This document shows positions 1 through 64,000 of a DNA stretch of 64,000 bases, piece after piece. How positions within the stretch are numbered: the first letter of the stretch is position 1; each line of letters begins with the position of its first letter. The notes under the pieces were generated by a model. The model searched no databases and was not told where the DNA came from. It saw only the letters and a list, made by a program, of their open reading frames with translations. The DNA comes from Kordiimonas sp. SCSIO 12603 (GTDB lineage Bacteria > Pseudomonadota > Alphaproteobacteria > Sphingomonadales > Kordiimonadaceae), in assembly GCF_024398035.1 (NCBI RefSeq), contig NZ_CP073748.1:2905001-2969000 (forward strand), read 5' to 3'. The position numbers were made by a program, and so were the translations under genes.

Positions 1-206
1 AACTAATTTCATGTTTTTTGAAAAAACCTGATTTTCGCGTTTAAACACCTAAAAACTTTACGAATATTTCAAAAATACGCGCTCAAACGAAGCTTCCTTA
101 AGCTAGCTTTTGTGAATAGTCGAATGAATCGGAGAATCTATGTTATTTTGAGGATAGAACGAGTCTGAAACTGTTCAGTTAAGTGCCTGATGTATGTGAA
201 TCGCCG

Positions 207-938
207 CTACTGCTTTTCAAGCTTCTTCTGTGCATCCCGTAGCATAATCTGAAAAGTGCCATGGTCCTTAAACTCTTGCGCGGTCCACATAATAGATTCG
301 TTAAACTGTTTCTCGAAAAGATAAGGTCCTGTACCACCTGTCTTAGCCAGCGGATGAAAAGCTCCGCCAGACACCTCAGGCCTATAGTTCTTATTCCGGC
401 CAGGAACAAAGTAGCGGTATATCCCCTCAAGAATCTGAGTAGGCTTCGAAATGGTTGGTCTTGCATCGTATGAAACAAGAGGCCCGCTATCGGTAAGACT
501 GTTATGAACCAGTGTTTCATCAAGCCCTAGCGCTGCCCTAGCTGCCTGCCCCAGAAAGAGGCGCCGCTCATAATCATCCATCAAGTGCCCAGACCGGTCT
601 TTCCGCAATGCCCCAAGCATCCAATCAGCGGCAGATAAAACAGAACCGTCTTCCATCAGGATATAGTTGTTCCCAAGCGCTTTGAAGAATTCCTTTTCAT
701 TTTTAATCTCTTCAGGCTTTCGCATGATCGCTTTAGGCACAACGGGCACTTGAAGAGGAGTGCCTGGAATATGGGATTGCTCGGTATGTTTTGAAGGCTT
801 CTTTACTGGCTTTTCATCTTCGACATCCTGCGCATGAAGAACCGGTGTGCATATATGTATATATAATAAAGAGTAACAGAGAGCTTTTACTGCTCTTCTC
901 CCTACACCCGCTCTAAGCCCTGAATAGCCATTGCTCAT
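207..938 (-). CDS. Exported protein of unknown function
   Basis: A 243-residue protein I do not recognise. The reading frame is open further upstream, but the start at 938 is preferred: a strong AGGGGG ribosome site lies about 9 bases upstream, and the longer form would overlap the divergent gene that starts at 1024. With this start the N-terminus has Arg/Lys residues, then a hydrophobic stretch (LCYSLLYIHICTPVLHA) ending in a signal-peptidase-like HA-QD junction, so secretion to the periplasm is inferred. The region after it is rich in Lys, Pro and Glu and looks disordered. The C-terminal half is polar with no cysteines and no catalytic motif that I can name. It stands alone, divergent from the DUF2975 gene. 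Confidence 0.6.
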   Translation of the reverse strand: MSNGYSGLRAGVGRRAVKALCYSLLYIHICTPVLHAQDVEDEKPVKKPSKHTEQSHIPGTPLQVPVVPKAIMRKPEEIKNEKEFFKALGNNYILMEDGSVLSAADWMLGALRKDRSGHLMDDYERRLFLGQAARAALGLDETLVHNSLTDSGPLVSYDARPTISKPTQILEGIYRYFVPGRNKNYRPEVSGGAFHPLAKTGGTGPYLFEKQFNESIMWTAQEFKDHGTFQIMLRDAQKKLEKQ

Positions 939-969
939 TATGATGAAACCCCCTAATATGGCCACAAAT

Positions 970-985
970 CGATAAGCATTTATCG
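970..985. promoter_or_regulatory. Perfect small palindrome, candidate operator
   Basis: CGATAA-GCAT-TTATCG, with perfect 6-base arms and a 4-base centre, lies in the 85-base gap between two divergent genes. It sits about 39 bases upstream of the DUF2975 start. Size and position fit an operator for the small Cro/C1-type regulator encoded two genes downstream, but that link is inference. Confidence 0.35.
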
Positions 986-1023
986 TAAAACAATAATAAT
1001 TATGCAAGTGAATAAGGCAAAAA

Positions 1024-1557
1024 ATGGACAACATTGGCAGAAACTTATTAGCCCTGAGAATATTGATCGTCATTTTGGTATCAATGATGTCCATTCTACA
1101 TGTGCTTTACTGGCTCTATCCCTCCAGTTTGAGCGAAGTAATAGCTACTCACGAGCTTGTTGACCAATATGGCGGCTTTGAGCGCCTAGATACTCAACAA
1201 CGTGCACTAGCTTTTACAGTTACCCTAGCTTCGGTTGCCCTTTTGTGTTGGTCAATGATTCTTATCTACCGATTGTCTCTTCAAATTGGTAACCATGAAT
1301 GGTTTAGCGCTCTAACAGAAAAGCTTTGTCTGCAACTGGGGAAAACACTGTTCTTTTACACGCTCGCACGATTGATGGAGAATACTTTACTGATCCTCGT
1401 CTTAACGATGAACAACCCTGAAGGCGAACGCACCTTTGCTCTTACTGTTTCTTCAAGCCAAGTTGTGATCTTGATACCTGCTTTTCTTGCGATTATTGCT
1501 GCTCAGGTAGTGAAGGCTGGCCGCCTTCAAAAAGAAGAACTTCAGCAGATCATCTAG
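1024..1557 (+). CDS. DUF2975 family membrane protein
   Basis: A 177-residue integral membrane protein with four likely helices at about residues 10-32, 62-84, 106-128 and 142-163. The region around QIGNHEWFSALTEKL between helices 2 and 3 matches the DUF2975 (YoaS-like) pattern. The ribosome site AAGGC precedes the ATG. In many bacteria DUF2975 proteins are encoded just upstream of a small YozG-type helix-turn-helix protein, and that is the arrangement here, with 9 bases between the genes. The pair is generally assumed to be a membrane sensor with its regulator, but no ligand is established. The family call is fairly secure and the function is unknown. Confidence 0.75.
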   Translation: MDNIGRNLLALRILIVILVSMMSILHVLYWLYPSSLSEVIATHELVDQYGGFERLDTQQRALAFTVTLASVALLCWSMILIYRLSLQIGNHEWFSALTEKLCLQLGKTLFFYTLARLMENTLLILVLTMNNPEGERTFALTVSSSQVVILIPAFLAIIAAQVVKAGRLQKEELQQII

Positions 1558-1566
1558 GGATAACAC

Positions 1567-1776
1567 ATGCCGATCATTGTAAAACTAGATGTTATGCTCG
1601 CCGAACGTAAGGTTAAATCGAAAGATCTAGCCTCAGCTGTGGGTATTACCGAAGCCAATTTAAGCCTTCTTAAATCCGGAAAGGTAAAAGGCGTACGCTT
1701 TGCTACACTTGAAGCAATCTGCGATTATTTAAACTGCCAACCGGGCGATATTCTCCGATTTGAAAATGACAAATGA
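1567..1776 (+). CDS. Small Cro/C1-type helix-turn-helix regulator (YozG-like)
   Basis: A 69-residue protein made up almost entirely of one helix-turn-helix domain. VKSKDLASAVGITEANLSLL forms the DNA-recognition unit, followed by the GKVKGVRF turn and a TLEAICDYLNCQPGDIL tail typical of the HTH_26/YozG group. A strong ribosome site (AGGGATAACAC then ATG) and the 9-base gap place it in one operon with the DUF2975 gene. It is a likely DNA-binding partner of that membrane protein and may act on the palindrome upstream of the operon (inference). Confidence 0.82.
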   Translation: MPIIVKLDVMLAERKVKSKDLASAVGITEANLSLLKSGKVKGVRFATLEAICDYLNCQPGDILRFENDK

Positions 1777-1787
1777 GATTTATTTAA

Positions 1788-2948
1788 GTGCCTAAAAAAC
1801 TGAAGATACTTTATCATCACCGCATTGCTGCTCAAGATGGGCAGAGCGTTCACATTCATGAACTGACAAAAGCATTTAAAGCACTTGGACATGAGCTGAT
1901 ATTTGTCGGCCCCTCTCTGCGCCCCAAAGAATTTGGTGAAGAGAATAAGTTTCTCGATCTTGTACGAAAGGTTTTACCTCATTTCGCTCAGGAATTTCTG
2001 GAGCTACTATACGGTAGGCATGCCTATAAAAAACTAAAACAAGCATACGAAGAACATAACCCCGATGTGCTCTATGAACGGCATAACCTATTTCTCACCG
2101 CAGGTTCCAAATTAAAGCGAAAAACAGGCATTCCTTATCTCGTTGAAGTGAATGCCCCACTTATGGAAGAACGGTCTAGATATAACGGGCTTCACCTCAA
2201 AGGCATCGCTGCGAAAATGGAAGAAGATACATGGCGTGCTGCCGATATGAACTTTCCAGTATCCAACGTGCTTGCCGATAAATTGCGGGAAAAAGGTGTA
2301 AGGGAAGATCAGATCACCGTAATGCATAATGGCATCAACTATGAAGATTATGAGAACATAGATCAAAACGCCATTCGCAAACGGTATGGGCTTGAAGGAA
2401 AAACAGTACTTGGTTTCACTGGCTTCCTGCGAGAATGGCATAAACTGGAAAGAGTGGTTGAGCTTATTTCCAATTTCAGTGAAGAAGAAAGCCCTCACTT
2501 ACTTGTGGTTGGCGAAGGTCCTTCCGTTGCTACCTGTAAGGAATTAGCAGCAACACTCGGTGTAAGCCACCGAGTGCATTTCACTGGTTTCGTAAAAAGA
2601 GAAGATATTCCAGAGCATCTGGCGGCTATGAATATCGCCTTACAACCAGCTGTAACAGATTATGCCAGTCCATTGAAAATTTTCGAATATATGTATTCAG
2701 GGCTCGCCATTATCGCCCCTGATCAGCCAAATATTAAAGAGATACTGACTGATCAGGAAAATGCGCTTTTCTTCACACCCGGCAATTTCGAACAAATCGA
2801 AGCACTAATCCTAAAACTTGTGGCAGATAAGGAACTGCGGGACCGCATTGGTAACAACGCCAAAACAACCATCCCTGAAAGAGGCTATATTTGGCAGGAA
2901 AACGCAGTCCGCATTGCAGAAATTAGCGAACGTTTAATAAAAGCCTAA
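1788..2948 (+). CDS. Glycosyltransferase family 4 protein
   Basis: A 386-residue GT4-type (GT-B fold) glycosyltransferase starting at GTG. The N-terminal acceptor domain opens with KILYHHRIAAQDGQSVHIHEL, in which the glycine-rich loop and the HIHEL segment are typical. The C-terminal donor domain (from about residue 190) carries LVVGEGP, VHFTGFV and the ASPLKIFEYMYSGL segment, whose Glu corresponds to the nucleotide-sugar binding E-x7-E motif. It probably transfers a sugar from a nucleotide-sugar onto a cell-surface glycan or a small molecule, but the substrate cannot be read from the sequence. It follows the regulator by only 11 bases, so co-transcription is possible. Its stop overlaps the stop of the convergent CBS gene. 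Confidence 0.85.
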   Translation: MPKKLKILYHHRIAAQDGQSVHIHELTKAFKALGHELIFVGPSLRPKEFGEENKFLDLVRKVLPHFAQEFLELLYGRHAYKKLKQAYEEHNPDVLYERHNLFLTAGSKLKRKTGIPYLVEVNAPLMEERSRYNGLHLKGIAAKMEEDTWRAADMNFPVSNVLADKLREKGVREDQITVMHNGINYEDYENIDQNAIRKRYGLEGKTVLGFTGFLREWHKLERVVELISNFSEEESPHLLVVGEGPSVATCKELAATLGVSHRVHFTGFVKREDIPEHLAAMNIALQPAVTDYASPLKIFEYMYSGLAIIAPDQPNIKEILTDQENALFFTPGNFEQIEALILKLVADKELRDRIGNNAKTTIPERGYIWQENAVRIAEISERLIKA

Positions 2949-3373
2949 GCGGTACTGATATATTCCTTAAGGGCATCTGCTTCCTGCTTGGTCTCTTCCA
3001 TCTGAACTTTCACCACATCCCCGATGGAAATAATCCCAACAACCTTTTCACCGTCCAGCACAGGGATATGGCGAATACGGCGCTCTGTCATCATTTCCAT
3101 GAGATGACCAACGGAATCATCACCTGTGCAGGTAAACACGGATTTGGTCATTAAACTTTCAACAGGATCTGCAAGCACAGAACCACCTCTTATAGCGAGG
3201 CCTCGCATAATATCACGTTCGGAAATAATTCCCGCTAGTTTCCCTGATGATAAAATAGGTATCGCACCAATTCGGCGCTCCCCTAAAAGTTTTGCAACAT
3301 CTAAAACAGTACTGTCTACGCCAAGCGAAATTACGCTTGATCCTTTAGTCTCCAAAATTCGGCTAACATTCAT
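2945..3373 (-). CDS. CBS domain pair protein
   Basis: A 142-residue protein made of two tandem CBS domains with nothing else attached. CBS1 spans about residues 10-60 (LAGIISERDIMRGLA) and CBS2 about 72-125 (RRIRHIPVLDGEKVVGIISIGDVV). CBS pairs bind adenine nucleotides and act as energy or metabolite sensors. Stand-alone CBS proteins of this size are common in alphaproteobacteria and have no fixed partner. AAGGGGA precedes the ATG at good spacing. The gene converges on the glycosyltransferase with a 4-base overlap and is divergent from the DUF1499 gene across 209 bases. Confidence 0.88.
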   Translation of the reverse strand: MNVSRILETKGSSVISLGVDSTVLDVAKLLGERRIGAIPILSSGKLAGIISERDIMRGLAIRGGSVLADPVESLMTKSVFTCTGDDSVGHLMEMMTERRIRHIPVLDGEKVVGIISIGDVVKVQMEETKQEADALKEYISTA

Positions 3374-3582
3374 ATAAATCCCCTTTTTGTTGATAGCGGA
3401 GGATAGTGTTGCGCTGATGCGCTAAACCATTATGCACTTTTTTAGCGAAATACGCAAAACCAGACTAGAAAATGAAACATTGGCAGCGATCAGAAAGTCT
3501 CTTTTCATCACCCTTGGTCTGCGCTATGAAGTTTTGGGGCAAAATTCGGGACCAACGTATTGATTTTACGTAAGGGGAAGTT

Positions 3583-4380
3583 ATGTCTCGGATTTTTTTC
3601 AAGAAAGCCGGACAAAAACCGTCTATATTTTCTACACTTGGTCTCATCTTGATGATCATGACCATTCTGGTGTTTGTAAGTGCAGGGCCAATTCTCGGGG
3701 TCTGGCAAAACGACAGCATGTCACCAAATGACTTTTTTGATTTGAGAATCAAATTATTAGATTTGGATCAAAAGCTTCTTATTGCAGGAAGCTTCCTCAC
3801 TTTCTTTGGTATCCTACACGGCAGGTTCAGTTCAAGAGTTCGAACGAGTTGGCGCGGCATTTCAGCTGCGCTTCTGGCTGTCACCGTGGCAGCAACCATG
3901 TGGCAGGTTGATCAATCAATCCGGAAGTCCCCCATTCTGCATGATATAACAACAGATATAAGCGATCCCCCATTTTTCACGACACTTGCAGAAAGAATCT
4001 ATGAAAGTAATTCACCAGAAGACTTTGTCGGTAGCAGGCTTTCAGCAAATTATGCCCAGCTACACACCTCAGCTTACCCCTATATTCAGCCCGTTATTAG
4101 CCCGCTGGATAAATCAGGTTTGTTTGATAAAGCACAACTGGCGGTCAAAAAATGTGGATGGGATATAGCTGCTTTAAATGCACAAACTGGCCATTTAGAG
4201 GCCGTTTATACGTCTCCATGGTTCAGGCTGAAAAGTAATGTCGTTATCCGCGTGCGCGAAGATGCCGCAGGTAGTAAACTTGATATCAGGGCCACTTCTG
4301 CATTAGGGCTAAGTGACTTTGGTATTAACGCCGCCCTTATTGAAGAGTTCAAGGAAGCACTCAATAAAGAAATCTCATAG
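3583..4380 (+). CDS. DUF1499 family membrane protein
   Basis: A 265-residue protein with three hydrophobic segments in the first 110 residues (about 17-38, 65-80 and 90-107) and a soluble C-terminal domain from about 125. That domain matches DUF1499 in the elements DPPFFTTLAERIYESN, YPYIQPV, CGWDIAA and RLKSNVVIRVRE. AAGGGGAAG precedes the ATG. It is the first gene of a plus-strand run with a small membrane protein, an MscS channel and a thioesterase. The biochemical role of DUF1499 is unknown. A lipid or envelope role would fit the neighbours but is inference. Confidence 0.8.
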   Translation: MSRIFFKKAGQKPSIFSTLGLILMIMTILVFVSAGPILGVWQNDSMSPNDFFDLRIKLLDLDQKLLIAGSFLTFFGILHGRFSSRVRTSWRGISAALLAVTVAATMWQVDQSIRKSPILHDITTDISDPPFFTTLAERIYESNSPEDFVGSRLSANYAQLHTSAYPYIQPVISPLDKSGLFDKAQLAVKKCGWDIAALNAQTGHLEAVYTSPWFRLKSNVVIRVREDAAGSKLDIRATSALGLSDFGINAALIEEFKEALNKEIS

Positions 4381-4404
4381 GGCGCAAATGAAAGCTGTGA
4401 GACT

Positions 4405-4653
4405 ATGCTCCAAACTATCCTGAAAATTGTCGCTGCCTGTATTGTGGTAAGCGTCATTACACACTTTGGCATTATCTATTTCACAGAGTTTGAAATGTCC
4501 ATTCACGGTCATATTGCTATGGGCATTGGAATTTTATTCACTTATGGTGTCGGTGCTGGCTTGATGGCTCTTTTGTTTTTCTCTAACAAACATGGGCATG
4601 ATGATGAGGTCTACTCATCATCACAGGCTAAGGAAAACAGTGACGATCAATAA
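4405..4653 (+). CDS. Small two-helix membrane protein
   Basis: An 82-residue protein with two predicted transmembrane helices (about residues 2-24 and 36-59) joined by a short polar loop (FEMSIHGHIAMG). The tail is acidic and Ser-rich. No named family comes to mind, although compact proteins of this layout are common in alphaproteobacteria. It lies 24 bases after the DUF1499 gene and 13 bases before the MscS gene, so it is almost certainly part of the same transcript. Confidence 0.65.
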   Translation: MLQTILKIVAACIVVSVITHFGIIYFTEFEMSIHGHIAMGIGILFTYGVGAGLMALLFFSNKHGHDDEVYSSSQAKENSDDQ

Positions 4654-4666
4654 TTGAGGTAAAAGC

Positions 4667-5803
4667 GTGGATACAGGAAGCTTCGATGAATTCCTATCTC
4701 TGGTAAAAGAAGTTTGGGAAAATGGCCTATACGGCGTTGATATTGGCCATATTGTAGTTGCAGTTTCTATTCTCGCCCTATTTCTTATCTTAAGAAATCT
4801 GCTTACACGCTTTTTCATCAACCGCATTAAAAGCTTAGCCAGCAAAACCAAAACGGATCTGGATGACACCGTTGTAGATGCTCTTGAGCAGCCTATTCGT
4901 TTCATCCCCGTTTTGCTTGGCATTTTCTTCGCAATAAGCTCCTTAAATTTGGATCAAGAATCTTCTGAATTTGCCTCTAACGTGAATAGATCTTTAATCG
5001 CGTTTGTTATTTTTTGGGCGCTTTACCGAGCATCAGACCCTGTCAGCGAGCTTTTGCAAACCGCAGAACGTTTCTTGACCCGCTCAATGATAGAATGGTT
5101 ATCAAAAGCTATTAAGCTGGCTTTTGCTTTACTCGGCGGTGCTACCATTCTGGAAATTTGGGGCATTCAGGTTGGCCCGCTGATCGCTGGCCTTGGCCTA
5201 TTTGGCGTTGCTGTCGCACTTGGTGCGCAAGACCTCTTTAAGAACCTGATTGCAGGCTTATTCATCATTGGCGAGAAACGCTTTCATCCTGGGGACTGGA
5301 TTTTGGTATCAGGCGTTGTGGAAGGCACTGTTGAACACATTGGCTTCCGTACAACTACCGTAAGACGCTTTGATAAAGCGCCGGTTTATGTACCAAATGC
5401 CTCGCTTGCAGATTCAGCTGTAACTAACTTCTCCCGTATGACCTTCCGCCGCATTAAATGGCTGATTGGCCTTGAGTATAGCGCTACAGCCGAACAGCTT
5501 GAAGCAGTACGAGCGGGCATCGAAGAATATCTGGATAAAAATACAGCGTTCGCGCGTCCTGAAGATACAGCAACCTTTGTACGTATTGATCGTTTCTCTG
5601 ACAGCTCTATAGACATCCTCCTTTACTGCTTTACAAACACAACAGACTGGCTGGAATGGCTCGCTATCAAAGAAGGCTTGCTGCTAGAAATAAAACGCAT
5701 AGTAGCTAGTGCAGGAACGGACTTTGCGTTCCCAAGCAGAACCCTTTATTTAGAAGCTATGGGCGATGACCTAGAAGTCGCGCCTCTACATGGTTCTAAA
5801 TAA
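4667..5803 (+). CDS. MscS-family mechanosensitive ion channel
   Basis: A 378-residue small-conductance mechanosensitive channel. It begins at GTG, with GAGGT about 8 bases upstream. Several N-terminal helices precede the pore-lining helix GLGLFGVAVALGAQDLFKN, which carries the Gly/Ala-rich packing and the conserved Gln-Asp and Asn. Next comes the MscS beta domain (GEKRFHPGDWI, GTVEHIGFRTTTVRRFDK, VPNASLADSAVTNFSR). The C-terminal alpha/beta vestibule domain follows. It should release solutes during hypo-osmotic shock at the inner membrane. It is translated in a run with the DUF1499 and thioesterase genes. Confidence 0.92.
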   Translation: MDTGSFDEFLSLVKEVWENGLYGVDIGHIVVAVSILALFLILRNLLTRFFINRIKSLASKTKTDLDDTVVDALEQPIRFIPVLLGIFFAISSLNLDQESSEFASNVNRSLIAFVIFWALYRASDPVSELLQTAERFLTRSMIEWLSKAIKLAFALLGGATILEIWGIQVGPLIAGLGLFGVAVALGAQDLFKNLIAGLFIIGEKRFHPGDWILVSGVVEGTVEHIGFRTTTVRRFDKAPVYVPNASLADSAVTNFSRMTFRRIKWLIGLEYSATAEQLEAVRAGIEEYLDKNTAFARPEDTATFVRIDRFSDSSIDILLYCFTNTTDWLEWLAIKEGLLLEIKRIVASAGTDFAFPSRTLYLEAMGDDLEVAPLHGSK

Positions 5804-5815
5804 GGAAGCAAAGCT

Positions 5816-6184
5816 TTGACTACAGATAGACGTGTAACAATCCGCGCCATCCCGCAACCGTCAGACCTGAATGTGAATGGCAACATTTTTGGCGGCTGGG
5901 TTCTCTCACAAATGGACCTTGCGGGTGCTGACGTAGCTTCAAGCCGTGCCGGAGGTAACGTAGCAACTGTTGCGATTGAAGGCATGACATTCCACTGCCC
6001 CATTGAAGTAGGTGATGTGATCAGTGTGTACGCTGAGATTACAAAAATTGGCCGCTCGTCAATCACTACAAATATAGAGGTATTCGCGGAACGTGGTCCG
6101 CAGCGCGACATCCACAAGGTAACTGAAGGTGTTTACGTATTCGTTGCAGTTGATGACGAAGGTCGCCCACGTAAAATCGGCTAA
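5816..6184 (+). CDS. Acyl-CoA thioesterase, hotdog fold (YciA-like)
   Basis: A 122-residue single hotdog-domain thioesterase of the YciA/BACH group. DLNVNGNIFGGWVLSQMDLA contains the catalytic-region N-x-x-G-x-x-F-G-G-W-x-L signature, followed by GMTFHCPIEVGDVISVYAEI. It hydrolyses acyl-CoA thioesters in the cytoplasm, and chain-length preference cannot be read. The start is TTG at 5816, supported by AAGGAAG 7 bases upstream, 12 bases after the MscS stop. A strong terminator follows, closing the operon. Confidence 0.9.
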   Translation: MTTDRRVTIRAIPQPSDLNVNGNIFGGWVLSQMDLAGADVASSRAGGNVATVAIEGMTFHCPIEVGDVISVYAEITKIGRSSITTNIEVFAERGPQRDIHKVTEGVYVFVAVDDEGRPRKIG

Positions 6185-6210
6185 TTTCTATTTTATAGGT
6201 TAGTAACTTT

Positions 6211-6237
6211 AAAGGGCCTCTAAAGGCCCTTTTTTTT
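6211..6237 (+). terminator. Rho-independent terminator after the thioesterase
   Basis: A 9-base inverted repeat (AAAGGGCCT at 6211-6219, AGGCCCTTT at 6224-6232) with a short loop, running into a T tract to 6237. It ends the plus-strand run that starts at 3583. Confidence 0.9.
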
Positions 6238-6261
6238 GATACAAAACTTAAACAATTACAT

Positions 6262-6645
6262 TTAGTTCTGCTTAGGTTGATCAGCCTCTTTTGGCGGGCT
6301 TTGCTCTATCTGGATACCAGATTTCTCAACGACAGCCGTACATCTCTTTGCAATAACATCTAAAAGCAAACGGTTCTCGGGAGAAATTTCTTCACGTGAC
6401 AACTGTGCTGAGAGTTCAAGATACTTGTCAAAATCTAACCGTTTTTGAAATTCACTGATGGTACATTCGCAGAGCATCTTACAAACCTGTTCCCCAACTT
6501 GTTCAAGACACCCGGTTTCACAACGTTTACGGTCAAGCTCAAGAAGTTCTTGAGGGATTTTACTATCTTTGGCGGATTGCGCCATCACACTTGCAGATGT
6601 TGCCAGTGAAATAACGAATATCGATGCTTTTAAAATCCGCTTCAC
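6262..6645 (-). CDS. Cysteine-rich exported protein with twin CX3C motif
   Basis: A 127-residue protein that I do not recognise. The start is GTG at 6645, with GGGAG about 10 bases upstream. A much longer open frame exists but would overlap msrA. The N-terminus MKRILKASIFVISLATSASVMAQ is a clear signal peptide cleaved after AQ. The mature part holds CETGC, 8 residues, CKMLC, then a further Cys, i.e. a C-x3-C / C-x3-C pair, plus one more Cys near residue 100. The rest is helical and charged with a Pro/Glu/Gln tail. Periplasmic disulfides are likely. It is divergent from msrA across 99 bases, so a shared promoter region and a redox link are possible but unproven. Confidence 0.65.
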   Translation of the reverse strand: MKRILKASIFVISLATSASVMAQSAKDSKIPQELLELDRKRCETGCLEQVGEQVCKMLCECTISEFQKRLDFDKYLELSAQLSREEISPENRLLLDVIAKRCTAVVEKSGIQIEQSPPKEADQPKQN

Positions 6646-6744
6646 GCCCTTGCTCCCAATTATTTGACCGATTGCCTCTCGACAATTCCACATATCACTT
6701 CCATATAGTGGCCTAAAGTTAGAATTTAAAAAAGGGTCAAAATA

Positions 6745-7215
6745 ATGGCAAAAGCAACTTTTGGAGCCGGATGTTTCTGGGGCGTCGAAGAAGTTTTTCG
6801 AACGCTGGACGGCGTTGAAGAAACCCTTGTAGGCTATATGGGCGGCTCTAAAGAGCGTCCAACATATAAAGAAGTATGTACAGATACCACCGGCCATGCC
6901 GAAGTAGTGGAAGTAACGTACGACGCTGATAAAGTTAGTTTTGATACGCTCGTAGACGTTTTCTTCAACAACCATAACCCAACGCAGCTAAATATGCAGG
7001 GGCCTGATGTTGGTTCACAGTACCGTTCTGTTATTTTTTACGCAGATGACGCTCAAAAAGCAGCGGCTGAAGAAGCTAAAGCGGCCCTTATCGCATCGGG
7101 CCGTTTCAAAAAAGAAATCGTAACCGCTATTGAGCCTGCGGCCACTTTCTGGGCAGCGGAAGAGTATCATCAGAAATATTTGATGAAACGCGGCATGAGC
7201 AGCTGCCATATTTAA
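6745..7215 (+). CDS. msrA: Peptide methionine (S)-S-oxide reductase
   Basis: A 156-residue MsrA that reduces methionine S-sulfoxide in proteins. The catalytic motif GCFWG (Cys10) sits at the N-terminus. GYMGG, GHAEVVEVTYD, NNHNPTQLNMQGPDVGSQYRS and EYHQKYL follow in the standard order. A recycling cysteine is present near the end (SSCHI). Length is typical for a cytoplasmic single-domain MsrA and there is no signal peptide. AAGGG precedes the ATG. It converges on the large TPR gene, with only 4 bases between the stop codons. Confidence 0.96.
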   Translation: MAKATFGAGCFWGVEEVFRTLDGVEETLVGYMGGSKERPTYKEVCTDTTGHAEVVEVTYDADKVSFDTLVDVFFNNHNPTQLNMQGPDVGSQYRSVIFYADDAQKAAAEEAKAALIASGRFKKEIVTAIEPAATFWAAEEYHQKYLMKRGMSSCHI

Positions 7216-7219
7216 ACTG

Positions 7220-9508
7220 TTAACTTTCAGTTTTACGGTATTTCAGGATATATGGGTTCGCTTGTTGGCGAGCCCATTTTTTATAATCTAATCCAACAGG
7301 CGCAAGCTCCAAGGCCTTCACCTCTGCTTCTTTTGCTTCTGCATCTCTATCAAACTGTACCTTTAAGAACTCCGCCAACATCATCCAGCCTTCAAAGCTG
7401 TCTGGCGCCAACATGGTAGCCTTTTCGAGTGATTGTTCCGCAGTCGTTACATCTTCGCCGGTTAACCACAAAAACCGCCCATATAAACGCCAAGCTTCTG
7501 CGCTATCTGGCTCTAGTTCCAACGTTTTCTCACACAACTGCCTGGCTTCAGCTTCACGGCCCTGTACATAACGAATAAGCGCTAAGTCAGAATATACAGT
7601 GGAACAATCATGATCATGCTTTAATGAGGTAAGGATAGCTTCTTCTGCATCTTCCATATTGCCTTCATCATAAAGCAGAAATTCACCATATTCATGCCAG
7701 TTCCAGTGTGTCTGGCTTAAATCCAGCCCACTTCGAAATAGTTGCTTCACCTCGTCAGGTGCCCCACCAATATAACGAAGACAACAAGCATAAAGAGAAT
7801 GTGCGAACCCTACGTCTGGATACGCAATCCGTAACCGTGATGCATATTCAAACGCTTCATTATACCTGTACATAGAAAGATATAAGACCGAGAGTTCAGC
7901 TACCGCTGCAATCTCTTCAGGTTCGATTTCAAGCACAGCTTTATATATAGTTTCCGCTTCAGCATATTGTTTGAACTGATGATGATGAATATTGCCAATC
8001 GCAATACGGCACCAAATATCTTCAGGCTCAATTTCTATAGCTGTTTCAAAATGCTTAAACGCCAAGTCATACTCACTCATATGATCTGACAGAAGATAAC
8101 CCAGTTCTTTATGTGCCCAGTAAAATTCTGGTTCCAGTTCAAGGGCCTTTTCAAAAGACTTGCGAGCAGCACCTAATTTTCCCAGCGAAGTATATGCTTC
8201 ACCAAGTTTGGCCCAACCCAGTTCAATGTCAGGCGAAATTTCTGTTGCGTTTTTTAGATATTCTACCGCTTCGTCCCACCGTTTCAGATCGCTACCAAGC
8301 AGCACACCTAATCGGTAATTTAAATCACTATCATCTGGGGCAAACTGCAATGCATGCTTATAATTTTTAGCTGCTTCTTGATAGTTCCCTATCTTCTCAT
8401 GATAAAGCGCACCTAAATAACGCCGAGCCGTAATATCCTTTGGGTCATTCTCAATAATCGCTTTGTAATGCCCTTCAGCCTTATCAAAGGTTTTTTCACT
8501 TTCTTCAAAGTGCAAAGCAAGCTTATAGCGAGCCGGAGAATGATCCCGTTCAATTTCTACCAAACGCTCTAGAAGCTGTATCGCCTTGGATTTTGCATCA
8601 AGTTGTTCATCATAAAGAGCCGCCAGATGAAACATGGATGCAGTATCAGTATCATCGAGCTTTAGCGCCCTTTCAAAAGACGCTTTGGCCTCTTTAACTT
8701 TCCCACCAATGGCATATTGAACATAACCCAAATGGAAAAATGCCCATTGATATCCCGGCAATAATCTTGTTGCTTCTTTAAGCGCTTTTTCGGCCTCCAC
8801 GAAATTTTCGCTCTGGCGGTAAAGCGACCAACCAAGCCAGCCATGATAATATGGTTCTGTTGGGTCAAGTCTAATCGCTTCTCGTAGGTACTCTTGCCCT
8901 TCCGGAACCTTCCCAAGAAAGTCAGCGAGCATGATGCCTAACTTTCCCCAAGCCCAGTCATCCGTTGGGTCTTCCTCTATTGCCCTTCTAAACGCAGTTT
9001 CAGATGCTTGGTAGTCATGCAAATGAACACTCAGCAAATGGCCATATTGGCTCCAAACCCAAGTGTCAGAGGGGTCTATCTTAAGAACATATTCCCAATA
9101 TTCCTTCGCTTCTTTCCAGCGTTCTGCAGCTTCCGAGGAACGAGCGGCCGCTATGTATTTATCTTTATCCCCCAAAGCAGCAAGCTGAGGAATACCTGGG
9201 CCTTTGTCAGCATTTGTCGGTGCGGAAGTTTCTCTATCACTCAAAGCATCACGAGCGATGATCGAGTTTTGATCAGATGGATCATATTCAAGAGCACGGC
9301 TATACGCCTGCGCCGCTTCTGCTCGCTTACCAGGAACGGCAGATAAAACATCACCAAGGGCACGCCAAGCCGGCGCATATCGCGGAGCAATAGCAATTAC
9401 CGCCCTTGCTGTATTTTCAGCTTCAAGAAGCTCATCATCACGAAGCTGCTGCTCCGCCAGCATGATAAATTCCTGTGCTGATTTTATAATATCTGCTAAT
9501 TCTGCCAT
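7220..9508 (-). CDS. Large tetratricopeptide-repeat protein
   Basis: A 762-residue protein composed almost entirely of TPR units from about residue 10 to 745, perhaps 18-20 repeats. Typical units are AWRALGDVLSAVPGKRAEAAQAYSRALEYDPSD-type segments (W/L/G-Y-A-P pattern). Many repeats are interrupted by one or two extra residues between helix A and helix B (for example DFLGKVPEGQ). There is no signal peptide, transmembrane helix or catalytic domain, so a cytoplasmic scaffold is the best guess. No partner gene is evident, as the neighbours are msrA (convergent) and zur (same strand, upstream). The ribosome site at 9508 is weak. Confidence 0.85.
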   Translation of the reverse strand: MAELADIIKSAQEFIMLAEQQLRDDELLEAENTARAVIAIAPRYAPAWRALGDVLSAVPGKRAEAAQAYSRALEYDPSDQNSIIARDALSDRETSAPTNADKGPGIPQLAALGDKDKYIAAARSSEAAERWKEAKEYWEYVLKIDPSDTWVWSQYGHLLSVHLHDYQASETAFRRAIEEDPTDDWAWGKLGIMLADFLGKVPEGQEYLREAIRLDPTEPYYHGWLGWSLYRQSENFVEAEKALKEATRLLPGYQWAFFHLGYVQYAIGGKVKEAKASFERALKLDDTDTASMFHLAALYDEQLDAKSKAIQLLERLVEIERDHSPARYKLALHFEESEKTFDKAEGHYKAIIENDPKDITARRYLGALYHEKIGNYQEAAKNYKHALQFAPDDSDLNYRLGVLLGSDLKRWDEAVEYLKNATEISPDIELGWAKLGEAYTSLGKLGAARKSFEKALELEPEFYWAHKELGYLLSDHMSEYDLAFKHFETAIEIEPEDIWCRIAIGNIHHHQFKQYAEAETIYKAVLEIEPEEIAAVAELSVLYLSMYRYNEAFEYASRLRIAYPDVGFAHSLYACCLRYIGGAPDEVKQLFRSGLDLSQTHWNWHEYGEFLLYDEGNMEDAEEAILTSLKHDHDCSTVYSDLALIRYVQGREAEARQLCEKTLELEPDSAEAWRLYGRFLWLTGEDVTTAEQSLEKATMLAPDSFEGWMMLAEFLKVQFDRDAEAKEAEVKALELAPVGLDYKKWARQQANPYILKYRKTES

Positions 9509-9574
9509 AAGGCTATGCCGTTTAACGACGAAAAGGCTAAAACACGAGTCTTTATTGTATTTTAGCCTAAAATA

Positions 9575-10048
9575 TTAGGCTGCTTTATTTTTACCTGCGC
9601 AGGATCTACAGGTGCCGTGAAGTTCCAGCGTTTGACGCTGAATTTGGAATTCAGCTTTTTTTGAAGCAAATACAACCGCTTGTGACAACTCTGGACTCGT
9701 TACTTCTTCAACATTTTCACATGCATCACAAATCAAAAATTGGCTAACATGCCGATCACCAGCATGTGGGCACCCTATATAGGCATTCAGCGATTCAATT
9801 TTATGCACCAAACCTTCTTCCATTAGAAAATCCAGAGCACGGTAAACAGTCGGCGGTTTAGCAGAGCCACCTTCATTCGCAAGTTGATCTAAAAGATCAT
9901 ATGCCTTTACTGCTTTATGTCCCTTCCATATCATAATCAGAATGCGACGCCGAAGATCGGTAAAGCGCGAACCACGTTCCGCACAAATTTGTTCTGCTTT
10001 TGCAACTGCATTATCAATGCAAACATCATGATCGTGTTTATGAGACAC
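9575..10048 (-). CDS. zur: Fur-family transcriptional regulator, Zur-like
   Basis: A 157-residue Fur-superfamily repressor starting at GTG with AAGGA 7 bases upstream. The winged-helix domain includes FTDLRRRIL and KPPTVYRALDFLMEEGLVHKIE. The dimerisation domain carries two structural-zinc Cys pairs (CDAC and CRSC) and His-rich metal-site segments (GCPHAGDRHVSQF). The N-terminal His/Asp run HKHDHD may add metal affinity. Among Fur relatives the Ala/Gly-rich N-terminus and the LNAYIGCPH segment resemble Zur most, so zinc-responsive repression is inferred. No znuABC genes are visible in the window. Confidence 0.82.
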   Translation of the reverse strand: MSHKHDHDVCIDNAVAKAEQICAERGSRFTDLRRRILIMIWKGHKAVKAYDLLDQLANEGGSAKPPTVYRALDFLMEEGLVHKIESLNAYIGCPHAGDRHVSQFLICDACENVEEVTSPELSQAVVFASKKAEFQIQRQTLELHGTCRSCAGKNKAA

Positions 10049-10134
10049 ACTATTTTCCTTAGCTAGTTCTCTTTAACATTAACTAAGTATTTGGCAGGTT
10101 TCCAGCATTCTGTTCATCAACTTTTGAAAATCCT

Positions 10135-10989
10135 CTAATTCAGGTGGGAACTGCCACCTGAGAATTGTGAGTTTGCAACGATATGTGCACGTACATCGCT
10201 AATTAGTTTATCCAATTCCAATTCTGCAATTGCAACTTCATCTGGATTTGAAGAACCAAGTCGAGGCATGATTTCCGCCATACGTTTAATATGAGGCGTT
10301 CTCCTACCTATGAGCTGCGAAAAAGCAATATCAGTCTCATCAACCAGATACGGCTCAGCCTCATCATGCAGACGATTAGCATCTACTATCTCCATGGCAC
10401 CTTTTGGCACATGATAATAATTTAAAGATTTGTGGAGACTTGTATCATCAAGAAACATTTTATAGGCGATTAACTCACCCCATTCTGTACGCTTGGGCAA
10501 CCCAAGCGGCACAACCTTGATGCCACATTCAAGTACACGCGGCAGGAAAAAGCTATCATTGATACCTGTTATATAATTTATGCCTTTACTTCGGGCATAA
10601 GAAACCATTGCACAAAACAGTAAGCCTTTAAGCGGTATTCCATCTTTATTATATCGAGAATTACTAGACACAAATACCCGAGACATCTCCCAAGCATCCG
10701 ATTGAGCGGGAGCTTCCTCTACACTGCAAAATGCTTCATATTCATTTTTAAGAAGATGTGGCTTTTCAGTCGGCACCAACCTTAAGCCAGCCTCCAATTC
10801 ACCATCGGGTCCTAGCGCTACAAGATAGATAGTTCCTTCAGCATCATATGCATCTTTTTCTCTTCCATCAGCACTTCCCCAATGCCGAATTTTGCGACCT
10901 TCCACATACAATTTATGGCGCATACAATACATATGATCGAACAATTCTTTATATTCATGCTGTTTTTCAAAAGGAATAATTTTAATCAT
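10135..10989 (-). CDS. Acyl-homoserine-lactone synthase (LuxI family), extended
   Basis: A 284-residue LuxI-type synthase that would make an N-acyl-homoserine lactone signal from S-adenosylmethionine and an acyl donor. The conserved residues are visible: Arg24 and the aromatic Tyr28 (usually Phe) in MRHKLYVEGRKI, Trp37, Asp46 and Asp49 in KDAYDAEG, Arg70 in AGLRLVPT, and Glu101 and Arg104 in WEMSRVFV. Typical LuxI proteins are about 190-220 residues. Here about 70 extra residues follow the catalytic domain and end in a Ser/Gly-rich tail. It is 38 bases downstream of the luxR gene on the same strand. The acyl chain cannot be predicted. Confidence 0.9.
   Translation of the reverse strand: MIKIIPFEKQHEYKELFDHMYCMRHKLYVEGRKIRHWGSADGREKDAYDAEGTIYLVALGPDGELEAGLRLVPTEKPHLLKNEYEAFCSVEEAPAQSDAWEMSRVFVSSNSRYNKDGIPLKGLLFCAMVSYARSKGINYITGINDSFFLPRVLECGIKVVPLGLPKRTEWGELIAYKMFLDDTSLHKSLNYYHVPKGAMEIVDANRLHDEAEPYLVDETDIAFSQLIGRRTPHIKRMAEIMPRLGSSNPDEVAIAELELDKLISDVRAHIVANSQFSGGSSHLN
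10137..10166 (-). terminator. Hairpin at the end of the LuxI gene
   Basis: CAGGTGG (10141-10147) and CCACCTG (10154-10160) form a perfect 7-base stem with a 6-base loop, flanked by matching AATT ends. It overlaps the last codons and stop of the synthase gene. The following bases on the minus strand are only moderately T-rich, so termination is possible but not clear. Confidence 0.4.
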
Positions 10990-11027
10990 CTAAATACCAA
11001 TATAATAAACTTGAAACATGCGCGCGT

Positions 11028-11753
11028 CTAAAGGGTGATTAAATTTCGCCTAGCAGCTTCTTCTACTGCTTGCGCACGCGTGGAAACACCAAGGCCATTA
11101 ATGGCTCTGTTAATCTGAAAATTCACTTCACCTTCACTAATACCCAGTAGGTGTGAAATCTCCATGTCACTTTTCCCTAATGCAATACATTTGATGCATT
11201 CGAGTAGGTTATTATTCCCTCCTTTTCTTTCATTGTTGTTAATACGTTCCAAAGCAGCCTGATGAAAAAAGGCAACCGTACCTAAAGCCCTAATGGTTTC
11301 CGCAGATACATCCGGTTGTTCACCATAAACTACTAAAACGGTGATTGATCCTTCCGGGCCGTGAATTGGCGCGATAAAACCATCTTTACCATCAAAGAAA
11401 TGCTGAGTTTTTTCCAAAAAACGCTTCGCAAGAGGCGATGCATCAACATGCTCTAAAAGAGTGTTCCACGTAAACGGATATCGAGTATGAAACCGCTCCC
11501 CCGTTTCTTCGCCGTAATGAAGTATTTCCTGTTCTGCATGCTTGGATAACCATGCCTGATCTGCAGCCATTGCAGGATTTACTATTGAGGTACCTAAATC
11601 ATCAGGCGTTACTATTTCAATATACGTCGATTGTTCATACCCAAATTCACGAAGCAGTTTCGCAAAAATACTATCAATTTCATCTGTATTTTTTGCATTC
11701 TGAATTAGGCGAATAATATCCACCATCTGCGTATCAATAGACGTATCTTGCAT
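11028..11753 (-). CDS. LuxR-family quorum-sensing transcriptional regulator
   Basis: A 241-residue regulator with an autoinducer-binding domain (about residues 20-165) and a C-terminal LuxR helix-turn-helix (about 183-241). The binding domain keeps YPFTWNTLLE and GFIAPIHGPEG, corresponding to the conserved Trp and Gly of the ligand pocket. The HTH reads CIALGKSDMEISHLLGISE, then the recognition helix and RAQAVEEAARRNLI. The usual LT-x-RE lead-in is degenerate. GGGG lies about 10 bases before the ATG. The gene precedes the LuxI homologue on the same strand, the classical cognate-pair arrangement, and a 34-base palindrome lies just upstream. Confidence 0.9.
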   Translation of the reverse strand: MQDTSIDTQMVDIIRLIQNAKNTDEIDSIFAKLLREFGYEQSTYIEIVTPDDLGTSIVNPAMAADQAWLSKHAEQEILHYGEETGERFHTRYPFTWNTLLEHVDASPLAKRFLEKTQHFFDGKDGFIAPIHGPEGSITVLVVYGEQPDVSAETIRALGTVAFFHQAALERINNNERKGGNNNLLECIKCIALGKSDMEISHLLGISEGEVNFQINRAINGLGVSTRAQAVEEAARRNLITL

Positions 11754-11780
11754 AAACTTAGCACCCCAAACACTATGTTA

Positions 11781-11814
11781 TGCTTGAAGTGCACAAGATC
11801 AGACACTTCAAGCA
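11781..11814. promoter_or_regulatory. 34-base palindrome upstream of luxR
   Basis: Arms TGCTTGAAGTG (11781-11791) and CACTTCAAGCA (11804-11814) are perfectly complementary over 11 bases around a 12-base spacer. The element lies 28 bases upstream of the luxR start codon. No T tract follows on either strand, so it is not an obvious terminator for the upstream M20 gene. An operator (lux-box-like in position, not in the usual 18-20 base form) is the favoured reading. Confidence 0.5.
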
Positions 11815-11864
11815 ATATGGTTTCTCTTTCACCCAAAAAAGAAACACGTCATAGAAGCAATTCG

Positions 11865-13178
11865 CTAATTACCTTCTGCCATAATATCCATCACAGCGAG
11901 AGTCATTGCTTCTACTCCTTGTGTAATAGTAGCCTGATAATCGGGCTTAAAGAAAGGTGAATGTAAACTTGGTAGCTTTTTTTTGCCTTCGTTCGCTGCT
12001 TTTACATCCTCTGGATCTGCAGCTCCTACCCAAAACATGAGACTTGGAATTCGGTCTTCCGTGCGCCCATAATATGCGAAGTCTTCTGCCCCCATGACTG
12101 GAGATGACCAGATAACACGATCTTCTCCGAATTTCTTAGTCATTGCCGCATGTATTTTGCCGGTAAAATCAGGTTCATTATATGTCGCAGGTGTTCCCTG
12201 ACTGTATGTTACTTCAGGCCATAGATCTTCAGGCAATCCAATTGACATAGCCTGCGCTTCTGCAATTCGTTTGATACCTGTCAGCAAATTTTCTCTCACC
12301 TCATCGGTGTAAGACCGAACCGTTAACTGCAAATGGGCACCATCAGAAATAATATTATGCTTGGTACCTGAATGGAAAGAGCCAACCGTTACAACACCTG
12401 AATCAAGAGGTGACGTTTCTCTGGATACTAATGTCTGAAGCGCTGTAACAATCTGCGCGCCAAGTACAATGGGGTCTTTCGTTGTATGAGGATAAGCCCC
12501 GTGCCCACCAATCCCTTTAATAGCAATATCAACGCTATTAACATTGGCAAGCGCAAAACCTTGGGTCATGCCAACGGTTCCTGATGCCATTGCAGAGCTT
12601 ACATGTAGCGCGATATTATAATCAGGCTTAGGAAAACGTTCAAAAAGCCCATCTTCAAGCATTGCCTGCGCACCACCCACAGTTTCTTCCGCTGGCTGGC
12701 CAATAAACACCAATGTGCCTTTCCATTGATCTTTCAATCGAGCAAGCTGCCTGGCGGTTCCAATGAAAGAAGTCATATGAATATCGTGGCCACACGCATG
12801 CATCACACCAACGGTATCACCTGCTTCATTCACCCCCATCGCTTTACTGGCAAATGAAAATCCGGTTTGTTCTGTTACAGGCAAAGCATCCAGATCAGTT
12901 CGTACAAGCACCGTCGGCCCATCACCATTTTTCAAAACACCAACAACACCGACACGACCAACCTTCTCAGTCACCTCGAAACCAATTTCACGCAGTTCCT
13001 TTGCTATGCGTTCAGCGGTATTGAACTCTTTGAAAGAAAGCTCAGGATTACTGTGCAGATGTTTATATAGACTATCCAGGTAGCTATAATCCTTTTGAAC
13101 GGCGCTTGAAACATCATCCGCTGAAAGTGCAGAAGTACCGAGAAGAGCACATACAAGTGCTGCTTTTATTTTTTTCAT
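11865..13178 (-). CDS. Exported M20-family amidohydrolase
   Basis: A 437-residue M20D-type metallohydrolase (hippurate/N-acyl amino acid amidohydrolase group) with a signal peptide (MKKIKAALVCALLGTSALSA). The start at 13178 has AGGGGTAGG upstream, and an in-frame ATG 11 codons earlier is less well placed. Metal and catalytic elements visible are RTDLDALPV, HACGHDIHM, GQPAEETVGGA, ALHV and the late His in HSPFF. A dimerisation insert lies at about residues 205-320. Relatives cleave N-acyl or N-aroyl amino acids and periplasmic location is inferred. It lies directly upstream of luxR on the same strand. Confidence 0.9.
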   Translation of the reverse strand: MKKIKAALVCALLGTSALSADDVSSAVQKDYSYLDSLYKHLHSNPELSFKEFNTAERIAKELREIGFEVTEKVGRVGVVGVLKNGDGPTVLVRTDLDALPVTEQTGFSFASKAMGVNEAGDTVGVMHACGHDIHMTSFIGTARQLARLKDQWKGTLVFIGQPAEETVGGAQAMLEDGLFERFPKPDYNIALHVSSAMASGTVGMTQGFALANVNSVDIAIKGIGGHGAYPHTTKDPIVLGAQIVTALQTLVSRETSPLDSGVVTVGSFHSGTKHNIISDGAHLQLTVRSYTDEVRENLLTGIKRIAEAQAMSIGLPEDLWPEVTYSQGTPATYNEPDFTGKIHAAMTKKFGEDRVIWSSPVMGAEDFAYYGRTEDRIPSLMFWVGAADPEDVKAANEGKKKLPSLHSPFFKPDYQATITQGVEAMTLAVMDIMAEGN

Positions 13179-13258
13179 TTTCCTACCCCTTATTCTTGTA
13201 ATTTTGAGCATTACAAATTGAACAGGAATTGCAAACTGAAAAAAACGTGTGCAACAAA

Positions 13259-14413
13259 TTAGATAATGCCGCTACCTCTAGGGGCCAAAGAAACATGTCT
13301 ATGTGAAGCGACGGAAAGGATAAGCCCAAAAGCAATTGCCCATGTCAGGATTGCTGAACCGCCATAAGAAATAAGAGGTAAAGGCACGCCTACCACAGGC
13401 ATCATTCCCATAACCATGCCAATATTAATGAACACATAATAGAAAAGGGTCATCGAAAGCCCCGCAGCTAATAATCGCCCAAACTGGTTCCTGCAGCCAA
13501 TACCCACAAGCAGGCCATACGTTAGAACAATTGTATAAAGCAATAACACAATAATTGCGCCAATCAGGCCAAACTCTTCAACCAGCACGGTGAAGATAAA
13601 ATCTGTTTTCATTTCGGGTAGAAAATTCAAATGACTTTGGGTTCCTTCCAGAAAGCCTTTACCCGTCATCCCCCCAGAACCCAAAGCGATCTTTGACTGA
13701 GTAATCTGGTATCCGGCACCTGTTGGATCAGACTCTGGATTCAAGAACGTAAGTACTCGGCCTTTCTGATACTCCTTCATCAGAGACCAAACAATTGGAG
13801 ATGCTGCAACTACGGAAACACCCGAAGCGACAAAGAACCATGTTGGGAGACCAGCTAAAAATATGATGGCAACACCGCCGGCGACAAGAGTAATACCAGT
13901 ACCAAAATCAGGTTGCCGCACAACGAGCAGCACTGGTATGGCTATCAGAATAAGCGGCGTAAACAGAGTAGAGATCTTCTTACTCTGATGAAATGGCCTA
14001 GCATGATAGAAGCGCGCTAGGGCCATAATAAGTGCAATCTTCATAAGCTCAGAAGGCTGTAGTCGCATAAAGCCAATATCAAGCCAGCGTTGGGAATTCT
14101 TACCAAAATCCCCTACCAATTCCACAGCAACCAGCAACAAAACCCCTATTCCCCAAGCAGGATAGGAAAGTGCCATCCAATAACGGATATCCATTACACC
14201 AACAATAAGCATGATGATAAAGGCAACGCCCAAGCGCATAGAATGCCGGGAAGCCCATGGATCCCAGGCGCCTCCAGCAACACTATAGAGCATGGCTACA
14301 CCGACAGAGCCAATAAGCAAGGTAACAAGGATCATTCCCCAATTCAGACTTAGAAGCCGCTGAAACGCATTCTTTTCGTCCCGCCTGGGGCCAAACATAC
14401 GCGCACTACCCAT
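13259..14413 (-). CDS. rodA: Rod-shape peptidoglycan polymerase RodA
   Basis: A 384-residue SEDS-family glycosyltransferase that polymerises lipid II during cell elongation together with PBP2. About ten transmembrane helices are visible. Signature segments are SQRWLDIGFMRLQPSELMKIALI, QPDFGTGI, HLNFLPEMKTDFIFTVLVEEFG and PLISYGGSAILTWAIAFGLILS. The start codon overlaps the mrdA stop codon (TAATG), indicating translational coupling. It is the last gene of the mreB-mreC-mreD-mrdA-rodA series. Confidence 0.96.
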   Translation of the reverse strand: MGSARMFGPRRDEKNAFQRLLSLNWGMILVTLLIGSVGVAMLYSVAGGAWDPWASRHSMRLGVAFIIMLIVGVMDIRYWMALSYPAWGIGVLLLVAVELVGDFGKNSQRWLDIGFMRLQPSELMKIALIMALARFYHARPFHQSKKISTLFTPLILIAIPVLLVVRQPDFGTGITLVAGGVAIIFLAGLPTWFFVASGVSVVAASPIVWSLMKEYQKGRVLTFLNPESDPTGAGYQITQSKIALGSGGMTGKGFLEGTQSHLNFLPEMKTDFIFTVLVEEFGLIGAIIVLLLYTIVLTYGLLVGIGCRNQFGRLLAAGLSMTLFYYVFINIGMVMGMMPVVGVPLPLISYGGSAILTWAIAFGLILSVASHRHVSLAPRGSGII

Positions 14414-16257
14414 TATGCCTCTCCCTGTTCAACAGGTGGTAATGCTGGCTTATCTTTAAGCTCTAATGCTTTATCTAATACTGCACGGCCAATCGGAGCG
14501 GCTTTACTAGCTCCACCACCACCATGCTGTACCAGTACAGAAACCGCTACTTCAGGGTTCTCTGCCGGGGCATACCCTACAAACAGCGCATGATCACGTG
14601 CTGCCCAAGGTTTTTCGTCATTTTTTAATACACCGCTCTCTCGTTCTGCCCGGCTAATACGCCTTACCTGAGCGGTACCAGTTTTACCAGCCTGCTTTAT
14701 GGCAGACTTGGAACGCCTGTAATCATGGGCAGTGCCTTTTGGCTCCATCACCATCTCCATGCCGCGCCGCATTAAACGCATCATAAGAGGATTCACTTCC
14801 ATAGGGCTGAAGTTAGGGTCAAAATCAAGTTCATCAGTATAGCGAATTAATCGCGGCGTTACTTCATTACCTGAAGCAATACGAGATGTCATCACAGCAA
14901 GCTGAAGAGGCGTTGCCAACATTGCACCCTGACCAATGGATACATTCAGTGTTTCACCCAAATGCCAGGGCTGGTTCTGAATAACACGCTTCCATTGGCG
15001 GTCAGGAACAAGGCCTTCTTTTTCACCGTCCACGCCAAGTGCATAAGTTTGACCCAAGCCAAACCGCTTTGCCATCTCAGCAATAATATCAATATCAAGC
15101 TTCTCAGCTATCTCATAAAAATAGACATCGCAGCTTTTGGAAATCGCGTCCAAGAGATCTACATGACCATGACCATTTCGCTGCCAACAGTGGAATAAAT
15201 TATTCCCTAATCGATGTTTCCCATTACAGAAAAACTTAGTTTCCGGGGTAATAATACCCTGTTCCAGTGCAGCAAGTGCAATAACCATCTTTACCGTAGA
15301 ACCTGGTGGATATTGGCCTGTCATACATTTGTTAAGCAGCGGCTTCCTGGGGTCATTCAACAAACCCTGCCAATTGGCACTGCTAATTCCCGAGGTAAAC
15401 TCGTTCGGGTCAAAAGTAGGCGCCGATGCAAGCGAGAGCACATCACCGTTTTTCACATCCATCACAACGACGCCAGCGGATTCCTCACCCAATTGATCAA
15501 GGGTGAATTCCTGCAAATCCATATCAAGCGTAAGATGAAGGTCCTGCCCTTTAAGAGCTTCCTGTCTCGGAGGTAGTTCGCGAATTTCCCTGCCAACAGC
15601 ATTAACTTCTACCCGGCGCGTACCGGCTTCGCCTCGCAATTCTTCTTCAAACCGTTTTTCTATGCCTTGTCTGCCAACTTTAGCTCCGGGTAATTGGTAA
15701 AGAGGATTTCGCCCAACATCATTTTCACCCGGACTAGCCAGATATCCAACAATATGCGCAACCGATTGCCCGCTTGGATAAAAGCGAGAGAGACCAACGT
15801 TAGTTTCAACCCCCGGAAGGTTGGGCATATCTACATTCACGCGACTGAATGTTTTCCAGTCCAATCCCTTAGCAACAGTAATAGGCAAGAACTTACGCTG
15901 TCGTTTGATCTGGCGTTCGATACGCTTCAGCCTACGGTCGCTGATTTTTACAATTCTGTTGAGTTTGGTTAGCGTGTTGGCCACTTCCTTCGCTTGTTCC
16001 GGAATAAGATACACACTGAAATCACGGCGATTGGTCGCTATCTTCCGCATCTTGCGATCAAATATCTCTCCGCGAACAGGCGCTAAAAGCCTGACTGATA
16101 TCCGATTTTTATCTGCGCGAAGTTTGTATTTTTCACCATTTACAATAGAAAGATAATAAAGGCGCCCGCCTAGCGCGGTTACTGCGAGACCTTGTGCACC
16201 AGCCAGAATAAAGGCCCGGCGGCTGAATGCTTGATATCTTAATCCTTCACGCGCCAT
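14413..16257 (-). CDS. mrdA: Penicillin-binding protein 2 (elongasome transpeptidase)
   Basis: A 614-residue class B PBP. It has one N-terminal membrane anchor (about residues 16-33), the PBP dimerisation domain (about 55-230) and a transpeptidase domain (about 250-600). Active-site motifs are STVK (PPGSTVKMVIAL), SCD in the SxN position (KSCDVYFYE) and KTGTAQ. It cross-links peptidoglycan during lateral growth with RodA. The gene follows mreD by 3 bases and overlaps rodA by one base. The last residues are Pro/Glu-rich. Confidence 0.96.
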   Translation of the reverse strand: MAREGLRYQAFSRRAFILAGAQGLAVTALGGRLYYLSIVNGEKYKLRADKNRISVRLLAPVRGEIFDRKMRKIATNRRDFSVYLIPEQAKEVANTLTKLNRIVKISDRRLKRIERQIKRQRKFLPITVAKGLDWKTFSRVNVDMPNLPGVETNVGLSRFYPSGQSVAHIVGYLASPGENDVGRNPLYQLPGAKVGRQGIEKRFEEELRGEAGTRRVEVNAVGREIRELPPRQEALKGQDLHLTLDMDLQEFTLDQLGEESAGVVVMDVKNGDVLSLASAPTFDPNEFTSGISSANWQGLLNDPRKPLLNKCMTGQYPPGSTVKMVIALAALEQGIITPETKFFCNGKHRLGNNLFHCWQRNGHGHVDLLDAISKSCDVYFYEIAEKLDIDIIAEMAKRFGLGQTYALGVDGEKEGLVPDRQWKRVIQNQPWHLGETLNVSIGQGAMLATPLQLAVMTSRIASGNEVTPRLIRYTDELDFDPNFSPMEVNPLMMRLMRRGMEMVMEPKGTAHDYRRSKSAIKQAGKTGTAQVRRISRAERESGVLKNDEKPWAARDHALFVGYAPAENPEVAVSVLVQHGGGGASKAAPIGRAVLDKALELKDKPALPPVEQGEA

Positions 16258-16260
16258 AGT

Positions 16261-16770
16261 TTACCGCAACACCAAACGTCTTACTCGCCCCAGCAGAAAT
16301 GCGACAGGTGCATATGAAAAAGCTGTTACCAACCACTGTACTAATAGTGGCTGCACAGGAATTAACGACCTTTCAACAGCGGATACTATCACCCAAGAAA
16401 CGGCATATAGACCAAAGGACATTAATCCAAAAACAATCCAATGTACCAATTTGTTTCGGCCTTTATAATGCTTTAACTGGTTGAGAACAAAAAGGCGAGT
16501 AAGCAGCAAAATCAACATATTTAGACCAAGTGGTACCGAAAGCCATAAATCTAGCCAAAAGCCTAAAATAGCACATGCACCATACGGCATAAGCAGCGGC
16601 CGCGATGAGAGCCAATAAAATACTGCGATCAGAACCAGATTGGGAACAACCACATTCGCAGCACCTGTGCCAATGGGCACAAGCATTAGAATAGCAAGGA
16701 AGAAGGCTGAAACGACAGGAAGTAGCCCCGCTGGGCCACTAGCCACCATTGGAGAGCGCATTTTATTCAT
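16261..16770 (-). CDS. mreD: Rod shape-determining protein MreD
   Basis: A 169-residue inner-membrane protein with about five helices. It has no catalytic motif. It is identified by position between mreC and mrdA and by MreD-like segments (PNLVLIAVFYWLSSRPLLMPY, GFWLDLWLSVPLGLNMLILLL). It is a membrane component of the elongasome. The chosen ATG overlaps the end of mreC by 8 bases and has GGAG 7 bases upstream. Confidence 0.9.
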   Translation of the reverse strand: MNKMRSPMVASGPAGLLPVVSAFFLAILMLVPIGTGAANVVVPNLVLIAVFYWLSSRPLLMPYGACAILGFWLDLWLSVPLGLNMLILLLTRLFVLNQLKHYKGRNKLVHWIVFGLMSFGLYAVSWVIVSAVERSLIPVQPLLVQWLVTAFSYAPVAFLLGRVRRLVLR

Positions 16771-17641
16771 TGCTCTGCTCCGCTTCCAAAAGCTCTACAT
16801 CATCCGGCACAGCCTGATAATCCATCACGCGAACATAATTAAGTTTATCAAGCAACCCAAGTGGTTCCAACGTGATAATATCCGCATCGATATTTGAGAC
16901 CCGAGCGACAGGGATATCCGGCGGGAATACCCCACCATGGCCAGATGTTAAAAACCTGTCACCTATTCGAATATCTGCTTCTTCTGGGAAAAAACGAAGT
17001 CGCATGAACACTTCATTCTGGCCTTCTGCGATCGCTAGCTCGCCTGAACGCTCTAACCTTACAGGTACTCTACTGTTCAGATCAGTAACCAATAAAACCC
17101 GGCTACTTAAAAAACCAACATGAAGCACACGGCCAACAAGGCCTTCACTATCCACTACAGGCAAATTATAGCGCACATTATCCCGGCTACCTGCTCCAAT
17201 TAGGATGCTACGCTCAAACGCACCACCGCCAACACCAATAACCCGTGCTGTTGCAGCTGGCGTTACCTCGCGTTTTGGCACTTTAAGGATTGTACGTAAC
17301 TGCTCGTTTTCTCGGCTGAGCTGCATGGCAGCTTCTCGCCATTGCTTCAATCTAGCGTTTTCATCTTTGAGCGTTTCATTTTCTAGATAGATATCTGAAA
17401 CGCCAACGACCCTCTCAAGCCCCGACTGCACAGCACGTACAGGCTTTTCAAGAAGCGTTAATACTGGCGACACCACATCACCGGCATAGGCACGCACTTG
17501 GGAAGGAATTGCAGAACTCACTACTTCCATCCCAAGAAACACGATAGAGATAACCAGATAAAGCCACAGAGCATCCCTGCCGCGGTTCGAACGCCTCGTC
17601 CCACTACCAGAAAAATTCGCTGATTGCAGTCTCGTCGCCAG
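16763..17641 (-). CDS. mreC: Rod shape-determining protein MreC, probable CTG start
   Basis: MreC is a periplasmic scaffold linking MreB to the wall enzymes. The first conventional start (GTG at 17542) would give 259 residues and cut away most of the membrane anchor. The same frame stays open upstream, encoding an Arg-rich cytoplasmic tail followed by ALWLYLVISIVFLGM, exactly the anchor expected. The only plausible start there is CTG at 17641, placed 6 bases after AGGGGA, giving 292 residues, the usual family length. A coiled coil (ENETLKDENARLKQWREAAM) and the beta-rich MreC core follow. No ATG, GTG or TTG precedes it in frame before a stop codon. Confidence 0.88.
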   Translation of the reverse strand: MATRLQSANFSGSGTRRSNRGRDALWLYLVISIVFLGMEVVSSAIPSQVRAYAGDVVSPVLTLLEKPVRAVQSGLERVVGVSDIYLENETLKDENARLKQWREAAMQLSRENEQLRTILKVPKREVTPAATARVIGVGGGAFERSILIGAGSRDNVRYNLPVVDSEGLVGRVLHVGFLSSRVLLVTDLNSRVPVRLERSGELAIAEGQNEVFMRLRFFPEEADIRIGDRFLTSGHGGVFPPDIPVARVSNIDADIITLEPLGLLDKLNYVRVMDYQAVPDDVELLEAEQSNE

Positions 17642-17678
17642 CGTTCTTCCCCTAACTACGCCATGTTAACTTGATGGT

Positions 17679-18713
<1,035 letters not shown>

Positions 18714-18885
18714 TTAGCGCCTCTTATTTTTGCGATTCCAATTACTGTGGAAGACGACTCCCTAGTGCGGTTATGCGGCACTTATCTCTTCCAGACAAGA
18801 GCCATTACACATGATTAGGGCGAGTTTTTGATTTTTCTGCGTTTTTTTAGCTTTTTCAGGCTCAAATCGCACAAATTATTTTAAA

Positions 18886-19626
18886 TTAAAGCCAATTTAT
18901 GAAGGCCGTATAACGTTCGTGATACAGCTCAGGTGCAAAAATCAAAATGCCGGATGAAATGCCATTATTGGCGGCATGTAAAAACATAGCAGGATAAATA
19001 GACTTTGTTTTCTGGAATATGTATCCGAATGCCAAGCCCGCAATGAATAATATCGGCAGCGTATCAAGATCAAAATGTGCAGCAGCAAATGCAAGTGAGC
19101 TTATAATCAGAGCCATAAAGGGCCCAATCTTCTTTTCAAGTGCTGTTTGCAGGTATCCTCTAAAAATGATCTCCTCAATAACGGGTGCAAAAACAACAAT
19201 ACACATTAGAAGAAATATGGAAGATAACGACCCTAAAGAACCGCCTGCCATAATGATCAAAGCTTCAGTTTCAGGCTGCCCGTCTGTCTCAATAAAAGTA
19301 TCATACGCATACCCAAAGGCTAACAAGGCAACCAGAGCCCCTAAAACGAGCATGAAAAGCTTTTGGGCGCTATATTGGCTGGATCGAAATCCTATTCTTT
19401 CATAATCACCTGCCCGTTCCCTCCATATAAAAACAGCAAGTGTAAAAATTGAGAGAGATATCGTGCTTGAAATTAATCCAAGTTCAGTCACCTCAACTTG
19501 AAAGATTGCTGCGATAACAGCTAGGAGAAGTGCAGAAATAATCTGCAATACTGGGTATGCAATCACCAGCAATATGGCGATAATGACCATATTGTCCTGC
19601 TTAGTCTGCTCCTGTGTATTAGCCAT
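18886..19626 (-). CDS. CPBP family intramembrane metalloprotease (copy 1)
   Basis: A 246-residue multi-pass membrane protein of the CPBP/CAAX-protease (Abi) family. The catalytic motifs are present: EEIIFRGYLQ (EE-x3-R), AAHFD and FLHAANN. The start at 19626 is chosen because GAGGA lies at good spacing, and a GTG five codons upstream is possible. Family members cleave or modify membrane substrates, ranging from prenyl-protein processing to bacteriocin immunity. The substrate here is unknown. It lies 26-41 bases downstream of a paralogue on the same strand. Confidence 0.85.
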   Translation of the reverse strand: MANTQEQTKQDNMVIIAILLVIAYPVLQIISALLLAVIAAIFQVEVTELGLISSTISLSIFTLAVFIWRERAGDYERIGFRSSQYSAQKLFMLVLGALVALLAFGYAYDTFIETDGQPETEALIIMAGGSLGSLSSIFLLMCIVVFAPVIEEIIFRGYLQTALEKKIGPFMALIISSLAFAAAHFDLDTLPILFIAGLAFGYIFQKTKSIYPAMFLHAANNGISSGILIFAPELYHERYTAFINWL

Positions 19627-19667
19627 ATGCTCGTTCCTCACGTCTGGCTATTGGCTATAGCGCTCCA

Positions 19668-20399
19668 TTAAAATAATTCTGGGTAAGAGAAAAACAGAAA
19701 CACCGAGAACGAATTATTTAAAATATGGAAAGCTATACTCGGCCAGATTGACCCGGTTTTATGGTATAAATATCCCAGCGCAAACCCAATAAATACCAAA
19801 ACTGGTAGTATCGACAAATTGAAATGAACCGCACCAAAAATAACGCTTGAGGCAGCAATACCAATAATCGGCGAGGTTTGCTTAATAAGGGCTGTTTGCA
19901 GATATCCTCTAAAAATCAACTCCTCAACAATTGGGCCCAGAACCGTTACTACGCCGACAATAATAAAGGCCGATAGACCTCTGTCTGTTTCACGGGCCAA
20001 ACGCAGGATTTGCTCCAGTTCTGGCTGCCCACTTTCCTGAAAGAACAGCCCATATACTGTCGAAAAACCTAACACTGCGATAGATAGCGCAAGGCCCCAG
20101 CCAATAATTTCGCCAACCGGCATTATTGGGGTACGGAGGCCAATTTCTCTAAAACTATTCTGTTTGTTGAGCATTAAATGCCCGCGCATCAAAGCTAAGA
20201 GTGCTACACACGGTACCAAGCTGGCATATGCAACTAGATCAACATCCTCTAATGTCTCGCTACTTAGTGCAGAACTCACCCCCATTACCCCAAGCATCAG
20301 CATCACAATAATTAGCTGAAGAAGCGGATATAACCCAACCAATACGAGACTGGCAGATAACCCTGGATATTCTTCTTTAGAAAAGACCTGATCTTGCAT
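19668..20399 (-). CDS. CPBP family intramembrane metalloprotease (copy 2)
   Basis: A 243-residue paralogue of the adjacent protein. The active-site segment EELIFRGYLQTALIKQ is nearly the same as in copy 1 and the later motifs are GAVHFNLS and AFHILNNS. The N-terminal half is more divergent. The tandem arrangement on one strand implies gene duplication and probable co-transcription. Function is as uncertain as for copy 1. Confidence 0.85.
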   Translation of the reverse strand: MQDQVFSKEEYPGLSASLVLVGLYPLLQLIIVMLMLGVMGVSSALSSETLEDVDLVAYASLVPCVALLALMRGHLMLNKQNSFREIGLRTPIMPVGEIIGWGLALSIAVLGFSTVYGLFFQESGQPELEQILRLARETDRGLSAFIIVGVVTVLGPIVEELIFRGYLQTALIKQTSPIIGIAASSVIFGAVHFNLSILPVLVFIGFALGYLYHKTGSIWPSIAFHILNNSFSVFLFFSYPELF

Positions 20400-20466
20400 A
20401 ACACTCCCCCCTCACCTACTTTTCGTTTAGCTAGTAAACGCAGACCCGGTTTGCAATAGCACAAAT

Positions 20467-20494
20467 AAAAAAGGCTCTGAAAACAGAGCCTTTT
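20467..20494 (-). terminator. Rho-independent terminator after leuA
   Basis: GGCTCTG (20473-20479) and CAGAGCC (20484-20490) form a 7-base stem, extended by flanking A/T runs, with a 4-base loop. On the minus strand the stem is followed by a T tract. It closes the leuA transcript 20 bases after its stop codon. Confidence 0.88.
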
Positions 20495-20513
20495 AGCGGA
20501 TTTCATAGTGATT

Positions 20514-22064
20514 TTATGCCGACATGGGTTCAGGCGCGGTTTTCTGCCTCTTCACCATTAGCTTATTGACCGCAGACACATAGGCCCTAGCGGCGGCAGT
20601 AACGGTATCTTCATGAGCACCCTGCCCGTTTACAGTGCGGCCATCATGCTCAAGCCTTACTGTGCATTCTGCCTGAGCGTCTGTACCTTGCGTTACAGCA
20701 TGCACCTGGAAAAGCTGCAAGTGTGGTTGCATTTCAATGGTTTCTTTAATGGCATTAAACACAGCGTCTACAGGCCCAGCGCCATAAGTAACTGTTTTAT
20801 GTTTGTCGCCATCAATAGTCATTGTGATGTCAGAGATAGCTGTACCGTTGGTCGACGAGTGCGTATTAACCGAGATCACCTGCATACGGTTAGCCCAAGT
20901 GGCTACTTCATCATCCACCAGAGCAACAATATCTTCATCATAGATATTCTTCTTACGGTCGCCTAATTCTTTAAAGCGTCGGAAACATTCCTGGAATGCA
21001 TTATCACCCAACTCATACCCAAGTTCCGCCAGTTTATCTGCAAACGCATGACGCCCTGAATGCTTACCCATCACAAGTGAGGATTTTGTAACACCTACAC
21101 TCTCTGGGGTCATAATTTCATAGGTTTCAGCGTTCTTTAAAACGCCGTCCTGATGGATACCACTTTCATGGGCAAATGCGTTTGCACCGACGATCGCTTT
21201 ATTATTCTGAACCGTGAAACCCGTTACCGTGGAAACAAGCTTGCTAGCACGCATAATCTCGGTGGATTCAATATTAGTATAATAAGGTAATGCATCGCCG
21301 CGAGTTTTAAGTGCCATCACTACTTCTTCCATCGCCGCGTTACCAGCACGTTCACCAATGCCGTTGATCGTACATTCTATCTGGCGCGCGCCACCCGCAA
21401 CACCTGCAAGCGAATTGGCAACAGCCAATCCAAGATCATTATGACAGTGGGTGGAAAAGATAGCCTTATCAGAGTTCGGTACATTCTCAATAACCGAACG
21501 GAACATATGTTCATATTCCGCTGGTGTTGCATACCCAACCGTATCCGGCAGGTTAATTGTTGTGGCACCAGCTTTAATCGCGGTCTCCACCGCGCGGTAA
21601 AGAAATTCAAGCTCTGTACGGGTCGCGTCTTCCGCACTCCACTCCACATCATCCACAAAACCACGTGCATGGCTCACTGATTTGTGCACCGCCTCAATAA
21701 CTGCCTCAGGCTCCATATTCAGCTTTACTTTCATATGAAGCGGGCTTGTTGCGATAAAGGTGTGAATACGACCTGAATTCGCAGGTTTCAAAGCTTCAGC
21801 AGCCCGGTCAATATCTCCAAGGGCAGCGCGAGCAAGCGAACACACTGTGGAATCCTTAATGCGTTCCGCAATTTGCCGTACGCATTCAAAATCCCCGTTT
21901 GAGGCAATTGCAAAGCCAGCCTCAATTACATCCACTTTCATGGCCTCAAGGGTTTCCGCGATACGTAATTTTTCTTCTAGCGTCATGGATGCGCCCGGAG
22001 ATTGCTCTCCATCACGCAAGGTGGTGTCAAATATTCTCACACGGTTTGCTTCACTGTGTGACAT
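20514..22064 (-). CDS. leuA: 2-isopropylmalate synthase
   Basis: A 516-residue LeuA that catalyses the first committed step of leucine synthesis, condensing acetyl-CoA with 2-oxoisovalerate. The catalytic TIM barrel carries [16 protein letters not shown], then [26 protein letters not shown] and [15 protein letters not shown]-terminal LeuA regulatory domain (about residues 370-500) suggests leucine feedback inhibition. AGGA lies about 9 bases upstream of the ATG. The gene is preceded by a Leu-rich small ORF and a long hairpin and followed by a terminator. Confidence 0.97.
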
Positions 22065-22116
22065 GGCCTTAATCCTGATATTGCTGTTAATCTAAGTTGT
22101 TGCGAGTTTGGCGATA

Positions 22117-22160
22117 CCCTTAAACACAAAGCACTAGGGCTTTATTCAAGTGTTTAAGGG
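22117..22160 (-). promoter_or_regulatory. Long hairpin between a small ORF and leuA
   Basis: CCCTTAAACAC (22117-22127) and GTGTTTAAGGG (22150-22160) are perfectly complementary over 11 bases. Inside them AAAGC and GCTTT can extend the stem. The stop codon of the upstream small ORF lies in one arm. No T tract follows on the minus strand. It could be a leader structure controlling leuA or a Rho-assisted terminator for the small ORF, and neither is demonstrated. Confidence 0.45.
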
Positions 22161-22306
22161 CCGATAAGTCGACCAGCACCAAGAAGGAGAAGGCTGAAAA
22201 GAAGCCCAGACATAGCAAATGCAAAAGCTTCCGCTTTCATTTTCTGCTGCGCACAAGAGATAGCAATCGCCCGTGCTTTTTTCTTATGTCTCATTGCTTC
22301 ATTCAT
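22154..22306 (-). CDS. Small Leu-rich single-helix ORF upstream of leuA
   Basis: A 50-residue open frame starting at ATG 22306: a basic N-terminus (MNEAMRHKKKARAIAIS) followed by an Ala/Leu-rich hydrophobic C-terminus (AMSGLLFSLLLLGAGRLIGP). The segment LLFSLLLL contains six leucine codons within eight. It could be a real single-pass membrane peptide, or a leader peptide whose leucine codons sense charged tRNA-Leu before leuA. The ribosome site is weak and an alternative ATG lies at codon 5. It lies 90 bases before leuA on the same strand. Confidence 0.4.
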   Translation of the reverse strand: MNEAMRHKKKARAIAISCAQQKMKAEAFAFAMSGLLFSLLLLGAGRLIGP

Positions 22307-22326
22307 ATTGTGGTTTCACACTGCCA

Positions 22327-22412
22327 TTTACGCAATAATAAGTTCGAAACAAACACTTATCACATTATAATATTTTAGCAATACAGTTTATTAAGTAATA
22401 TTATTGCGTAAA
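22327..22412. repeat. Perfect 14-base inverted repeat with 58-base spacer
   Basis: TTTACGCAATAATA (22327-22340) is matched by its exact reverse complement TATTATTGCGTAAA (22399-22412). The pair lies in the non-coding gap between the GNAT gene and the small ORF before leuA. It resembles two facing binding sites around a promoter rather than an RNA hairpin. The core TTTACGCAA also occurs at the marR promoter (29622) and, as its reverse complement, upstream of the metallophosphoesterase (31039-31047). Confidence 0.55.
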
Positions 22413-22449
22413 CTTCTTAAAAAAACGTCAAACAAAGTATATTTGGCAT

Positions 22450-22989
22450 TCAATACTCAATATTCAGGACATAATAATACTCATCGCACCATTCACCTTT
22501 CACGAACGACGCTTTTTCATGCAGCTCAGATTGTTCGAAACCAAGTTTCAGGAGCACTTTTTCGGACGCAATGTTACGGGCATCGGTTTCTGCTTTAGCC
22601 TGTTTCACACCAACCACTTTGGCAACCGCTGGGATTACATCCTTCAGCGCTTCACCAACATAACGGTTACCGTGTGCTGAACGATTTAAGCTGTAGCCAA
22701 TACCGATATCAGGATTACCGTCTATCTTGATACCAAGACCGATGTCCCCCACCGCTTTACCGCTAGACTTTTCTTCAATCACAAGCTGGAACCATTCTCC
22801 TTCCGGAAAAGGTTCAATAGCTGACATTTTTTCACAAAAGGCCTGAGACCTCTCTAGTGAATACGGGTAGTCCCATAGGGTATAGCGAGCGACCTCTTCA
22901 TCATCCCGCCAGCTGTGAAAGGCTTCCGCATCATCTTTTCTGAACCGCCGAATAATAAGCCGTTCTGTTTCAATTGGAAAAATATCCAT
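22450..22989 (-). CDS. GNAT acetyltransferase (RimJ/RimL-like)
   Basis: A 179-residue GNAT protein of the ribosomal-protein-acetyltransferase-like group. TERLIIRRFRKDDAEAFHSW opens the domain, GDIGLGIKI and IGYSLNRSAHGNRYVGEALK form the acetyl-CoA site, and ETDARNIASEKVLLKLGFEQ is the classical final motif. It transfers an acetyl group to an amine, but the target is unknown. It sits between ilvC (upstream on the minus strand, separated by a terminator) and the leuA leader region. Confidence 0.87.
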   Translation of the reverse strand: MDIFPIETERLIIRRFRKDDAEAFHSWRDDEEVARYTLWDYPYSLERSQAFCEKMSAIEPFPEGEWFQLVIEEKSSGKAVGDIGLGIKIDGNPDIGIGYSLNRSAHGNRYVGEALKDVIPAVAKVVGVKQAKAETDARNIASEKVLLKLGFEQSELHEKASFVKGEWCDEYYYVLNIEY

Positions 22990-23025
22990 AATTTCCTCGC
23001 TGTTATTCTATCTGTATTACGTAAT

Positions 23026-23056
23026 AAAAAAAGGCGACCTGTAAAGGCCGCCTTTT
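23026..23056 (-). terminator. Rho-independent terminator after ilvC
   Basis: AAAAGGCG (23029-23036) pairs with CGCCTTTT (23049-23056) around a 12-base loop. On the minus strand it is followed by a run of T. It ends the ilvB-ilvH-ilvC transcript 24 bases after the ilvC stop codon. Confidence 0.85.
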
Positions 23057-23079
23057 CAACTCAGATAGGAAAAACTATT

Positions 23080-24132
<1,053 letters not shown>

Positions 24133-24143
24133 CTAAATATAAG

Positions 24144-24668
24144 TTATAGCCCGGCTTCGCCGCGACTAAGGGCAACAGCCCCTGTTCGTGCGGCCTCAAC
24201 GAGGCCTAATTCTTTCATCAAATCAATAAAGGCGTTGATCTTCTCTGCTGATCCGGTGAGTTCAAACACAAAGCTCTCTGTTGTGCTGTCAACAGCACGT
24301 GCCCGGAAAGCCTCCGCCAACCGTAGCGCTTCTACACGCCTGTCACCCGTACCTGAAACCTTAACAAGGGCAAGTTCACGGGCCACAAATGGGCCATCTA
24401 TCGTCAAGTCTGCTACTCTGTGTACTGGTACAAGGCGATCTAACTGTGCTTTAATCTGTTCAATCACCATGGAAGTACCAGAAGTTACAACAGTGATACG
24501 CGAGCGCGCTTCGCCTTTACCAACGGCAGCCACAGTAAGGCTTTCAATATTATAACCACGGCCAGAGAACAGGCCAATTACGCGGGCAAGTACCCCTGCT
24601 TCGTTATCAACAATGACACTGATTGTATGTCGTTGAATTGGGCCAATTTCTTTCATCGAACCATCCAT
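24144..24668 (-). CDS. ilvH: Acetolactate synthase small (regulatory) subunit
   Basis: A 174-residue IlvH/IlvN regulatory subunit. The N-terminal ACT domain (HTISVIVDNEAGVLARVIGLFSGRGYNIESL) binds valine for feedback control and the C-terminal domain (FELTGSAEKINAFIDLM) completes the fold. The ATG at 24668 has GGAAAG upstream and gives the usual length. A longer frame from 24716 would overlap ilvB. It follows ilvB by 22 bases, in the standard ilvB-ilvH-ilvC order. Confidence 0.95.
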   Translation of the reverse strand: MDGSMKEIGPIQRHTISVIVDNEAGVLARVIGLFSGRGYNIESLTVAAVGKGEARSRITVVTSGTSMVIEQIKAQLDRLVPVHRVADLTIDGPFVARELALVKVSGTGDRRVEALRLAEAFRARAVDSTTESFVFELTGSAEKINAFIDLMKELGLVEAARTGAVALSRGEAGL

Positions 24669-24690
24669 CTTATTATCTTTCCGTGCCAGA

Positions 24691-26475
24691 TTAAACGACA
24701 GCGAGTGCTTCGTCATCTTTTGGTTTGCTTACACCGTCACCCGGTAACATCATTTCATTGTGAGCAGCACCAGCTGGAACCATCGGGAAACAGTTCTCAA
24801 GCTTGGCAACCCGGCAATCCATCACCACGGGGCCATCATGATTAAGCATTTCTTCAATGGCAGCATCCAGATTATCAGGATGATCAACCATAATGCCTTT
24901 CATGCCGTAAGCTTCTGCAAGGGCCACAAAATCAGGCAGGGAATCGGAATAGCTTTCAGAATGGCGACCTTCATAGGAAAGATCCTGCCACTGGCGTACC
25001 ATGCCCATAAATTCATTATTCATAATGAAGATTTTCACGGGCAGTTTATATTGCGCCATGGTGCCAAGTTCTTGGATATTCATCTGAATAGAAGCTTCAC
25101 CAGCCACATCAATGCAGAGCTTATCAGGAAAGGCGATTTGTGCCCCAATAGCCGCAGGCAAGCCGTAGCCCATAGTCCCTAAGCCACCAGAAGTAAGCCA
25201 TGCATTGGGGCGATCAAAGCCTAGGAACTGGGCGGCCCACATCTGGTGTTGGCCAACTTCTGTTGAAATAACCGCATCACGATCTTTTACAAAATGCTGC
25301 AATCGCTCAAGCGCTTTTTGCGGCATGATAATATCTTCACTATCTTCATAGTTTAAGCATTTGCGTGCACGCCAATGATTAATCTGATCCCACCATGCAT
25401 TTAGTGGCGGTTGCCCTTTTGAACAGTTTTCTTCTTTCCAGATAGCAATCATGCGTTCAAGCACAGATCTCGCATCCCCAACAACAGGGATATCCACCTG
25501 TATGTTTTTATTGATGGAAGAAAGATCGATATCCACATGGATTTTCTTCGATCCTGGTGAGAACTTATCAATAGCGCCGGTAACCCGGTCATCAAAACGA
25601 GCACCAATGCAAAGCATTACATCACAGTCATGCATGGCATGGTTTGCTTCCCATGTACCGTGCATACCAAGCATACCAAGAAACTGGTTATCACTTGCGG
25701 GATAAGCGCCAAGCCCCATTAGAGTGCTGGTTACTGGCATACCCGTAAGCTTTGCAAACTCACGCAGTAGCCTTGAAGCCTCTGGGCCAGAATTAATGAT
25801 ACCACCGCCAGAATAAATAATCGGACGCATACCCTTGGAAAGCGCCTTAACGGCTTCACGGATTGCGGTTTCATCGCCGTGCATCTGCGGACGGTACGTT
25901 CGGTGCTCTGCATGCTCGGAAACTTGATAAGCTGCTTTTTCAATCTGCACATCTTTCGGCATATCAATAACCACAGGCCCCGGACGCCCGTTTGTAGCCA
26001 CATAGAATGCTTCATGAATAACCGTTGGTACATCTGATGTTTCTTTCACCAGATAATTATGCTTGGTACAGGGACGCGTGATACCAACCGTGTCAGCTTC
26101 CTGGAAAGCATCATTACCAATAAGATGGCGCGCCACCTGCCCTGTAATACAAATAAGCGGGATACTATCAAGCATCGCGTCAGTAAGGCCCGTAACAGCG
26201 TTCGTGGCCCCTGGGCCTGATGTTACAAGAACAACACCTGGCTTGCCTGTTGCCCGCGCATAGCCTTCAGCTGCATGGGTTGCAGCCTGCTCGTGGCGCA
26301 CAAGGATATGCTTGATTTTATCCTGCTTGAAAATCTCATCATAAATTGGAAGGACAGCGCCGCCCGGGTATCCGAAAATGACTTCCACACCAAGATCCGT
26401 AAGTGCTTTCAGAATCATCTGCGCACCACTCATCTCGGTCGTCGTATCAATTGTCGTAGCCTCAGCTTGTGTCAT
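24691..26475 (-). CDS. ilvB: Acetolactate synthase large (catalytic) subunit
   Basis: A 594-residue thiamin-diphosphate enzyme that makes acetolactate or acetohydroxybutyrate, the first common step to valine, leucine and isoleucine. The catalytic Glu lies in LVRHEQAATHAAEGYARATG, and GPGATNAVTGLTDA, GMLGMHG and ARFDDRVTG follow. The ThDP/Mg motif region reads DVAGEASIQMNIQELGT, then NNEFMGMVRQWQ. The AGEAS form is usual in alphaproteobacteria. The 206 bases before it contain three hairpins (26550-26650). Confidence 0.97.
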   Translation of the reverse strand: MTQAEATTIDTTTEMSGAQMILKALTDLGVEVIFGYPGGAVLPIYDEIFKQDKIKHILVRHEQAATHAAEGYARATGKPGVVLVTSGPGATNAVTGLTDAMLDSIPLICITGQVARHLIGNDAFQEADTVGITRPCTKHNYLVKETSDVPTVIHEAFYVATNGRPGPVVIDMPKDVQIEKAAYQVSEHAEHRTYRPQMHGDETAIREAVKALSKGMRPIIYSGGGIINSGPEASRLLREFAKLTGMPVTSTLMGLGAYPASDNQFLGMLGMHGTWEANHAMHDCDVMLCIGARFDDRVTGAIDKFSPGSKKIHVDIDLSSINKNIQVDIPVVGDARSVLERMIAIWKEENCSKGQPPLNAWWDQINHWRARKCLNYEDSEDIIMPQKALERLQHFVKDRDAVISTEVGQHQMWAAQFLGFDRPNAWLTSGGLGTMGYGLPAAIGAQIAFPDKLCIDVAGEASIQMNIQELGTMAQYKLPVKIFIMNNEFMGMVRQWQDLSYEGRHSESYSDSLPDFVALAEAYGMKGIMVDHPDNLDAAIEEMLNHDGPVVMDCRVAKLENCFPMVPAGAAHNEMMLPGDGVSKPKDDEALAVV

Positions 26476-26549
26476 CGCTTTCAGTCCATACCAATTACTA
26501 GCCCGATGACGTGCCCACTTTGGCTACTCGTGCCTCCCTCATAACAGTT

Positions 26550-26650
26550 GGGGGCGCTAAAAAGCGCCCCCAGGGGGTGGGTCTCGTCACAGTCTGGAAC
26601 CTACTTGGGCTGAAGGTTCCATAGTATCAACACCTGGGCTGGTTTGGTGT
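26550..26650 (-). promoter_or_regulatory. Three consecutive hairpins in the ilvB leader
   Basis: In transcript order: ACACC/GGTGT (26646-26650 with 26630-26634), GGAACC/GGTTCC (26615-26620 with 26596-26601), and a strong 9-base stem of GGGGGCGCT with AGCGCCCCC (26550-26558 and 26563-26571) with an AAAA/TTTT loop. A CCCCCTGGGGG run beside the last stem allows alternative pairing. A short ORF of 11 codons (26587-26622) overlaps the second hairpin. This resembles an attenuator-type leader for ilvB, but no T tract follows the last stem, so termination is uncertain. Confidence 0.45.
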
Positions 26651-26681
26651 CGATAAAACCCTTTTATTGTACGATTATTAC

Positions 26682-27626
26682 TCAGTCAATAGGTTTTTTG
26701 GATATTTTATTCATTAAAATATCATATTCACTTTCCAAATATTGCGCATTTAGGCAATTCCAATGTGAAAACTGGTTCCTAAACCATGTTAACTGCCGCT
26801 TTGCAAACCGCCGTGTCTGCATCTTTGCATCTTCGATTGCCTCCTCTTCACTCACCTCACCACGGATAAGTTTGATAAGTGACGGCACACCGAGCGCCCG
26901 CATAATCGGCAGGCTGGTATCAAGGTTCCGCTCCATAAGCGCCTCAACTTCCTCAAGCGCACCTTCGCCGAGCATCATGTCAAAACGGTGGTTGCAACGG
27001 TCATACAGAACATCTCTTGGCGGCTTGAGAATAAATTTATGGGCACAACCCGCTTTATCATGCGCGGTCATCGGGCCCGGTTCATTATTCTTTTGCCATT
27101 CACTCAGCGGTTTACCTGTCGCCCGGTACACCTCAACCGCTCGGCAAACACGCTGACTATCGCCTGGGAATAAACGTTCCGCGATAACGGGATCATATCC
27201 TTTTAGTTCGTCATGTAGCTTTTCACTGCCATGCTCGCCCGCTTCCTCTCGAACTGCGTTCCGAATTTCATCCGGAATATCAGGAATTTTCGCCACACCT
27301 TCCAAAAGAAATTTGAAATACATCCCCGTGCCACCGATCACGATCGGGTATTTATCCTCATTCCATGCTTTTTCTATTTCTGTCATCGCGAGCTCAGACC
27401 AGTAAGCCGCGGAACAAACTTCACTACCATCCATAAAACGGTATAGCCTGTGTGGAGCCTGCAATTCATCCTCTTCACTCGGGCATGCAGTTATCACACG
27501 CAGGTCTTTATAAACCTGCATGCTGTCAGCATTAATAATCACACCGTTAAGATCTTTTGCGAGCTTTAAGGACAATGCCGACTTGCCGCTAGCGGTCGGA
27601 CCTGCAATAAAAAGAGCCTGTTTCAA
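26682..27626 (-). CDS. miaA: tRNA dimethylallyltransferase
   Basis: MiaA isopentenylates adenosine 37 of tRNAs that read UNN codons. The P-loop GPTASGKSALSL is at the N-terminus, DSMQVYKDL and GGTGMYFKFLLEG follow, and the C-terminal part has TRRFAKRQLTWFRNQ. Two starts are possible: TTG at 27626 (314 residues), preceded by GTGAGGT, and ATG at 27659 (325 residues), whose codon would overlap the divergent serB ATG. The TTG is preferred because of its ribosome site and its closeness to the P-loop. The gene is upstream of ilvB on the same strand. Confidence 0.93.
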   Translation of the reverse strand: MKQALFIAGPTASGKSALSLKLAKDLNGVIINADSMQVYKDLRVITACPSEEDELQAPHRLYRFMDGSEVCSAAYWSELAMTEIEKAWNEDKYPIVIGGTGMYFKFLLEGVAKIPDIPDEIRNAVREEAGEHGSEKLHDELKGYDPVIAERLFPGDSQRVCRAVEVYRATGKPLSEWQKNNEPGPMTAHDKAGCAHKFILKPPRDVLYDRCNHRFDMMLGEGALEEVEALMERNLDTSLPIMRALGVPSLIKLIRGEVSEEEAIEDAKMQTRRFAKRQLTWFRNQFSHWNCLNAQYLESEYDILMNKISKKPID

Positions 27627-27657
27627 AAATACCTCACTCTGTTCAGGATGGTGCTTC

Positions 27658-28551
27658 ATGGATATCGCTTTGACCCTCGTCGTCAACCCCGCGTTTGATA
27701 TTTCACTGGAAAATATTGAAAACAAGGTAACCGATTTATTATCGCTCAACGAATATCGTGGTCGCATCTTATCAGAAAACAGAGCGATGGACCTGATTTT
27801 TGAAACCAAAGATCACCGCCGCACCCGTGAGATGCTTACGCCCGCGCTGACTAAGATTGAGGGATTGGATTGGGCTCTTCAGGCAGCCAAGAAACGCAAG
27901 AAGAAACTCCTGCTCGCAGATATGGATTCGACCATCATCACCGTTGAGTGCATTGATGAGCTCGCTGATTTTGTTGGCCTTAAAGATAAAGTCTCTGAAA
28001 TCACCGAGAGCGCCATGCGGGGTGAACTAGATTTTGAAGAAGCCCTTAAAGAACGTGTGGCTCTTCTCAAGGGCCTGACAGCAAGCCAGCTGGATGAATG
28101 CTATGAAGACCGGATTGAACTGATGGGTGGTGCACGCACACTTATCCAAACAGTAAAAGCAAATGGCGGCTATGCAGCGCTGGTTTCAGGTGGCTTTACC
28201 TTCTTTACCGAGAAAGTAGCAGAACGCGTTGGCTTTGACATGACCCGCGCCAATGTTCTGGAGATAGCTGATGATCAGCTTACAGGTATGGTCGTGCCTC
28301 CTATTTGTGGTGCACAAACAAAACTGGATACGCTGAATGAACTAGCTGAAAAGCTAGAGCTGGAGCAAAGAGACATCATCGCCGTTGGTGATGGTGCTAA
28401 CGATATTCCTATGCTTGAAGCGGCAGGGCTTGGTGTTGCCTATCACGCAAAACCAAAAACCCGCGCAGCAGCCAGAGCAGCGGTGACATATAATGACCTC
28501 ACTGCTCTACTTTATTTTCAAGGGTATAGCGACGCGGACTTCTCCAACTAA
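27658..28551 (+). CDS. serB: Phosphoserine phosphatase
   Basis: A 297-residue HAD-family phosphatase performing the last step of serine synthesis. The nucleophile motif is DMDSTIITVECIDELADFVG, motif II is in AALVSGGFTFF, and the acidic motif is VGDGANDIPMLEAAGLGVAYHAKP. An N-terminal ACT-like region of about 75 residues precedes the HAD domain, as in other SerB proteins. AGGA lies 9 bases before the ATG. It is divergent from miaA and its promoter must overlap the start of that gene. Confidence 0.95.
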   Translation: MDIALTLVVNPAFDISLENIENKVTDLLSLNEYRGRILSENRAMDLIFETKDHRRTREMLTPALTKIEGLDWALQAAKKRKKKLLLADMDSTIITVECIDELADFVGLKDKVSEITESAMRGELDFEEALKERVALLKGLTASQLDECYEDRIELMGGARTLIQTVKANGGYAALVSGGFTFFTEKVAERVGFDMTRANVLEIADDQLTGMVVPPICGAQTKLDTLNELAEKLELEQRDIIAVGDGANDIPMLEAAGLGVAYHAKPKTRAAARAAVTYNDLTALLYFQGYSDADFSN

Positions 28552-28565
28552 CCGCTAATTTAAAT

Positions 28566-29093
28566 TTACTTCAGCTTATACTTGATATTCGCCTTAAATG
28601 CTTCGACTTCGAGCGGGGCATTTCTATAACCGTATCTGGCAACATCCTGAATATGCTGGACGATCACTTGATCAAGGCTTGAACGCTCAATTTGCAGCAC
28701 ATGCACAAGTTCATGTGCGAGTTTAGGCCGATCAAGCTTATATCCCTCGCGGACATAAATTGAATATCCAAAGACCTGTGCATTATTGATAATATCTGGA
28801 CCAACAAGTCCCAACTTCTCACCAAGGACTTTCAGCGCCAGGTTTTCATAGGGAAACGGGACCTCATCTACATAGATGACTCTAACTTTTTCTGGGTATT
28901 GAACGCCAACATCTTTGGCAAGTTTTAACTCAGTTTCATTAAGCGGCTCGCCAAGCTCTAATCCTTTTTTATCTACGTCCTTTGCCCATTCGATATATTG
29001 CGGCAACAACTGTGCATAAGCTTGTTCCTGTGCATTTGCAGAGAGAACCTGAAAGCTCATGAGGACAGCAACAAGTATTGGTTTCAACATCAT
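28566..29093 (-). CDS. Exported HExxH-containing protein of unknown function
   Basis: A 175-residue protein with a signal peptide (MMLKPILVAVLMSFQVLSANAQ). The mature part includes KLAHELVHVLQIERSS, an HExxH zinc-binding motif, and a downstream Glu in PLEVEAFKA that could be a third ligand. The layout resembles small DUF4157-like or M-clan metallopeptidase domains, but the core is short and activity is unproven. It converges on serB with a 14-base gap and follows the MarR gene by 16 bases on the same strand, so the two are probably co-transcribed. Confidence 0.6.
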   Translation of the reverse strand: MMLKPILVAVLMSFQVLSANAQEQAYAQLLPQYIEWAKDVDKKGLELGEPLNETELKLAKDVGVQYPEKVRVIYVDEVPFPYENLALKVLGEKLGLVGPDIINNAQVFGYSIYVREGYKLDRPKLAHELVHVLQIERSSLDQVIVQHIQDVARYGYRNAPLEVEAFKANIKYKLK

Positions 29094-29109
29094 TTATCTC
29101 TTTATGCTT

Positions 29110-29604
29110 CTACGTTTCTATAAGTTCTTCATTATATTTGGGAAACTTATCACATAGTCTGTAAAGCAGCGACTGGCGGTTCAGCGCTCGCTCCATCAAT
29201 TTCACACCCTGCTCAAGGTCAATACCGATTTCCTGCCACATCACATCATAGACATGCTCAAAATCTTTCATGATCGCAACAATCCGCTCGGCCTCAGGGC
29301 GGGCAGCAGCCGAAATATCATAGACCCGCTTGCGAGAATCCTTTCCATCAGGAGAAGATGTAAAAAATCCATCTTTTACACTCCCTTTCAGGCGGCTTTC
29401 CAAAACCTGACGCGAAATACCGATGTGTTTTGATAGCTCCGTCGAAGACATTGCTCCCTTGGTATAAAGTGCGAGAACAATAGAAATCTTGTTGGCATGC
29501 AAACTGATACCTAACTGATCAAACACCTCAGTACCTTGAATACTGATTAATTCAGTCGCTCGGAATAAAATCGCGCCAAACTGCGGGCTTCGTATATCAG
29601 ACAT
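29110..29604 (-). CDS. MarR-family winged-helix transcriptional regulator
   Basis: A 164-residue MarR-type regulator. The DNA-binding domain is LYTKGAMSSTELSKHIGISRQVLESRLKGSVKDGFFTSSPDGKDSRKRVYDIS, with the wing in the DGKDSRKR segment. Helical dimerisation regions lie on both sides. A partly palindromic element containing TTTACGCAA (29622-29655) lies 18 bases upstream of the start codon and is a likely autoregulatory operator. It precedes the HExxH gene. Confidence 0.8.
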   Translation of the reverse strand: MSDIRSPQFGAILFRATELISIQGTEVFDQLGISLHANKISIVLALYTKGAMSSTELSKHIGISRQVLESRLKGSVKDGFFTSSPDGKDSRKRVYDISAAARPEAERIVAIMKDFEHVYDVMWQEIGIDLEQGVKLMERALNRQSLLYRLCDKFPKYNEELIET

Positions 29605-29621
29605 GTATTTTCCCTCTCTAA

Positions 29622-29655
29622 TTTACGCAAATTTTTCCGAAATTTTTTGCACAAA
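29622..29655. promoter_or_regulatory. Candidate MarR operator
   Basis: TTTACGCAAA at the left end and TTTGCACAAA at the right end form an imperfect inverted repeat (two mismatches) over 34 bases, centred in an A/T-rich segment just upstream of the marR start. MarR proteins usually bind such palindromes at their own promoters. Confidence 0.45.
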
Positions 29656-29662
29656 TCAAGTA

Positions 29663-29692
29663 GAAAAAGAGAGGCTGGATACCAGCCCCTTC
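29663..29692 (-). terminator. Rho-independent terminator after the metallophosphoesterase
   Basis: GGCTGG (29673-29678) pairs with CCAGCC (29682-29687) in a tight hairpin. On the minus strand it is followed by TCTCTTTTTC. It lies 14 bases beyond the metallophosphoesterase stop codon. Confidence 0.75.
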
Positions 29693-29705
29693 TTATATTT
29701 CGCCC

Positions 29706-30872
29706 TTAAAGCTGTTCTTTTGTACCATCGTCCAACAAACGGAACGCATCCACACCATTTAGAAGCAAGCCTTCAGAACGTTTGCTAGGGAAACTGCCCC
29801 GATAGTCTTTCGGGTGCTTAACATTCACAGCGAATACTTTACCGTCATAATGCTTCCCAACTGACCATTGCGGTTGGTGCCCAACAACTACCGCCTTAGC
29901 GCCGAAGTGTTTTAGTCCTTTTTCCACAGTTTCCTGGCTTAGATCCGCTTCAAAGTAACCACGGTACCAGGAAGGACCTTTACGTCTGTGAACCAAAATC
30001 GCTTCTGCGGCTTCATCTTGCGTTGGCACATAGGCCTGACGGTACTGATTGCGTACAATAGTGTTTAACTCATCAAGGCTATAACCCGCTTCAACAATAT
30101 CAGGGTGCAATCCACCATGAACAAACAGATATCCGTTAATCTGCTCAATTGTGTTTTTGCTCGCCATCCAGCGCCCTAAAAGAGCATCATCCCCAAAAAG
30201 ATCAAACTCTTGTTTTTTTAAGGCAGCAGCAACATAGAAATATTTGTCTGCCGCTTTCTGGAAATTCCCCTGTAAGTTCTTGATCTCATGGTTACCAAGG
30301 ATAAAATGAACAGTACCACCTGCCGCTTTTGCCTCTTGTTCAAGCTTATAAATAAACCAAAGAACCTGTGTTGTTGAATCGCCGCGATCAACAAAATCAC
30401 CAACCAATACAAGATGGCCTTTACCGAAAGCCCAGTTTAGATCAGCATCAATCACTTGCTGGGCAATCAAGAAATCCCGGAAAGTCTTGAAGTTACTTTC
30501 AACGTCAGAGATGGCAACAATCGGCTCTCCATCGTTATATACCGCTTTCGGTGTTTCCACATGCGGTGTTATTGTTAGATTAAATGTTGAATCCTCAAGA
30601 GGGAAATACACCTCTGCATCTAATTGGCCATCCGGCGCCATATATTCTTTCTCGATATAAAAGCCTTCTTTACCGCCACCTTTTATATAATGCGCAGCAA
30701 TATTATCTCCTTCGTAAAACACATGAGGGCCCTCGCCTCCAAGCTTATACGCAAGATCATTGTCGCCCATATCAATATCAACACCAAAGGCCACCGCCGC
30801 AGTGATAAGAGTTACCAACAACAAAGTTGCCGTGACAAAGAAATGTTTCAAATTGGTTAGGATAAGTCTCAT
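29706..30872 (-). CDS. Membrane-anchored metallophosphoesterase
   Basis: A 388-residue calcineurin-like phosphoesterase. It has an N-terminal hydrophobic segment (HFFVTATLLLVTLITAAVAFG) acting as signal or anchor, a beta-rich region of about 90 residues, then the catalytic domain with AISDVESN, LVGDFVDRGDSTTQVL, FILGNHEIKN, FVHGGLHPD and VVGHQPQW. These supply the Asp, Asn and His ligands of the two-metal site. The active site should face the periplasm. A PPP-like (Shewanella Shelp) relation fits GDFVDRG and GNHE. The ATG at 30872 has GGAG upstream, and the leader preceding it exists a second time at 31071. Confidence 0.88.
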   Translation of the reverse strand: MRLILTNLKHFFVTATLLLVTLITAAVAFGVDIDMGDNDLAYKLGGEGPHVFYEGDNIAAHYIKGGGKEGFYIEKEYMAPDGQLDAEVYFPLEDSTFNLTITPHVETPKAVYNDGEPIVAISDVESNFKTFRDFLIAQQVIDADLNWAFGKGHLVLVGDFVDRGDSTTQVLWFIYKLEQEAKAAGGTVHFILGNHEIKNLQGNFQKAADKYFYVAAALKKQEFDLFGDDALLGRWMASKNTIEQINGYLFVHGGLHPDIVEAGYSLDELNTIVRNQYRQAYVPTQDEAAEAILVHRRKGPSWYRGYFEADLSQETVEKGLKHFGAKAVVVGHQPQWSVGKHYDGKVFAVNVKHPKDYRGSFPSKRSEGLLLNGVDAFRLLDDGTKEQL

Positions 30873-30961
30873 AACTTTTCTCCATTTATAGACGCTACGC
30901 TGCGTCGTTATTCTTGGCCAAATACTTGGCAGTGGTGCCCCGTTCACGCTCACTTACAATC
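30870..30961 (-). repeat. Leader repeat, copy A (directly before the metallophosphoesterase)
   Basis: A 92-base segment that holds the start codon, ribosome site and 5' leader of the metallophosphoesterase. It aligns without gaps to copy B at 31071-31162 with about 71 of 92 positions identical by hand count. Both ends are well conserved and the centre is variable. A GACGC/GCGTC hairpin lies just upstream of the ribosome site. In the variable centre this copy can form GCCAA/TTGGC. Confidence 0.75.
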
Positions 30962-31010
30962 CAAACGCTCTAAACTTTAGGCTGCGTATGTCAGGCATAT
31001 CGCTTTCTAT

Positions 31011-31073
31011 TTATTTATGCAAGTTTTTGCGCAAAATATTGCGTAAATAAATATTACCTTCACAATGAAACAT
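31011..31073 (-). other. 20-codon ORF following leader copy B
   Basis: The ATG carried by leader copy B opens a frame of only 20 codons (MFHCEGNIYLRN...) before TAA at 31011. It has the same ribosome site as the metallophosphoesterase. It may be a remnant of a duplicated gene, a leader peptide, or meaningless. The stretch 30962-31070 contains no other gene. Confidence 0.3.
31026..31047. promoter_or_regulatory. TTTGCGCAAA / TTGCGTAAA motif cluster
   Basis: A perfect 10-base palindrome TTTGCGCAAA (31026-31035) is followed after three bases by TTGCGTAAA (31039-31047), the reverse complement of the element found at the marR promoter and upstream of the leuA region. It lies upstream of leader copy A, where a promoter for the metallophosphoesterase would be expected. 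Confidence 0.35.
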
Positions 31074-31162
31074 AACTTTTCTCCATTTACGGACGCCTTG
31101 CCGCGTCGTTATCGTTAGGTGAACACCAGGCAAAGGTGTCCTGTTCGCGCTCACTTATAATC
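31071..31162 (-). repeat. Leader repeat, copy B
   Basis: Second copy of the 92-base leader, same orientation, 201 bases from copy A. Conserved parts include the CATAACTTTTCTCCATTTA end (start codon plus ribosome site on the minus strand) and the CGCTCACTTA-AATC end. The variable centre can form ACACC/GGTGT instead of the GCCAA/TTGGC of copy A. No full gene follows it. Confidence 0.75.
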
Positions 31163-31203
31163 ATGAGCATCGTTCGGTTTATTCGGTTGTCTTAAGTTAG
31201 TGG

Positions 31204-31752
31204 TTACATCTGCCGTTTAAGGATACTGAGCAGTTTGCCAGTTAAACGGCCAATTACCGCACCAAGCACTAAAGCAATTGGCACCAACCACCATCCTAGA
31301 AGCTCAGCAGTTCCCGGCGGTTGATTAGATATCATACCAACTACGAACGCTTCACCGTGCTGCGCTGTCCAAACACCAACGCTATCGGCTAAAAATGGTT
31401 TTGCTAACCCCAACAGAACCAGCGCGGCTGCCACCATATACCCAAATACTGCGGTGCCGTAATAAAGGCTTTTACCCACACCTCTTTTCACCGCTTCGAT
31501 CGCTTTAAAACCTTTTGGGGGTGGCGCGCCATCAACGATGTGATCGACATAAGCACTAGCAAGGTCACGCGGATTACCAAAATTATCTAGTATATCGCTA
31601 ACTGTAACCTCTGCTCCTTGTTCTTCCAGCCGATCATAAATATGGCTTTCAATTTCGCGGATCACCTCATTGGCGGTTGCTTTATCAAGGCGGGACAGAT
31701 AGCGACCGAGTGATTTAAGGTATTCGTGAATCAATTCCCTATCAGACATCAT
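31204..31752 (-). CDS. HAAS-domain membrane protein (DUF1700-like)
   Basis: A 182-residue protein. The N-terminal helical domain (about residues 3-72: LIHEYLKSLGRYLSRL, IREIESHIYDRLEEQG, FGNPRDLASAYVDH) matches the HAAS/DUF1700 signalling domain. Two or three membrane helices follow (about 97-120 and 148-172). Such proteins are typically encoded right after a PadR regulator, as here (9 bases). They are thought to act as membrane sensors or anti-regulators. The exact signal is unknown. Confidence 0.8.
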   Translation of the reverse strand: MMSDRELIHEYLKSLGRYLSRLDKATANEVIREIESHIYDRLEEQGAEVTVSDILDNFGNPRDLASAYVDHIVDGAPPPKGFKAIEAVKRGVGKSLYYGTAVFGYMVAAALVLLGLAKPFLADSVGVWTAQHGEAFVVGMISNQPPGTAELLGWWLVPIALVLGAVIGRLTGKLLSILKRQM

Positions 31753-31761
31753 GTTCTCTCC

Positions 31762-32139
31762 CTAATTTGATTGCGCTTTGTTAAGCTCTGAAGGTCTGCC
31801 CTCCAGTATGCATTCAATATCTGCTGCTGACTTGCGCCAACGAGCGCTGACTGTGGGAAGCACCTTTTCACCAAGTTTGGTAAGTCGGTAATACTTTCTG
31901 GGCCTTGCACCTTCTTCCTGTCGCCAGTCTGCATCGATTACCCCTTCCCGTTTGAGCCGGTCCAGAAGAGGATACAGTGTACCCTCTGTAATCGTCACAG
32001 TTTCAAACTCATGCAGGAAGTTAAGAAGCTGCAAGCCGTACAAATCCCGGCCTTTCAGAGCAGCCATTATCACCAGTTCCAGGGTACCCTTCCGGTGTTG
32101 TACATCCCATTTTGCTTCAAATTTTTCTTGGTCTGTCAT
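31762..32139 (-). CDS. PadR-family transcriptional regulator
   Basis: A 125-residue PadR-type winged-helix regulator. RKGTLELVIMAALKGRDLYGLQLL, VTITEGTLYPLLDRLKREGVIDADW and RPRKYYRLTKLGEKVL form the canonical domain. The short C-terminal helix gives it the PadR-s2 size. The start at 32139 has AAGG 7 bases upstream, and an ATG 13 codons earlier lacks a ribosome site. It forms a two-gene operon with the HAAS membrane protein. Confidence 0.88.
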   Translation of the reverse strand: MTDQEKFEAKWDVQHRKGTLELVIMAALKGRDLYGLQLLNFLHEFETVTITEGTLYPLLDRLKREGVIDADWRQEEGARPRKYYRLTKLGEKVLPTVSARWRKSAADIECILEGRPSELNKAQSN

Positions 32140-32241
32140 AGCGTAACCTTGTTTAACATAGTTACTATGTATTACCAAGTATGATGCATTACAACATGCT
32201 GGGCGATATTTTTTTTTAAAAACCTATAAAAACACGGCGCC

Positions 32242-32272
32242 AAAAAAAAGAGGGCCGGAAAACCGACCCTCT
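32242..32272 (-). terminator. Rho-independent terminator after degP
   Basis: AGAGGGCCGG (32249-32258) and CCGACCCTCT (32263-32272) form a 10-base stem with one mismatch and an AAAA loop. The minus strand continues with eight T. It ends the degP transcript 30 bases after the stop codon. Confidence 0.92.
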
Positions 32273-32301
32273 ATCAAGGTATTTACGAAAGGTGCTGATT
32301 A

Positions 32302-33822
32302 TTAATTATCAGCATCTTTCTTTTCTTTTAGAAGACGAAGCGGTACGTGTGCCGACACGCCGCGTACGTTAATGAGAACAAGAACGCTTTCGCGGCCTTC
32401 GTCACGAATCTCTTCAATAATCTCTTCAACTTCAGCTGGGCTGTCTACGCGCTTCTGATCAACACGTACGATTACCGCACCAACACGGATACCCGCATTA
32501 GCTGCTGGTGTTCTGCGTGCAACACGCACAACAGCGACACCTTCAACATCATCAGCGATCTTGTAGCGGCGACGAAGATTATCGTTAAGTGGCGCTAGCT
32601 CCATACCTTCAACAAGGGCACGGTCGTTATCACGCTCACGCTTGGAACGAGGTTCTTCTTGCTCTTCCTCTTCCGCTTCAGGGTTAATGAATTCACCCGT
32701 TTTCACACGAATTGTCTGACGCTCACGTTCACGAATGATAACAACATCAACCGCCTGATCGATTTTTGTGCGCTTAACAAGACGGCTAAGAGAATTGCTG
32801 TCTACAACCGGCTTACCGTCCCACTCAATGATAATATCGCCATCTTCGATACCAGCGTCAGCTGCTGGGCCTTCAGGCTCAACACGTGTGATAAGAGCGC
32901 CTTTAGTAACATCAACACGCATCGCTTTTGCAATATCTTCATTGAGAGGCTGAATACCCACACCGAGCCAACCACGGCGTACCTTGCCGAACTCACGTAG
33001 TTCTTCAACAACGCGGCGAGCGTCATTTGCAGGAATTGAGAAACCGATACCTACGTTACCACCTGTTGGGGAGAAGATAGCGGTGTTCACACCGATCACA
33101 TCACCTTCCATGTTGAAAAGTGGACCACCAGAATTGCCGCGGTTAATTGGTGCATCTGTCTGAATATATTCAACATCTGAACGATTATTGATATCGCGGT
33201 TACGTGCAGAGATAATACCTGCTGATACCGTACCGCCAAGACCAAATGGGTTACCAATTGCTACAACCCAATCACCGATGCGGTCTTTATCACTATCACC
33301 CCACTGAACGGCTTCAAACTTCTCACCGTTGCCAGCTTCAATTTTCAGAACAGCTACATCAGAAAGAGCATCGCGGCCTAGGATCTCAGCAGCATATTCC
33401 TGACCATCAGTAAGAATAACTGTGATTTCATCTGCTTCATCGATCACGTGGTTGTTTGTGATAACAATACCGCTTTCATCAACGATAAAGCCAGAACCTA
33501 GTGAGCGCGCCTGACGCGGCTCATCATCTTCTTCAAAACGATCGCGGAACTGCTCCCAAAATTCGCCGAATGGGCTACCTTCAGGGAAACGACGGTTTCC
33601 GTTTCTACGCGCATTACGCTCAATTGTTTGAACTGTGGAAATATTCACTACACTTGGCTGAAGCTTCTCAACAAGATCTGCAAAGCTACCTGGAGAATCA
33701 GCCGCAACTACGGGCTTTAGGGAAACCGTAGTCATCGCAATCACAAGCATCGCGATGATGGCAGCTTTAAGTGCCTGCATCGGTGCCTGTGTATTAATCG
33801 CTGTAACCTTATAAGTGCTCAC
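32302..33822 (-). CDS. degP: Periplasmic serine protease DegP/HtrA (Do family)
   Basis: A 506-residue HtrA-type protease and chaperone. The start is GTG at 33822, since AAGGAG lies 7 bases upstream. An overlapping ATG two codons earlier is too close to that site. The signal/anchor is at about residues 17-41 (AAIIAMLVIAMTTVSLKPVVAA). The catalytic triad is His in ITNNHVID, Asp in ALSDVAVLK and Ser in GNSGGPLF. Two PDZ domains follow, separated by a Glu/Arg-rich linker. It degrades misfolded envelope proteins. It lies downstream of hflK-hflC, a common alphaproteobacterial order. Confidence 0.94.
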   Translation of the reverse strand: MSTYKVTAINTQAPMQALKAAIIAMLVIAMTTVSLKPVVAADSPGSFADLVEKLQPSVVNISTVQTIERNARRNGNRRFPEGSPFGEFWEQFRDRFEEDDEPRQARSLGSGFIVDESGIVITNNHVIDEADEITVILTDGQEYAAEILGRDALSDVAVLKIEAGNGEKFEAVQWGDSDKDRIGDWVVAIGNPFGLGGTVSAGIISARNRDINNRSDVEYIQTDAPINRGNSGGPLFNMEGDVIGVNTAIFSPTGGNVGIGFSIPANDARRVVEELREFGKVRRGWLGVGIQPLNEDIAKAMRVDVTKGALITRVEPEGPAADAGIEDGDIIIEWDGKPVVDSNSLSRLVKRTKIDQAVDVVIIRERERQTIRVKTGEFINPEAEEEEQEEPRSKRERDNDRALVEGMELAPLNDNLRRRYKIADDVEGVAVVRVARRTPAANAGIRVGAVIVRVDQKRVDSPAEVEEIIEEIRDEGRESVLVLINVRGVSAHVPLRLLKEKKDADN

Positions 33823-34007
33823 GCACATACTCCTTATATTATTTATTACTCTTGTTGGCCGTAAGCAGCATACTGCTGTCTTTCTACATGGCATCACCAA
33901 ACTATGGTTGGGTCAACCCCATTAAGCGTAGCTTGCGATTAACGGAGACATCCCTGCGATAAACGCCCAATTCAGGCCAAGAGTAACCCCTTCCCACTTA
34001 AACCCAA

Positions 34008-34082
34008 GGCCCTGTTTCATAGGAAACAAGGCCTCCGGCACTTACCTTACGAAGCAGGCGAAGGAGTACCTCCGCCTTTTTT
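34008..34082 (-). terminator. Two hairpins between hflC and degP
   Basis: Just after hflC lies a GGCG-rich hairpin at about 34057-34076 whose T tract (to 34082) is on the plus strand. A second stem pairs GGCCCTGTTTC (34008-34018) with GAAACAAGGCC (34023-34033), with one mismatch. Neither has a good T tract on the minus strand, so partial attenuation between hflC and degP is as likely as full termination. Confidence 0.4.
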
Positions 34083-34087
34083 AAGGT

Positions 34088-34957
34088 TTATTTTTTGCTT
34101 TCTGAATTCACAAACAGTTTAAAGAATTCACTGTCTGGTGAAAGAACAAGCGTCGTATCATTTTTGCCAAGCGCTTTACGGTACGCCTGCATGGTACGGT
34201 AGAATTCAAAGAATTCCTCGTCCTTACCAAAAGCATCAGCAAAAATTTTCACAGCCTGACCATCCGCTTCACCGCGAATAATCTGTGATTGCTTTTCAGC
34301 TTCAGCCACCAGCACAGCTACCTGCCGATCAGCATCTGCTTTAATTTTAACCGCATCACGGTTACCTTCCGCACGCTTTTCAGCAGCTTCCTGTTGACGC
34401 TCAGTTTCCATACGCTGGAAAATCGCCTGGCTGTTTTGTGCAGGCAGGTCAACACGCTTCAGGCGTACATCAATTACTTCCAGGCCAATAGATTTTGCCT
34501 GTTCGTTAGTGATATCACTAATCTGCTGCATAAGCTGTGCACGCTCGCCAGATACGATATTCTGCATAGGCTCTTTCGCCAGCACCTGACGCACTGTTGA
34601 TTCCATGATCTTCTCAAGAAGATCAGCTGCAATCCGGTCATTGGCTGCAGCCTGATACCGAAGTACAGGATCAACGATACGGAAACGCGCAAAGCTATCA
34701 ACGAGAATACGGCGCTGATCAGCCGCCAGAACTTCCTGAGGGCGCACATCCAAGCTTAGAACACGCTTCTCGAGGAAAATAACCTGCTGCATAAGCGGGA
34801 TTTTAAAATGAAGGCCAGCTTCCTGTACGGGACGCTGAATTTTACCAAACTGCACAACAAGCGCTTGTTCACGTTCATTCACAATAAACACACTGCTAAG
34901 GCCAACAAAGACGATAGCAAACAGGGCGATAAGGCCAATAATAAGTTTATTATTCAT
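34088..34957 (-). CDS. hflC: HflC, FtsH protease modulator
   Basis: A 289-residue SPFH-domain protein with one N-terminal membrane helix (LIIGLIALFAIVFVGLSSVFI). The band-7 domain follows (NEREQALVVQFGKIQRPV, GLHFKIPLMQQVIFLEKRVLSLD), then a coiled coil (METERQQEAAEKRAEGNRDA). With HflK it forms the large membrane cage around FtsH. It starts 3 bases after the hflK stop codon. Confidence 0.95.
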   Translation of the reverse strand: MNNKLIIGLIALFAIVFVGLSSVFIVNEREQALVVQFGKIQRPVQEAGLHFKIPLMQQVIFLEKRVLSLDVRPQEVLAADQRRILVDSFARFRIVDPVLRYQAAANDRIAADLLEKIMESTVRQVLAKEPMQNIVSGERAQLMQQISDITNEQAKSIGLEVIDVRLKRVDLPAQNSQAIFQRMETERQQEAAEKRAEGNRDAVKIKADADRQVAVLVAEAEKQSQIIRGEADGQAVKIFADAFGKDEEFFEFYRTMQAYRKALGKNDTTLVLSPDSEFFKLFVNSESKK

Positions 34958-34960
34958 TGC

Positions 34961-36046
34961 TTATTCCTTTCCGCCTTTTTTAGTGAGTTCATTCAGTGGA
35001 AGATACGGTACAGCACCACCTTTGCTATCAAGGATAACTTTATCCATGCCAGCCAAAATTTCTTCCATCGCTTCAAGGTAAATACGTTTCTTCGTAACGT
35101 CCTTCGCGCGAATATATTCATTATAAACTGAAAGGAAGCGTGCAGCTTCACCTTCTGCACGCGCTACTGTCTGAGCACGATATGCTTCCGCACCTTGTAG
35201 AAGTTGCTCTGCTTTACCTTGCGCCTGAGGAATAACCTCATTGGCGTATTTTGTAGCGACGTTACGAGCACGCTGCTGGTCAGCTTCCGCACGCTGTACA
35301 TCAAGGAAGGCGTCTTTTACTTCATCCGGTGCTTCAGATTCAATAATCTGAACACGAAGAACAGTAACACCCGCACTATATTCATCAAGCGTACGCTGAA
35401 TCATTTGAAGAGCATTTTCTTCAAGTTGACCACGCGCCGTTGTGATGATCGGCACGATTTGGTTTTGACCAACCAGCTCACGCATTGCGCTTTCAGCGAC
35501 CGCTTTAATTGTACCTTCAGGATCTTGAAGGCGGAAAAGGTAATCACCCAGATCCTTAATGCGCCAAACTACGTTAAAACGAACATCAACGATGTTTTCG
35601 TCTTGAGTAAGCATTAAGCTTTCATCAAGTGCTGCTACAGTCTGGCGTCCAGAACGACGGCTTGACGTAACACTGCTACCGATAAGAATCTGCTTCTCAT
35701 CTGTAACACCACGTACTTCCACAGTTTCAACCGGATACGGTAAATGCCAATGAAGCCCAGGGCCAGTAAGTTCAGTACGTTTACCAAACTGAAGAACAAC
35801 ACCTTGCTCGTTTGGTTCCACACGGTAAAGACCACTCGCGAGCCAAAAAGCAATCGCAACCAGCAAAATCAGGCCGATACCACCGAACCCACTTGGCATA
35901 GCTTGTTTAAACTGCTCTTGTCCTTTTTTGATGATATCATCAATTTGCGGAGGCTCTCCGCCACCGCCACCACGACGAGGTCCACCACCGCCGTTATTTC
36001 CCCACGGGTTTGGTTTGTCACCGTCACCGTTATTCTGCCAAGGCAT
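34961..36046 (-). CDS. hflK: HflK, FtsH protease modulator
   Basis: A 361-residue SPFH protein, partner of HflC. A Gly/Pro/Asn-rich cytoplasmic tail (about residues 1-35) precedes the single membrane helix (GLILLVAIAFWLASGLYRV). The band-7 domain (VEPNEQGVVLQFGKRTELTGPGLHWHLPYPVETVEV) and a coiled coil follow. The C-terminus is Lys/Gly-rich. The gene is divergent from apbC across 147 bases, which should hold both promoters. Confidence 0.95.
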   Translation of the reverse strand: MPWQNNGDGDKPNPWGNNGGGGPRRGGGGGEPPQIDDIIKKGQEQFKQAMPSGFGGIGLILLVAIAFWLASGLYRVEPNEQGVVLQFGKRTELTGPGLHWHLPYPVETVEVRGVTDEKQILIGSSVTSSRRSGRQTVAALDESLMLTQDENIVDVRFNVVWRIKDLGDYLFRLQDPEGTIKAVAESAMRELVGQNQIVPIITTARGQLEENALQMIQRTLDEYSAGVTVLRVQIIESEAPDEVKDAFLDVQRAEADQQRARNVATKYANEVIPQAQGKAEQLLQGAEAYRAQTVARAEGEAARFLSVYNEYIRAKDVTKKRIYLEAMEEILAGMDKVILDSKGGAVPYLPLNELTKKGGKE

Positions 36047-36193
36047 AATCTTCTCCCCTTTGGCACCGTATGTCTTGTTAATTACGTACGAACCTCTTTA
36101 ACCGGATTGCTCGTACCTTATATTTCTATATAAGTTAGGCACTTGAAAGCTGCAACGAATGTCGCACATTTTCCCGGTTAAGAAAGTAAATTA

Positions 36194-37258
36194 ATGTCAG
36201 ATACGCTTAAAAAAGCTGTCACCGAAGCACTTATTTCCATTATTCCCGAAGGTTCAGAGCAAAATATCGTCGAAAGTGGTGCATTAGGCGCTGTGATTGT
36301 AGATGGAGATCAGGTTGGAATCATATTGGATTTCAAAAATAACGCACCCGACAATGTGCAAGCACTTCGCGCGCTTGTTGAAAGCACAGCTAAAACCGTT
36401 GAAGGTGTAAGCGCCGCAAACGTTGTGGTTTCCGCAAACAAGCCTCAAAAAGAAGCTCCGAAAATGGGCGTTGGCGGTAAATCAGCCCCTACTCCAACAA
36501 ATCTACCGGGCGTGAAACATGTGATAGCGGTAGCAAGCGGCAAAGGCGGTGTTGGTAAATCAACCACCAGCATTAATCTCGCCCTTGCTCTTAAAGCCAA
36601 GGGGCTGAAAGTTGGCTTAATGGATGCTGATATCTTTGGCCCTTCTGTTCCAACCCTCGTGGGAAGCGATGAGAAACCTGGCATTAAAGGCAAGGTTATT
36701 CAACCACTTGAAGCATACGGCATTAAGGTAATGTCTGTTGGCTTCCTTATTGATGTTGACCAGCCAGTGGTATGGCGCGGGCCACGGGTGATGGGAGCAA
36801 CTCAACAACTTCTTAAAGATGTGGCTTGGGAACCGCTTGATGTTCTGGTTGTTGATATGCCGCCGGGTACAGGCGACGTACAGCTCACCATGGTACAGCA
36901 GGCAGTTATTTCAGGTGCTGTGATTGTATCCACACCACAGGACCTTGCACTTATCGATGCTCGCAAAGGCATTACAATGTTTGAAAAAACAGATGTACCA
37001 ATCCTCGGTATCATTGAGAATATGAGCAGTTTTATTTGCCCATCATGCGGCAGTGAAAGCTATATTTTTGGGCACGGTGGAGCAAAAGAAACCGCAAAAA
37101 CAATCGGTTGCGATTTCCTTGGCGGTATTCCGCTTCATATGTCTGTTCGTGAAAGCGCTGACAGCGGTAAGCCAATTGTTGCCTGCGAGCCAGACAACCC
37201 AATCAGCAAAGCTTATCTAGAGATTGCAGAGACCCTAAAGGGCAAACTTTCAATCTAA
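36194..37258 (+). CDS. apbC: Mrp/ApbC iron-sulfur cluster carrier ATPase
   Basis: A 354-residue P-loop ATPase. An N-terminal MIP18/DUF59-type domain (about residues 5-85) precedes the ATPase with VASGKGGVGKSTTSINLALAL (deviant Walker A), DADIFGPSVP, VVDMPPGTGDVQL and the cluster-binding CPSCGS. It carries 4Fe-4S clusters to target proteins in the cytoplasm. It converges on folA with a 4-base overlap of the stop codons. Confidence 0.95.
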   Translation: MSDTLKKAVTEALISIIPEGSEQNIVESGALGAVIVDGDQVGIILDFKNNAPDNVQALRALVESTAKTVEGVSAANVVVSANKPQKEAPKMGVGGKSAPTPTNLPGVKHVIAVASGKGGVGKSTTSINLALALKAKGLKVGLMDADIFGPSVPTLVGSDEKPGIKGKVIQPLEAYGIKVMSVGFLIDVDQPVVWRGPRVMGATQQLLKDVAWEPLDVLVVDMPPGTGDVQLTMVQQAVISGAVIVSTPQDLALIDARKGITMFEKTDVPILGIIENMSSFICPSCGSESYIFGHGGAKETAKTIGCDFLGGIPLHMSVRESADSGKPIVACEPDNPISKAYLEIAETLKGKLSI

Positions 37259-37734
37259 GCCCTCTCATAAACAACAAAGGCGTAGGATGGCTTACCGTCC
37301 TGCGCTCCATGATCTTCCCTCGAAACGGCTTTCCACCTATCTTCATCGATTTCAGGGAAATAAGCATGGCCCTCTGGCGCTAAACCAACTTCAGTAACAT
37401 AAAGACGGTCACACAAATCCATTGAGGCAGCATAAATTTGCGCCCCTCCTGTAATCATCACTTCTTCAACGTCACCGGCAGTTTTAATGGCATCTTCGAT
37501 AGTTGAAACAACATCCACACCTTCTGTCGCCCAGTCCGTGTTGCGTGTGATAACAATATTCTGGCGTCCGGGTAATGGCCTACCAATAGATTCGAAGGTT
37601 TTCCGCCCCATGATGATGGGCTTTCCAAGCGTTGTCTTTTTGAAGTATTTTAGATCTTCTGGAAGATGCCACGGCAAATCATTATCAACCCCGATTACGC
37701 GGTTTTCGCCCATAGCAACAATGATGGAAATCAT
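37255..37734 (-). CDS. folA: Dihydrofolate reductase
   Basis: A 159-residue DHFR that regenerates tetrahydrofolate after thymidylate synthesis. Segments are IIVAMGENRVIGVDNDLPWHLPEDLKYFKKTT (substrate Asp/Glu region: LPEDL), IMGRKTFESIGRPLPGRQNIVITRN, MITGGAQIYA and the C-terminal strand. Size is normal. It lies 22 bases downstream of a histidine kinase gene, which separates it from thyA. Confidence 0.95.
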   Translation of the reverse strand: MISIIVAMGENRVIGVDNDLPWHLPEDLKYFKKTTLGKPIIMGRKTFESIGRPLPGRQNIVITRNTDWATEGVDVVSTIEDAIKTAGDVEEVMITGGAQIYAASMDLCDRLYVTEVGLAPEGHAYFPEIDEDRWKAVSREDHGAQDGKPSYAFVVYERA

Positions 37735-37756
37735 ACAAAGAACCCTTCAGAAGATT

Positions 37757-39634
37757 TTAGATAATGCTATCATCATCTACGGTATCTTCCGCAGGTTCTT
37801 CAAGTGGTAAATGAACCCGAACCGTGGTTCCTACCCCAGGCATACTTTGCACTGAGATAATCCCGCCCATGCGGTCAACAAGTTCACGGCATATGGCCAA
37901 CCCAAGCCCTACACCACCATGGCGCCGTGAAAGAGCTGTATCTACCTGTGTAAACCGATCAAAAAGTGTCGCTTGCTTTTCTTCAGGGATACCAATGCCC
38001 GTGTCTTCTACTTCGAGCACCCAGCCAGCGAGGCCCGACTTGAAAGATTTTTCAATAATCCGAATACCGACAGAACCTTCATGGGTAAATTTTATGCCGT
38101 TTGTAGACAGGTTGATAAGGATTTGCCTTAGCCGTAATTCATCCCCCATCACCTTATCGGGCATATTCATGTCAACCTCAGCTCCGAAGGCGATTCCCTT
38201 TTCTTCAGCCTGCTGGCCCTGTATCGTTAGAACCCGTTCAACAAGTTCACGTACAGAAAGTTGCTGGCGTTCAATTTGAACCTTACCGGATTCCAGTTTA
38301 GCCAGATCAAGAATATCGTTGATAAGCGAAAGCAAATGAGAGCCACTTTGGTGGATATCTTTCGCATATTCGATATAACGTTCATCTCCGATAGGTCCGA
38401 TTGCCTGTTCACCCAGCAACTGGGAAAAACCGAGAATAGCATTAAGCGGTGTTCGTAATTCGTGGCTCATAGTTGCCAGAAATTCAGATTTCGCACGGTT
38501 CGCTGTTTCCGCCGCCCTGCGTGCTTCCTCAACATCTTTGTTTAGGTTTTGTAGCAGTTTATAGTGCTCTTCAAGCTCCTCATGCGCGGCTTTTAAGGCT
38601 CTGGTACGGCGATTTACAATTTCCACCACACGTTTCGAGCGTTCAGACTGAATCCAAATTGCGTAAACGAGTAAAACACTGATAACCGCCGAAAGAAGGA
38701 AAGTGACAATCACTCCCAAATAGGAAGGCCTAAAACTGCCCTCCACCGCATATGCCTGAACAGTCCAGACACCAGCACCGAAAGTTAGCTCTGTAGAAAC
38801 TCTACGATCATCTGCAGCTTCTCGGCTGTTATCTAATATGGCCGAACTTCCTGCAGCAATTGACGCTGTATTATCATCTTCAGCATCGAACCAACTGCTA
38901 TTCAGCTGGATAATCAGTTCGCCTTCTTTATCAACATCATCCGCAATTTCTCTAACCAGACCGGGAAGATCAACCAGCTGAACGATATAGGAAAGAGCAC
39001 CTGCTTTGGTCACATACGGATTGACCAACAGAACTGATATTTCTGCCCCCTGATCAATTTCGGGAAAATCAGGTAGCAAAATTGCTGATGGCTTATCTTC
39101 CTTGCCCGTCGCACGTAAAAAAGCTGCAATCTGTTCATGGCCACCAATATTCATTCCCAGCAGTTGAGTTTGCAACTCAGCATCGGGGGACCAGGGATAA
39201 ATTAAAGGAAACCTTGTGGTATCTCGCTCCAGAACCGGGCCTTTCAACTGAAAATCATTTCCGTAGAAAGATTCCATTCCTCTCAGAAAACCATCTTTCT
39301 CGGTCATTTCCAACTGGTAGGCAATTGCTACGAAATACCTGTGCTGCTTGAGAGTGGAGTTTGTAGAGACCAGAAGGCGAAATCTTTCTTCAGGAACAGA
39401 TTTTGACATATTGTAGAAATCGTATAAATCCTGAGCAGCATTGAGGCTATTGGTGATCTCGCGGTGCAGCCGATCAATAAACAAATCAGCTTTTGAAGCA
39501 AATGCGGAATCTGCTTCTTGCTCAACATTGAGCCAAGCTTGCCGCGTCGCAAAAACAGTGATTATGACCCCCAAAACAGCTACCAAGATTACTAAAAGTC
39601 GCTGTCTTGCCTCTCTATCTTTTTCTCGACCCAC
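37757..39634 (-). CDS. CHASE-domain sensor histidine kinase
   Basis: A 625-residue membrane kinase. Helix 1 is at about 12-30, a periplasmic CHASE domain at about 70-290 (RYFVAIAYQLEM, FPLIYPWSP), and helix 2 at about 305-328. A coiled-coil linker leads to HisKA with the phospho-accepting His391 in MSHELRTPLNA and a HATPase domain (NLSTNGIKFT, DTGIGIPEE, GGVGLGLAI). There is no receiver domain and no response regulator nearby, so it is an orphan kinase. CHASE domains bind small ligands such as cytokinin-like molecules. The ligand here is unknown. It lies between thyA and folA on the same strand. Confidence 0.9.
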   Translation of the reverse strand: MGREKDREARQRLLVILVAVLGVIITVFATRQAWLNVEQEADSAFASKADLFIDRLHREITNSLNAAQDLYDFYNMSKSVPEERFRLLVSTNSTLKQHRYFVAIAYQLEMTEKDGFLRGMESFYGNDFQLKGPVLERDTTRFPLIYPWSPDAELQTQLLGMNIGGHEQIAAFLRATGKEDKPSAILLPDFPEIDQGAEISVLLVNPYVTKAGALSYIVQLVDLPGLVREIADDVDKEGELIIQLNSSWFDAEDDNTASIAAGSSAILDNSREAADDRRVSTELTFGAGVWTVQAYAVEGSFRPSYLGVIVTFLLSAVISVLLVYAIWIQSERSKRVVEIVNRRTRALKAAHEELEEHYKLLQNLNKDVEEARRAAETANRAKSEFLATMSHELRTPLNAILGFSQLLGEQAIGPIGDERYIEYAKDIHQSGSHLLSLINDILDLAKLESGKVQIERQQLSVRELVERVLTIQGQQAEEKGIAFGAEVDMNMPDKVMGDELRLRQILINLSTNGIKFTHEGSVGIRIIEKSFKSGLAGWVLEVEDTGIGIPEEKQATLFDRFTQVDTALSRRHGGVGLGLAICRELVDRMGGIISVQSMPGVGTTVRVHLPLEEPAEDTVDDDSII

Positions 39635-39657
39635 TAAAAATTCCCTAGCTCCAACAC

Positions 39658-40452
39658 CTATACGGCTACAGCTCCTTTAATATGCGGATGGCTCTCGTAA
39701 CCGACAATTTCAATGTCCTCAAATTTGAAATCAAACAAATCTCGCACATTATGGTTAAGCGAAAGTGAAGGAAGCGGTAAAGGATCACGCGTAAGCTGTA
39801 AATCCGTCTGCTCGATATGATTACTGTATAGATGAGCATCCCCTAAAGTGTGAACAAAATCACCAACTTGGAGATCACAAACCTGTGCAATCATATGGGT
39901 AAGAAGCGCGTATGAAGCAATGTTAAATGGTACACCAAGAAACACATCAGCACTGCGCTGGTAAAGCTGGCACGAGAGTTTTCCTTCTGCAACGTAGAAC
40001 TGAAATAAACAGTGGCAAGGTGGAAGTGCCATATGGTCAACATCGGCTACATTCCATGCTGACACAATCAAACGGCGGCTGTTCGGATTGTTTTTAATCT
40101 GATCGATAAGGTTTTTAATCTGATCAACAGTTTCACCACTCGGGGTTGGCCAGCTGCGCCATTGGTGGCCGTATACGGGGCCAAGATCACCCTTTTCATC
40201 CGCCCATTCATCCCAAATGGAAACACCATTATCTTTCAGGTATTTCACATTGGTATCACCAGCGATAAACCATAGAAGTTCATGGATAATAGAACGCAAG
40301 TGCAGTTTTTTCGTAGTAACCAGTGGAAACCCTTCGCTTAAATCAAAGCGCATCTGGTGGCCAAAAACACTGTAAGTACCGGTTCCTGTACGGTCCCCTT
40401 TAAAAACGCCCTCTTCTCGAATACGTTTCATCAAATCCAGATATTGCTGCAC
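39658..40452 (-). CDS. thyA: Thymidylate synthase
   Basis: A 264-residue ThyA that methylates dUMP using methylene-tetrahydrofolate. The catalytic Cys is in [12 protein letters not shown], and [37 protein letters not shown] and [12 protein letters not shown] are present. The length is standard. It is the first gene of the thyA - kinase - folA run and divergent from the ssrA gene. Confidence 0.97.
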
Positions 40453-40587
40453 AGAAAGCTCCCCTCAGTTGGTGTTTAGGAATCTATAATCCTTGGGAGC
40501 ATTTGAGGCAATGTCTATTCCAAAAACTGAAACTAAAGGCGCAAGTGATTTAAGCCTTTTAATTGCCAAACTTATTCACTATATCAG

Positions 40588-40946
40588 GGGTGCTGCTTCG
40601 GTAGCTATGGCAATAAACGGCGCATTAAGTAAGTATTGCGGACCTGGGGGCGGTACCCAGCACCTCCACCATTAAGCCTTTTGGCATTATCTTGGTGGCA
40701 CCACACCAAAGAAACAGATGTTTTCTTATGGGGGTGAAATAGGATCGACGTGTATTGAACGGTGTTTTGCCTTTTGCCCAGGATGGCACCGCTGTGATGG
40801 GCCACCTTATTATAAATGCAAACGACAATGACGTCGAGTTCGCTGTTGCTGCGTAAGCGGTCACAGTAAACTACATTTATGTAAATTCCTGAGGTTTGAC
40901 TACTTCAGGTGGGGGTTGGGCCACCTAGCAACAGAACGGCCCGCTA
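40588..40946 (+). ncRNA. ssrA: Circularly permuted (two-piece) tmRNA
   Basis: The gene order is 3' half first. The acceptor piece ends in CACCTCCACCA at 40671, preceded by a T-arm (CTGGG/CCCAG). After a spacer of about 58 bases the 5' end of the coding piece begins at 40730 with GGGGGTGAAATAGGATCGACG-type sequence. GGGGGTG pairs with CACCTCC to rebuild the acceptor stem. A further helix joins GTTTTGCC (near 40764) to GGCAATAAAC (near 40609). The tag frame starts at GCA 40818 and reads ANDNDVEFAVAA before TAA at 40854. AGCGG/CCGCT pairs around the tag end. Both outer ends are approximate. A TATAAT at 40485 is a possible promoter element. This form is typical of alphaproteobacteria. Confidence 0.92.
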
Positions 40947-40948
40947 AT

Positions 40949-40978
40949 AAAAAGGCTCCGCTTGGGAGCCTTTTTTTT
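40949..40978 (+). terminator. Rho-independent terminator after ssrA
   Basis: AAAGGCTCC (40951-40959) and GGAGCCTTT (40965-40973) form a 9-base stem with a 5-base loop, followed by T to 40978. It ends the tmRNA precursor just before the convergent MBL gene. Confidence 0.92.
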
Positions 40979-40996
40979 CGCTTAGTCTTCCAATGT

Positions 40997-42454
40997 CTAA
41001 TCTTGGCAGATTTCCCATGATGCAGGGCAAACCTGTTTTGGTGCCATATCTGCGATTGCTGCATCAAGATCAGCCAAAGTTAACACTCTGCTGCTATGTT
41101 CCGCCGCCAAATATTTCACATCAAAACCCGCTTTTTCGATGGCGGCCTTGAAATCTCTGAGTGTTTCATGGCCTTTGGGTGCACCAGCAACCTGCCTTGA
41201 GAAAAAGAAATCTCCCGTCAGCATCATTTTCAGGGACGGCACATAAAACATGAGATGATGTTCGGCATGATCATTTGGCAAATCAAAATATTTCACCAAG
41301 CCATCTGCTATTTCGCCTCTGGCCTCTGCTGTTATAAACCTTTCGTCTGGAATATCCTTCCCTGATACCCGGCGAATAGCAGCATGGCTGTCCGGTGTGG
41401 TAACAATTGTTGCGCCCAAATCAAACGCATCCCCCGTACCGCCGATATGATCGCTATGGTGGTGGCTAACTGCCACTAATTTAAGAGGCTTTTTATCACC
41501 TGTTTCTTTTTGAAGAGCTTCAAATCGGTCCTTGAGGCCATCATACCCACCGAGACCAATATAATGATCACCCGCATCAATGAACAATGTATAAGACCAT
41601 CCCTGCCCTACGTGATAAAACCCAGTCGCCAGTTTCTCCACTGCCATATCAGACGTATCTATACCTGCGGACATATCTTCATAGTTGTCTGGAATTTGGA
41701 AGGCGCCTTTTAGATCATAATCAAAATCTGCTGCCCGTTTCACAGAGATGTTTTCCGGCATCCCGCCTTTAGTTACATACAACTGTTTTGCAAACGGAAT
41801 CCTTGAACTATTACTGTGATCAATGAAATTATAGGCAAAATCCACACCTGGCTGCCAGTGTGAACGGGTCATTCTATGAATAAGACCAGAGCTGGCATCA
41901 ACGTAAAGGGTATATTCTGGATACCCATGTGCCTTGAAGCTGATTTTTTCGACAGGCTTCCCCTCAATTACCCCTACTCCTTTGTAGGACGCAGTTTCTT
42001 TATTCTCGTAGAGAAGCTTCGCAAGGAGCGGATCAAACCGTTCAGGCATACGCCAATCAATCGATGTAAATGTGCGACCGCTGTTTCGTTGAAGCTGTTT
42101 GGTAGCTTCATAAATTCGATATGCTTGTTCGCCATCAAAAATATGATGCTGCATTGAAGGGTCATTAAGTAAACCGTTCCTAACCCGGAATTCCTTACGC
42201 TTATTCTCAAAATCAATAATCACACTGTTATCATAGTGAATAATATCAAATTCACCGGCTATATAACCTTGATCATTACTAAGGCGTTTATATTTGGTTC
42301 TCAGTTTAACTGACTGCAGTTTAAGTAGCTGGTCACCCCCATATGCCTGCAGTGCTTTATCCGCGATAATATCTTCTTTTTCGCCAACTGCTACGGACGG
42401 CACCGCAGAAAATATCCCTGCACAAAAAAGTAAAAAGCTGGAAAGTTTATCCAC
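40997..42454 (-). CDS. Exported metallo-beta-lactamase-fold hydrolase with N-terminal extension
   Basis: A 485-residue protein with a signal peptide (MDKLSSFLLFCAGIFSAVPSVAVG). Residues about 28-250 form a beta-rich region reminiscent of LolA-like lipid-handling domains (ADKALQAYGGDQLLKLQSVK, YTLYVDASSGLIHRMTR). The C-terminal half is an MBL-fold hydrolase with SHHHSDHIGGTGD, later DHAEHH, LTGDFFF and a final His in AAEHSS, which supply the two-metal site. Substrate is unknown. It is transcribed toward ssrA, with the tmRNA terminator between. Confidence 0.85.
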   Translation of the reverse strand: MDKLSSFLLFCAGIFSAVPSVAVGEKEDIIADKALQAYGGDQLLKLQSVKLRTKYKRLSNDQGYIAGEFDIIHYDNSVIIDFENKRKEFRVRNGLLNDPSMQHHIFDGEQAYRIYEATKQLQRNSGRTFTSIDWRMPERFDPLLAKLLYENKETASYKGVGVIEGKPVEKISFKAHGYPEYTLYVDASSGLIHRMTRSHWQPGVDFAYNFIDHSNSSRIPFAKQLYVTKGGMPENISVKRAADFDYDLKGAFQIPDNYEDMSAGIDTSDMAVEKLATGFYHVGQGWSYTLFIDAGDHYIGLGGYDGLKDRFEALQKETGDKKPLKLVAVSHHHSDHIGGTGDAFDLGATIVTTPDSHAAIRRVSGKDIPDERFITAEARGEIADGLVKYFDLPNDHAEHHLMFYVPSLKMMLTGDFFFSRQVAGAPKGHETLRDFKAAIEKAGFDVKYLAAEHSSRVLTLADLDAAIADMAPKQVCPASWEICQD

Positions 42455-42622
42455 TATCTATCCCCTCAAATAGTTTAAGTTTCCTCAAAGAGGGACTAAG
42501 TATCCAAGGCATATGATAAACAATGATGTTGCGACAAACAGGTTTTGGGCTGCGACAAAATGTTATAAAATTTCATAACATAATTAGCTTTTCTCAGATT
42601 CACGCATACCGAAATATGTTTG

Positions 42623-42650
42623 TTGCACATTATTGTTAAGATAATAATAG
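42623..42650 (+). promoter_or_regulatory. Possible promoter of sspB
   Basis: TTGCAC (42623-42628) and TAATAG (42645-42650) are spaced by 16 bases and lie about 85 bases upstream of the sspB start codon. This is only a loose match to a housekeeping promoter. Confidence 0.25.
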
Positions 42651-42734
42651 AGACAGGTAAGGATTTTTCCCTTCAAGTCTTTACGGAATGGGACTATAAG
42701 ACCGCTGAAAACAACAAACAAACCGGGTTTTAAA

Positions 42735-43262
42735 ATGGCTGAGAGCACTATTGATTACGACGCAAAGGTACAGCAAGCACTGCGCCAGGTAGTCAGTAAC
42801 GTTTTAAAGGATGTAGAACAGGATGGCCTGCCTGGCGATCACCATTTCTATATCGCCTTTAAAACACAAGCCCCCGGCGTTGACATCCCTGGCCACCTAA
42901 CCAGCCGTTTCCCAGACGAAATGACCATTGTGGTTCAACACAAGTTCTGGAACCTAAAAGTGCATGAAGATTATTTTGAAATCATGCTATCTTTTAACCA
43001 GACACCTGAGAACCTGATTATTCCGTTTGATGCGATTGTTGGGTTTGTTGATCCAAGCGTTCAGTTTGCTCTTCAGTTCCACGATGCATCTGATATTCCT
43101 TCTGATCTGGATATTGAGGAAGAAATCGATGATCTTCCTGAATTTGCAGCTGAACCAATCCTTGAAAAAGCGGTTACAGAAGAAGATACAGACAGCAAAG
43201 GGGCCAATACTGAAGCTGGCAGCGACAATATTGTTGCACTCGACGCTTTCCGCAGAAAATAG
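42735..43262 (+). CDS. sspB: SspB-family ClpXP adaptor (alphaproteobacterial type)
   Basis: A 175-residue adaptor that hands ssrA-tagged proteins to ClpXP. The folded domain is YDAKVQQALRQVVSNVLKDV, GLPGDHHFYIAFKTQAPGVDIP, RFPDEMTIVVQHKFWNL and IPFDAIVGFVDPSVQFALQF, all typical of the alpha-type SspB. An acidic flexible linker follows (about residues 118-160) and the tail IVALDAFRRK is the ClpX-docking type end. It lies about 1.8 kb from the tmRNA gene that makes its substrate tag. Confidence 0.93.
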   Translation: MAESTIDYDAKVQQALRQVVSNVLKDVEQDGLPGDHHFYIAFKTQAPGVDIPGHLTSRFPDEMTIVVQHKFWNLKVHEDYFEIMLSFNQTPENLIIPFDAIVGFVDPSVQFALQFHDASDIPSDLDIEEEIDDLPEFAAEPILEKAVTEEDTDSKGANTEAGSDNIVALDAFRRK

Positions 43263-43387
43263 TGGTGACAGTGCGGTTTTAACTGGCCCGTAAGCGCAAT
43301 CCTTTCTATAAGCAAATCATGTATTTTTGCTGTGCACCATTCGTGTGCATACTGCTTGATTATGAGCACCATCAGAAAGGGCCACTT

Positions 43388-44998
43388 ATGTCTGATTGGA
43401 CGTATTCAAAACTATTCCAGCCAGGTGTTGATGAAACACCATACAGAAAAATCACTTCTGATTATGTTTCAACCATAGAGGTTGACGGACGACAAATTCT
43501 TAAAGTTGATGATAAGGGGCTGGAGCTACTTGCAAAAGAAGCGATGGCAGATATCGCACACCTTCTGCGGCCCGGCCATCTGCAACAGCTCGCTGATATC
43601 CTTGATGATGATGAAGCCAGTGACAATGACCGCTTTGTTGCTAAAGAACTTCTTAAGAACGCCAATATTGCGGCAGGCCGCGTTCTCCCAAGTTGTCAAG
43701 ATACAGGCACTGCAATTATCGTTGGCAAGAAAGGCCAGCACGTATGGACAGACGGTGATGATGGTGCACCCCTTACTCAAGGCGTGATGCGTACCTACAC
43801 AGAAACCAATCTGCGCTACAGTCAGATGGCGCCTCTTTCCATGTATAAAGAGGTTAACACAAAGAATAACACACCTGCGCAGATTGATCTCTACTCCACA
43901 ACAGGTAACGAATATCATTTCCTCTTCATGGCGAAGGGCGGCGGCAGCGCCAACAAAACCTTCCTGTTCCAGCAAACCCCTGCATCCCTGCGCGAAGACA
44001 AAATGCTGGCTTTCCTTGAAGAGAAAATTAAAACGCTAGGCACGTCTGCATGCCCACCATACCACTTGGCGATTTGTATCGGTGGTCTGTCCGCAGAGCA
44101 AAACCTGGCGACAGTGAAAAAGGCCTCGGCTCGTGATTATGACAATCTTCCAACAGAAGGTGATGCAACAGGCCGTGCGTTCCGTGATGTGGAAATGGAA
44201 AAGCAAATCCACAAAATGACACAGAACCTCGGCATTGGTGCCCAGTTCGGCGGTAAATATTTCTGCCACGATGTACGTGTTATTCGCCTGCCGCGCCACG
44301 GCGCCAGCCTGCCTGTAGGCATTGGTGTTTCTTGTTCTGCAGACCGCCAGGCAAAAGGTAAGATCACTCCGGAAGGTATTTTCCTCGAGCAGCTTGAAAC
44401 TGATCCAGCGAAATATCAACCAGATGTAACGGAAGAAAACCTTTCTGAAGAAGTGGTAAAGGTTGATCTGAACCGCCCGATGAAAGAAGTGTTGGCAGAA
44501 CTTTCACAGTATCCAATTAAAACACGCTTATCCCTTACAGGGACGATCGTTGTTGCCCGCGACCTGGCCCATGCACGTGTTCAAGCGAATATGGAAGCTG
44601 GCGCCGAGATGCCTTCATATTTTAAAGATCATATCATTTATTATGCGGGCCCAGCGAAAACACCCCAGGGATATGCGTCAGGCAGCTTCGGCCCAACCAC
44701 CGCTGGCCGTATGGATAGCTATGTTGGACCATTCCAGAAACTTGGTGGCAGTATGATCAGCCTCGCAAAAGGTAACCGTTCCCGCGATGTAACAAAAGCA
44801 TGTGCTGAGCACGGCGGGTTTTATCTGGGTTCTATTGGCGGTCCTGCTGCGATCCTTGCGAAAAACAATATTAAGAAAGTGGAAGTGCTCGATTTTGAAG
44901 ATTTAGGCATGGAAGCTGTTTGGAAAATTGAAGTTGAAGACTTCCCTGCCTTTATCGTTGTAGACGACAAAGGCAACGATTTCTTCCAAGCTCTGTAA
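43388..44998 (+). CDS. Class I (iron-sulfur) fumarate hydratase
   Basis: A 536-residue single-chain class I fumarase that interconverts fumarate and malate. The N-terminal domain has [26 protein letters not shown] and [14 protein letters not shown], with Cys residues that would hold the 4Fe-4S cluster. The C-terminal domain has [40 protein letters not shown] and [13 protein letters not shown]. The ATG at 43388 is preferred to an upstream ATG, as it gives the family's start [12 protein letters not shown] terminator follows. Confidence 0.95.
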
Positions 44999-45020
44999 GA
45001 ACTAAATTTACAAGAAACAC

Positions 45021-45053
45021 AAAAAGGCCAATCAATTTCGATTGGCCTTTTTT
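45021..45053. terminator. Bidirectional terminator between convergent genes
   Basis: AAAAAGGCCAATC (45021-45033) and GATTGGCCTTTTT (45040-45052) give a 13-base perfect arm pair, with T tracts on both strands. It ends the fumarase transcript on plus and the three-gene operon on minus. Confidence 0.93.
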
Positions 45054-45078
45054 TAAGTTCTGACACTTTCAGATATAG

Positions 45079-45786
45079 TTAGAAGCCGATTAAGGTTTTA
45101 CGCACAACCCCGGCCAAAGCCGCCCCACCTTTGCTCGTAAAATCTTTCACTTTATTCTCAAAATCAGTCATTCGCTTATCAAGCGCAGCTGTCGCTGTAT
45201 CCAATGATCGGATATTATCTTGTAATCTAGATACTGGAGAGAGTTCAGACGCTTTTATTACGACAGCCTCTAATGCATCTTTGGCATTTGTAGTTACAGT
45301 TTCAGCAGCCGCCGCAACTTGTTGGGCTAAAGGATTATCCCCAGCAGCGGCCACCGTCACCTGCTTCACCGACTGTAGACCTGCTGCAGCAGCAGCCGCA
45401 ATTGCTGCTTCATCGGCATCAGCAGCTGGCGCAGCATTCTTTGCAGCCTCTTGAGCTGCTTTAACAACCGCTGCTACTGCTTGTGTATTTTTTTCAATTT
45501 CCGCCGCATTTATATTAGCTTGTTTGATAGTTGAAAGCTGTTGCTTGATTTGGGTTACCTCAGCTTCAATATCTGCTGTATATTGCTGTACTGCAGCATC
45601 GAACTGTGTATCGTAACCACCGTTAATATAACCATCCAACCGCTTTTGTACTTCTCCGGTAAACCCTTCGATAACACCATCAACAGCCTTATCGACATTC
45701 ACTTGCGTTTTACGTACCAGAGCCACATCTTCCGGGCTAAGGTTATCTTCCACTATATCCCAATCCAGTTTCACAGTACTTGACAT
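45079..45786 (-). CDS. Alanine-rich helical protein of unknown function (operon gene 3)
   Basis: A 235-residue protein I do not recognise. It is highly helical and Ala-rich, with a coiled-coil segment at about residues 73-120 (DIEAEVTQIKQQLSTIKQ), a low-complexity Ala stretch near residues 120-140 and another amphipathic region near the C-terminus (DNIRSLDTATAALDKRMTDFENKVKDF). There is no signal peptide, membrane helix or cysteine, so it is probably cytoplasmic. It lies 12 bases downstream of the lipoprotein gene. Phasin-like behaviour could be imagined from composition alone, but no motif supports it. Confidence 0.6.
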   Translation of the reverse strand: MSSTVKLDWDIVEDNLSPEDVALVRKTQVNVDKAVDGVIEGFTGEVQKRLDGYINGGYDTQFDAAVQQYTADIEAEVTQIKQQLSTIKQANINAAEIEKNTQAVAAVVKAAQEAAKNAAPAADADEAAIAAAAAAGLQSVKQVTVAAAGDNPLAQQVAAAAETVTTNAKDALEAVVIKASELSPVSRLQDNIRSLDTATAALDKRMTDFENKVKDFTSKGGAALAGVVRKTLIGF

Positions 45787-45798
45787 GAAAGCCCCCTC

Positions 45799-46911
45799 TT
45801 ATGTTGCACTTGGCTTAATAGCATCAATAACGGGCGAGATTGCCTCTTCCACTTTACTAATGAGAGTACTAACAGCTCCCTCCTGCAAGTTGCCCATGGC
45901 CTCTCTAGCACCTTCGTTAATATCATTAAGGTTTTGGTTGAGGTCATCTTTAATATCAGATAACAGATTTTGCCCTGAAGCTTTCACATCCTTTAAGGTA
46001 ACCGAGCCATTTCTGGAAGCAAATGCACCTGAAAGTAACCCCTGAGCAAAAGCATTAAGCCCTCCTCTAAAAATGGATCCTTTCCCAAATCCCGAAGACT
46101 GCAATTGAGTGATAATCTGATCACTACCTTTTTTGATAGAATCCTGAGATAAGGCAACAACATCATAACCGGAAGGCACTGTTGGTTCAGGGCCTAAATC
46201 TATATCCTCAGACGTTAACCTAGGCAGGTTCTCCAGAGCTTTCGTATATCTCCCCTCAATATCCGCACGGTATTTCACCCGCTGGGCAGAGAGCTTATCT
46301 AAAATATCCTGCTCGGCAGCATCAAGAGCGCCTACACCTCGCATATAGGCATTATACTTCGTTTCAAAATATTGCGCCGCCAAAGCCAGATAACTGGCTT
46401 GTGCCTTTTTTAAATCCAACTCTACCCGTGTATCATTGGGGAACTTCTTTTGACGTTCTTTCTGCTCAATCGCCAGCTGCCGTTTCCCGTTCACTTTATC
46501 TGCGAGTTCCTTCATCTGTTCATCAATTTTACTATTCAACAGTGTTAATGCTGTTTTCTTTTCTGTACGAATAGCAGAAACGGTATCAGCATACATGGTA
46601 TCAACACGCGCCATATGTGTAGCTTTAATTTGCTTTAGCCCTTCTACAACTTTGGGATTGTTCGCACCAAAACTCTGCTCCAACGTGTCCTTCAGTAACT
46701 TACGAGTGGCAATATGAGCATCAACCTGTTTCTGATGTGTGTCCTTCAACTGTAAAACTGCTGCTTTTGCTCCCTCAGCGGTATCACCTACCTGAACGGA
46801 AACCTGAATGGCTTCGTTTTTTCCAACCGTACAAGCTGTTAAAAGAAAGGCGACACTTGAAAACAGAATTACCTTCCCGAGCCTATTGCTATTTTTTAGA
46901 AAAGCACTCAT
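45799..46911 (-). CDS. Coiled-coil lipoprotein of unknown function (operon gene 2)
   Basis: A 370-residue predicted lipoprotein. The signal peptide (about residues 1-27) ends in the lipobox LTAC, with the lipid-modified Cys followed by Thr. The mature protein is mostly helical and charged, with long coiled-coil segments at about residues 50-240 (IRTEKKTALTLLNSKIDEQM, QKERQKKFPNDTRVELDLKK). The C-terminus from about residue 250 is Gly/Ser-rich with amphipathic helices. No domain is recognised. It sits between the membrane protein and the helical protein in a tight operon. Confidence 0.65.
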   Translation of the reverse strand: MSAFLKNSNRLGKVILFSSVAFLLTACTVGKNEAIQVSVQVGDTAEGAKAAVLQLKDTHQKQVDAHIATRKLLKDTLEQSFGANNPKVVEGLKQIKATHMARVDTMYADTVSAIRTEKKTALTLLNSKIDEQMKELADKVNGKRQLAIEQKERQKKFPNDTRVELDLKKAQASYLALAAQYFETKYNAYMRGVGALDAAEQDILDKLSAQRVKYRADIEGRYTKALENLPRLTSEDIDLGPEPTVPSGYDVVALSQDSIKKGSDQIITQLQSSGFGKGSIFRGGLNAFAQGLLSGAFASRNGSVTLKDVKASGQNLLSDIKDDLNQNLNDINEGAREAMGNLQEGAVSTLISKVEEAISPVIDAIKPSAT

Positions 46912-46921
46912 CGCTACCCCC

Positions 46922-48169
46922 TTATTTCGAATTTGCTTCTAATGCTGCAGATTTCGACGCCACAGACTGTTTTACCGTTTCAAGCGCCATACGAGATTTC
47001 ACACGATCCCGTAATATTATCTGGAATTCTTCCGAGTTATTCGGCAGTTGCCTGCTCAGCATATAATTTCTTAAATCCTGACGGGCTTTATCCCCATATA
47101 GAGCATCTATTTTTTGCTCAACTATACCAAACCTTGGTATCAGCTTATTAATAGAAGCCTGTAGAATCCCCATCATACGCTCGCTCGCAAATCCAGACAC
47201 AAATGCAAAAATCAAGAACCATGGCAGGTTTGACAGGTTAAACTTAACACCTGTTACACCAGTAATCACAAATGCCCCCACAATAAGCGCAACGACAGGG
47301 GCAATGCATAATTGAGGGAACATCAATAAGAAGCGCGTAGGGCTGTAAGGAGAAACCCCTTCATTCCCTTCTGTTTTGTATTCAGGCAAATGACTTCTAG
47401 TCGCTCTAGATAACGAAAACAGCGTATTTACGAGCACACCGATAACAGACCAAAAAACCAATTCAAAAACCCAGCCATATCCTTCATGGTACAACCATAA
47501 AAATGGCAGGTCATAATCCTTTTCTATTGCATCTAACCTGAGTTGTTTAACTACACCTTCCTCAAGCTGAATCTGTTTTGTGATGGAATCAATTAGATAT
47601 TCAACAGAAGTACCTTGTTGCTCATAGTCATACTCCGAACGGTTAGATACAAACCATTCGCGCACCATCGCCAGATCGGCCATTTTATAATCCTGATCCG
47701 TAGCTGGCCGTAATGCGTTTGGGTTAACAACTGCAATACCGGCTTTAGTAAGTATTGTAGGTCGCGCTACGCTAATCCACCGAGCTGCTCGACCTGCTTC
47801 ATTGAGTACACCTTTTCTGGATGTCAGAGCTTCGTCTCTGCGCTTTTTAAAGTCATCATCCAGTTTCTCTATTATTTCCCTTGATCTGACCGGAGAAAAA
47901 AAACGCAAAAGAATATCTTCTTTAATATCCAGCTGTAGATACCCAGTAGGCGATACCACAAAAGCATTAGCCCACGGCTTTTCTGGAATATCCCTGAAGA
48001 TATGTACGAAAATATAGAAGGTGAATAAAACCACCATGATTGCCATGGTAAAAGCAAAAGCTTTTGCTTTACTTCTAAAAGTCATCAATAAACCTGATGC
48101 AAAATCATCTGATGGTTCTGTACGCGATTGATTTGCTGCCATCTGATATGGTGATGTGCTTGATGCCAT
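46922..48169 (-). CDS. Multi-pass membrane protein of unknown function (operon gene 1)
   Basis: A 415-residue protein. The start at 48169 has GAGGGG at good spacing, while an ATG 13 codons earlier is less well placed. One helix is at about residues 35-58 (FTMAIMVVLFTFYIFVHIF). A large polar region follows at about 60-225, then three helices at about 228-250, 280-303 and 313-335. A charged C-terminal domain (about 340-415) ends the protein. The polar loop is probably periplasmic and could meet the lipoprotein. No family is recognised. It is the first gene of the three-gene operon. Confidence 0.65.
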   Translation of the reverse strand: MASSTSPYQMAANQSRTEPSDDFASGLLMTFRSKAKAFAFTMAIMVVLFTFYIFVHIFRDIPEKPWANAFVVSPTGYLQLDIKEDILLRFFSPVRSREIIEKLDDDFKKRRDEALTSRKGVLNEAGRAARWISVARPTILTKAGIAVVNPNALRPATDQDYKMADLAMVREWFVSNRSEYDYEQQGTSVEYLIDSITKQIQLEEGVVKQLRLDAIEKDYDLPFLWLYHEGYGWVFELVFWSVIGVLVNTLFSLSRATRSHLPEYKTEGNEGVSPYSPTRFLLMFPQLCIAPVVALIVGAFVITGVTGVKFNLSNLPWFLIFAFVSGFASERMMGILQASINKLIPRFGIVEQKIDALYGDKARQDLRNYMLSRQLPNNSEEFQIILRDRVKSRMALETVKQSVASKSAALEANSK

Positions 48170-48545
48170 ATCTGCCCCCTCACTGCAAAGTTCGGAGGAT
48201 GCTATCATTAAGTGTGATTTAATCTAAGAAGAATCCTTAATTTTTTATTAAAAAATTACTCACCCTGAAAATTGCGTCATATAACTCAATACCTTATATT
48301 ATACACATATAGCCAAAAAAGCCGAATGTTATCAAACACCCTAAAATTGAATATCTACTTTTAATTTTATTTTAGAAAGATCACAGCAAACGACTCGCTA
48401 TAATATTGCAACCAGCAGTAAAATATTATCCCTTTCGCGGTATGTGTTTTGTTGGTTTTCCTTGATTTATGACGTTTCACGGCCTAGAAGCCGCGTTTAA
48501 GTCTCTCACTGGAAGCAGAGAAATCCCAACACAAGGGCCAACACC
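48170..48545. other. Divergent A/T-rich intergenic region
   Basis: This stretch separates the unknown three-gene operon from the SulP gene and contains no gene that I can support. It is A/T-rich. A TATAAT occurs at 48399-48404, and a small CGG/CCG hairpin (around 48480-48496) lies near the SulP side. It should hold the promoters of both neighbours. Confidence 0.5.
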
Positions 48546-50087
48546 GTGTCTAAACCGTTTGCAATTCCTAAGCTGTCTTTGTCGCAGTATAAAACCGAAA
48601 CCCTCTCCGGCCTTACTGTTGCCTTAGCGCTGGTACCGGAGGCAGTAGCTTTTGCCTTTGTTGCACAAGTTAATCCTCTTGTAGGTCTTTATGCCGCATT
48701 TATCGTAGGCCTTGTAACAGCACTTATCGGCGGTCGCCCTGGCATGATTTCGGGCGCAACAGGCGCGCTTGCTGTTGTGATGGTAAGCTTAGTAGTTACC
48801 CACGGTGTACAGTACCTGTTCGCAACGGTTATTCTTATGGGAATACTCCAAATCCTGGCCGGGGCCTTTAAACTGGGGAAATTCATCAGAATGGTACCCC
48901 ACCCTGTGATGTTAGGCTTCGTAAATGGTCTTGCTATCGTTATTTTCCTCGCACAACTGGGCCAGTTCAAAGTAGCTGGTACTGGTGAATGGATGCCAAC
49001 TGACCAGCTTACAATGATGCTTGGTCTCAGCTTCCTTACAATGGGCACCATCTGGCTTGGTTCAAAATATGTGAAAGCCTTCCCGGCACCGCTTCTCGGT
49101 ATTCTAGTTATTTCAGCCATCGTGATTGGCTTTAACATTGATGTACCGCGCGTGGGCGACATGGCCTCGATCAGCGGTGGTTTGCCTGACTTCGCTGTTC
49201 CTGATGTGCCGTTCAATTTTGAAACATTCAAAATTATCTTCCCATATGCGGTAATCTTGGCGGCAATCGGCCTTATTGAATCTCTACTAACACTCAACCT
49301 TGTTGCTGAAATTACGGATGAAAAAGGCGGCACCAGCCAAGAGTGTTTCGCACAAGGCGCGGCCAACTTTATTACTGGCTTCTTTGGCGGTATGGGCGGC
49401 TGTGCCATGATTGGTCAATCCATGATCAACGTAAATTCTGGTGGTCGTACACGTGTTGCAGGAACACTGGCTGCGGTGTTTCTTCTAATCTTTATTCTAT
49501 TTGCAAGCAGCCTGATTGAACAAATTCCGCTCGCGGCCCTCGTTGGCGTGATGTTTATGGTGGTGATTGGCACCTTCGCATGGTCCAGCTTCCGCATTAT
49601 CAACAAAATCCCGAAAGCAGATGCCTTCGTTCTTATTCTGGTGTCTGGCGTAACGGTTGCCAGCGATCTTGCCATCGCAGTTGTAGTAGGCGTTATTGTT
49701 TCCGCCCTTGTATTTGCATGGCAGGCTGCAAAACGTATTGGCGCAAACACAAGCGTGGATGATAAAGGCCAGAAAATTTACGTAATGCACGGGCCGCTTT
49801 TCTTTGGTTCCATTTCCAGCTTCAATGATCTGTTCAACCCGAAAACTGATCCAGATACTGTCGTGATTGATTTCATTGATACTCGTGTTTGGGATCACTC
49901 TGGCCTGCAGGCCATTGATGCCCTTGCGGAGCGCTATAAATCAGCAGGGAAAACGCTGAAACTGCGCCATCTGAGCGCCGACTGCCAACACCTGTTAACA
50001 AAGGGTGGAAACAGGGTTGAAGTAGCACCAAGCGAAGATCCAGAATATGGTATCGCAATGGATTATGAAGGCCGCCTGGAACATTAA
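48546..50087 (+). CDS. SulP-family inorganic anion transporter
   Basis: A 513-residue SLC26/SulP transporter starting at GTG. The membrane domain has about 12-14 helices, including GLTVALALVPEAVAFAFVAQ (the conserved family motif near helix 1), GLYAAFIVGLVTALIGGRPGMISGATGAL and CFAQGAANFITGFFGGMGGCAMIGQS. A C-terminal STAS domain (about residues 405-500) carries VVIDFIDTRVWDHSGLQAID. The transported anion (sulfate, bicarbonate or other) cannot be told from sequence alone. A terminator follows. Confidence 0.93.
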   Translation: MSKPFAIPKLSLSQYKTETLSGLTVALALVPEAVAFAFVAQVNPLVGLYAAFIVGLVTALIGGRPGMISGATGALAVVMVSLVVTHGVQYLFATVILMGILQILAGAFKLGKFIRMVPHPVMLGFVNGLAIVIFLAQLGQFKVAGTGEWMPTDQLTMMLGLSFLTMGTIWLGSKYVKAFPAPLLGILVISAIVIGFNIDVPRVGDMASISGGLPDFAVPDVPFNFETFKIIFPYAVILAAIGLIESLLTLNLVAEITDEKGGTSQECFAQGAANFITGFFGGMGGCAMIGQSMINVNSGGRTRVAGTLAAVFLLIFILFASSLIEQIPLAALVGVMFMVVIGTFAWSSFRIINKIPKADAFVLILVSGVTVASDLAIAVVVGVIVSALVFAWQAAKRIGANTSVDDKGQKIYVMHGPLFFGSISSFNDLFNPKTDPDTVVIDFIDTRVWDHSGLQAIDALAERYKSAGKTLKLRHLSADCQHLLTKGGNRVEVAPSEDPEYGIAMDYEGRLEH

Positions 50088-50113
50088 GGTGTTTCAAAAC
50101 AGCAACATTTAAG

Positions 50114-50143
50114 AAAAGGGAAGCTAACATAGCTTCCCTTTTT
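50114..50143 (+). terminator. Rho-independent terminator after the SulP gene
   Basis: AAAAGGGAAGCT (50114-50125) and AGCTTCCCTTTT (50131-50142) are a perfect 12-base arm pair around a 5-base loop, ending in a T tract. Confidence 0.92.
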
Positions 50144-50232
50144 CATTTGTTGACATAAAGCCTTCTTCCGCCCAAGCTAACATTTGGGCACGGGTACAGT
50201 AATTATGCTGACCCCAGATTTCGTGAGGGGCT

Positions 50233-50697
50233 ATGAGTTTCGCAATCAGAGACGCAACACCAGATGATCTGGAAGCAACATACGGCTTAGCACAAGCTAT
50301 GGCCGTGAATGATGAAGCTGAGGAATATTTCCAAATCACCAAAGAACAGTTTGCCGATGCAGCTTTTGGTGAAGGAAAACGCTTCAATATTTTAGTTGCA
50401 GAAGAAGAAGGTAATGTTGTGGGAATGGCAACCTACTATGAACGTTTCCATATCTGGTTTGGTGAAGACCTGATCGAGATTGATGATCTCTATGTAAGCA
50501 ATGATGCTCGCGGGCACGGTATTGGCTCCAAACTCCTCAAAGAAATTGGCCGCATGGGTAAAGAACGTGGTGTTCATATCCGCTGGGGCGTAGAGCGAGA
50601 AAACTTCAGCACTATTGCTTTTTACCGCCGTATGGGCGTGGAATACCACAACAAGGGTATCTGTATCTGGGCACCGGAAGACGTTCAGGTAGATTAA
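50233..50697 (+). CDS. GNAT family acetyltransferase
   Basis: A 154-residue GNAT protein. FAIRDATPDDLEATYGLAQ opens the fold, LIEIDDLYVSNDARGHGIGSKLLKEI holds the acetyl-CoA loop (R-G-x-G-I-G), and ERENFSTIAFYRRMGVEY is motif B. Substrate unknown; a small-molecule or polyamine-like target is usual for this subgroup. It abuts the convergent AlkD-like gene with no bases between the stop codons. Confidence 0.85.
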   Translation: MSFAIRDATPDDLEATYGLAQAMAVNDEAEEYFQITKEQFADAAFGEGKRFNILVAEEEGNVVGMATYYERFHIWFGEDLIEIDDLYVSNDARGHGIGSKLLKEIGRMGKERGVHIRWGVERENFSTIAFYRRMGVEYHNKGICIWAPEDVQVD

Positions 50698-51825
50698 TCA
50701 CATTACCAATGTGAACGGTTGTTTCGAGAGCGATACGCCGTTCACAATGATCTCAAGCTGGTGCTCACCAGCATAATATTTCCTTGTAGTGATTGGCTTG
50801 ATTGCATGTTTGCGATCAGCTTTCAATGCACCCGTTTTATCAAGTTTCGTATCTTTCCACTTGAAAACCTTTGGTGCAGTGTTCCCGTTCGCTTTTACAA
50901 AGTGGATAGCATAATCAACCATCACCCCCTGCTCCTGCGCGCCACCTGAAAAAGCTACATCAAACGCCAGCGCTTCACCATAAACCACCTTTGATGTGAG
51001 GATACGGATATCAGCTTTCATTTCTCCAACAGCTCCATACCCGAACGCCTGAAGAACACCTTTGTGCCCTTGTTTTATGAGCGTACGGCATGCATGCCTT
51101 ACCAAGCGCTCTCGATTTTTACTGGCATCTTTAAGCCAATCAGCTGCTATATCAGCAACTAAATCAGGATGGTCTTTTGCGATATCGTTCAGATGATTAG
51201 CCACTGAGCGTCGCACATATTCTTCTTCATCATCCCTAAGCGCTTCCAGATACGGCAGCATCGGCCCAGGATCAGTCACAAGTGCTTTAAGCTGTATCCC
51301 CCAGGGAAGCCGGGGCCTTGAGCCTTCACTCACCAAACGCCGCACATGGCGGTTTTTATCCTTAATCCATTCCCTAAACACTGAGACGCAATAATCGGGG
51401 TATTTAGCAATGAAAGGCCGTATAGCAAACTCAGCGCTAAACCGTTTTGTTAGTTCTTTCAAAACCGGCAACGCCTTTTCTGGCTCATCAATACCTCGTT
51501 TTGTAACTGCATCAATAAGCGGCCATGCAGGAAAACCTCTTAGGCCCGTTTCATCACATTCTACAGGCGCAAGTTCCGTATTATCCTCTGCGGGATGCAT
51601 AGCGCCTAAAAGTATATTGGCAAATTCGTCAAAATCAGCGGGCAGAAATCGATCAAGCTGATCAACAATCAACCCCACACGCTCTTTCAGCTCAAGCGCT
51701 TCAAGCGTTTCCATACAGCCACTAATAAAATCATCACGCCTGAATGCAGGATAAGTACGTTTAAAAATATCAGCCATTAAGGTGATAACCTGCTCATTAA
51801 ATGCATTTTTAAACGCTTCAGCCAT
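50698..51825 (-). CDS. AlkD-like DNA alkylation repair protein (HEAT repeats)
   Basis: A 375-residue protein of the DNA-alkylation-repair (AlkD-like) group. Residues about 1-260 are HEAT-like helical repeats, with FREWIKDKNRHVRRLVSEGSRPRLPWG and DDEEEYVRRSVANHLNDIAKDHPDLV as the hallmark segments. The C-terminal 110 residues form a beta-rich domain (DYAIHFVKANGNTAPKVFKWK). Family members excise or bind alkylated bases, but the glycosylase activity of this longer branch is not certain. It is monocistronic on the minus strand. Confidence 0.83.
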   Translation of the reverse strand: MAEAFKNAFNEQVITLMADIFKRTYPAFRRDDFISGCMETLEALELKERVGLIVDQLDRFLPADFDEFANILLGAMHPAEDNTELAPVECDETGLRGFPAWPLIDAVTKRGIDEPEKALPVLKELTKRFSAEFAIRPFIAKYPDYCVSVFREWIKDKNRHVRRLVSEGSRPRLPWGIQLKALVTDPGPMLPYLEALRDDEEEYVRRSVANHLNDIAKDHPDLVADIAADWLKDASKNRERLVRHACRTLIKQGHKGVLQAFGYGAVGEMKADIRILTSKVVYGEALAFDVAFSGGAQEQGVMVDYAIHFVKANGNTAPKVFKWKDTKLDKTGALKADRKHAIKPITTRKYYAGEHQLEIIVNGVSLSKQPFTLVM

Positions 51826-51929
51826 ATTGAATATCCAACAAAATGTTCACTTAATGTTCTCAAATTAACTGAACCTGTCAAAACCGCAAGATACTTGACG
51901 CATCTCTACTGCCATGCAACAGACACTTT

Positions 51930-52157
51930 ATGTTTGATCTAGAAGAAGCGCAGCTTGAAAAGCATTCGGTGACTATCTCAGGCCACCGCACATCCATTTC
52001 GCTTGAACGAGGGTTTTGGAAGCATCTACGCGCGCTTGCGAAAGAACAAGATCTATCGGTTAATGAACTGGTACGCCAACTGGATGAAGCCAGAGCAGGC
52101 TCGCTTTCCGGCGCACTTAGGGTTTTTGTCCTTCAGTCTCTTGAGAAGCGGCTTTAG
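51930..52157 (+). CDS. Ribbon-helix-helix domain protein
   Basis: A 75-residue protein matching the RHH_4 group of alphaproteobacteria. KHSVTISGHRTSISLERGFWKHLRALA forms the strand and first helix, and LSVNELVRQLDEARAGSLSGALRVFVLQ the second part. It is probably a small DNA-binding regulator. The ribosome site is weak. A 7-codon ORF starting at 51914 overlaps its start and could couple translation. Its last 41 bases overlap the 3' end of the opposite-strand AsmA gene. Confidence 0.75.
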   Translation: MFDLEEAQLEKHSVTISGHRTSISLERGFWKHLRALAKEQDLSVNELVRQLDEARAGSLSGALRVFVLQSLEKRL

Positions 52158-55100
52158 CAGCTTCCTGCCTCTTCTGTTCTTCTTCTCGCTTTTTCTCCTG
52201 CGCCTTTTGGAGAGCCCCCAAAAGACCAAATGCCCGGCTAAAAACAGCAGCCCCAGGTGTTTGCTGGTTTTCATCCCCAGCAGCTTCCCCCTCTTTGAAC
52301 AGAGCACTTCTAAGGCGACGCTCAATCCCTGCTATCACGAACCGTTCAAACAAACGACTTTCCCACTGCGCGTTCGGGTTATTAAATGCTCCCTGATAAT
52401 TTACCGGGATTGTGGGAGTATCTTTGGGCTGAGTTAATTCCAGTTGCCCTTTAAGAGACATAAATTCGCTTACAAAATTAAGCTGCCCATCAATGTTGAA
52501 CTTACCCCAACTGCCAGAAGCATTTGCCTGTTCAAGCAGCATTACACCGCTATCCATGGTGAATTTGGCATTTAAAACATCAAGTGGGGTAGAACCTGTA
52601 CGCAGCAACCCGCCAATATTATTCAAAAAGCCTCGGCTTGATTTAGCTGACTGCATCTGGGCAACAAGATTAGGCACACCAATAAACTCTAGCGCACCGC
52701 CTTCGCCTGAAAAATCTCCAGTCGCAGACAGAGTTGCAGCAACTGGTTTGCCTGCATTCAGCGCACCGCTAAATTCTAGCCCACCTTTGATGGTAGAACT
52801 TGCAAACACCTTATATCCTTGAGATTTCAAATACCTATCCAGCGCTATACCATCAGTATTCAGCGTACCATTAAAACGCTGCTCACCCTCAAGAACAGCT
52901 GTTAAATTACCACTCAAAGGTTTTCCGTTTAGTGTAGCACCCTGCCCGAACTGAAGTTGAGCCGTTGTATCACCGAGATTTATTGATGCTCCATTAGCTT
53001 CAAGGCGCTGCCCAAATATAGTAAGGTTTTTTAGGGATAACCCAATTGTTCCCGCATAACTCCCGAAATTAGAGAGATCTAATTTTGTCGGTGTTCCATT
53101 ACTTTGCCTCTCAGTTAAAGAGTTCACAGACCAATTTTCAATTGTTCCTTGCCCCTGCAACACTTTAGCTGAGGAAAGGCTAAATTGCCCCTTTAAAAGG
53201 CCTTGTCCATTCCTTACTTCGTTCACGGAAATCGAAATATCACCAGCTTTGTCATTATAGGCCATATCAACCAGCAAGTTTTCTGCAGCGTTGGGAACCG
53301 AGGCTTCCATTCCAAGGCTTGAAAGCAATGTGCCTGCTCTGTCGTGATTGACCGTAATCTGGGCAGACGTATTCTCAGTACCGCGATTGCCTTCAAGGGT
53401 TAACCTAGCGCCAGCAGCAGAGCCTCCAATTTTAAACCCAACTTCCTCTGAGGCAGCTTTTTTCTCCAGATCAAGCGCTAGTTCAACAGGGACGTTATTC
53501 CAATCCAAATCATCAGATATTAACTGCGCGAAGTCGGCTATATTTCGGTGATTAATGCTTCCTTGAAGATTGTAATCTGTGACGGCACCACCGCTAATAC
53601 CAAATTGTCCGGTCAATAATAATTTGTCCGCACCGTTTCCAATATCTAATCCCAGACGCATATTATCCATTGGCCCAGAAAGAGAAATTTTTCCACTCAC
53701 CAATTGAAAGCCGAGTGCTCGTGCCTGAGACTTATAATCAGAACTTAAGAAGGAGCCTTGCAAAATAGGCCAAGCAATCGTTTCACCATTCAGGTTAATC
53801 TCTATCTGATTGCCAATGAGAGCAGCGCCACCATTAGCAATAAAAGTGGCACCAAGTTGTTCGGCCCCCGCGTGAGAAATCTCAACCTTATTCTCCGAAA
53901 CCGCGGCCGTAATCTTTACCTTTTCAAGAACAGCCCCTTTATAGAGAAGCTCTTTGATTTCCAGATCAACAGCTGTTTCCAGATTAGGGAATTGAAATTC
54001 TTCATCAGGTTCATTATCCGAAGTTTCAATCAAATAGGAATCCAGATTTAATTCCTCAAGGCGTAGTAAAAACTGTGTTGGCACCGGGCTGGATACCTTT
54101 CCAGAGATTCCTCCGGTAAATTTAGTGGTGTCAATTTCACCCGTGATATCATCAAGTGTCCAACTACCGTTATTTAGTGATAGCTTTGTATTAAGCTTCG
54201 CTGCCGCTAATCTTCCTGCTGTTAATTCAGGAGGAGCCTCCAGATTAAGCCAAGCCATCAAACCTTTCAGATTACCTGAATTCAGAGCAATAGTACCGCC
54301 ACCGTTTTTTGCGTTAAGCGCACCAGCAAACGTGAAACTTGTTGCCCCCGGCAGTAGAGCCTGCATCGATGTTATTGACGCTCCATCCTCTGAAAAAGAA
54401 AGAACAGCATCTACCCGCTGCCCAATACCGCTTCCAAGTTTCACGCCTTCAATAGTAAAGTCCAGTGCCCCACGGATAATACCGTCAGTTGATGCTTGAG
54501 GCCGAACCTCATTGTCATTCGCAGGCACCGAAACAAGAGATTTAATCCACGCGTCTGCATCAATCACACCAAGCGCAACATTACCCGTTACATGTTGCAT
54601 GTCTGCCCTGTCAGCCACCGTTACATCCAAACGTCCTCTGGTATCACCAACCATTAATTCACGGCTTACAAGCTTTGTGATATCCCCTTGTTTTTCCAGC
54701 TGAACATCAAAAGCGAACGGTAAATTAGGTGCAGAAACATCTGAACTACCTGCCGCTAAGGCGAGAGCCGAAAGCACTGTTTGCAGTTCACTGCCCGACA
54801 TAATGACCCTGCCAGTGATATCACCTGTGCCGCTAATCCGTCCGGCTACTTCAAGGGTCGAGCCACCAACAATAATATCTGTCTTCAAGGAAACCTCATC
54901 CCGCACAGAAACGGGGCGCATACGGCCGCTCGCTTCAATCACTTGTCCATTGCTGCTAAAACCACCCACCCAATCAAGCGGGCCTCTGGGCAGGCTACCT
55001 TCAATATCAAATTTGATATTCTCCAGCGTTCGTTTTTCACCGCTCTGATGTTCAAGAACAAGCGCACCACCCGAAATACCCATACGCTCAAACGCCATAT

Positions 55101-55548
55101 TCACATTTGCGCTCTCAGGATTTTCTGCCACAGGCCAACCCTTCACTTTCCACGCGCCACCCTCGGTTTCCGCGAGAGTGACGGACACACCGTCAAGCAA
55201 CAGGCTTTGGATAGCAACCTCACCTTTAAACAAGCTACTGAAGCCAAGGCGCATCTGAATACGTTCAGCTGTTGCAACCGATTCAGAGAAACCTTCAGTA
55301 TTTGGTGCCAAGCTTATGGTTTCGAGAGAAACAGAGGGGCGCGGAAAAAGCGCAAAGGAAACATCACCAGCTAGATCAACCTGCATATCAAGCTGATCAG
55401 ATGCAATAACAGACATTTCTTCCCGGTATTCATTCCAATCAAGGAAATTAAGAGCAACAGAAATCCCTACCAGCGCAATCAAAACCCCGCCTAAAAAGCC
55501 ATACAGCATCTTCAAGGGCCAACTATGCTTCACAACCGATCTCCGCAC
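52117..55548 (-). CDS. AsmA family envelope protein
   Basis: A 1143-residue AsmA-like protein. The N-terminus has a membrane helix (MLYGFLGGVLIALVGISVALNF) and the AsmA signature that follows (DLAGDVSFALFPRPSVSLETISLAPN). A very long beta-strand-rich region continues to about residue 1060, including the AsmA_2-type C-terminal domain (LDVLNAKFTMDSGVMLLEQANASG). The last 50 residues are a Lys/Glu/Gln/Arg-rich helix. AsmA-like proteins bridge the inner and outer membranes and are linked to phospholipid transport. The gene overlaps the 3' end of the RHH gene by 41 bases. Confidence 0.9.
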   Translation of the reverse strand: MRRSVVKHSWPLKMLYGFLGGVLIALVGISVALNFLDWNEYREEMSVIASDQLDMQVDLAGDVSFALFPRPSVSLETISLAPNTEGFSESVATAERIQMRLGFSSLFKGEVAIQSLLLDGVSVTLAETEGGAWKVKGWPVAENPESANVNMAFERMGISGGALVLEHQSGEKRTLENIKFDIEGSLPRGPLDWVGGFSSNGQVIEASGRMRPVSVRDEVSLKTDIIVGGSTLEVAGRISGTGDITGRVIMSGSELQTVLSALALAAGSSDVSAPNLPFAFDVQLEKQGDITKLVSRELMVGDTRGRLDVTVADRADMQHVTGNVALGVIDADAWIKSLVSVPANDNEVRPQASTDGIIRGALDFTIEGVKLGSGIGQRVDAVLSFSEDGASITSMQALLPGATSFTFAGALNAKNGGGTIALNSGNLKGLMAWLNLEAPPELTAGRLAAAKLNTKLSLNNGSWTLDDITGEIDTTKFTGGISGKVSSPVPTQFLLRLEELNLDSYLIETSDNEPDEEFQFPNLETAVDLEIKELLYKGAVLEKVKITAAVSENKVEISHAGAEQLGATFIANGGAALIGNQIEINLNGETIAWPILQGSFLSSDYKSQARALGFQLVSGKISLSGPMDNMRLGLDIGNGADKLLLTGQFGISGGAVTDYNLQGSINHRNIADFAQLISDDLDWNNVPVELALDLEKKAASEEVGFKIGGSAAGARLTLEGNRGTENTSAQITVNHDRAGTLLSSLGMEASVPNAAENLLVDMAYNDKAGDISISVNEVRNGQGLLKGQFSLSSAKVLQGQGTIENWSVNSLTERQSNGTPTKLDLSNFGSYAGTIGLSLKNLTIFGQRLEANGASINLGDTTAQLQFGQGATLNGKPLSGNLTAVLEGEQRFNGTLNTDGIALDRYLKSQGYKVFASSTIKGGLEFSGALNAGKPVAATLSATGDFSGEGGALEFIGVPNLVAQMQSAKSSRGFLNNIGGLLRTGSTPLDVLNAKFTMDSGVMLLEQANASGSWGKFNIDGQLNFVSEFMSLKGQLELTQPKDTPTIPVNYQGAFNNPNAQWESRLFERFVIAGIERRLRSALFKEGEAAGDENQQTPGAAVFSRAFGLLGALQKAQEKKREEEQKRQEAAKAASQETEGQKP

Positions 55549-55685
55549 TCAGAATGACAATGGAAGGTCACCAAAAATGACCTATGTTTCAATTAACTAT
55601 AAGATTTAGGCAATCATTAGACGCTTTTTTCTTAACCTTTTCAATCCAGCTGTCTAAGCTGCATCAAATTTCGGATTGAGTACAT

Positions 55686-56162
55686 ATGCAACATACTGAT
55701 TTTAAAATAGACTTTACTGTTGATAAACAGTGGGAAGACTTCAACGGACACATGAATGTGACCGGCTACCTTTTCTATTTCAGCAGGTCTGCAATGGCTT
55801 TTTTTGAAAGTATCGGTTTTGGCGCCGATGGCATCAAAAACGACCGCGCATCTTGGTTTGCTCTTCAACAACAACTTACCTATCTGAATGAAGTATTACC
55901 CGGCGAGAAAATCCAGCTCCATGTAAACCCTTTTAATCTTGATGAAAAACGGATGCATTTCTGGGTAGGTATGGAAAAAGCGGCAACTGGCGAGCTGATC
56001 GCCACTATGGAATCTATGTCTATTTACGTAAATATGGACACACGAAAGAGCCAAAAACTCCCCGAAGATAAATATAAAATGCTGCAAGAGCTTGTTTCAA
56101 ATTCAAAGCGCGGTATACCTGACCATATAGGTAAGGCTTTAGGGTTCAGGAAAAAGTCATAG
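55686..56162 (+). CDS. Hotdog-fold thioesterase (4HBT/FadM-like)
   Basis: A 158-residue single hotdog-fold protein. WEDFNGHMNVTGYLFYFSRSAMAFFESIG matches the 4HBT/FadM motif with the D-x-x-G-H-M-N segment. The usual catalytic Asp precedes it as Glu-Asp (WEDF). The later beta strands (YLNEVLPGEKIQLHVNPFNLD) fit an acyl-CoA thioesterase. It ends immediately before the ClC gene (the next ATG follows the stop codon directly), so the two are co-translated. Confidence 0.85.
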   Translation: MQHTDFKIDFTVDKQWEDFNGHMNVTGYLFYFSRSAMAFFESIGFGADGIKNDRASWFALQQQLTYLNEVLPGEKIQLHVNPFNLDEKRMHFWVGMEKAATGELIATMESMSIYVNMDTRKSQKLPEDKYKMLQELVSNSKRGIPDHIGKALGFRKKS

Positions 56163-57947
56163 ATGACTGATACAGAGGGAAGTATCTCCGGTAAAATAAA
56201 CCGGTATATCAGGGCAACTATGTTCAGCACTGAAGGGCTGGAGTTTGGCGCAATCACACTGCTAGCTGTGCTCGTGGGTGTCATCTCCGGTTATGCTGCC
56301 ATAGGCTTTTACCTCGCTATTGACTGGCTTCTTCACTTAGGTTTTGGAATTGGCGAAAAAGAACTGGCAACAGGCGCCAAATCACTCCCAGCATGGCAAA
56401 TCATTGCGGTTCCCACTATTGGTGGCCTTATTGTCGGGCAGATCATTCGCTTCATTAATAAAAATCAGGCCCGTGGTGTACCGCACGTCATTGAAGCTGC
56501 AGCTCTTCATGATAGCCGTGTCGGATTAAAGAGCGGCTTCCTGAGCGCTGCCACCACCATTATTTCACTAGGCGCAGGCGCTTCAACCGGTCGTGAAGGT
56601 CCTGTAGTGCATCTGGGCGCCACACTTGCTTCATGGGTAACCCGCACACTGAAGCTTAATCCAGCTGTCGCACGTACTCTCTTAGGCTGCGGTGTTGCTG
56701 CAGCTGTGGCATCTTCATTCAATGCCCCAATTGCCGGAGTATTTTTCGCACTTGAAGTGATTATTGGTCACTATGCGCTTCATACATTCGCCCCCATCGT
56801 TATCGCAGCAATAGCTGGAACTCTTGTAAGCCGCTCACACCTTGGCGATTTTCCGGTCTTCCATACCGCTGAATATGCCATTACCAGTTTCTGGGAATTC
56901 CCGGCCTTCTTCATGCTGGGTATCGTTTCTGCCATCATGGCTATTATCTTTATGTCAGGCCTGAACTGGGGCGATAAGATTCGAGTTCATTTCCGGTTGA
57001 TCCCTATATGGCTGCATCCTGCCATTGCCGGTATCCTTCTTGGCTGTATTGCTCTAGCCTATCCTGAAATCCTCAGCGTTGGCTATGAAGCAACAAGTGA
57101 AGCACTGAATGGAAACTACAGCTTTTCTCTGCTTGTTGCGCTTGTGTTTGCTAAAATGGCAGCCACGATTATCTCCATCGCAGGAAGGTTTGGTGGCGGC
57201 GTTTTCAGCCCTTCACTATTTCTTGGTGCTATGGTTGGTGGCTCCTTCGGCATTATTGTGGGCTCCATCTCGCCAGAATTTGCATCCACGCCCGGGCTTT
57301 ATGCTGTAATCGGCATGGGTGCTGTTGCATCAAGCGTTCTGGGCGCTCCTATTTCAACCATGCTGATCGTGTTTGAAATCACAGGCGATTATAATGTCAC
57401 CATTGCAGTGATGATCGCTTCTGCGGTTGCCAGCACCATCTCAAACATCTTCTACAAACGCAGCATCTTCCTGATGCAGCTTGAAAACCGAGGCATCTGC
57501 CTTGAAGGCGGCCGAGCTACATATCTTCTTAAATCCGCGCGTATCTCAGATCATATGAGCAGAGACTTCTTCACCATCCGTGAAACTGAAACAGTGATTA
57601 AAGCCCGTGAACTTCTTGTTGTGCAGGGTGGTGGCGTTTTAATCGTAACCGATGAAACAGGACAGATGCGTGGCCTCTTAAGCTTTAATCAATTACCGCC
57701 AGATGCCTTTGATAACGAAGAAACAAAACAAAAACCGGTAAGTGATTTTATGCGCTCCATGGCAAACAGCGTGAAAGCAAACGATGCCATGCAAGTTGCC
57801 CTGAACCGGATGGAGAGCAGCGGTGAAGATATTCTGCCTGTTGTTTCACCAACGGAAAATCTGGTTGTGGTAGGCCTTATTCGACACCGGGATGTGATCA
57901 GCGAATATAACCGGGCTCTGCTAGAAACTCAGGGTCAACACGGATAA
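56163..57947 (+). CDS. ClC-family chloride channel/transporter with CBS pair
   Basis: A 594-residue ClC protein. The membrane domain (about residues 25-440) carries GAGASTGREGPVVHLGATLAS (the GREGP with the gating Glu), and GRFGGGVFSPSLFLGAMVGGSFG (G-x-F-x-P). The first selectivity segment reads ARGVP rather than the usual GSGIP. Two CBS domains occupy about residues 455-580. It exchanges or conducts chloride or a related anion at the inner membrane. It is coupled to the thioesterase gene. Confidence 0.9.
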   Translation: MTDTEGSISGKINRYIRATMFSTEGLEFGAITLLAVLVGVISGYAAIGFYLAIDWLLHLGFGIGEKELATGAKSLPAWQIIAVPTIGGLIVGQIIRFINKNQARGVPHVIEAAALHDSRVGLKSGFLSAATTIISLGAGASTGREGPVVHLGATLASWVTRTLKLNPAVARTLLGCGVAAAVASSFNAPIAGVFFALEVIIGHYALHTFAPIVIAAIAGTLVSRSHLGDFPVFHTAEYAITSFWEFPAFFMLGIVSAIMAIIFMSGLNWGDKIRVHFRLIPIWLHPAIAGILLGCIALAYPEILSVGYEATSEALNGNYSFSLLVALVFAKMAATIISIAGRFGGGVFSPSLFLGAMVGGSFGIIVGSISPEFASTPGLYAVIGMGAVASSVLGAPISTMLIVFEITGDYNVTIAVMIASAVASTISNIFYKRSIFLMQLENRGICLEGGRATYLLKSARISDHMSRDFFTIRETETVIKARELLVVQGGGVLIVTDETGQMRGLLSFNQLPPDAFDNEETKQKPVSDFMRSMANSVKANDAMQVALNRMESSGEDILPVVSPTENLVVVGLIRHRDVISEYNRALLETQGQHG

Positions 57948-58011
57948 GTCTGCCGTTTAAAACTGCAAAATCTTACTAATTTCAAAATCATAAAGTTCTT
58001 GCTTCGTTCTT

Positions 58012-60387
58012 ATGAAACCCAGTGCTATAAGCAGCACCATGATGGATGATTTTGATTTAGACGATCTGGATATGGGGCCTGCACCTGCTGCCCCCACACC
58101 GCACGGACCACCACCTTATCTGGAAGGCCTCAACGAACCGCAGCATGAAGCTGTGATGACTGTTGATGGCCCCGTTCTTGTGCTGGCGGGCGCTGGAACC
58201 GGAAAAACCCGTGTACTAACCACACGTCTTGGCCACCTGATGGAAACAGGCAGAGCAGCGCCGTGGAATATCCTTGCGGTTACCTTTACCAACAAAGCGG
58301 CAAAGGAAATGCAGGAACGAGTTGCCCGTGTACTCGGCCGTCCTGTTGAAGGTATGTGGATCGGCACGTTCCACTCAATCTGTGTAAAAATTCTGCGCCG
58401 CCATGCCGAACTCGTTGGTCTTCAGTCTAACTTCACCATCCTCGATACAGATGATCAAATCCGGCTGTTGAAGCAGCTCACGCAGGCTGAAGGTATTGAC
58501 GACAAACGCTGGCCCGCTCGCCAACTGGCTGGTCTTATTGACCGCTGGAAAAACCGCGCACTCACGCCAGAACGTGTACCTGAAGGTGAAGGCCAGGCTT
58601 ACGCAAATGGCTTGGGCGCCAAATTTTACAAGCTCTATCAGGAGCGCCTTAAGGTTCTAAATGCTTGCGATTTTGGTGATCTTTTAATGCATGTAATCAC
58701 CATTTTTCAAAGCCATGCCGATGTTCTGAAGCAGTACCATGAACAGTTCCGCTATATTCTTGTTGATGAGTATCAGGATACGAACGTCTGCCAATATCTG
58801 TGGCTTCGTCTCCTTGCCCAGTCTACACAAAACATCTGCTGTGTGGGTGATGATGACCAATCTATTTACGGTTGGCGTGGCGCTGAAGTTGGTAACATTC
58901 TTCGTTTCTCAGATGATTTTCCGGGTGCGAAAGTAATCAGGCTTGAGCAGAACTACCGCTCAACTGGCCATATTCTTGCCGCCGCTTCAGCAATGATCAC
59001 CGCCAATGAAAACCGGCTTGGTAAAACGCTTTGGACCGATAAAGGCGAAGGCGAAAAGGTTACGGTTAAGGGCGTGTGGGATGGGCCTGAAGAAGCTCGT
59101 GCCATTGGTGATGAGATTGAAAATCTACAGCGTAAACAGCATGCCTTGAGCGAAATCGCGGTTCTCGTACGCACAGGATTCCAAATGCGGGAGTTCGAGG
59201 AACGCATGATTACGCTCGGCGTGCCTTACCGGGTTGTTGGCGGCCCACGCTTCTATGAACGGGCTGAAATCCGAGATGTAATGGCTTATCTGCGAGTAAT
59301 CGCCCAAGCTGACGATGATCTGGCGTTCGAACGCATCGTGAATGTACCAAAACGTGGCCTTGGCACAACGACAGTTCAAAAGGTCCACCATCTCGCTCGT
59401 GCCCATGAAATTTCCATGACTAGAGCGGCACGGCAGATCACGGGGCTGAATGAACTACGTCCTGCAGCACGAAAATCCCTTACGCGTCTAATGGATGATT
59501 TTGACCGCTGGCGTGCCATGCTCCACACCCACAGCCACACTGAAGTAACCGAAATTCTTCTGGAAGAATCTGGCTATATGGAGATGTGGCAAAACGATAA
59601 ATCGCCAGAAGCGCCCGGCAAGCTTGAAAACGTGAAAGAACTTGTCTCGGCGATGGGTGAATTTGAAAACCTTGGTGGCTTTCTTGAGCATATCTCACTG
59701 GTCATGGAAAATGACAGCAACGATAGCCGCGAAAAAGTATCATTGATGACCCTTCACGCCGCAAAAGGCCTTGAATTTGATACTGTATTTTTGCCCGGCT
59801 GGGAGGAAGGCTTATTCCCGAACCAGCGCGCCCTTGATGAAACTGGCGTTAAGGGACTAGAGGAAGAACGGAGGCTGGCATACGTGGGCATCACTCGCGC
59901 CAAGAAAAAAGCCTTCATCTATTTCGCAGGCAGCAGACAAGTGTTTGGCCAGTGGCAATCCAGCCTGCCTAGCCGCTTTGTAGATGAACTGCCAGCAGAC
60001 CATGTAGAAATGGAATCAGAACAAGGGCTTTATTCCAATAAACCAAACCGTTCAGGTGGTTGGGGACAAAGTGATTATTCTGATGAAGGCTACTTCACAT
60101 CCTCCGGCGATAAATATGGCCCCGGATGGCAGCGAGCCAGAGCCCATAAGCAAGAGCAAAATCAAGGCTATAGTGACCGCAGATACCAGGAAGTGCTGGC
60201 ACCAAAGCCAAAACGTAAGAAAAAGATCGAATCAAAACCCGTAAGCGATTTCGCTATTGGAGAACGTGTGTTCCACCAAAAATTCGGATACGGTATTATT
60301 GAAGATATTGAAGGCAACAAGCTCGAGGTAAACTTCGACAAAGCGGGTTCAAAACGCGTTGTAGATAGTTTTGTTGACCCTGCCTAA
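58012..60387 (+). CDS. uvrD: UvrD/PcrA-type DNA helicase
   Basis: A 791-residue SF1A helicase for nucleotide-excision and mismatch repair. Motifs in order: Q motif (LNEPQHEAV), Walker A (AGAGTGKTRVL), TFTNKAAKEM, DEYQDTN (Walker B), GDDDQSIYGWRGAE, LEQNYRS, LMTLHAAKGLEFDTVFLPGWEEG and YVGITRAKK. The C-terminal domain ends in a Tudor-like PcrA tail (GERVFHQKFGYGIIEDIEGN). An acidic 45-residue N-terminus precedes the core. The ATG at 58012 lacks a clear ribosome site, and ATG codons at 58039 or 58042 are alternatives. Confidence 0.95.
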   Translation: MKPSAISSTMMDDFDLDDLDMGPAPAAPTPHGPPPYLEGLNEPQHEAVMTVDGPVLVLAGAGTGKTRVLTTRLGHLMETGRAAPWNILAVTFTNKAAKEMQERVARVLGRPVEGMWIGTFHSICVKILRRHAELVGLQSNFTILDTDDQIRLLKQLTQAEGIDDKRWPARQLAGLIDRWKNRALTPERVPEGEGQAYANGLGAKFYKLYQERLKVLNACDFGDLLMHVITIFQSHADVLKQYHEQFRYILVDEYQDTNVCQYLWLRLLAQSTQNICCVGDDDQSIYGWRGAEVGNILRFSDDFPGAKVIRLEQNYRSTGHILAAASAMITANENRLGKTLWTDKGEGEKVTVKGVWDGPEEARAIGDEIENLQRKQHALSEIAVLVRTGFQMREFEERMITLGVPYRVVGGPRFYERAEIRDVMAYLRVIAQADDDLAFERIVNVPKRGLGTTTVQKVHHLARAHEISMTRAARQITGLNELRPAARKSLTRLMDDFDRWRAMLHTHSHTEVTEILLEESGYMEMWQNDKSPEAPGKLENVKELVSAMGEFENLGGFLEHISLVMENDSNDSREKVSLMTLHAAKGLEFDTVFLPGWEEGLFPNQRALDETGVKGLEEERRLAYVGITRAKKKAFIYFAGSRQVFGQWQSSLPSRFVDELPADHVEMESEQGLYSNKPNRSGGWGQSDYSDEGYFTSSGDKYGPGWQRARAHKQEQNQGYSDRRYQEVLAPKPKRKKKIESKPVSDFAIGERVFHQKFGYGIIEDIEGNKLEVNFDKAGSKRVVDSFVDPA

Positions 60388-60404
60388 AAGAACAGGACAA
60401 AGAA

Positions 60405-61319
60405 ATGACAGATCAATCATGGTGCCTCTCCGGCGAGCTACCACTTGCTACCGCACAAAAGCTAGAGACACTGATCGAGCTAATTGCTGATGAAATAGGT
60501 GAATTTCCCCCTACTCTTTCCTACTTTGAGCAAGCTGGCAAAGACGACTGGCGTATTGAAATTTATTTCGCTACAGAGCCTGATTATAGCTTCATTACCA
60601 AAATGCTCGCTGCCGGAAATCTCTTGGATTGGGATCACGAGATCGCTCCCATTGAAGAGAAAGACTGGGTTTCAGAAAGCCAGAAACTTCTGCAACCTGT
60701 TGAAGCTGGCCGTTTCTTTGTGTTTGGCAGCCATGATGCCGATCAAGCCAAAGAAGGCTCAATCAACTTGCAAATCGATGCAGGGCAAGCTTTTGGTACA
60801 GGCAAACACGAAACCACGGCTGGTTGCCTAAGCGCTATTGACGGTATCGCACATACTGATTTCACACCTGAAACGGTTCTCGATTTGGGCACAGGCTCAG
60901 GTGTGCTTGCACTTGCAGCTCATAAAGTATGGTCAGATGCTCGTGTTATCGCCAGTGATATTGACCCAATCGCTATTGATGTGTGCCGTGATAACATCGT
61001 GATCAACAAAGGTGATGAACGCCCAGCGGACAGTAATCTGCCTGGGATTGGCCTAGTTGTAGCAGACGGGCTTGAAGATCCGGTTTTCAAACATGATGCG
61101 CCGTTTGATTTGATTACAGCGAATATTCTGGCTGGCCCGCTTGTGGATATGGCAGGCGATATCACAGATAGCTTGAAAGCTGGCGGAAAACTTATTCTTT
61201 CAGGCCTGCTTGCAACGCAGGAAAAAGAAGTCCTCGACGCCTATCTGGCGCGAGGACTAGTATCTCAGGGCAAAATTGAGAATGGGGAGTGGTTAGCGTT
61301 ATCGCTTACGAAACCCTAA
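60405..61319 (+). CDS. prmA: Ribosomal protein L11 methyltransferase
   Basis: A 304-residue PrmA. The N-terminal substrate-recognition domain (about residues 1-90) is followed by the Rossmann methyltransferase with GQAFGTGKHETTAGCLSAID, VLDLGTGSGVLALAAHKVW (SAM motif I), ASDIDPIAIDV and LITANILAGPLVDMAGDI (motif IV). It trimethylates L11 in the cytoplasm. It begins 17 bases after uvrD on the same strand. A GGCCCGG/CCGGGCC hairpin at 61333-61356 follows the stop. Confidence 0.95.
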   Translation: MTDQSWCLSGELPLATAQKLETLIELIADEIGEFPPTLSYFEQAGKDDWRIEIYFATEPDYSFITKMLAAGNLLDWDHEIAPIEEKDWVSESQKLLQPVEAGRFFVFGSHDADQAKEGSINLQIDAGQAFGTGKHETTAGCLSAIDGIAHTDFTPETVLDLGTGSGVLALAAHKVWSDARVIASDIDPIAIDVCRDNIVINKGDERPADSNLPGIGLVVADGLEDPVFKHDAPFDLITANILAGPLVDMAGDITDSLKAGGKLILSGLLATQEKEVLDAYLARGLVSQGKIENGEWLALSLTKP

Positions 61320-61332
61320 CCAGAAAACGCCA

Positions 61333-61356
61333 GGCCCGGCAGCATAAAACCGGGCC
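61333..61356. terminator. Hairpin between convergent prmA and a small orphan
   Basis: GGCCCGG (61333-61339) and CCGGGCC (61350-61356) form a perfect 7-base G/C stem with a 10-base loop, in the 43-base gap between the stop codons. No strong T tract follows on either side, so termination is likely but not certain. Confidence 0.5.
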
Positions 61357-61362
61357 ATCAAC

Positions 61363-61671
61363 TTATGCGTATGCGCCGCCTTGGAAGTTGGTCGGGAGGT
61401 CACCACCAAGGTTTGCAGGACGTACAATCTTAATGCTGATCGGACGTGCTTTTGGAAGAGCGCGCATTTGCTTCTTCTCAACCATCAGGGAGAGGAAATC
61501 GCCTTCAGCAGTAATATCTGATGCAAGGCCGCGTACACGATCTTGAATACTAACAGACGCAGACAAAGGCTTAGCAGGGGCGCTAATAGTGTGGGGGATC
61601 TGACCTTCAGAAGCCATAAGGGCCATAAAGCTGTAAGGTGCAAGTTCTGTCGTTCTTTGTGTCTGTGCCAT
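61363..61671 (-). CDS. Small hypothetical protein
   Basis: A 102-residue protein I do not recognise. It has no signal peptide or membrane helix. The sequence is polar to amphipathic with a central segment (ISAPAKPLSASVSIQDRVRGLASDITAEGDFLSLM) and a Gly/Asn-rich C-terminus (ANLGGDLPTNFQGGAYA). The ribosome site is weak (GAGA). Competing frames on both strands exist here. This one is favoured for its intergenic placement, clean ATG and plausible composition. It converges on prmA and is upstream of nothing obviously related. Confidence 0.5.
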   Translation of the reverse strand: MAQTQRTTELAPYSFMALMASEGQIPHTISAPAKPLSASVSIQDRVRGLASDITAEGDFLSLMVEKKQMRALPKARPISIKIVRPANLGGDLPTNFQGGAYA

Positions 61672-61803
61672 TTTATTATCTCGTATATCGTGTGTTATGC
61701 GCGCCTCCGTTTGAGGCGTGACACTTAGATAGGCGCACGCAACATGATTAAGAAGATATTAAGATTGCAAATTAACCATGCGCAAAACGCATAGCTTCAC
61801 AGG

Positions 61804-62817
61804 TTATGACAGAAGCGTGAGTTCTAGCTGATTAAGAACATAATAGAGTGCTACCATGGGGTTTGTCCCCATCACCCACATCAACCCGATTAGTGCGGCA
61901 GACCAGAACGCGATAGCCCATAACACATAAGGCTTCGCCATACGGCGTTCAAACCATAATCTTGGTTTAATACCTTTCGCTAAGAACACCACAAGGCCTG
62001 AAAGATTTACGCAAACGATATTTACAGAGAGCAGAAGCATGGCGCCATATGCCAACCTTAGCTCTCCTGCTCCTAACATAAATCCGAACGTAGCCGCAGG
62101 CGGCAGTAAAGCTACCGCTACCATTACGCCAACAAGTGTCATGGAAAGGCCTGAAGTAAGAGACAGCACACCAGCCACGCCAGATGCAGCAGCCAGCGCT
62201 ACACCACTTAAATCTACGTCTGTTCGTGCCATCAGTTCAGCACTATCAGGAATATAGCCCCAAATTACACCTACAAACATAGACATAAGAACCGCGACAG
62301 AAACGCCTGTTATACCTGTTAAGAATGCTTTGCGCATAAGGCTGCGATCACCCAGCGAGGTACCAAAAGCAAATGCCAGATTTGGCCCCAGGAAAGGGGC
62401 AATAACCATCGCACCGATCACTACTGCAATGTTATCCTGAATAAGCCCAACCAGAGCGACAATAGTGGAGAAGGCCGCAAGCATCAGATATGTCAAATCC
62501 ATATGTACGCTGGAAACCAGTTTTGGGTATAGCTCTTCGCGAGTATCAGATTGGCCCTGAATTCCCCCGGGTGCAGGAAGTGTCGCATCAACAGGTAATA
62601 TATTAATACGTGCCTGGGTAGAGGTTTTCACTAAACTATGAAGTTTATCAATGGTTTGCTGCCTGTTCTCTGCACTTGTTAGCAGAAAAAACATAGCATG
62701 ATCATCTTCCACATCGGTACCGCGCGTGAAGGACAAAACACCTTCACTGGCCGCCATCTTGCGGATGTTATTTTCTGCTGAAATAGGTGCGGTGATTTGT
62801 AAAAGCTTTAAGGCCAT
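61804..62817 (-). CDS. DUF389/TIGR00341 family membrane protein
   Basis: A 337-residue protein. The N-terminal soluble domain (about residues 1-85) precedes a membrane domain with about six helices. It contains MDLTYLMLAAFSTIVALVGLIQDNIAVVIGAMVIAPFLGPNLAFAFGT-type segments that mark DUF389. The start at 62817 has AAGGAG 6-7 bases upstream, and a longer frame lacks one. Function is unknown. The gene is on the same strand as ligA and 72 bases downstream of it. Confidence 0.88.
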   Translation of the reverse strand: MALKLLQITAPISAENNIRKMAASEGVLSFTRGTDVEDDHAMFFLLTSAENRQQTIDKLHSLVKTSTQARINILPVDATLPAPGGIQGQSDTREELYPKLVSSVHMDLTYLMLAAFSTIVALVGLIQDNIAVVIGAMVIAPFLGPNLAFAFGTSLGDRSLMRKAFLTGITGVSVAVLMSMFVGVIWGYIPDSAELMARTDVDLSGVALAAASGVAGVLSLTSGLSMTLVGVMVAVALLPPAATFGFMLGAGELRLAYGAMLLLSVNIVCVNLSGLVVFLAKGIKPRLWFERRMAKPYVLWAIAFWSAALIGLMWVMGTNPMVALYYVLNQLELTLLS

Positions 62818-62889
62818 AACTGCTCCTTCCCCCACGCCTGAGGGTAAGAGAGCAGTTCACAGCTTTCAATAGAAATCTTGGCTAATTTA

Positions 62890-64000
<1,111 letters not shown>

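Follow-up and report, generated by a model that had tools for sequence, protein, structure and literature searches.

The DNA upstream of a calcineurin-like phosphoesterase gene in Kordiimonas sp. SCSIO 12603 raises the question of why the leader of this gene occurs twice. Throughout, the window is the whole stretch of 64,000 nucleotides that was analysed. A repeat search of the window identified a 92-nt repeat family consisting of copy A (30870-30961) and copy B (31071-31162), both on the minus strand and in the same orientation, which align without gaps at 71 of 92 positions (77%). This agrees with the initial annotation, which had described two gap-free copies of about 77% identity and left two readings open: a structured cis-acting RNA, or what remains of a gene duplicate after loss of its coding part. 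No further copies exist in the 3,850,845-base (3.85-Mb) Kordiimonas genome, and the E-value of the second copy in a whole-genome search (6e-14) rules out chance as the source of the repeat. The locus contains the following features.

31762-32145, minus strand: padR-type regulator gene, first gene of the operon (Pfam PadR, E-value of 2e-18), a neighbour kept in relatives; the ATG at 32145 is assumed, as the open frame extends to 32178
31204-31752, minus strand: gene for a HAAS-domain membrane protein, second gene of the operon (Pfam HAAS, E-value of 9e-14)
31071-31162, minus strand: leader copy B, the ancestral HAAS-phosphoesterase intergenic segment with Shine-Dalgarno (SD) sequence and ATG, without a phosphoesterase behind it
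31011-31073, minus strand: 20-codon ORF following leader B (MFHCEGNIYLRNILRKNLHK)
31014-31047, minus strand: O2, a 34-bp three-part dyad (TTTACGCAA-TATT-TTGCGCAA-AAAC-TTGCATAAA), putative duplicate of the marR operator
30954-30998, minus strand: marR' stub of 14 codons (MPDIRSLKFRAFGL), homologous to the 5' end of marR (MSDIRSPQFGAIL), with its stop within leader A
30870-30961, minus strand: leader copy A, immediately before the phosphoesterase gene, delimited by the repeat alignment
29706-30872, minus strand: calcineurin-like phosphoesterase gene (Pfam Metallophos, E-value of 2e-16; PDB match, E-value of 2e-50)
29663-29688, minus strand: terminator-like hairpin and T run 3' of the phosphoesterase gene (GGGGCTGGTATCCAGCC...TTTTT), read from the sequence
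29622-29655, minus strand: O1, a 34-bp dyad (TTTGTGCAA-AAAA-TTTCGGAA-AAAT-TTGCGTAAA), 17 nt 5' of the marR ATG
29110-29604, minus strand: MarR-like winged-helix regulator gene (Pfam MarR, E-value of 0.0013, below the gathering cut-off)

The relatives of the phosphoesterase in the PDB are 1v73/2zbm (psychrophilic phosphatase I / protein-tyrosine-phosphatase; E-value of 2e-50). The MarR-like protein shares 45% identity with the gene product of a congener that passes MarR_2. Directly after marR and on the same strand, positions 28566-29093 encode a 175-aa protein with a signal-like N-terminal stretch and without a Pfam family, possibly a MarR-controlled partner gene.

Both 92-mers end in an SD sequence and an ATG on the minus strand, and both carry the GACGC/GCGTC arms. 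Copy A opens the phosphoesterase, which starts at 30872, and copy B opens the 20-codon ORF, as the initial annotation had it. The ends of the copies are conserved, as it described; taken alone, the mismatch-free 3' end of 19 nt is not unusual (a clean run of at least 19 has a P of about 0.08). The 21 mismatches between the copies comprise 16 transitions and five transversions. We rejected the leader as a conserved coding sequence, as the mismatches favour none of the codon phases (7/6/8) and every frame contains stops or encodes a poorly conserved peptide. The 20-codon ORF was likewise rejected as a conserved peptide because its sole post-start substitution relative to the sister species K. 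laminariae is non-synonymous; MFHCEGNIYLRNILRKNLHK is a by-product, formed where the deletion joint continues into O2.

Could the leader be a structured cis-acting RNA, such as a riboswitch or an RNA resembling a thermometer, whose two copies either form a tandem element or serve different genes, copy B belonging to the 20-codon ORF? The conserved ends, the GACGC/GCGTC hairpin in both copies, a mild excess of 5-bp hairpins (P of about 0.07 per copy) and the well-folding antisense strand of copy B (z of -3.0) might be consistent with this. Folding of both copies and a covariance search had been suggested as checks, and neither favoured an RNA. On the transcribed strand, folds scored z of +0.47 (A) and -1.53 (B) against shuffles, which is no stability beyond that of shuffled sequence. 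A covariance model built from four sequences (both copies from each of the two sister genomes) and run on 30 family genomes was convincing in this genome and its sister K. laminariae only; two weak matches, in genomes G023 (25.7 bits) and G007 (23.5 bits), map to unrelated sites and were put down to chance. A cmscan search against Rfam 15 returned nothing relevant up to an E-value of 10, in line with the earlier remark that no known riboswitch class could be matched.

Patterns of substitution point in the same direction. Comparison of copies A and B with each other and with those of K. laminariae yielded no compensatory pair, a lack that the initial annotation had named, together with absence of transcription, as speaking against an RNA element. 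A six-sequence comparison yielded one pair changed on both sides, within a helix that is otherwise broken in that relative. The GACGC/GCGTC stem is invariant among A, B and the K. laminariae copies, and thus uninformative on structure, and it is absent from the next relatives, genomes G021 and G028. The divergent centre had been described as keeping hairpin potential in each copy. However, the GCCAA/TTGGC hairpin occupies alignment columns 32-36/41-45 and the ACACC/GGTGT hairpin columns 24-28/36-40, and neither is intact in the opposite copy, so they do not represent one conserved structure. As neither the Rfam search, nor single or consensus folding, nor the counts of pairs, nor the covariance model over 30 family genomes supported the RNA element, we consider it highly improbable. 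Rather than a new regulatory RNA, leaders A and B are ordinary operon spacers bearing a ribosome site.

The stretch between the copies gives a different answer. About 90 of its 109 bases align colinearly with sequence 3' of the phosphoesterase gene, running through an AT-rich dyad into the start of the marR coding sequence (inter-copy ATGCCTGACATACGCAGCCTAAAGTTTAGAGCGTTT versus phosphoesterase-downstream ATGTCTGATATACGAAGCCCGCAGTTTGGCGCGATT). The full alignment of the two regions scored 33, where the maximum among 2000 Markov sequences was 21. For the marR part alone, the alignment of 36 nt at about 72% identity scored 18, a value reached by none of 5000 Markov sequences. The spacing from dyad to start is also similar, with 17 nt from O1 to the marR ATG and 15 nt from O2 to the start of the stub. 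Judged by these alignments, the inter-copy stretch is the DNA that follows the phosphoesterase, namely a putative operator and the start of marR, which is more specific than the earlier proposal of a duplicated gene's relic and supports it.

The observed order along the locus is leader B, [phosphoesterase missing], O2, 14-codon marR stub, leader A, phosphoesterase, O1 and marR. There are thus two sets of leader, dyad and marR start, alike in order and orientation, and the first set lacks the phosphoesterase body and the terminator; the terminator-like hairpin at 29663-29688 has no counterpart in the inter-copy stretch. This arrangement points to two events, a tandem duplication and a deletion. 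The 92-mers are paralogous copies of an ordinary HAAS-phosphoesterase intergenic segment, and we regard them with good confidence as the scar of an old tandem duplication in which one phosphoesterase copy was lost. No remnant of the lost phosphoesterase could be demonstrated: the 19-23 nt from the ATG of leader B to O2 have no significant match, and a 12/14-nt match considered as such a relic was not significant. Nor do we claim a GATT microhomology at the duplication junction, as the letters do not align exactly. None of the genomes examined carried both phosphoesterase copies.

We then surveyed the surrounding operon in relatives, searching 80 loci by tblastn with the proteins of the window. 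Another genus of the family has the three-gene unit padR-HAAS-phosphoesterase, which is also conserved in Alteromonadaceae, Rheinheimera, Thalassotalea, Psychrosphaera and Kangiellaceae. In these relatives a single gap of about 20-170 nt separates HAAS from the phosphoesterase, compared with 331 nt in the Kordiimonas sister pair. In the two nearest outgroups, G021 and G028, the gap is about 140-160 nt long, with no leader duplication in it. Given the one short gap in the relatives, a single leader is the ancestral state and the 331-nt gap with its two leaders a derived one; the unduplicated arrangement expected of outgroups to a tandem duplication, padR-HAAS-phosphoesterase with a single short gap, was thus observed. 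Conservation of the unit extends across distant marine proteobacteria (window 29706-32145; loci L045-L047, L050-L052, L055, L069, L074, L095 and L119). As in other PadR-HAAS operons (PF03551 with PF22564), padR is followed by a gene for a HAAS membrane protein and then by a third gene. Here, in contrast, the third gene encodes a calcineurin-type phosphatase, and the 331-nt gap with its duplicated leader is peculiar to the two sister species. A literature search for the PadR-HAAS-phosphoesterase operon or a Kordiimonas MarR found nothing relevant.

Two other origins of the repeat were considered. Copy B and the marR stub may have recombined in from a diverged locus of another Kordiimonas lineage. 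The copies differ by 23%, more than the species do, yet both are near-identical between the sister genomes, which would fit such a xenologous insertion. The same picture is, however, expected from an old duplication. Moreover, the family sample contained no possible donor, and both the leader and the leader-phosphoesterase-marR arrangement are absent from its other genomes, so we consider an insertion unlikely. Two insertions of a small mobile repeat, such as a MITE or REP-like element, are least plausible of all, to the point of being nearly dismissible. The element is short, repeated and intergenic with an inverted repeat nearby, but the genome has no copies beyond these two, which lie at one locus in the same orientation, and the sequence between them is colinear host sequence. 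Tandem duplication followed by gene loss remains our preferred explanation.

Comparison with K. laminariae adds a further observation on this region. The 92-mer element is 99% identical, and the intergenic stretch of 334 nt has four differences. Fourfold sites differ at 133 of 982 positions in eight neighbouring genes and at 6 of 167 in the phosphoesterase gene. Intergenic divergence is lower than at the neighbouring fourfold sites (p of 2e-13), while the comparison with fourfold sites of the phosphoesterase gave p = 0.09. As the low divergence reaches into the phosphoesterase, local recombination, rather than constraint, may account for it. Over positions 29700-31250, divergence is about 1-1.5% across phosphoesterase and intergenic DNA and 4-6% in many flanks, so this block is possibly a recombined one.

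We next looked at the dyad shared by O1 and O2, with consensus TTTRYGCAA-N4-TTKCGSAA-N4-TTGCRYAAA. Allowing up to three mismatches, the 34-bp pattern has two sites here and another two in K. laminariae; the control count was zero, and zero sites are expected by chance in the window. Because the pattern was derived from the two sites of this genome, the K. laminariae sites serve as the independent check. The 9-4-8-4-9 architecture also occurs at the starts of other Kordiimonas MarR genes, and relatives of the MarR protein within the genus have related half-sites upstream of their genes, for example TATACAAT..ATTGTACAAT..ATTGTATA or TTACGCAATATATTGCGCAATATATTGCGTA. CAA-N4-TTG-N2-CAA-N4-TTG sites with the centre TTGTACAA or TTGCGCAA were found in six genomes, and those inspected precede such regulator genes. 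More generally, Kordiimonas MarR-like genes have a three-half-site dyad near their start codons, with outer arms resembling TTTATACAA/TTGTATAAA, a centre of TTGTACAA or TTGCGCAA and 4-base spacers (observed at L126, L127, L128, L129, L131, L135, L136, L139, L145 and L146). The half-site letters differ by regulator, which possibly reflects a specificity code.

Autoregulated operators of the MarR family are palindromes at the regulator's own start. O1 resembles these, as the dyad lies at the start of the regulator gene, 17 nt before the marR ATG, in a position common to relatives and with an architecture repeated at other Kordiimonas MarR genes. Unlike in such systems, a second, putative operator lies away from marR, in an operon gap that it reached by duplication. 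As each sister genome has the dyad at exactly two sites, and other MarR genes of the genus are preceded by the same architecture, O2 is probably a duplicated MarR operator. The sole inter-copy difference from K. laminariae falls within O2, where TTTACGCAA...TTGCATAAA is replaced by TTTATGCAA...TTGCATAAA, giving perfectly symmetrical outer arms; this is consistent with, but no proof of, a site under selection. A scan found no sigma-70-like promoter around O2.

From these homologies, we infer the following history. A segment spanning the leader, the phosphoesterase, the marR operator and the first ~40 bases of marR would have been duplicated in tandem, after which the upstream phosphoesterase copy and its terminator would have been deleted. 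Leader B, the operator copy O2 and the 14-codon marR stub would then be left over 5' of leader A and the surviving phosphoesterase. Leader A would act as a plain 5' region loading ribosomes onto the phosphoesterase, and leader B and the 20-codon ORF would be by-products. O2 is likely the sole part of the scar that matters, as a displaced putative MarR operator upstream of the surviving gene. It is predicted to be probably still bound by the MarR encoded just downstream of the phosphoesterase, which may thereby have come under MarR control; O2 would add predicted repression by MarR to a gene otherwise transcribed with padR-HAAS. That MarR binds O2 and alters phosphoesterase expression is a tentative proposal, to which we give a little less than even weight. 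We hold equally cautiously, just short of an even chance, that duplication and gene loss transplanted this putative operator into the padR-HAAS-phosphoesterase operon and so created dual control by PadR and MarR.

The scar can be compared with bacterial tandem duplications that give a gene a new promoter or activate it; in one report, spontaneous tandem duplication rapidly activates transferred genes (PMC11111574). The two cases are alike in that a tandem duplication alters the DNA upstream of a gene. They differ in that the duplication here would be old, with one gene copy lost, and the captured sequence is a putative repressor operator. The candidate regulatory RNA is removed, and a readable evolutionary scar stands in its place. 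If MarR binds O2, the locus would be a clean natural case of duplication and deletion placing a repressor site before another gene. The one-gap ancestral operon persists in relatives and is available for comparison. If the proposal is true, Kordiimonas would have a MarR regulon of two sites, and living relatives would allow its ancestral state to be set against the derived one.
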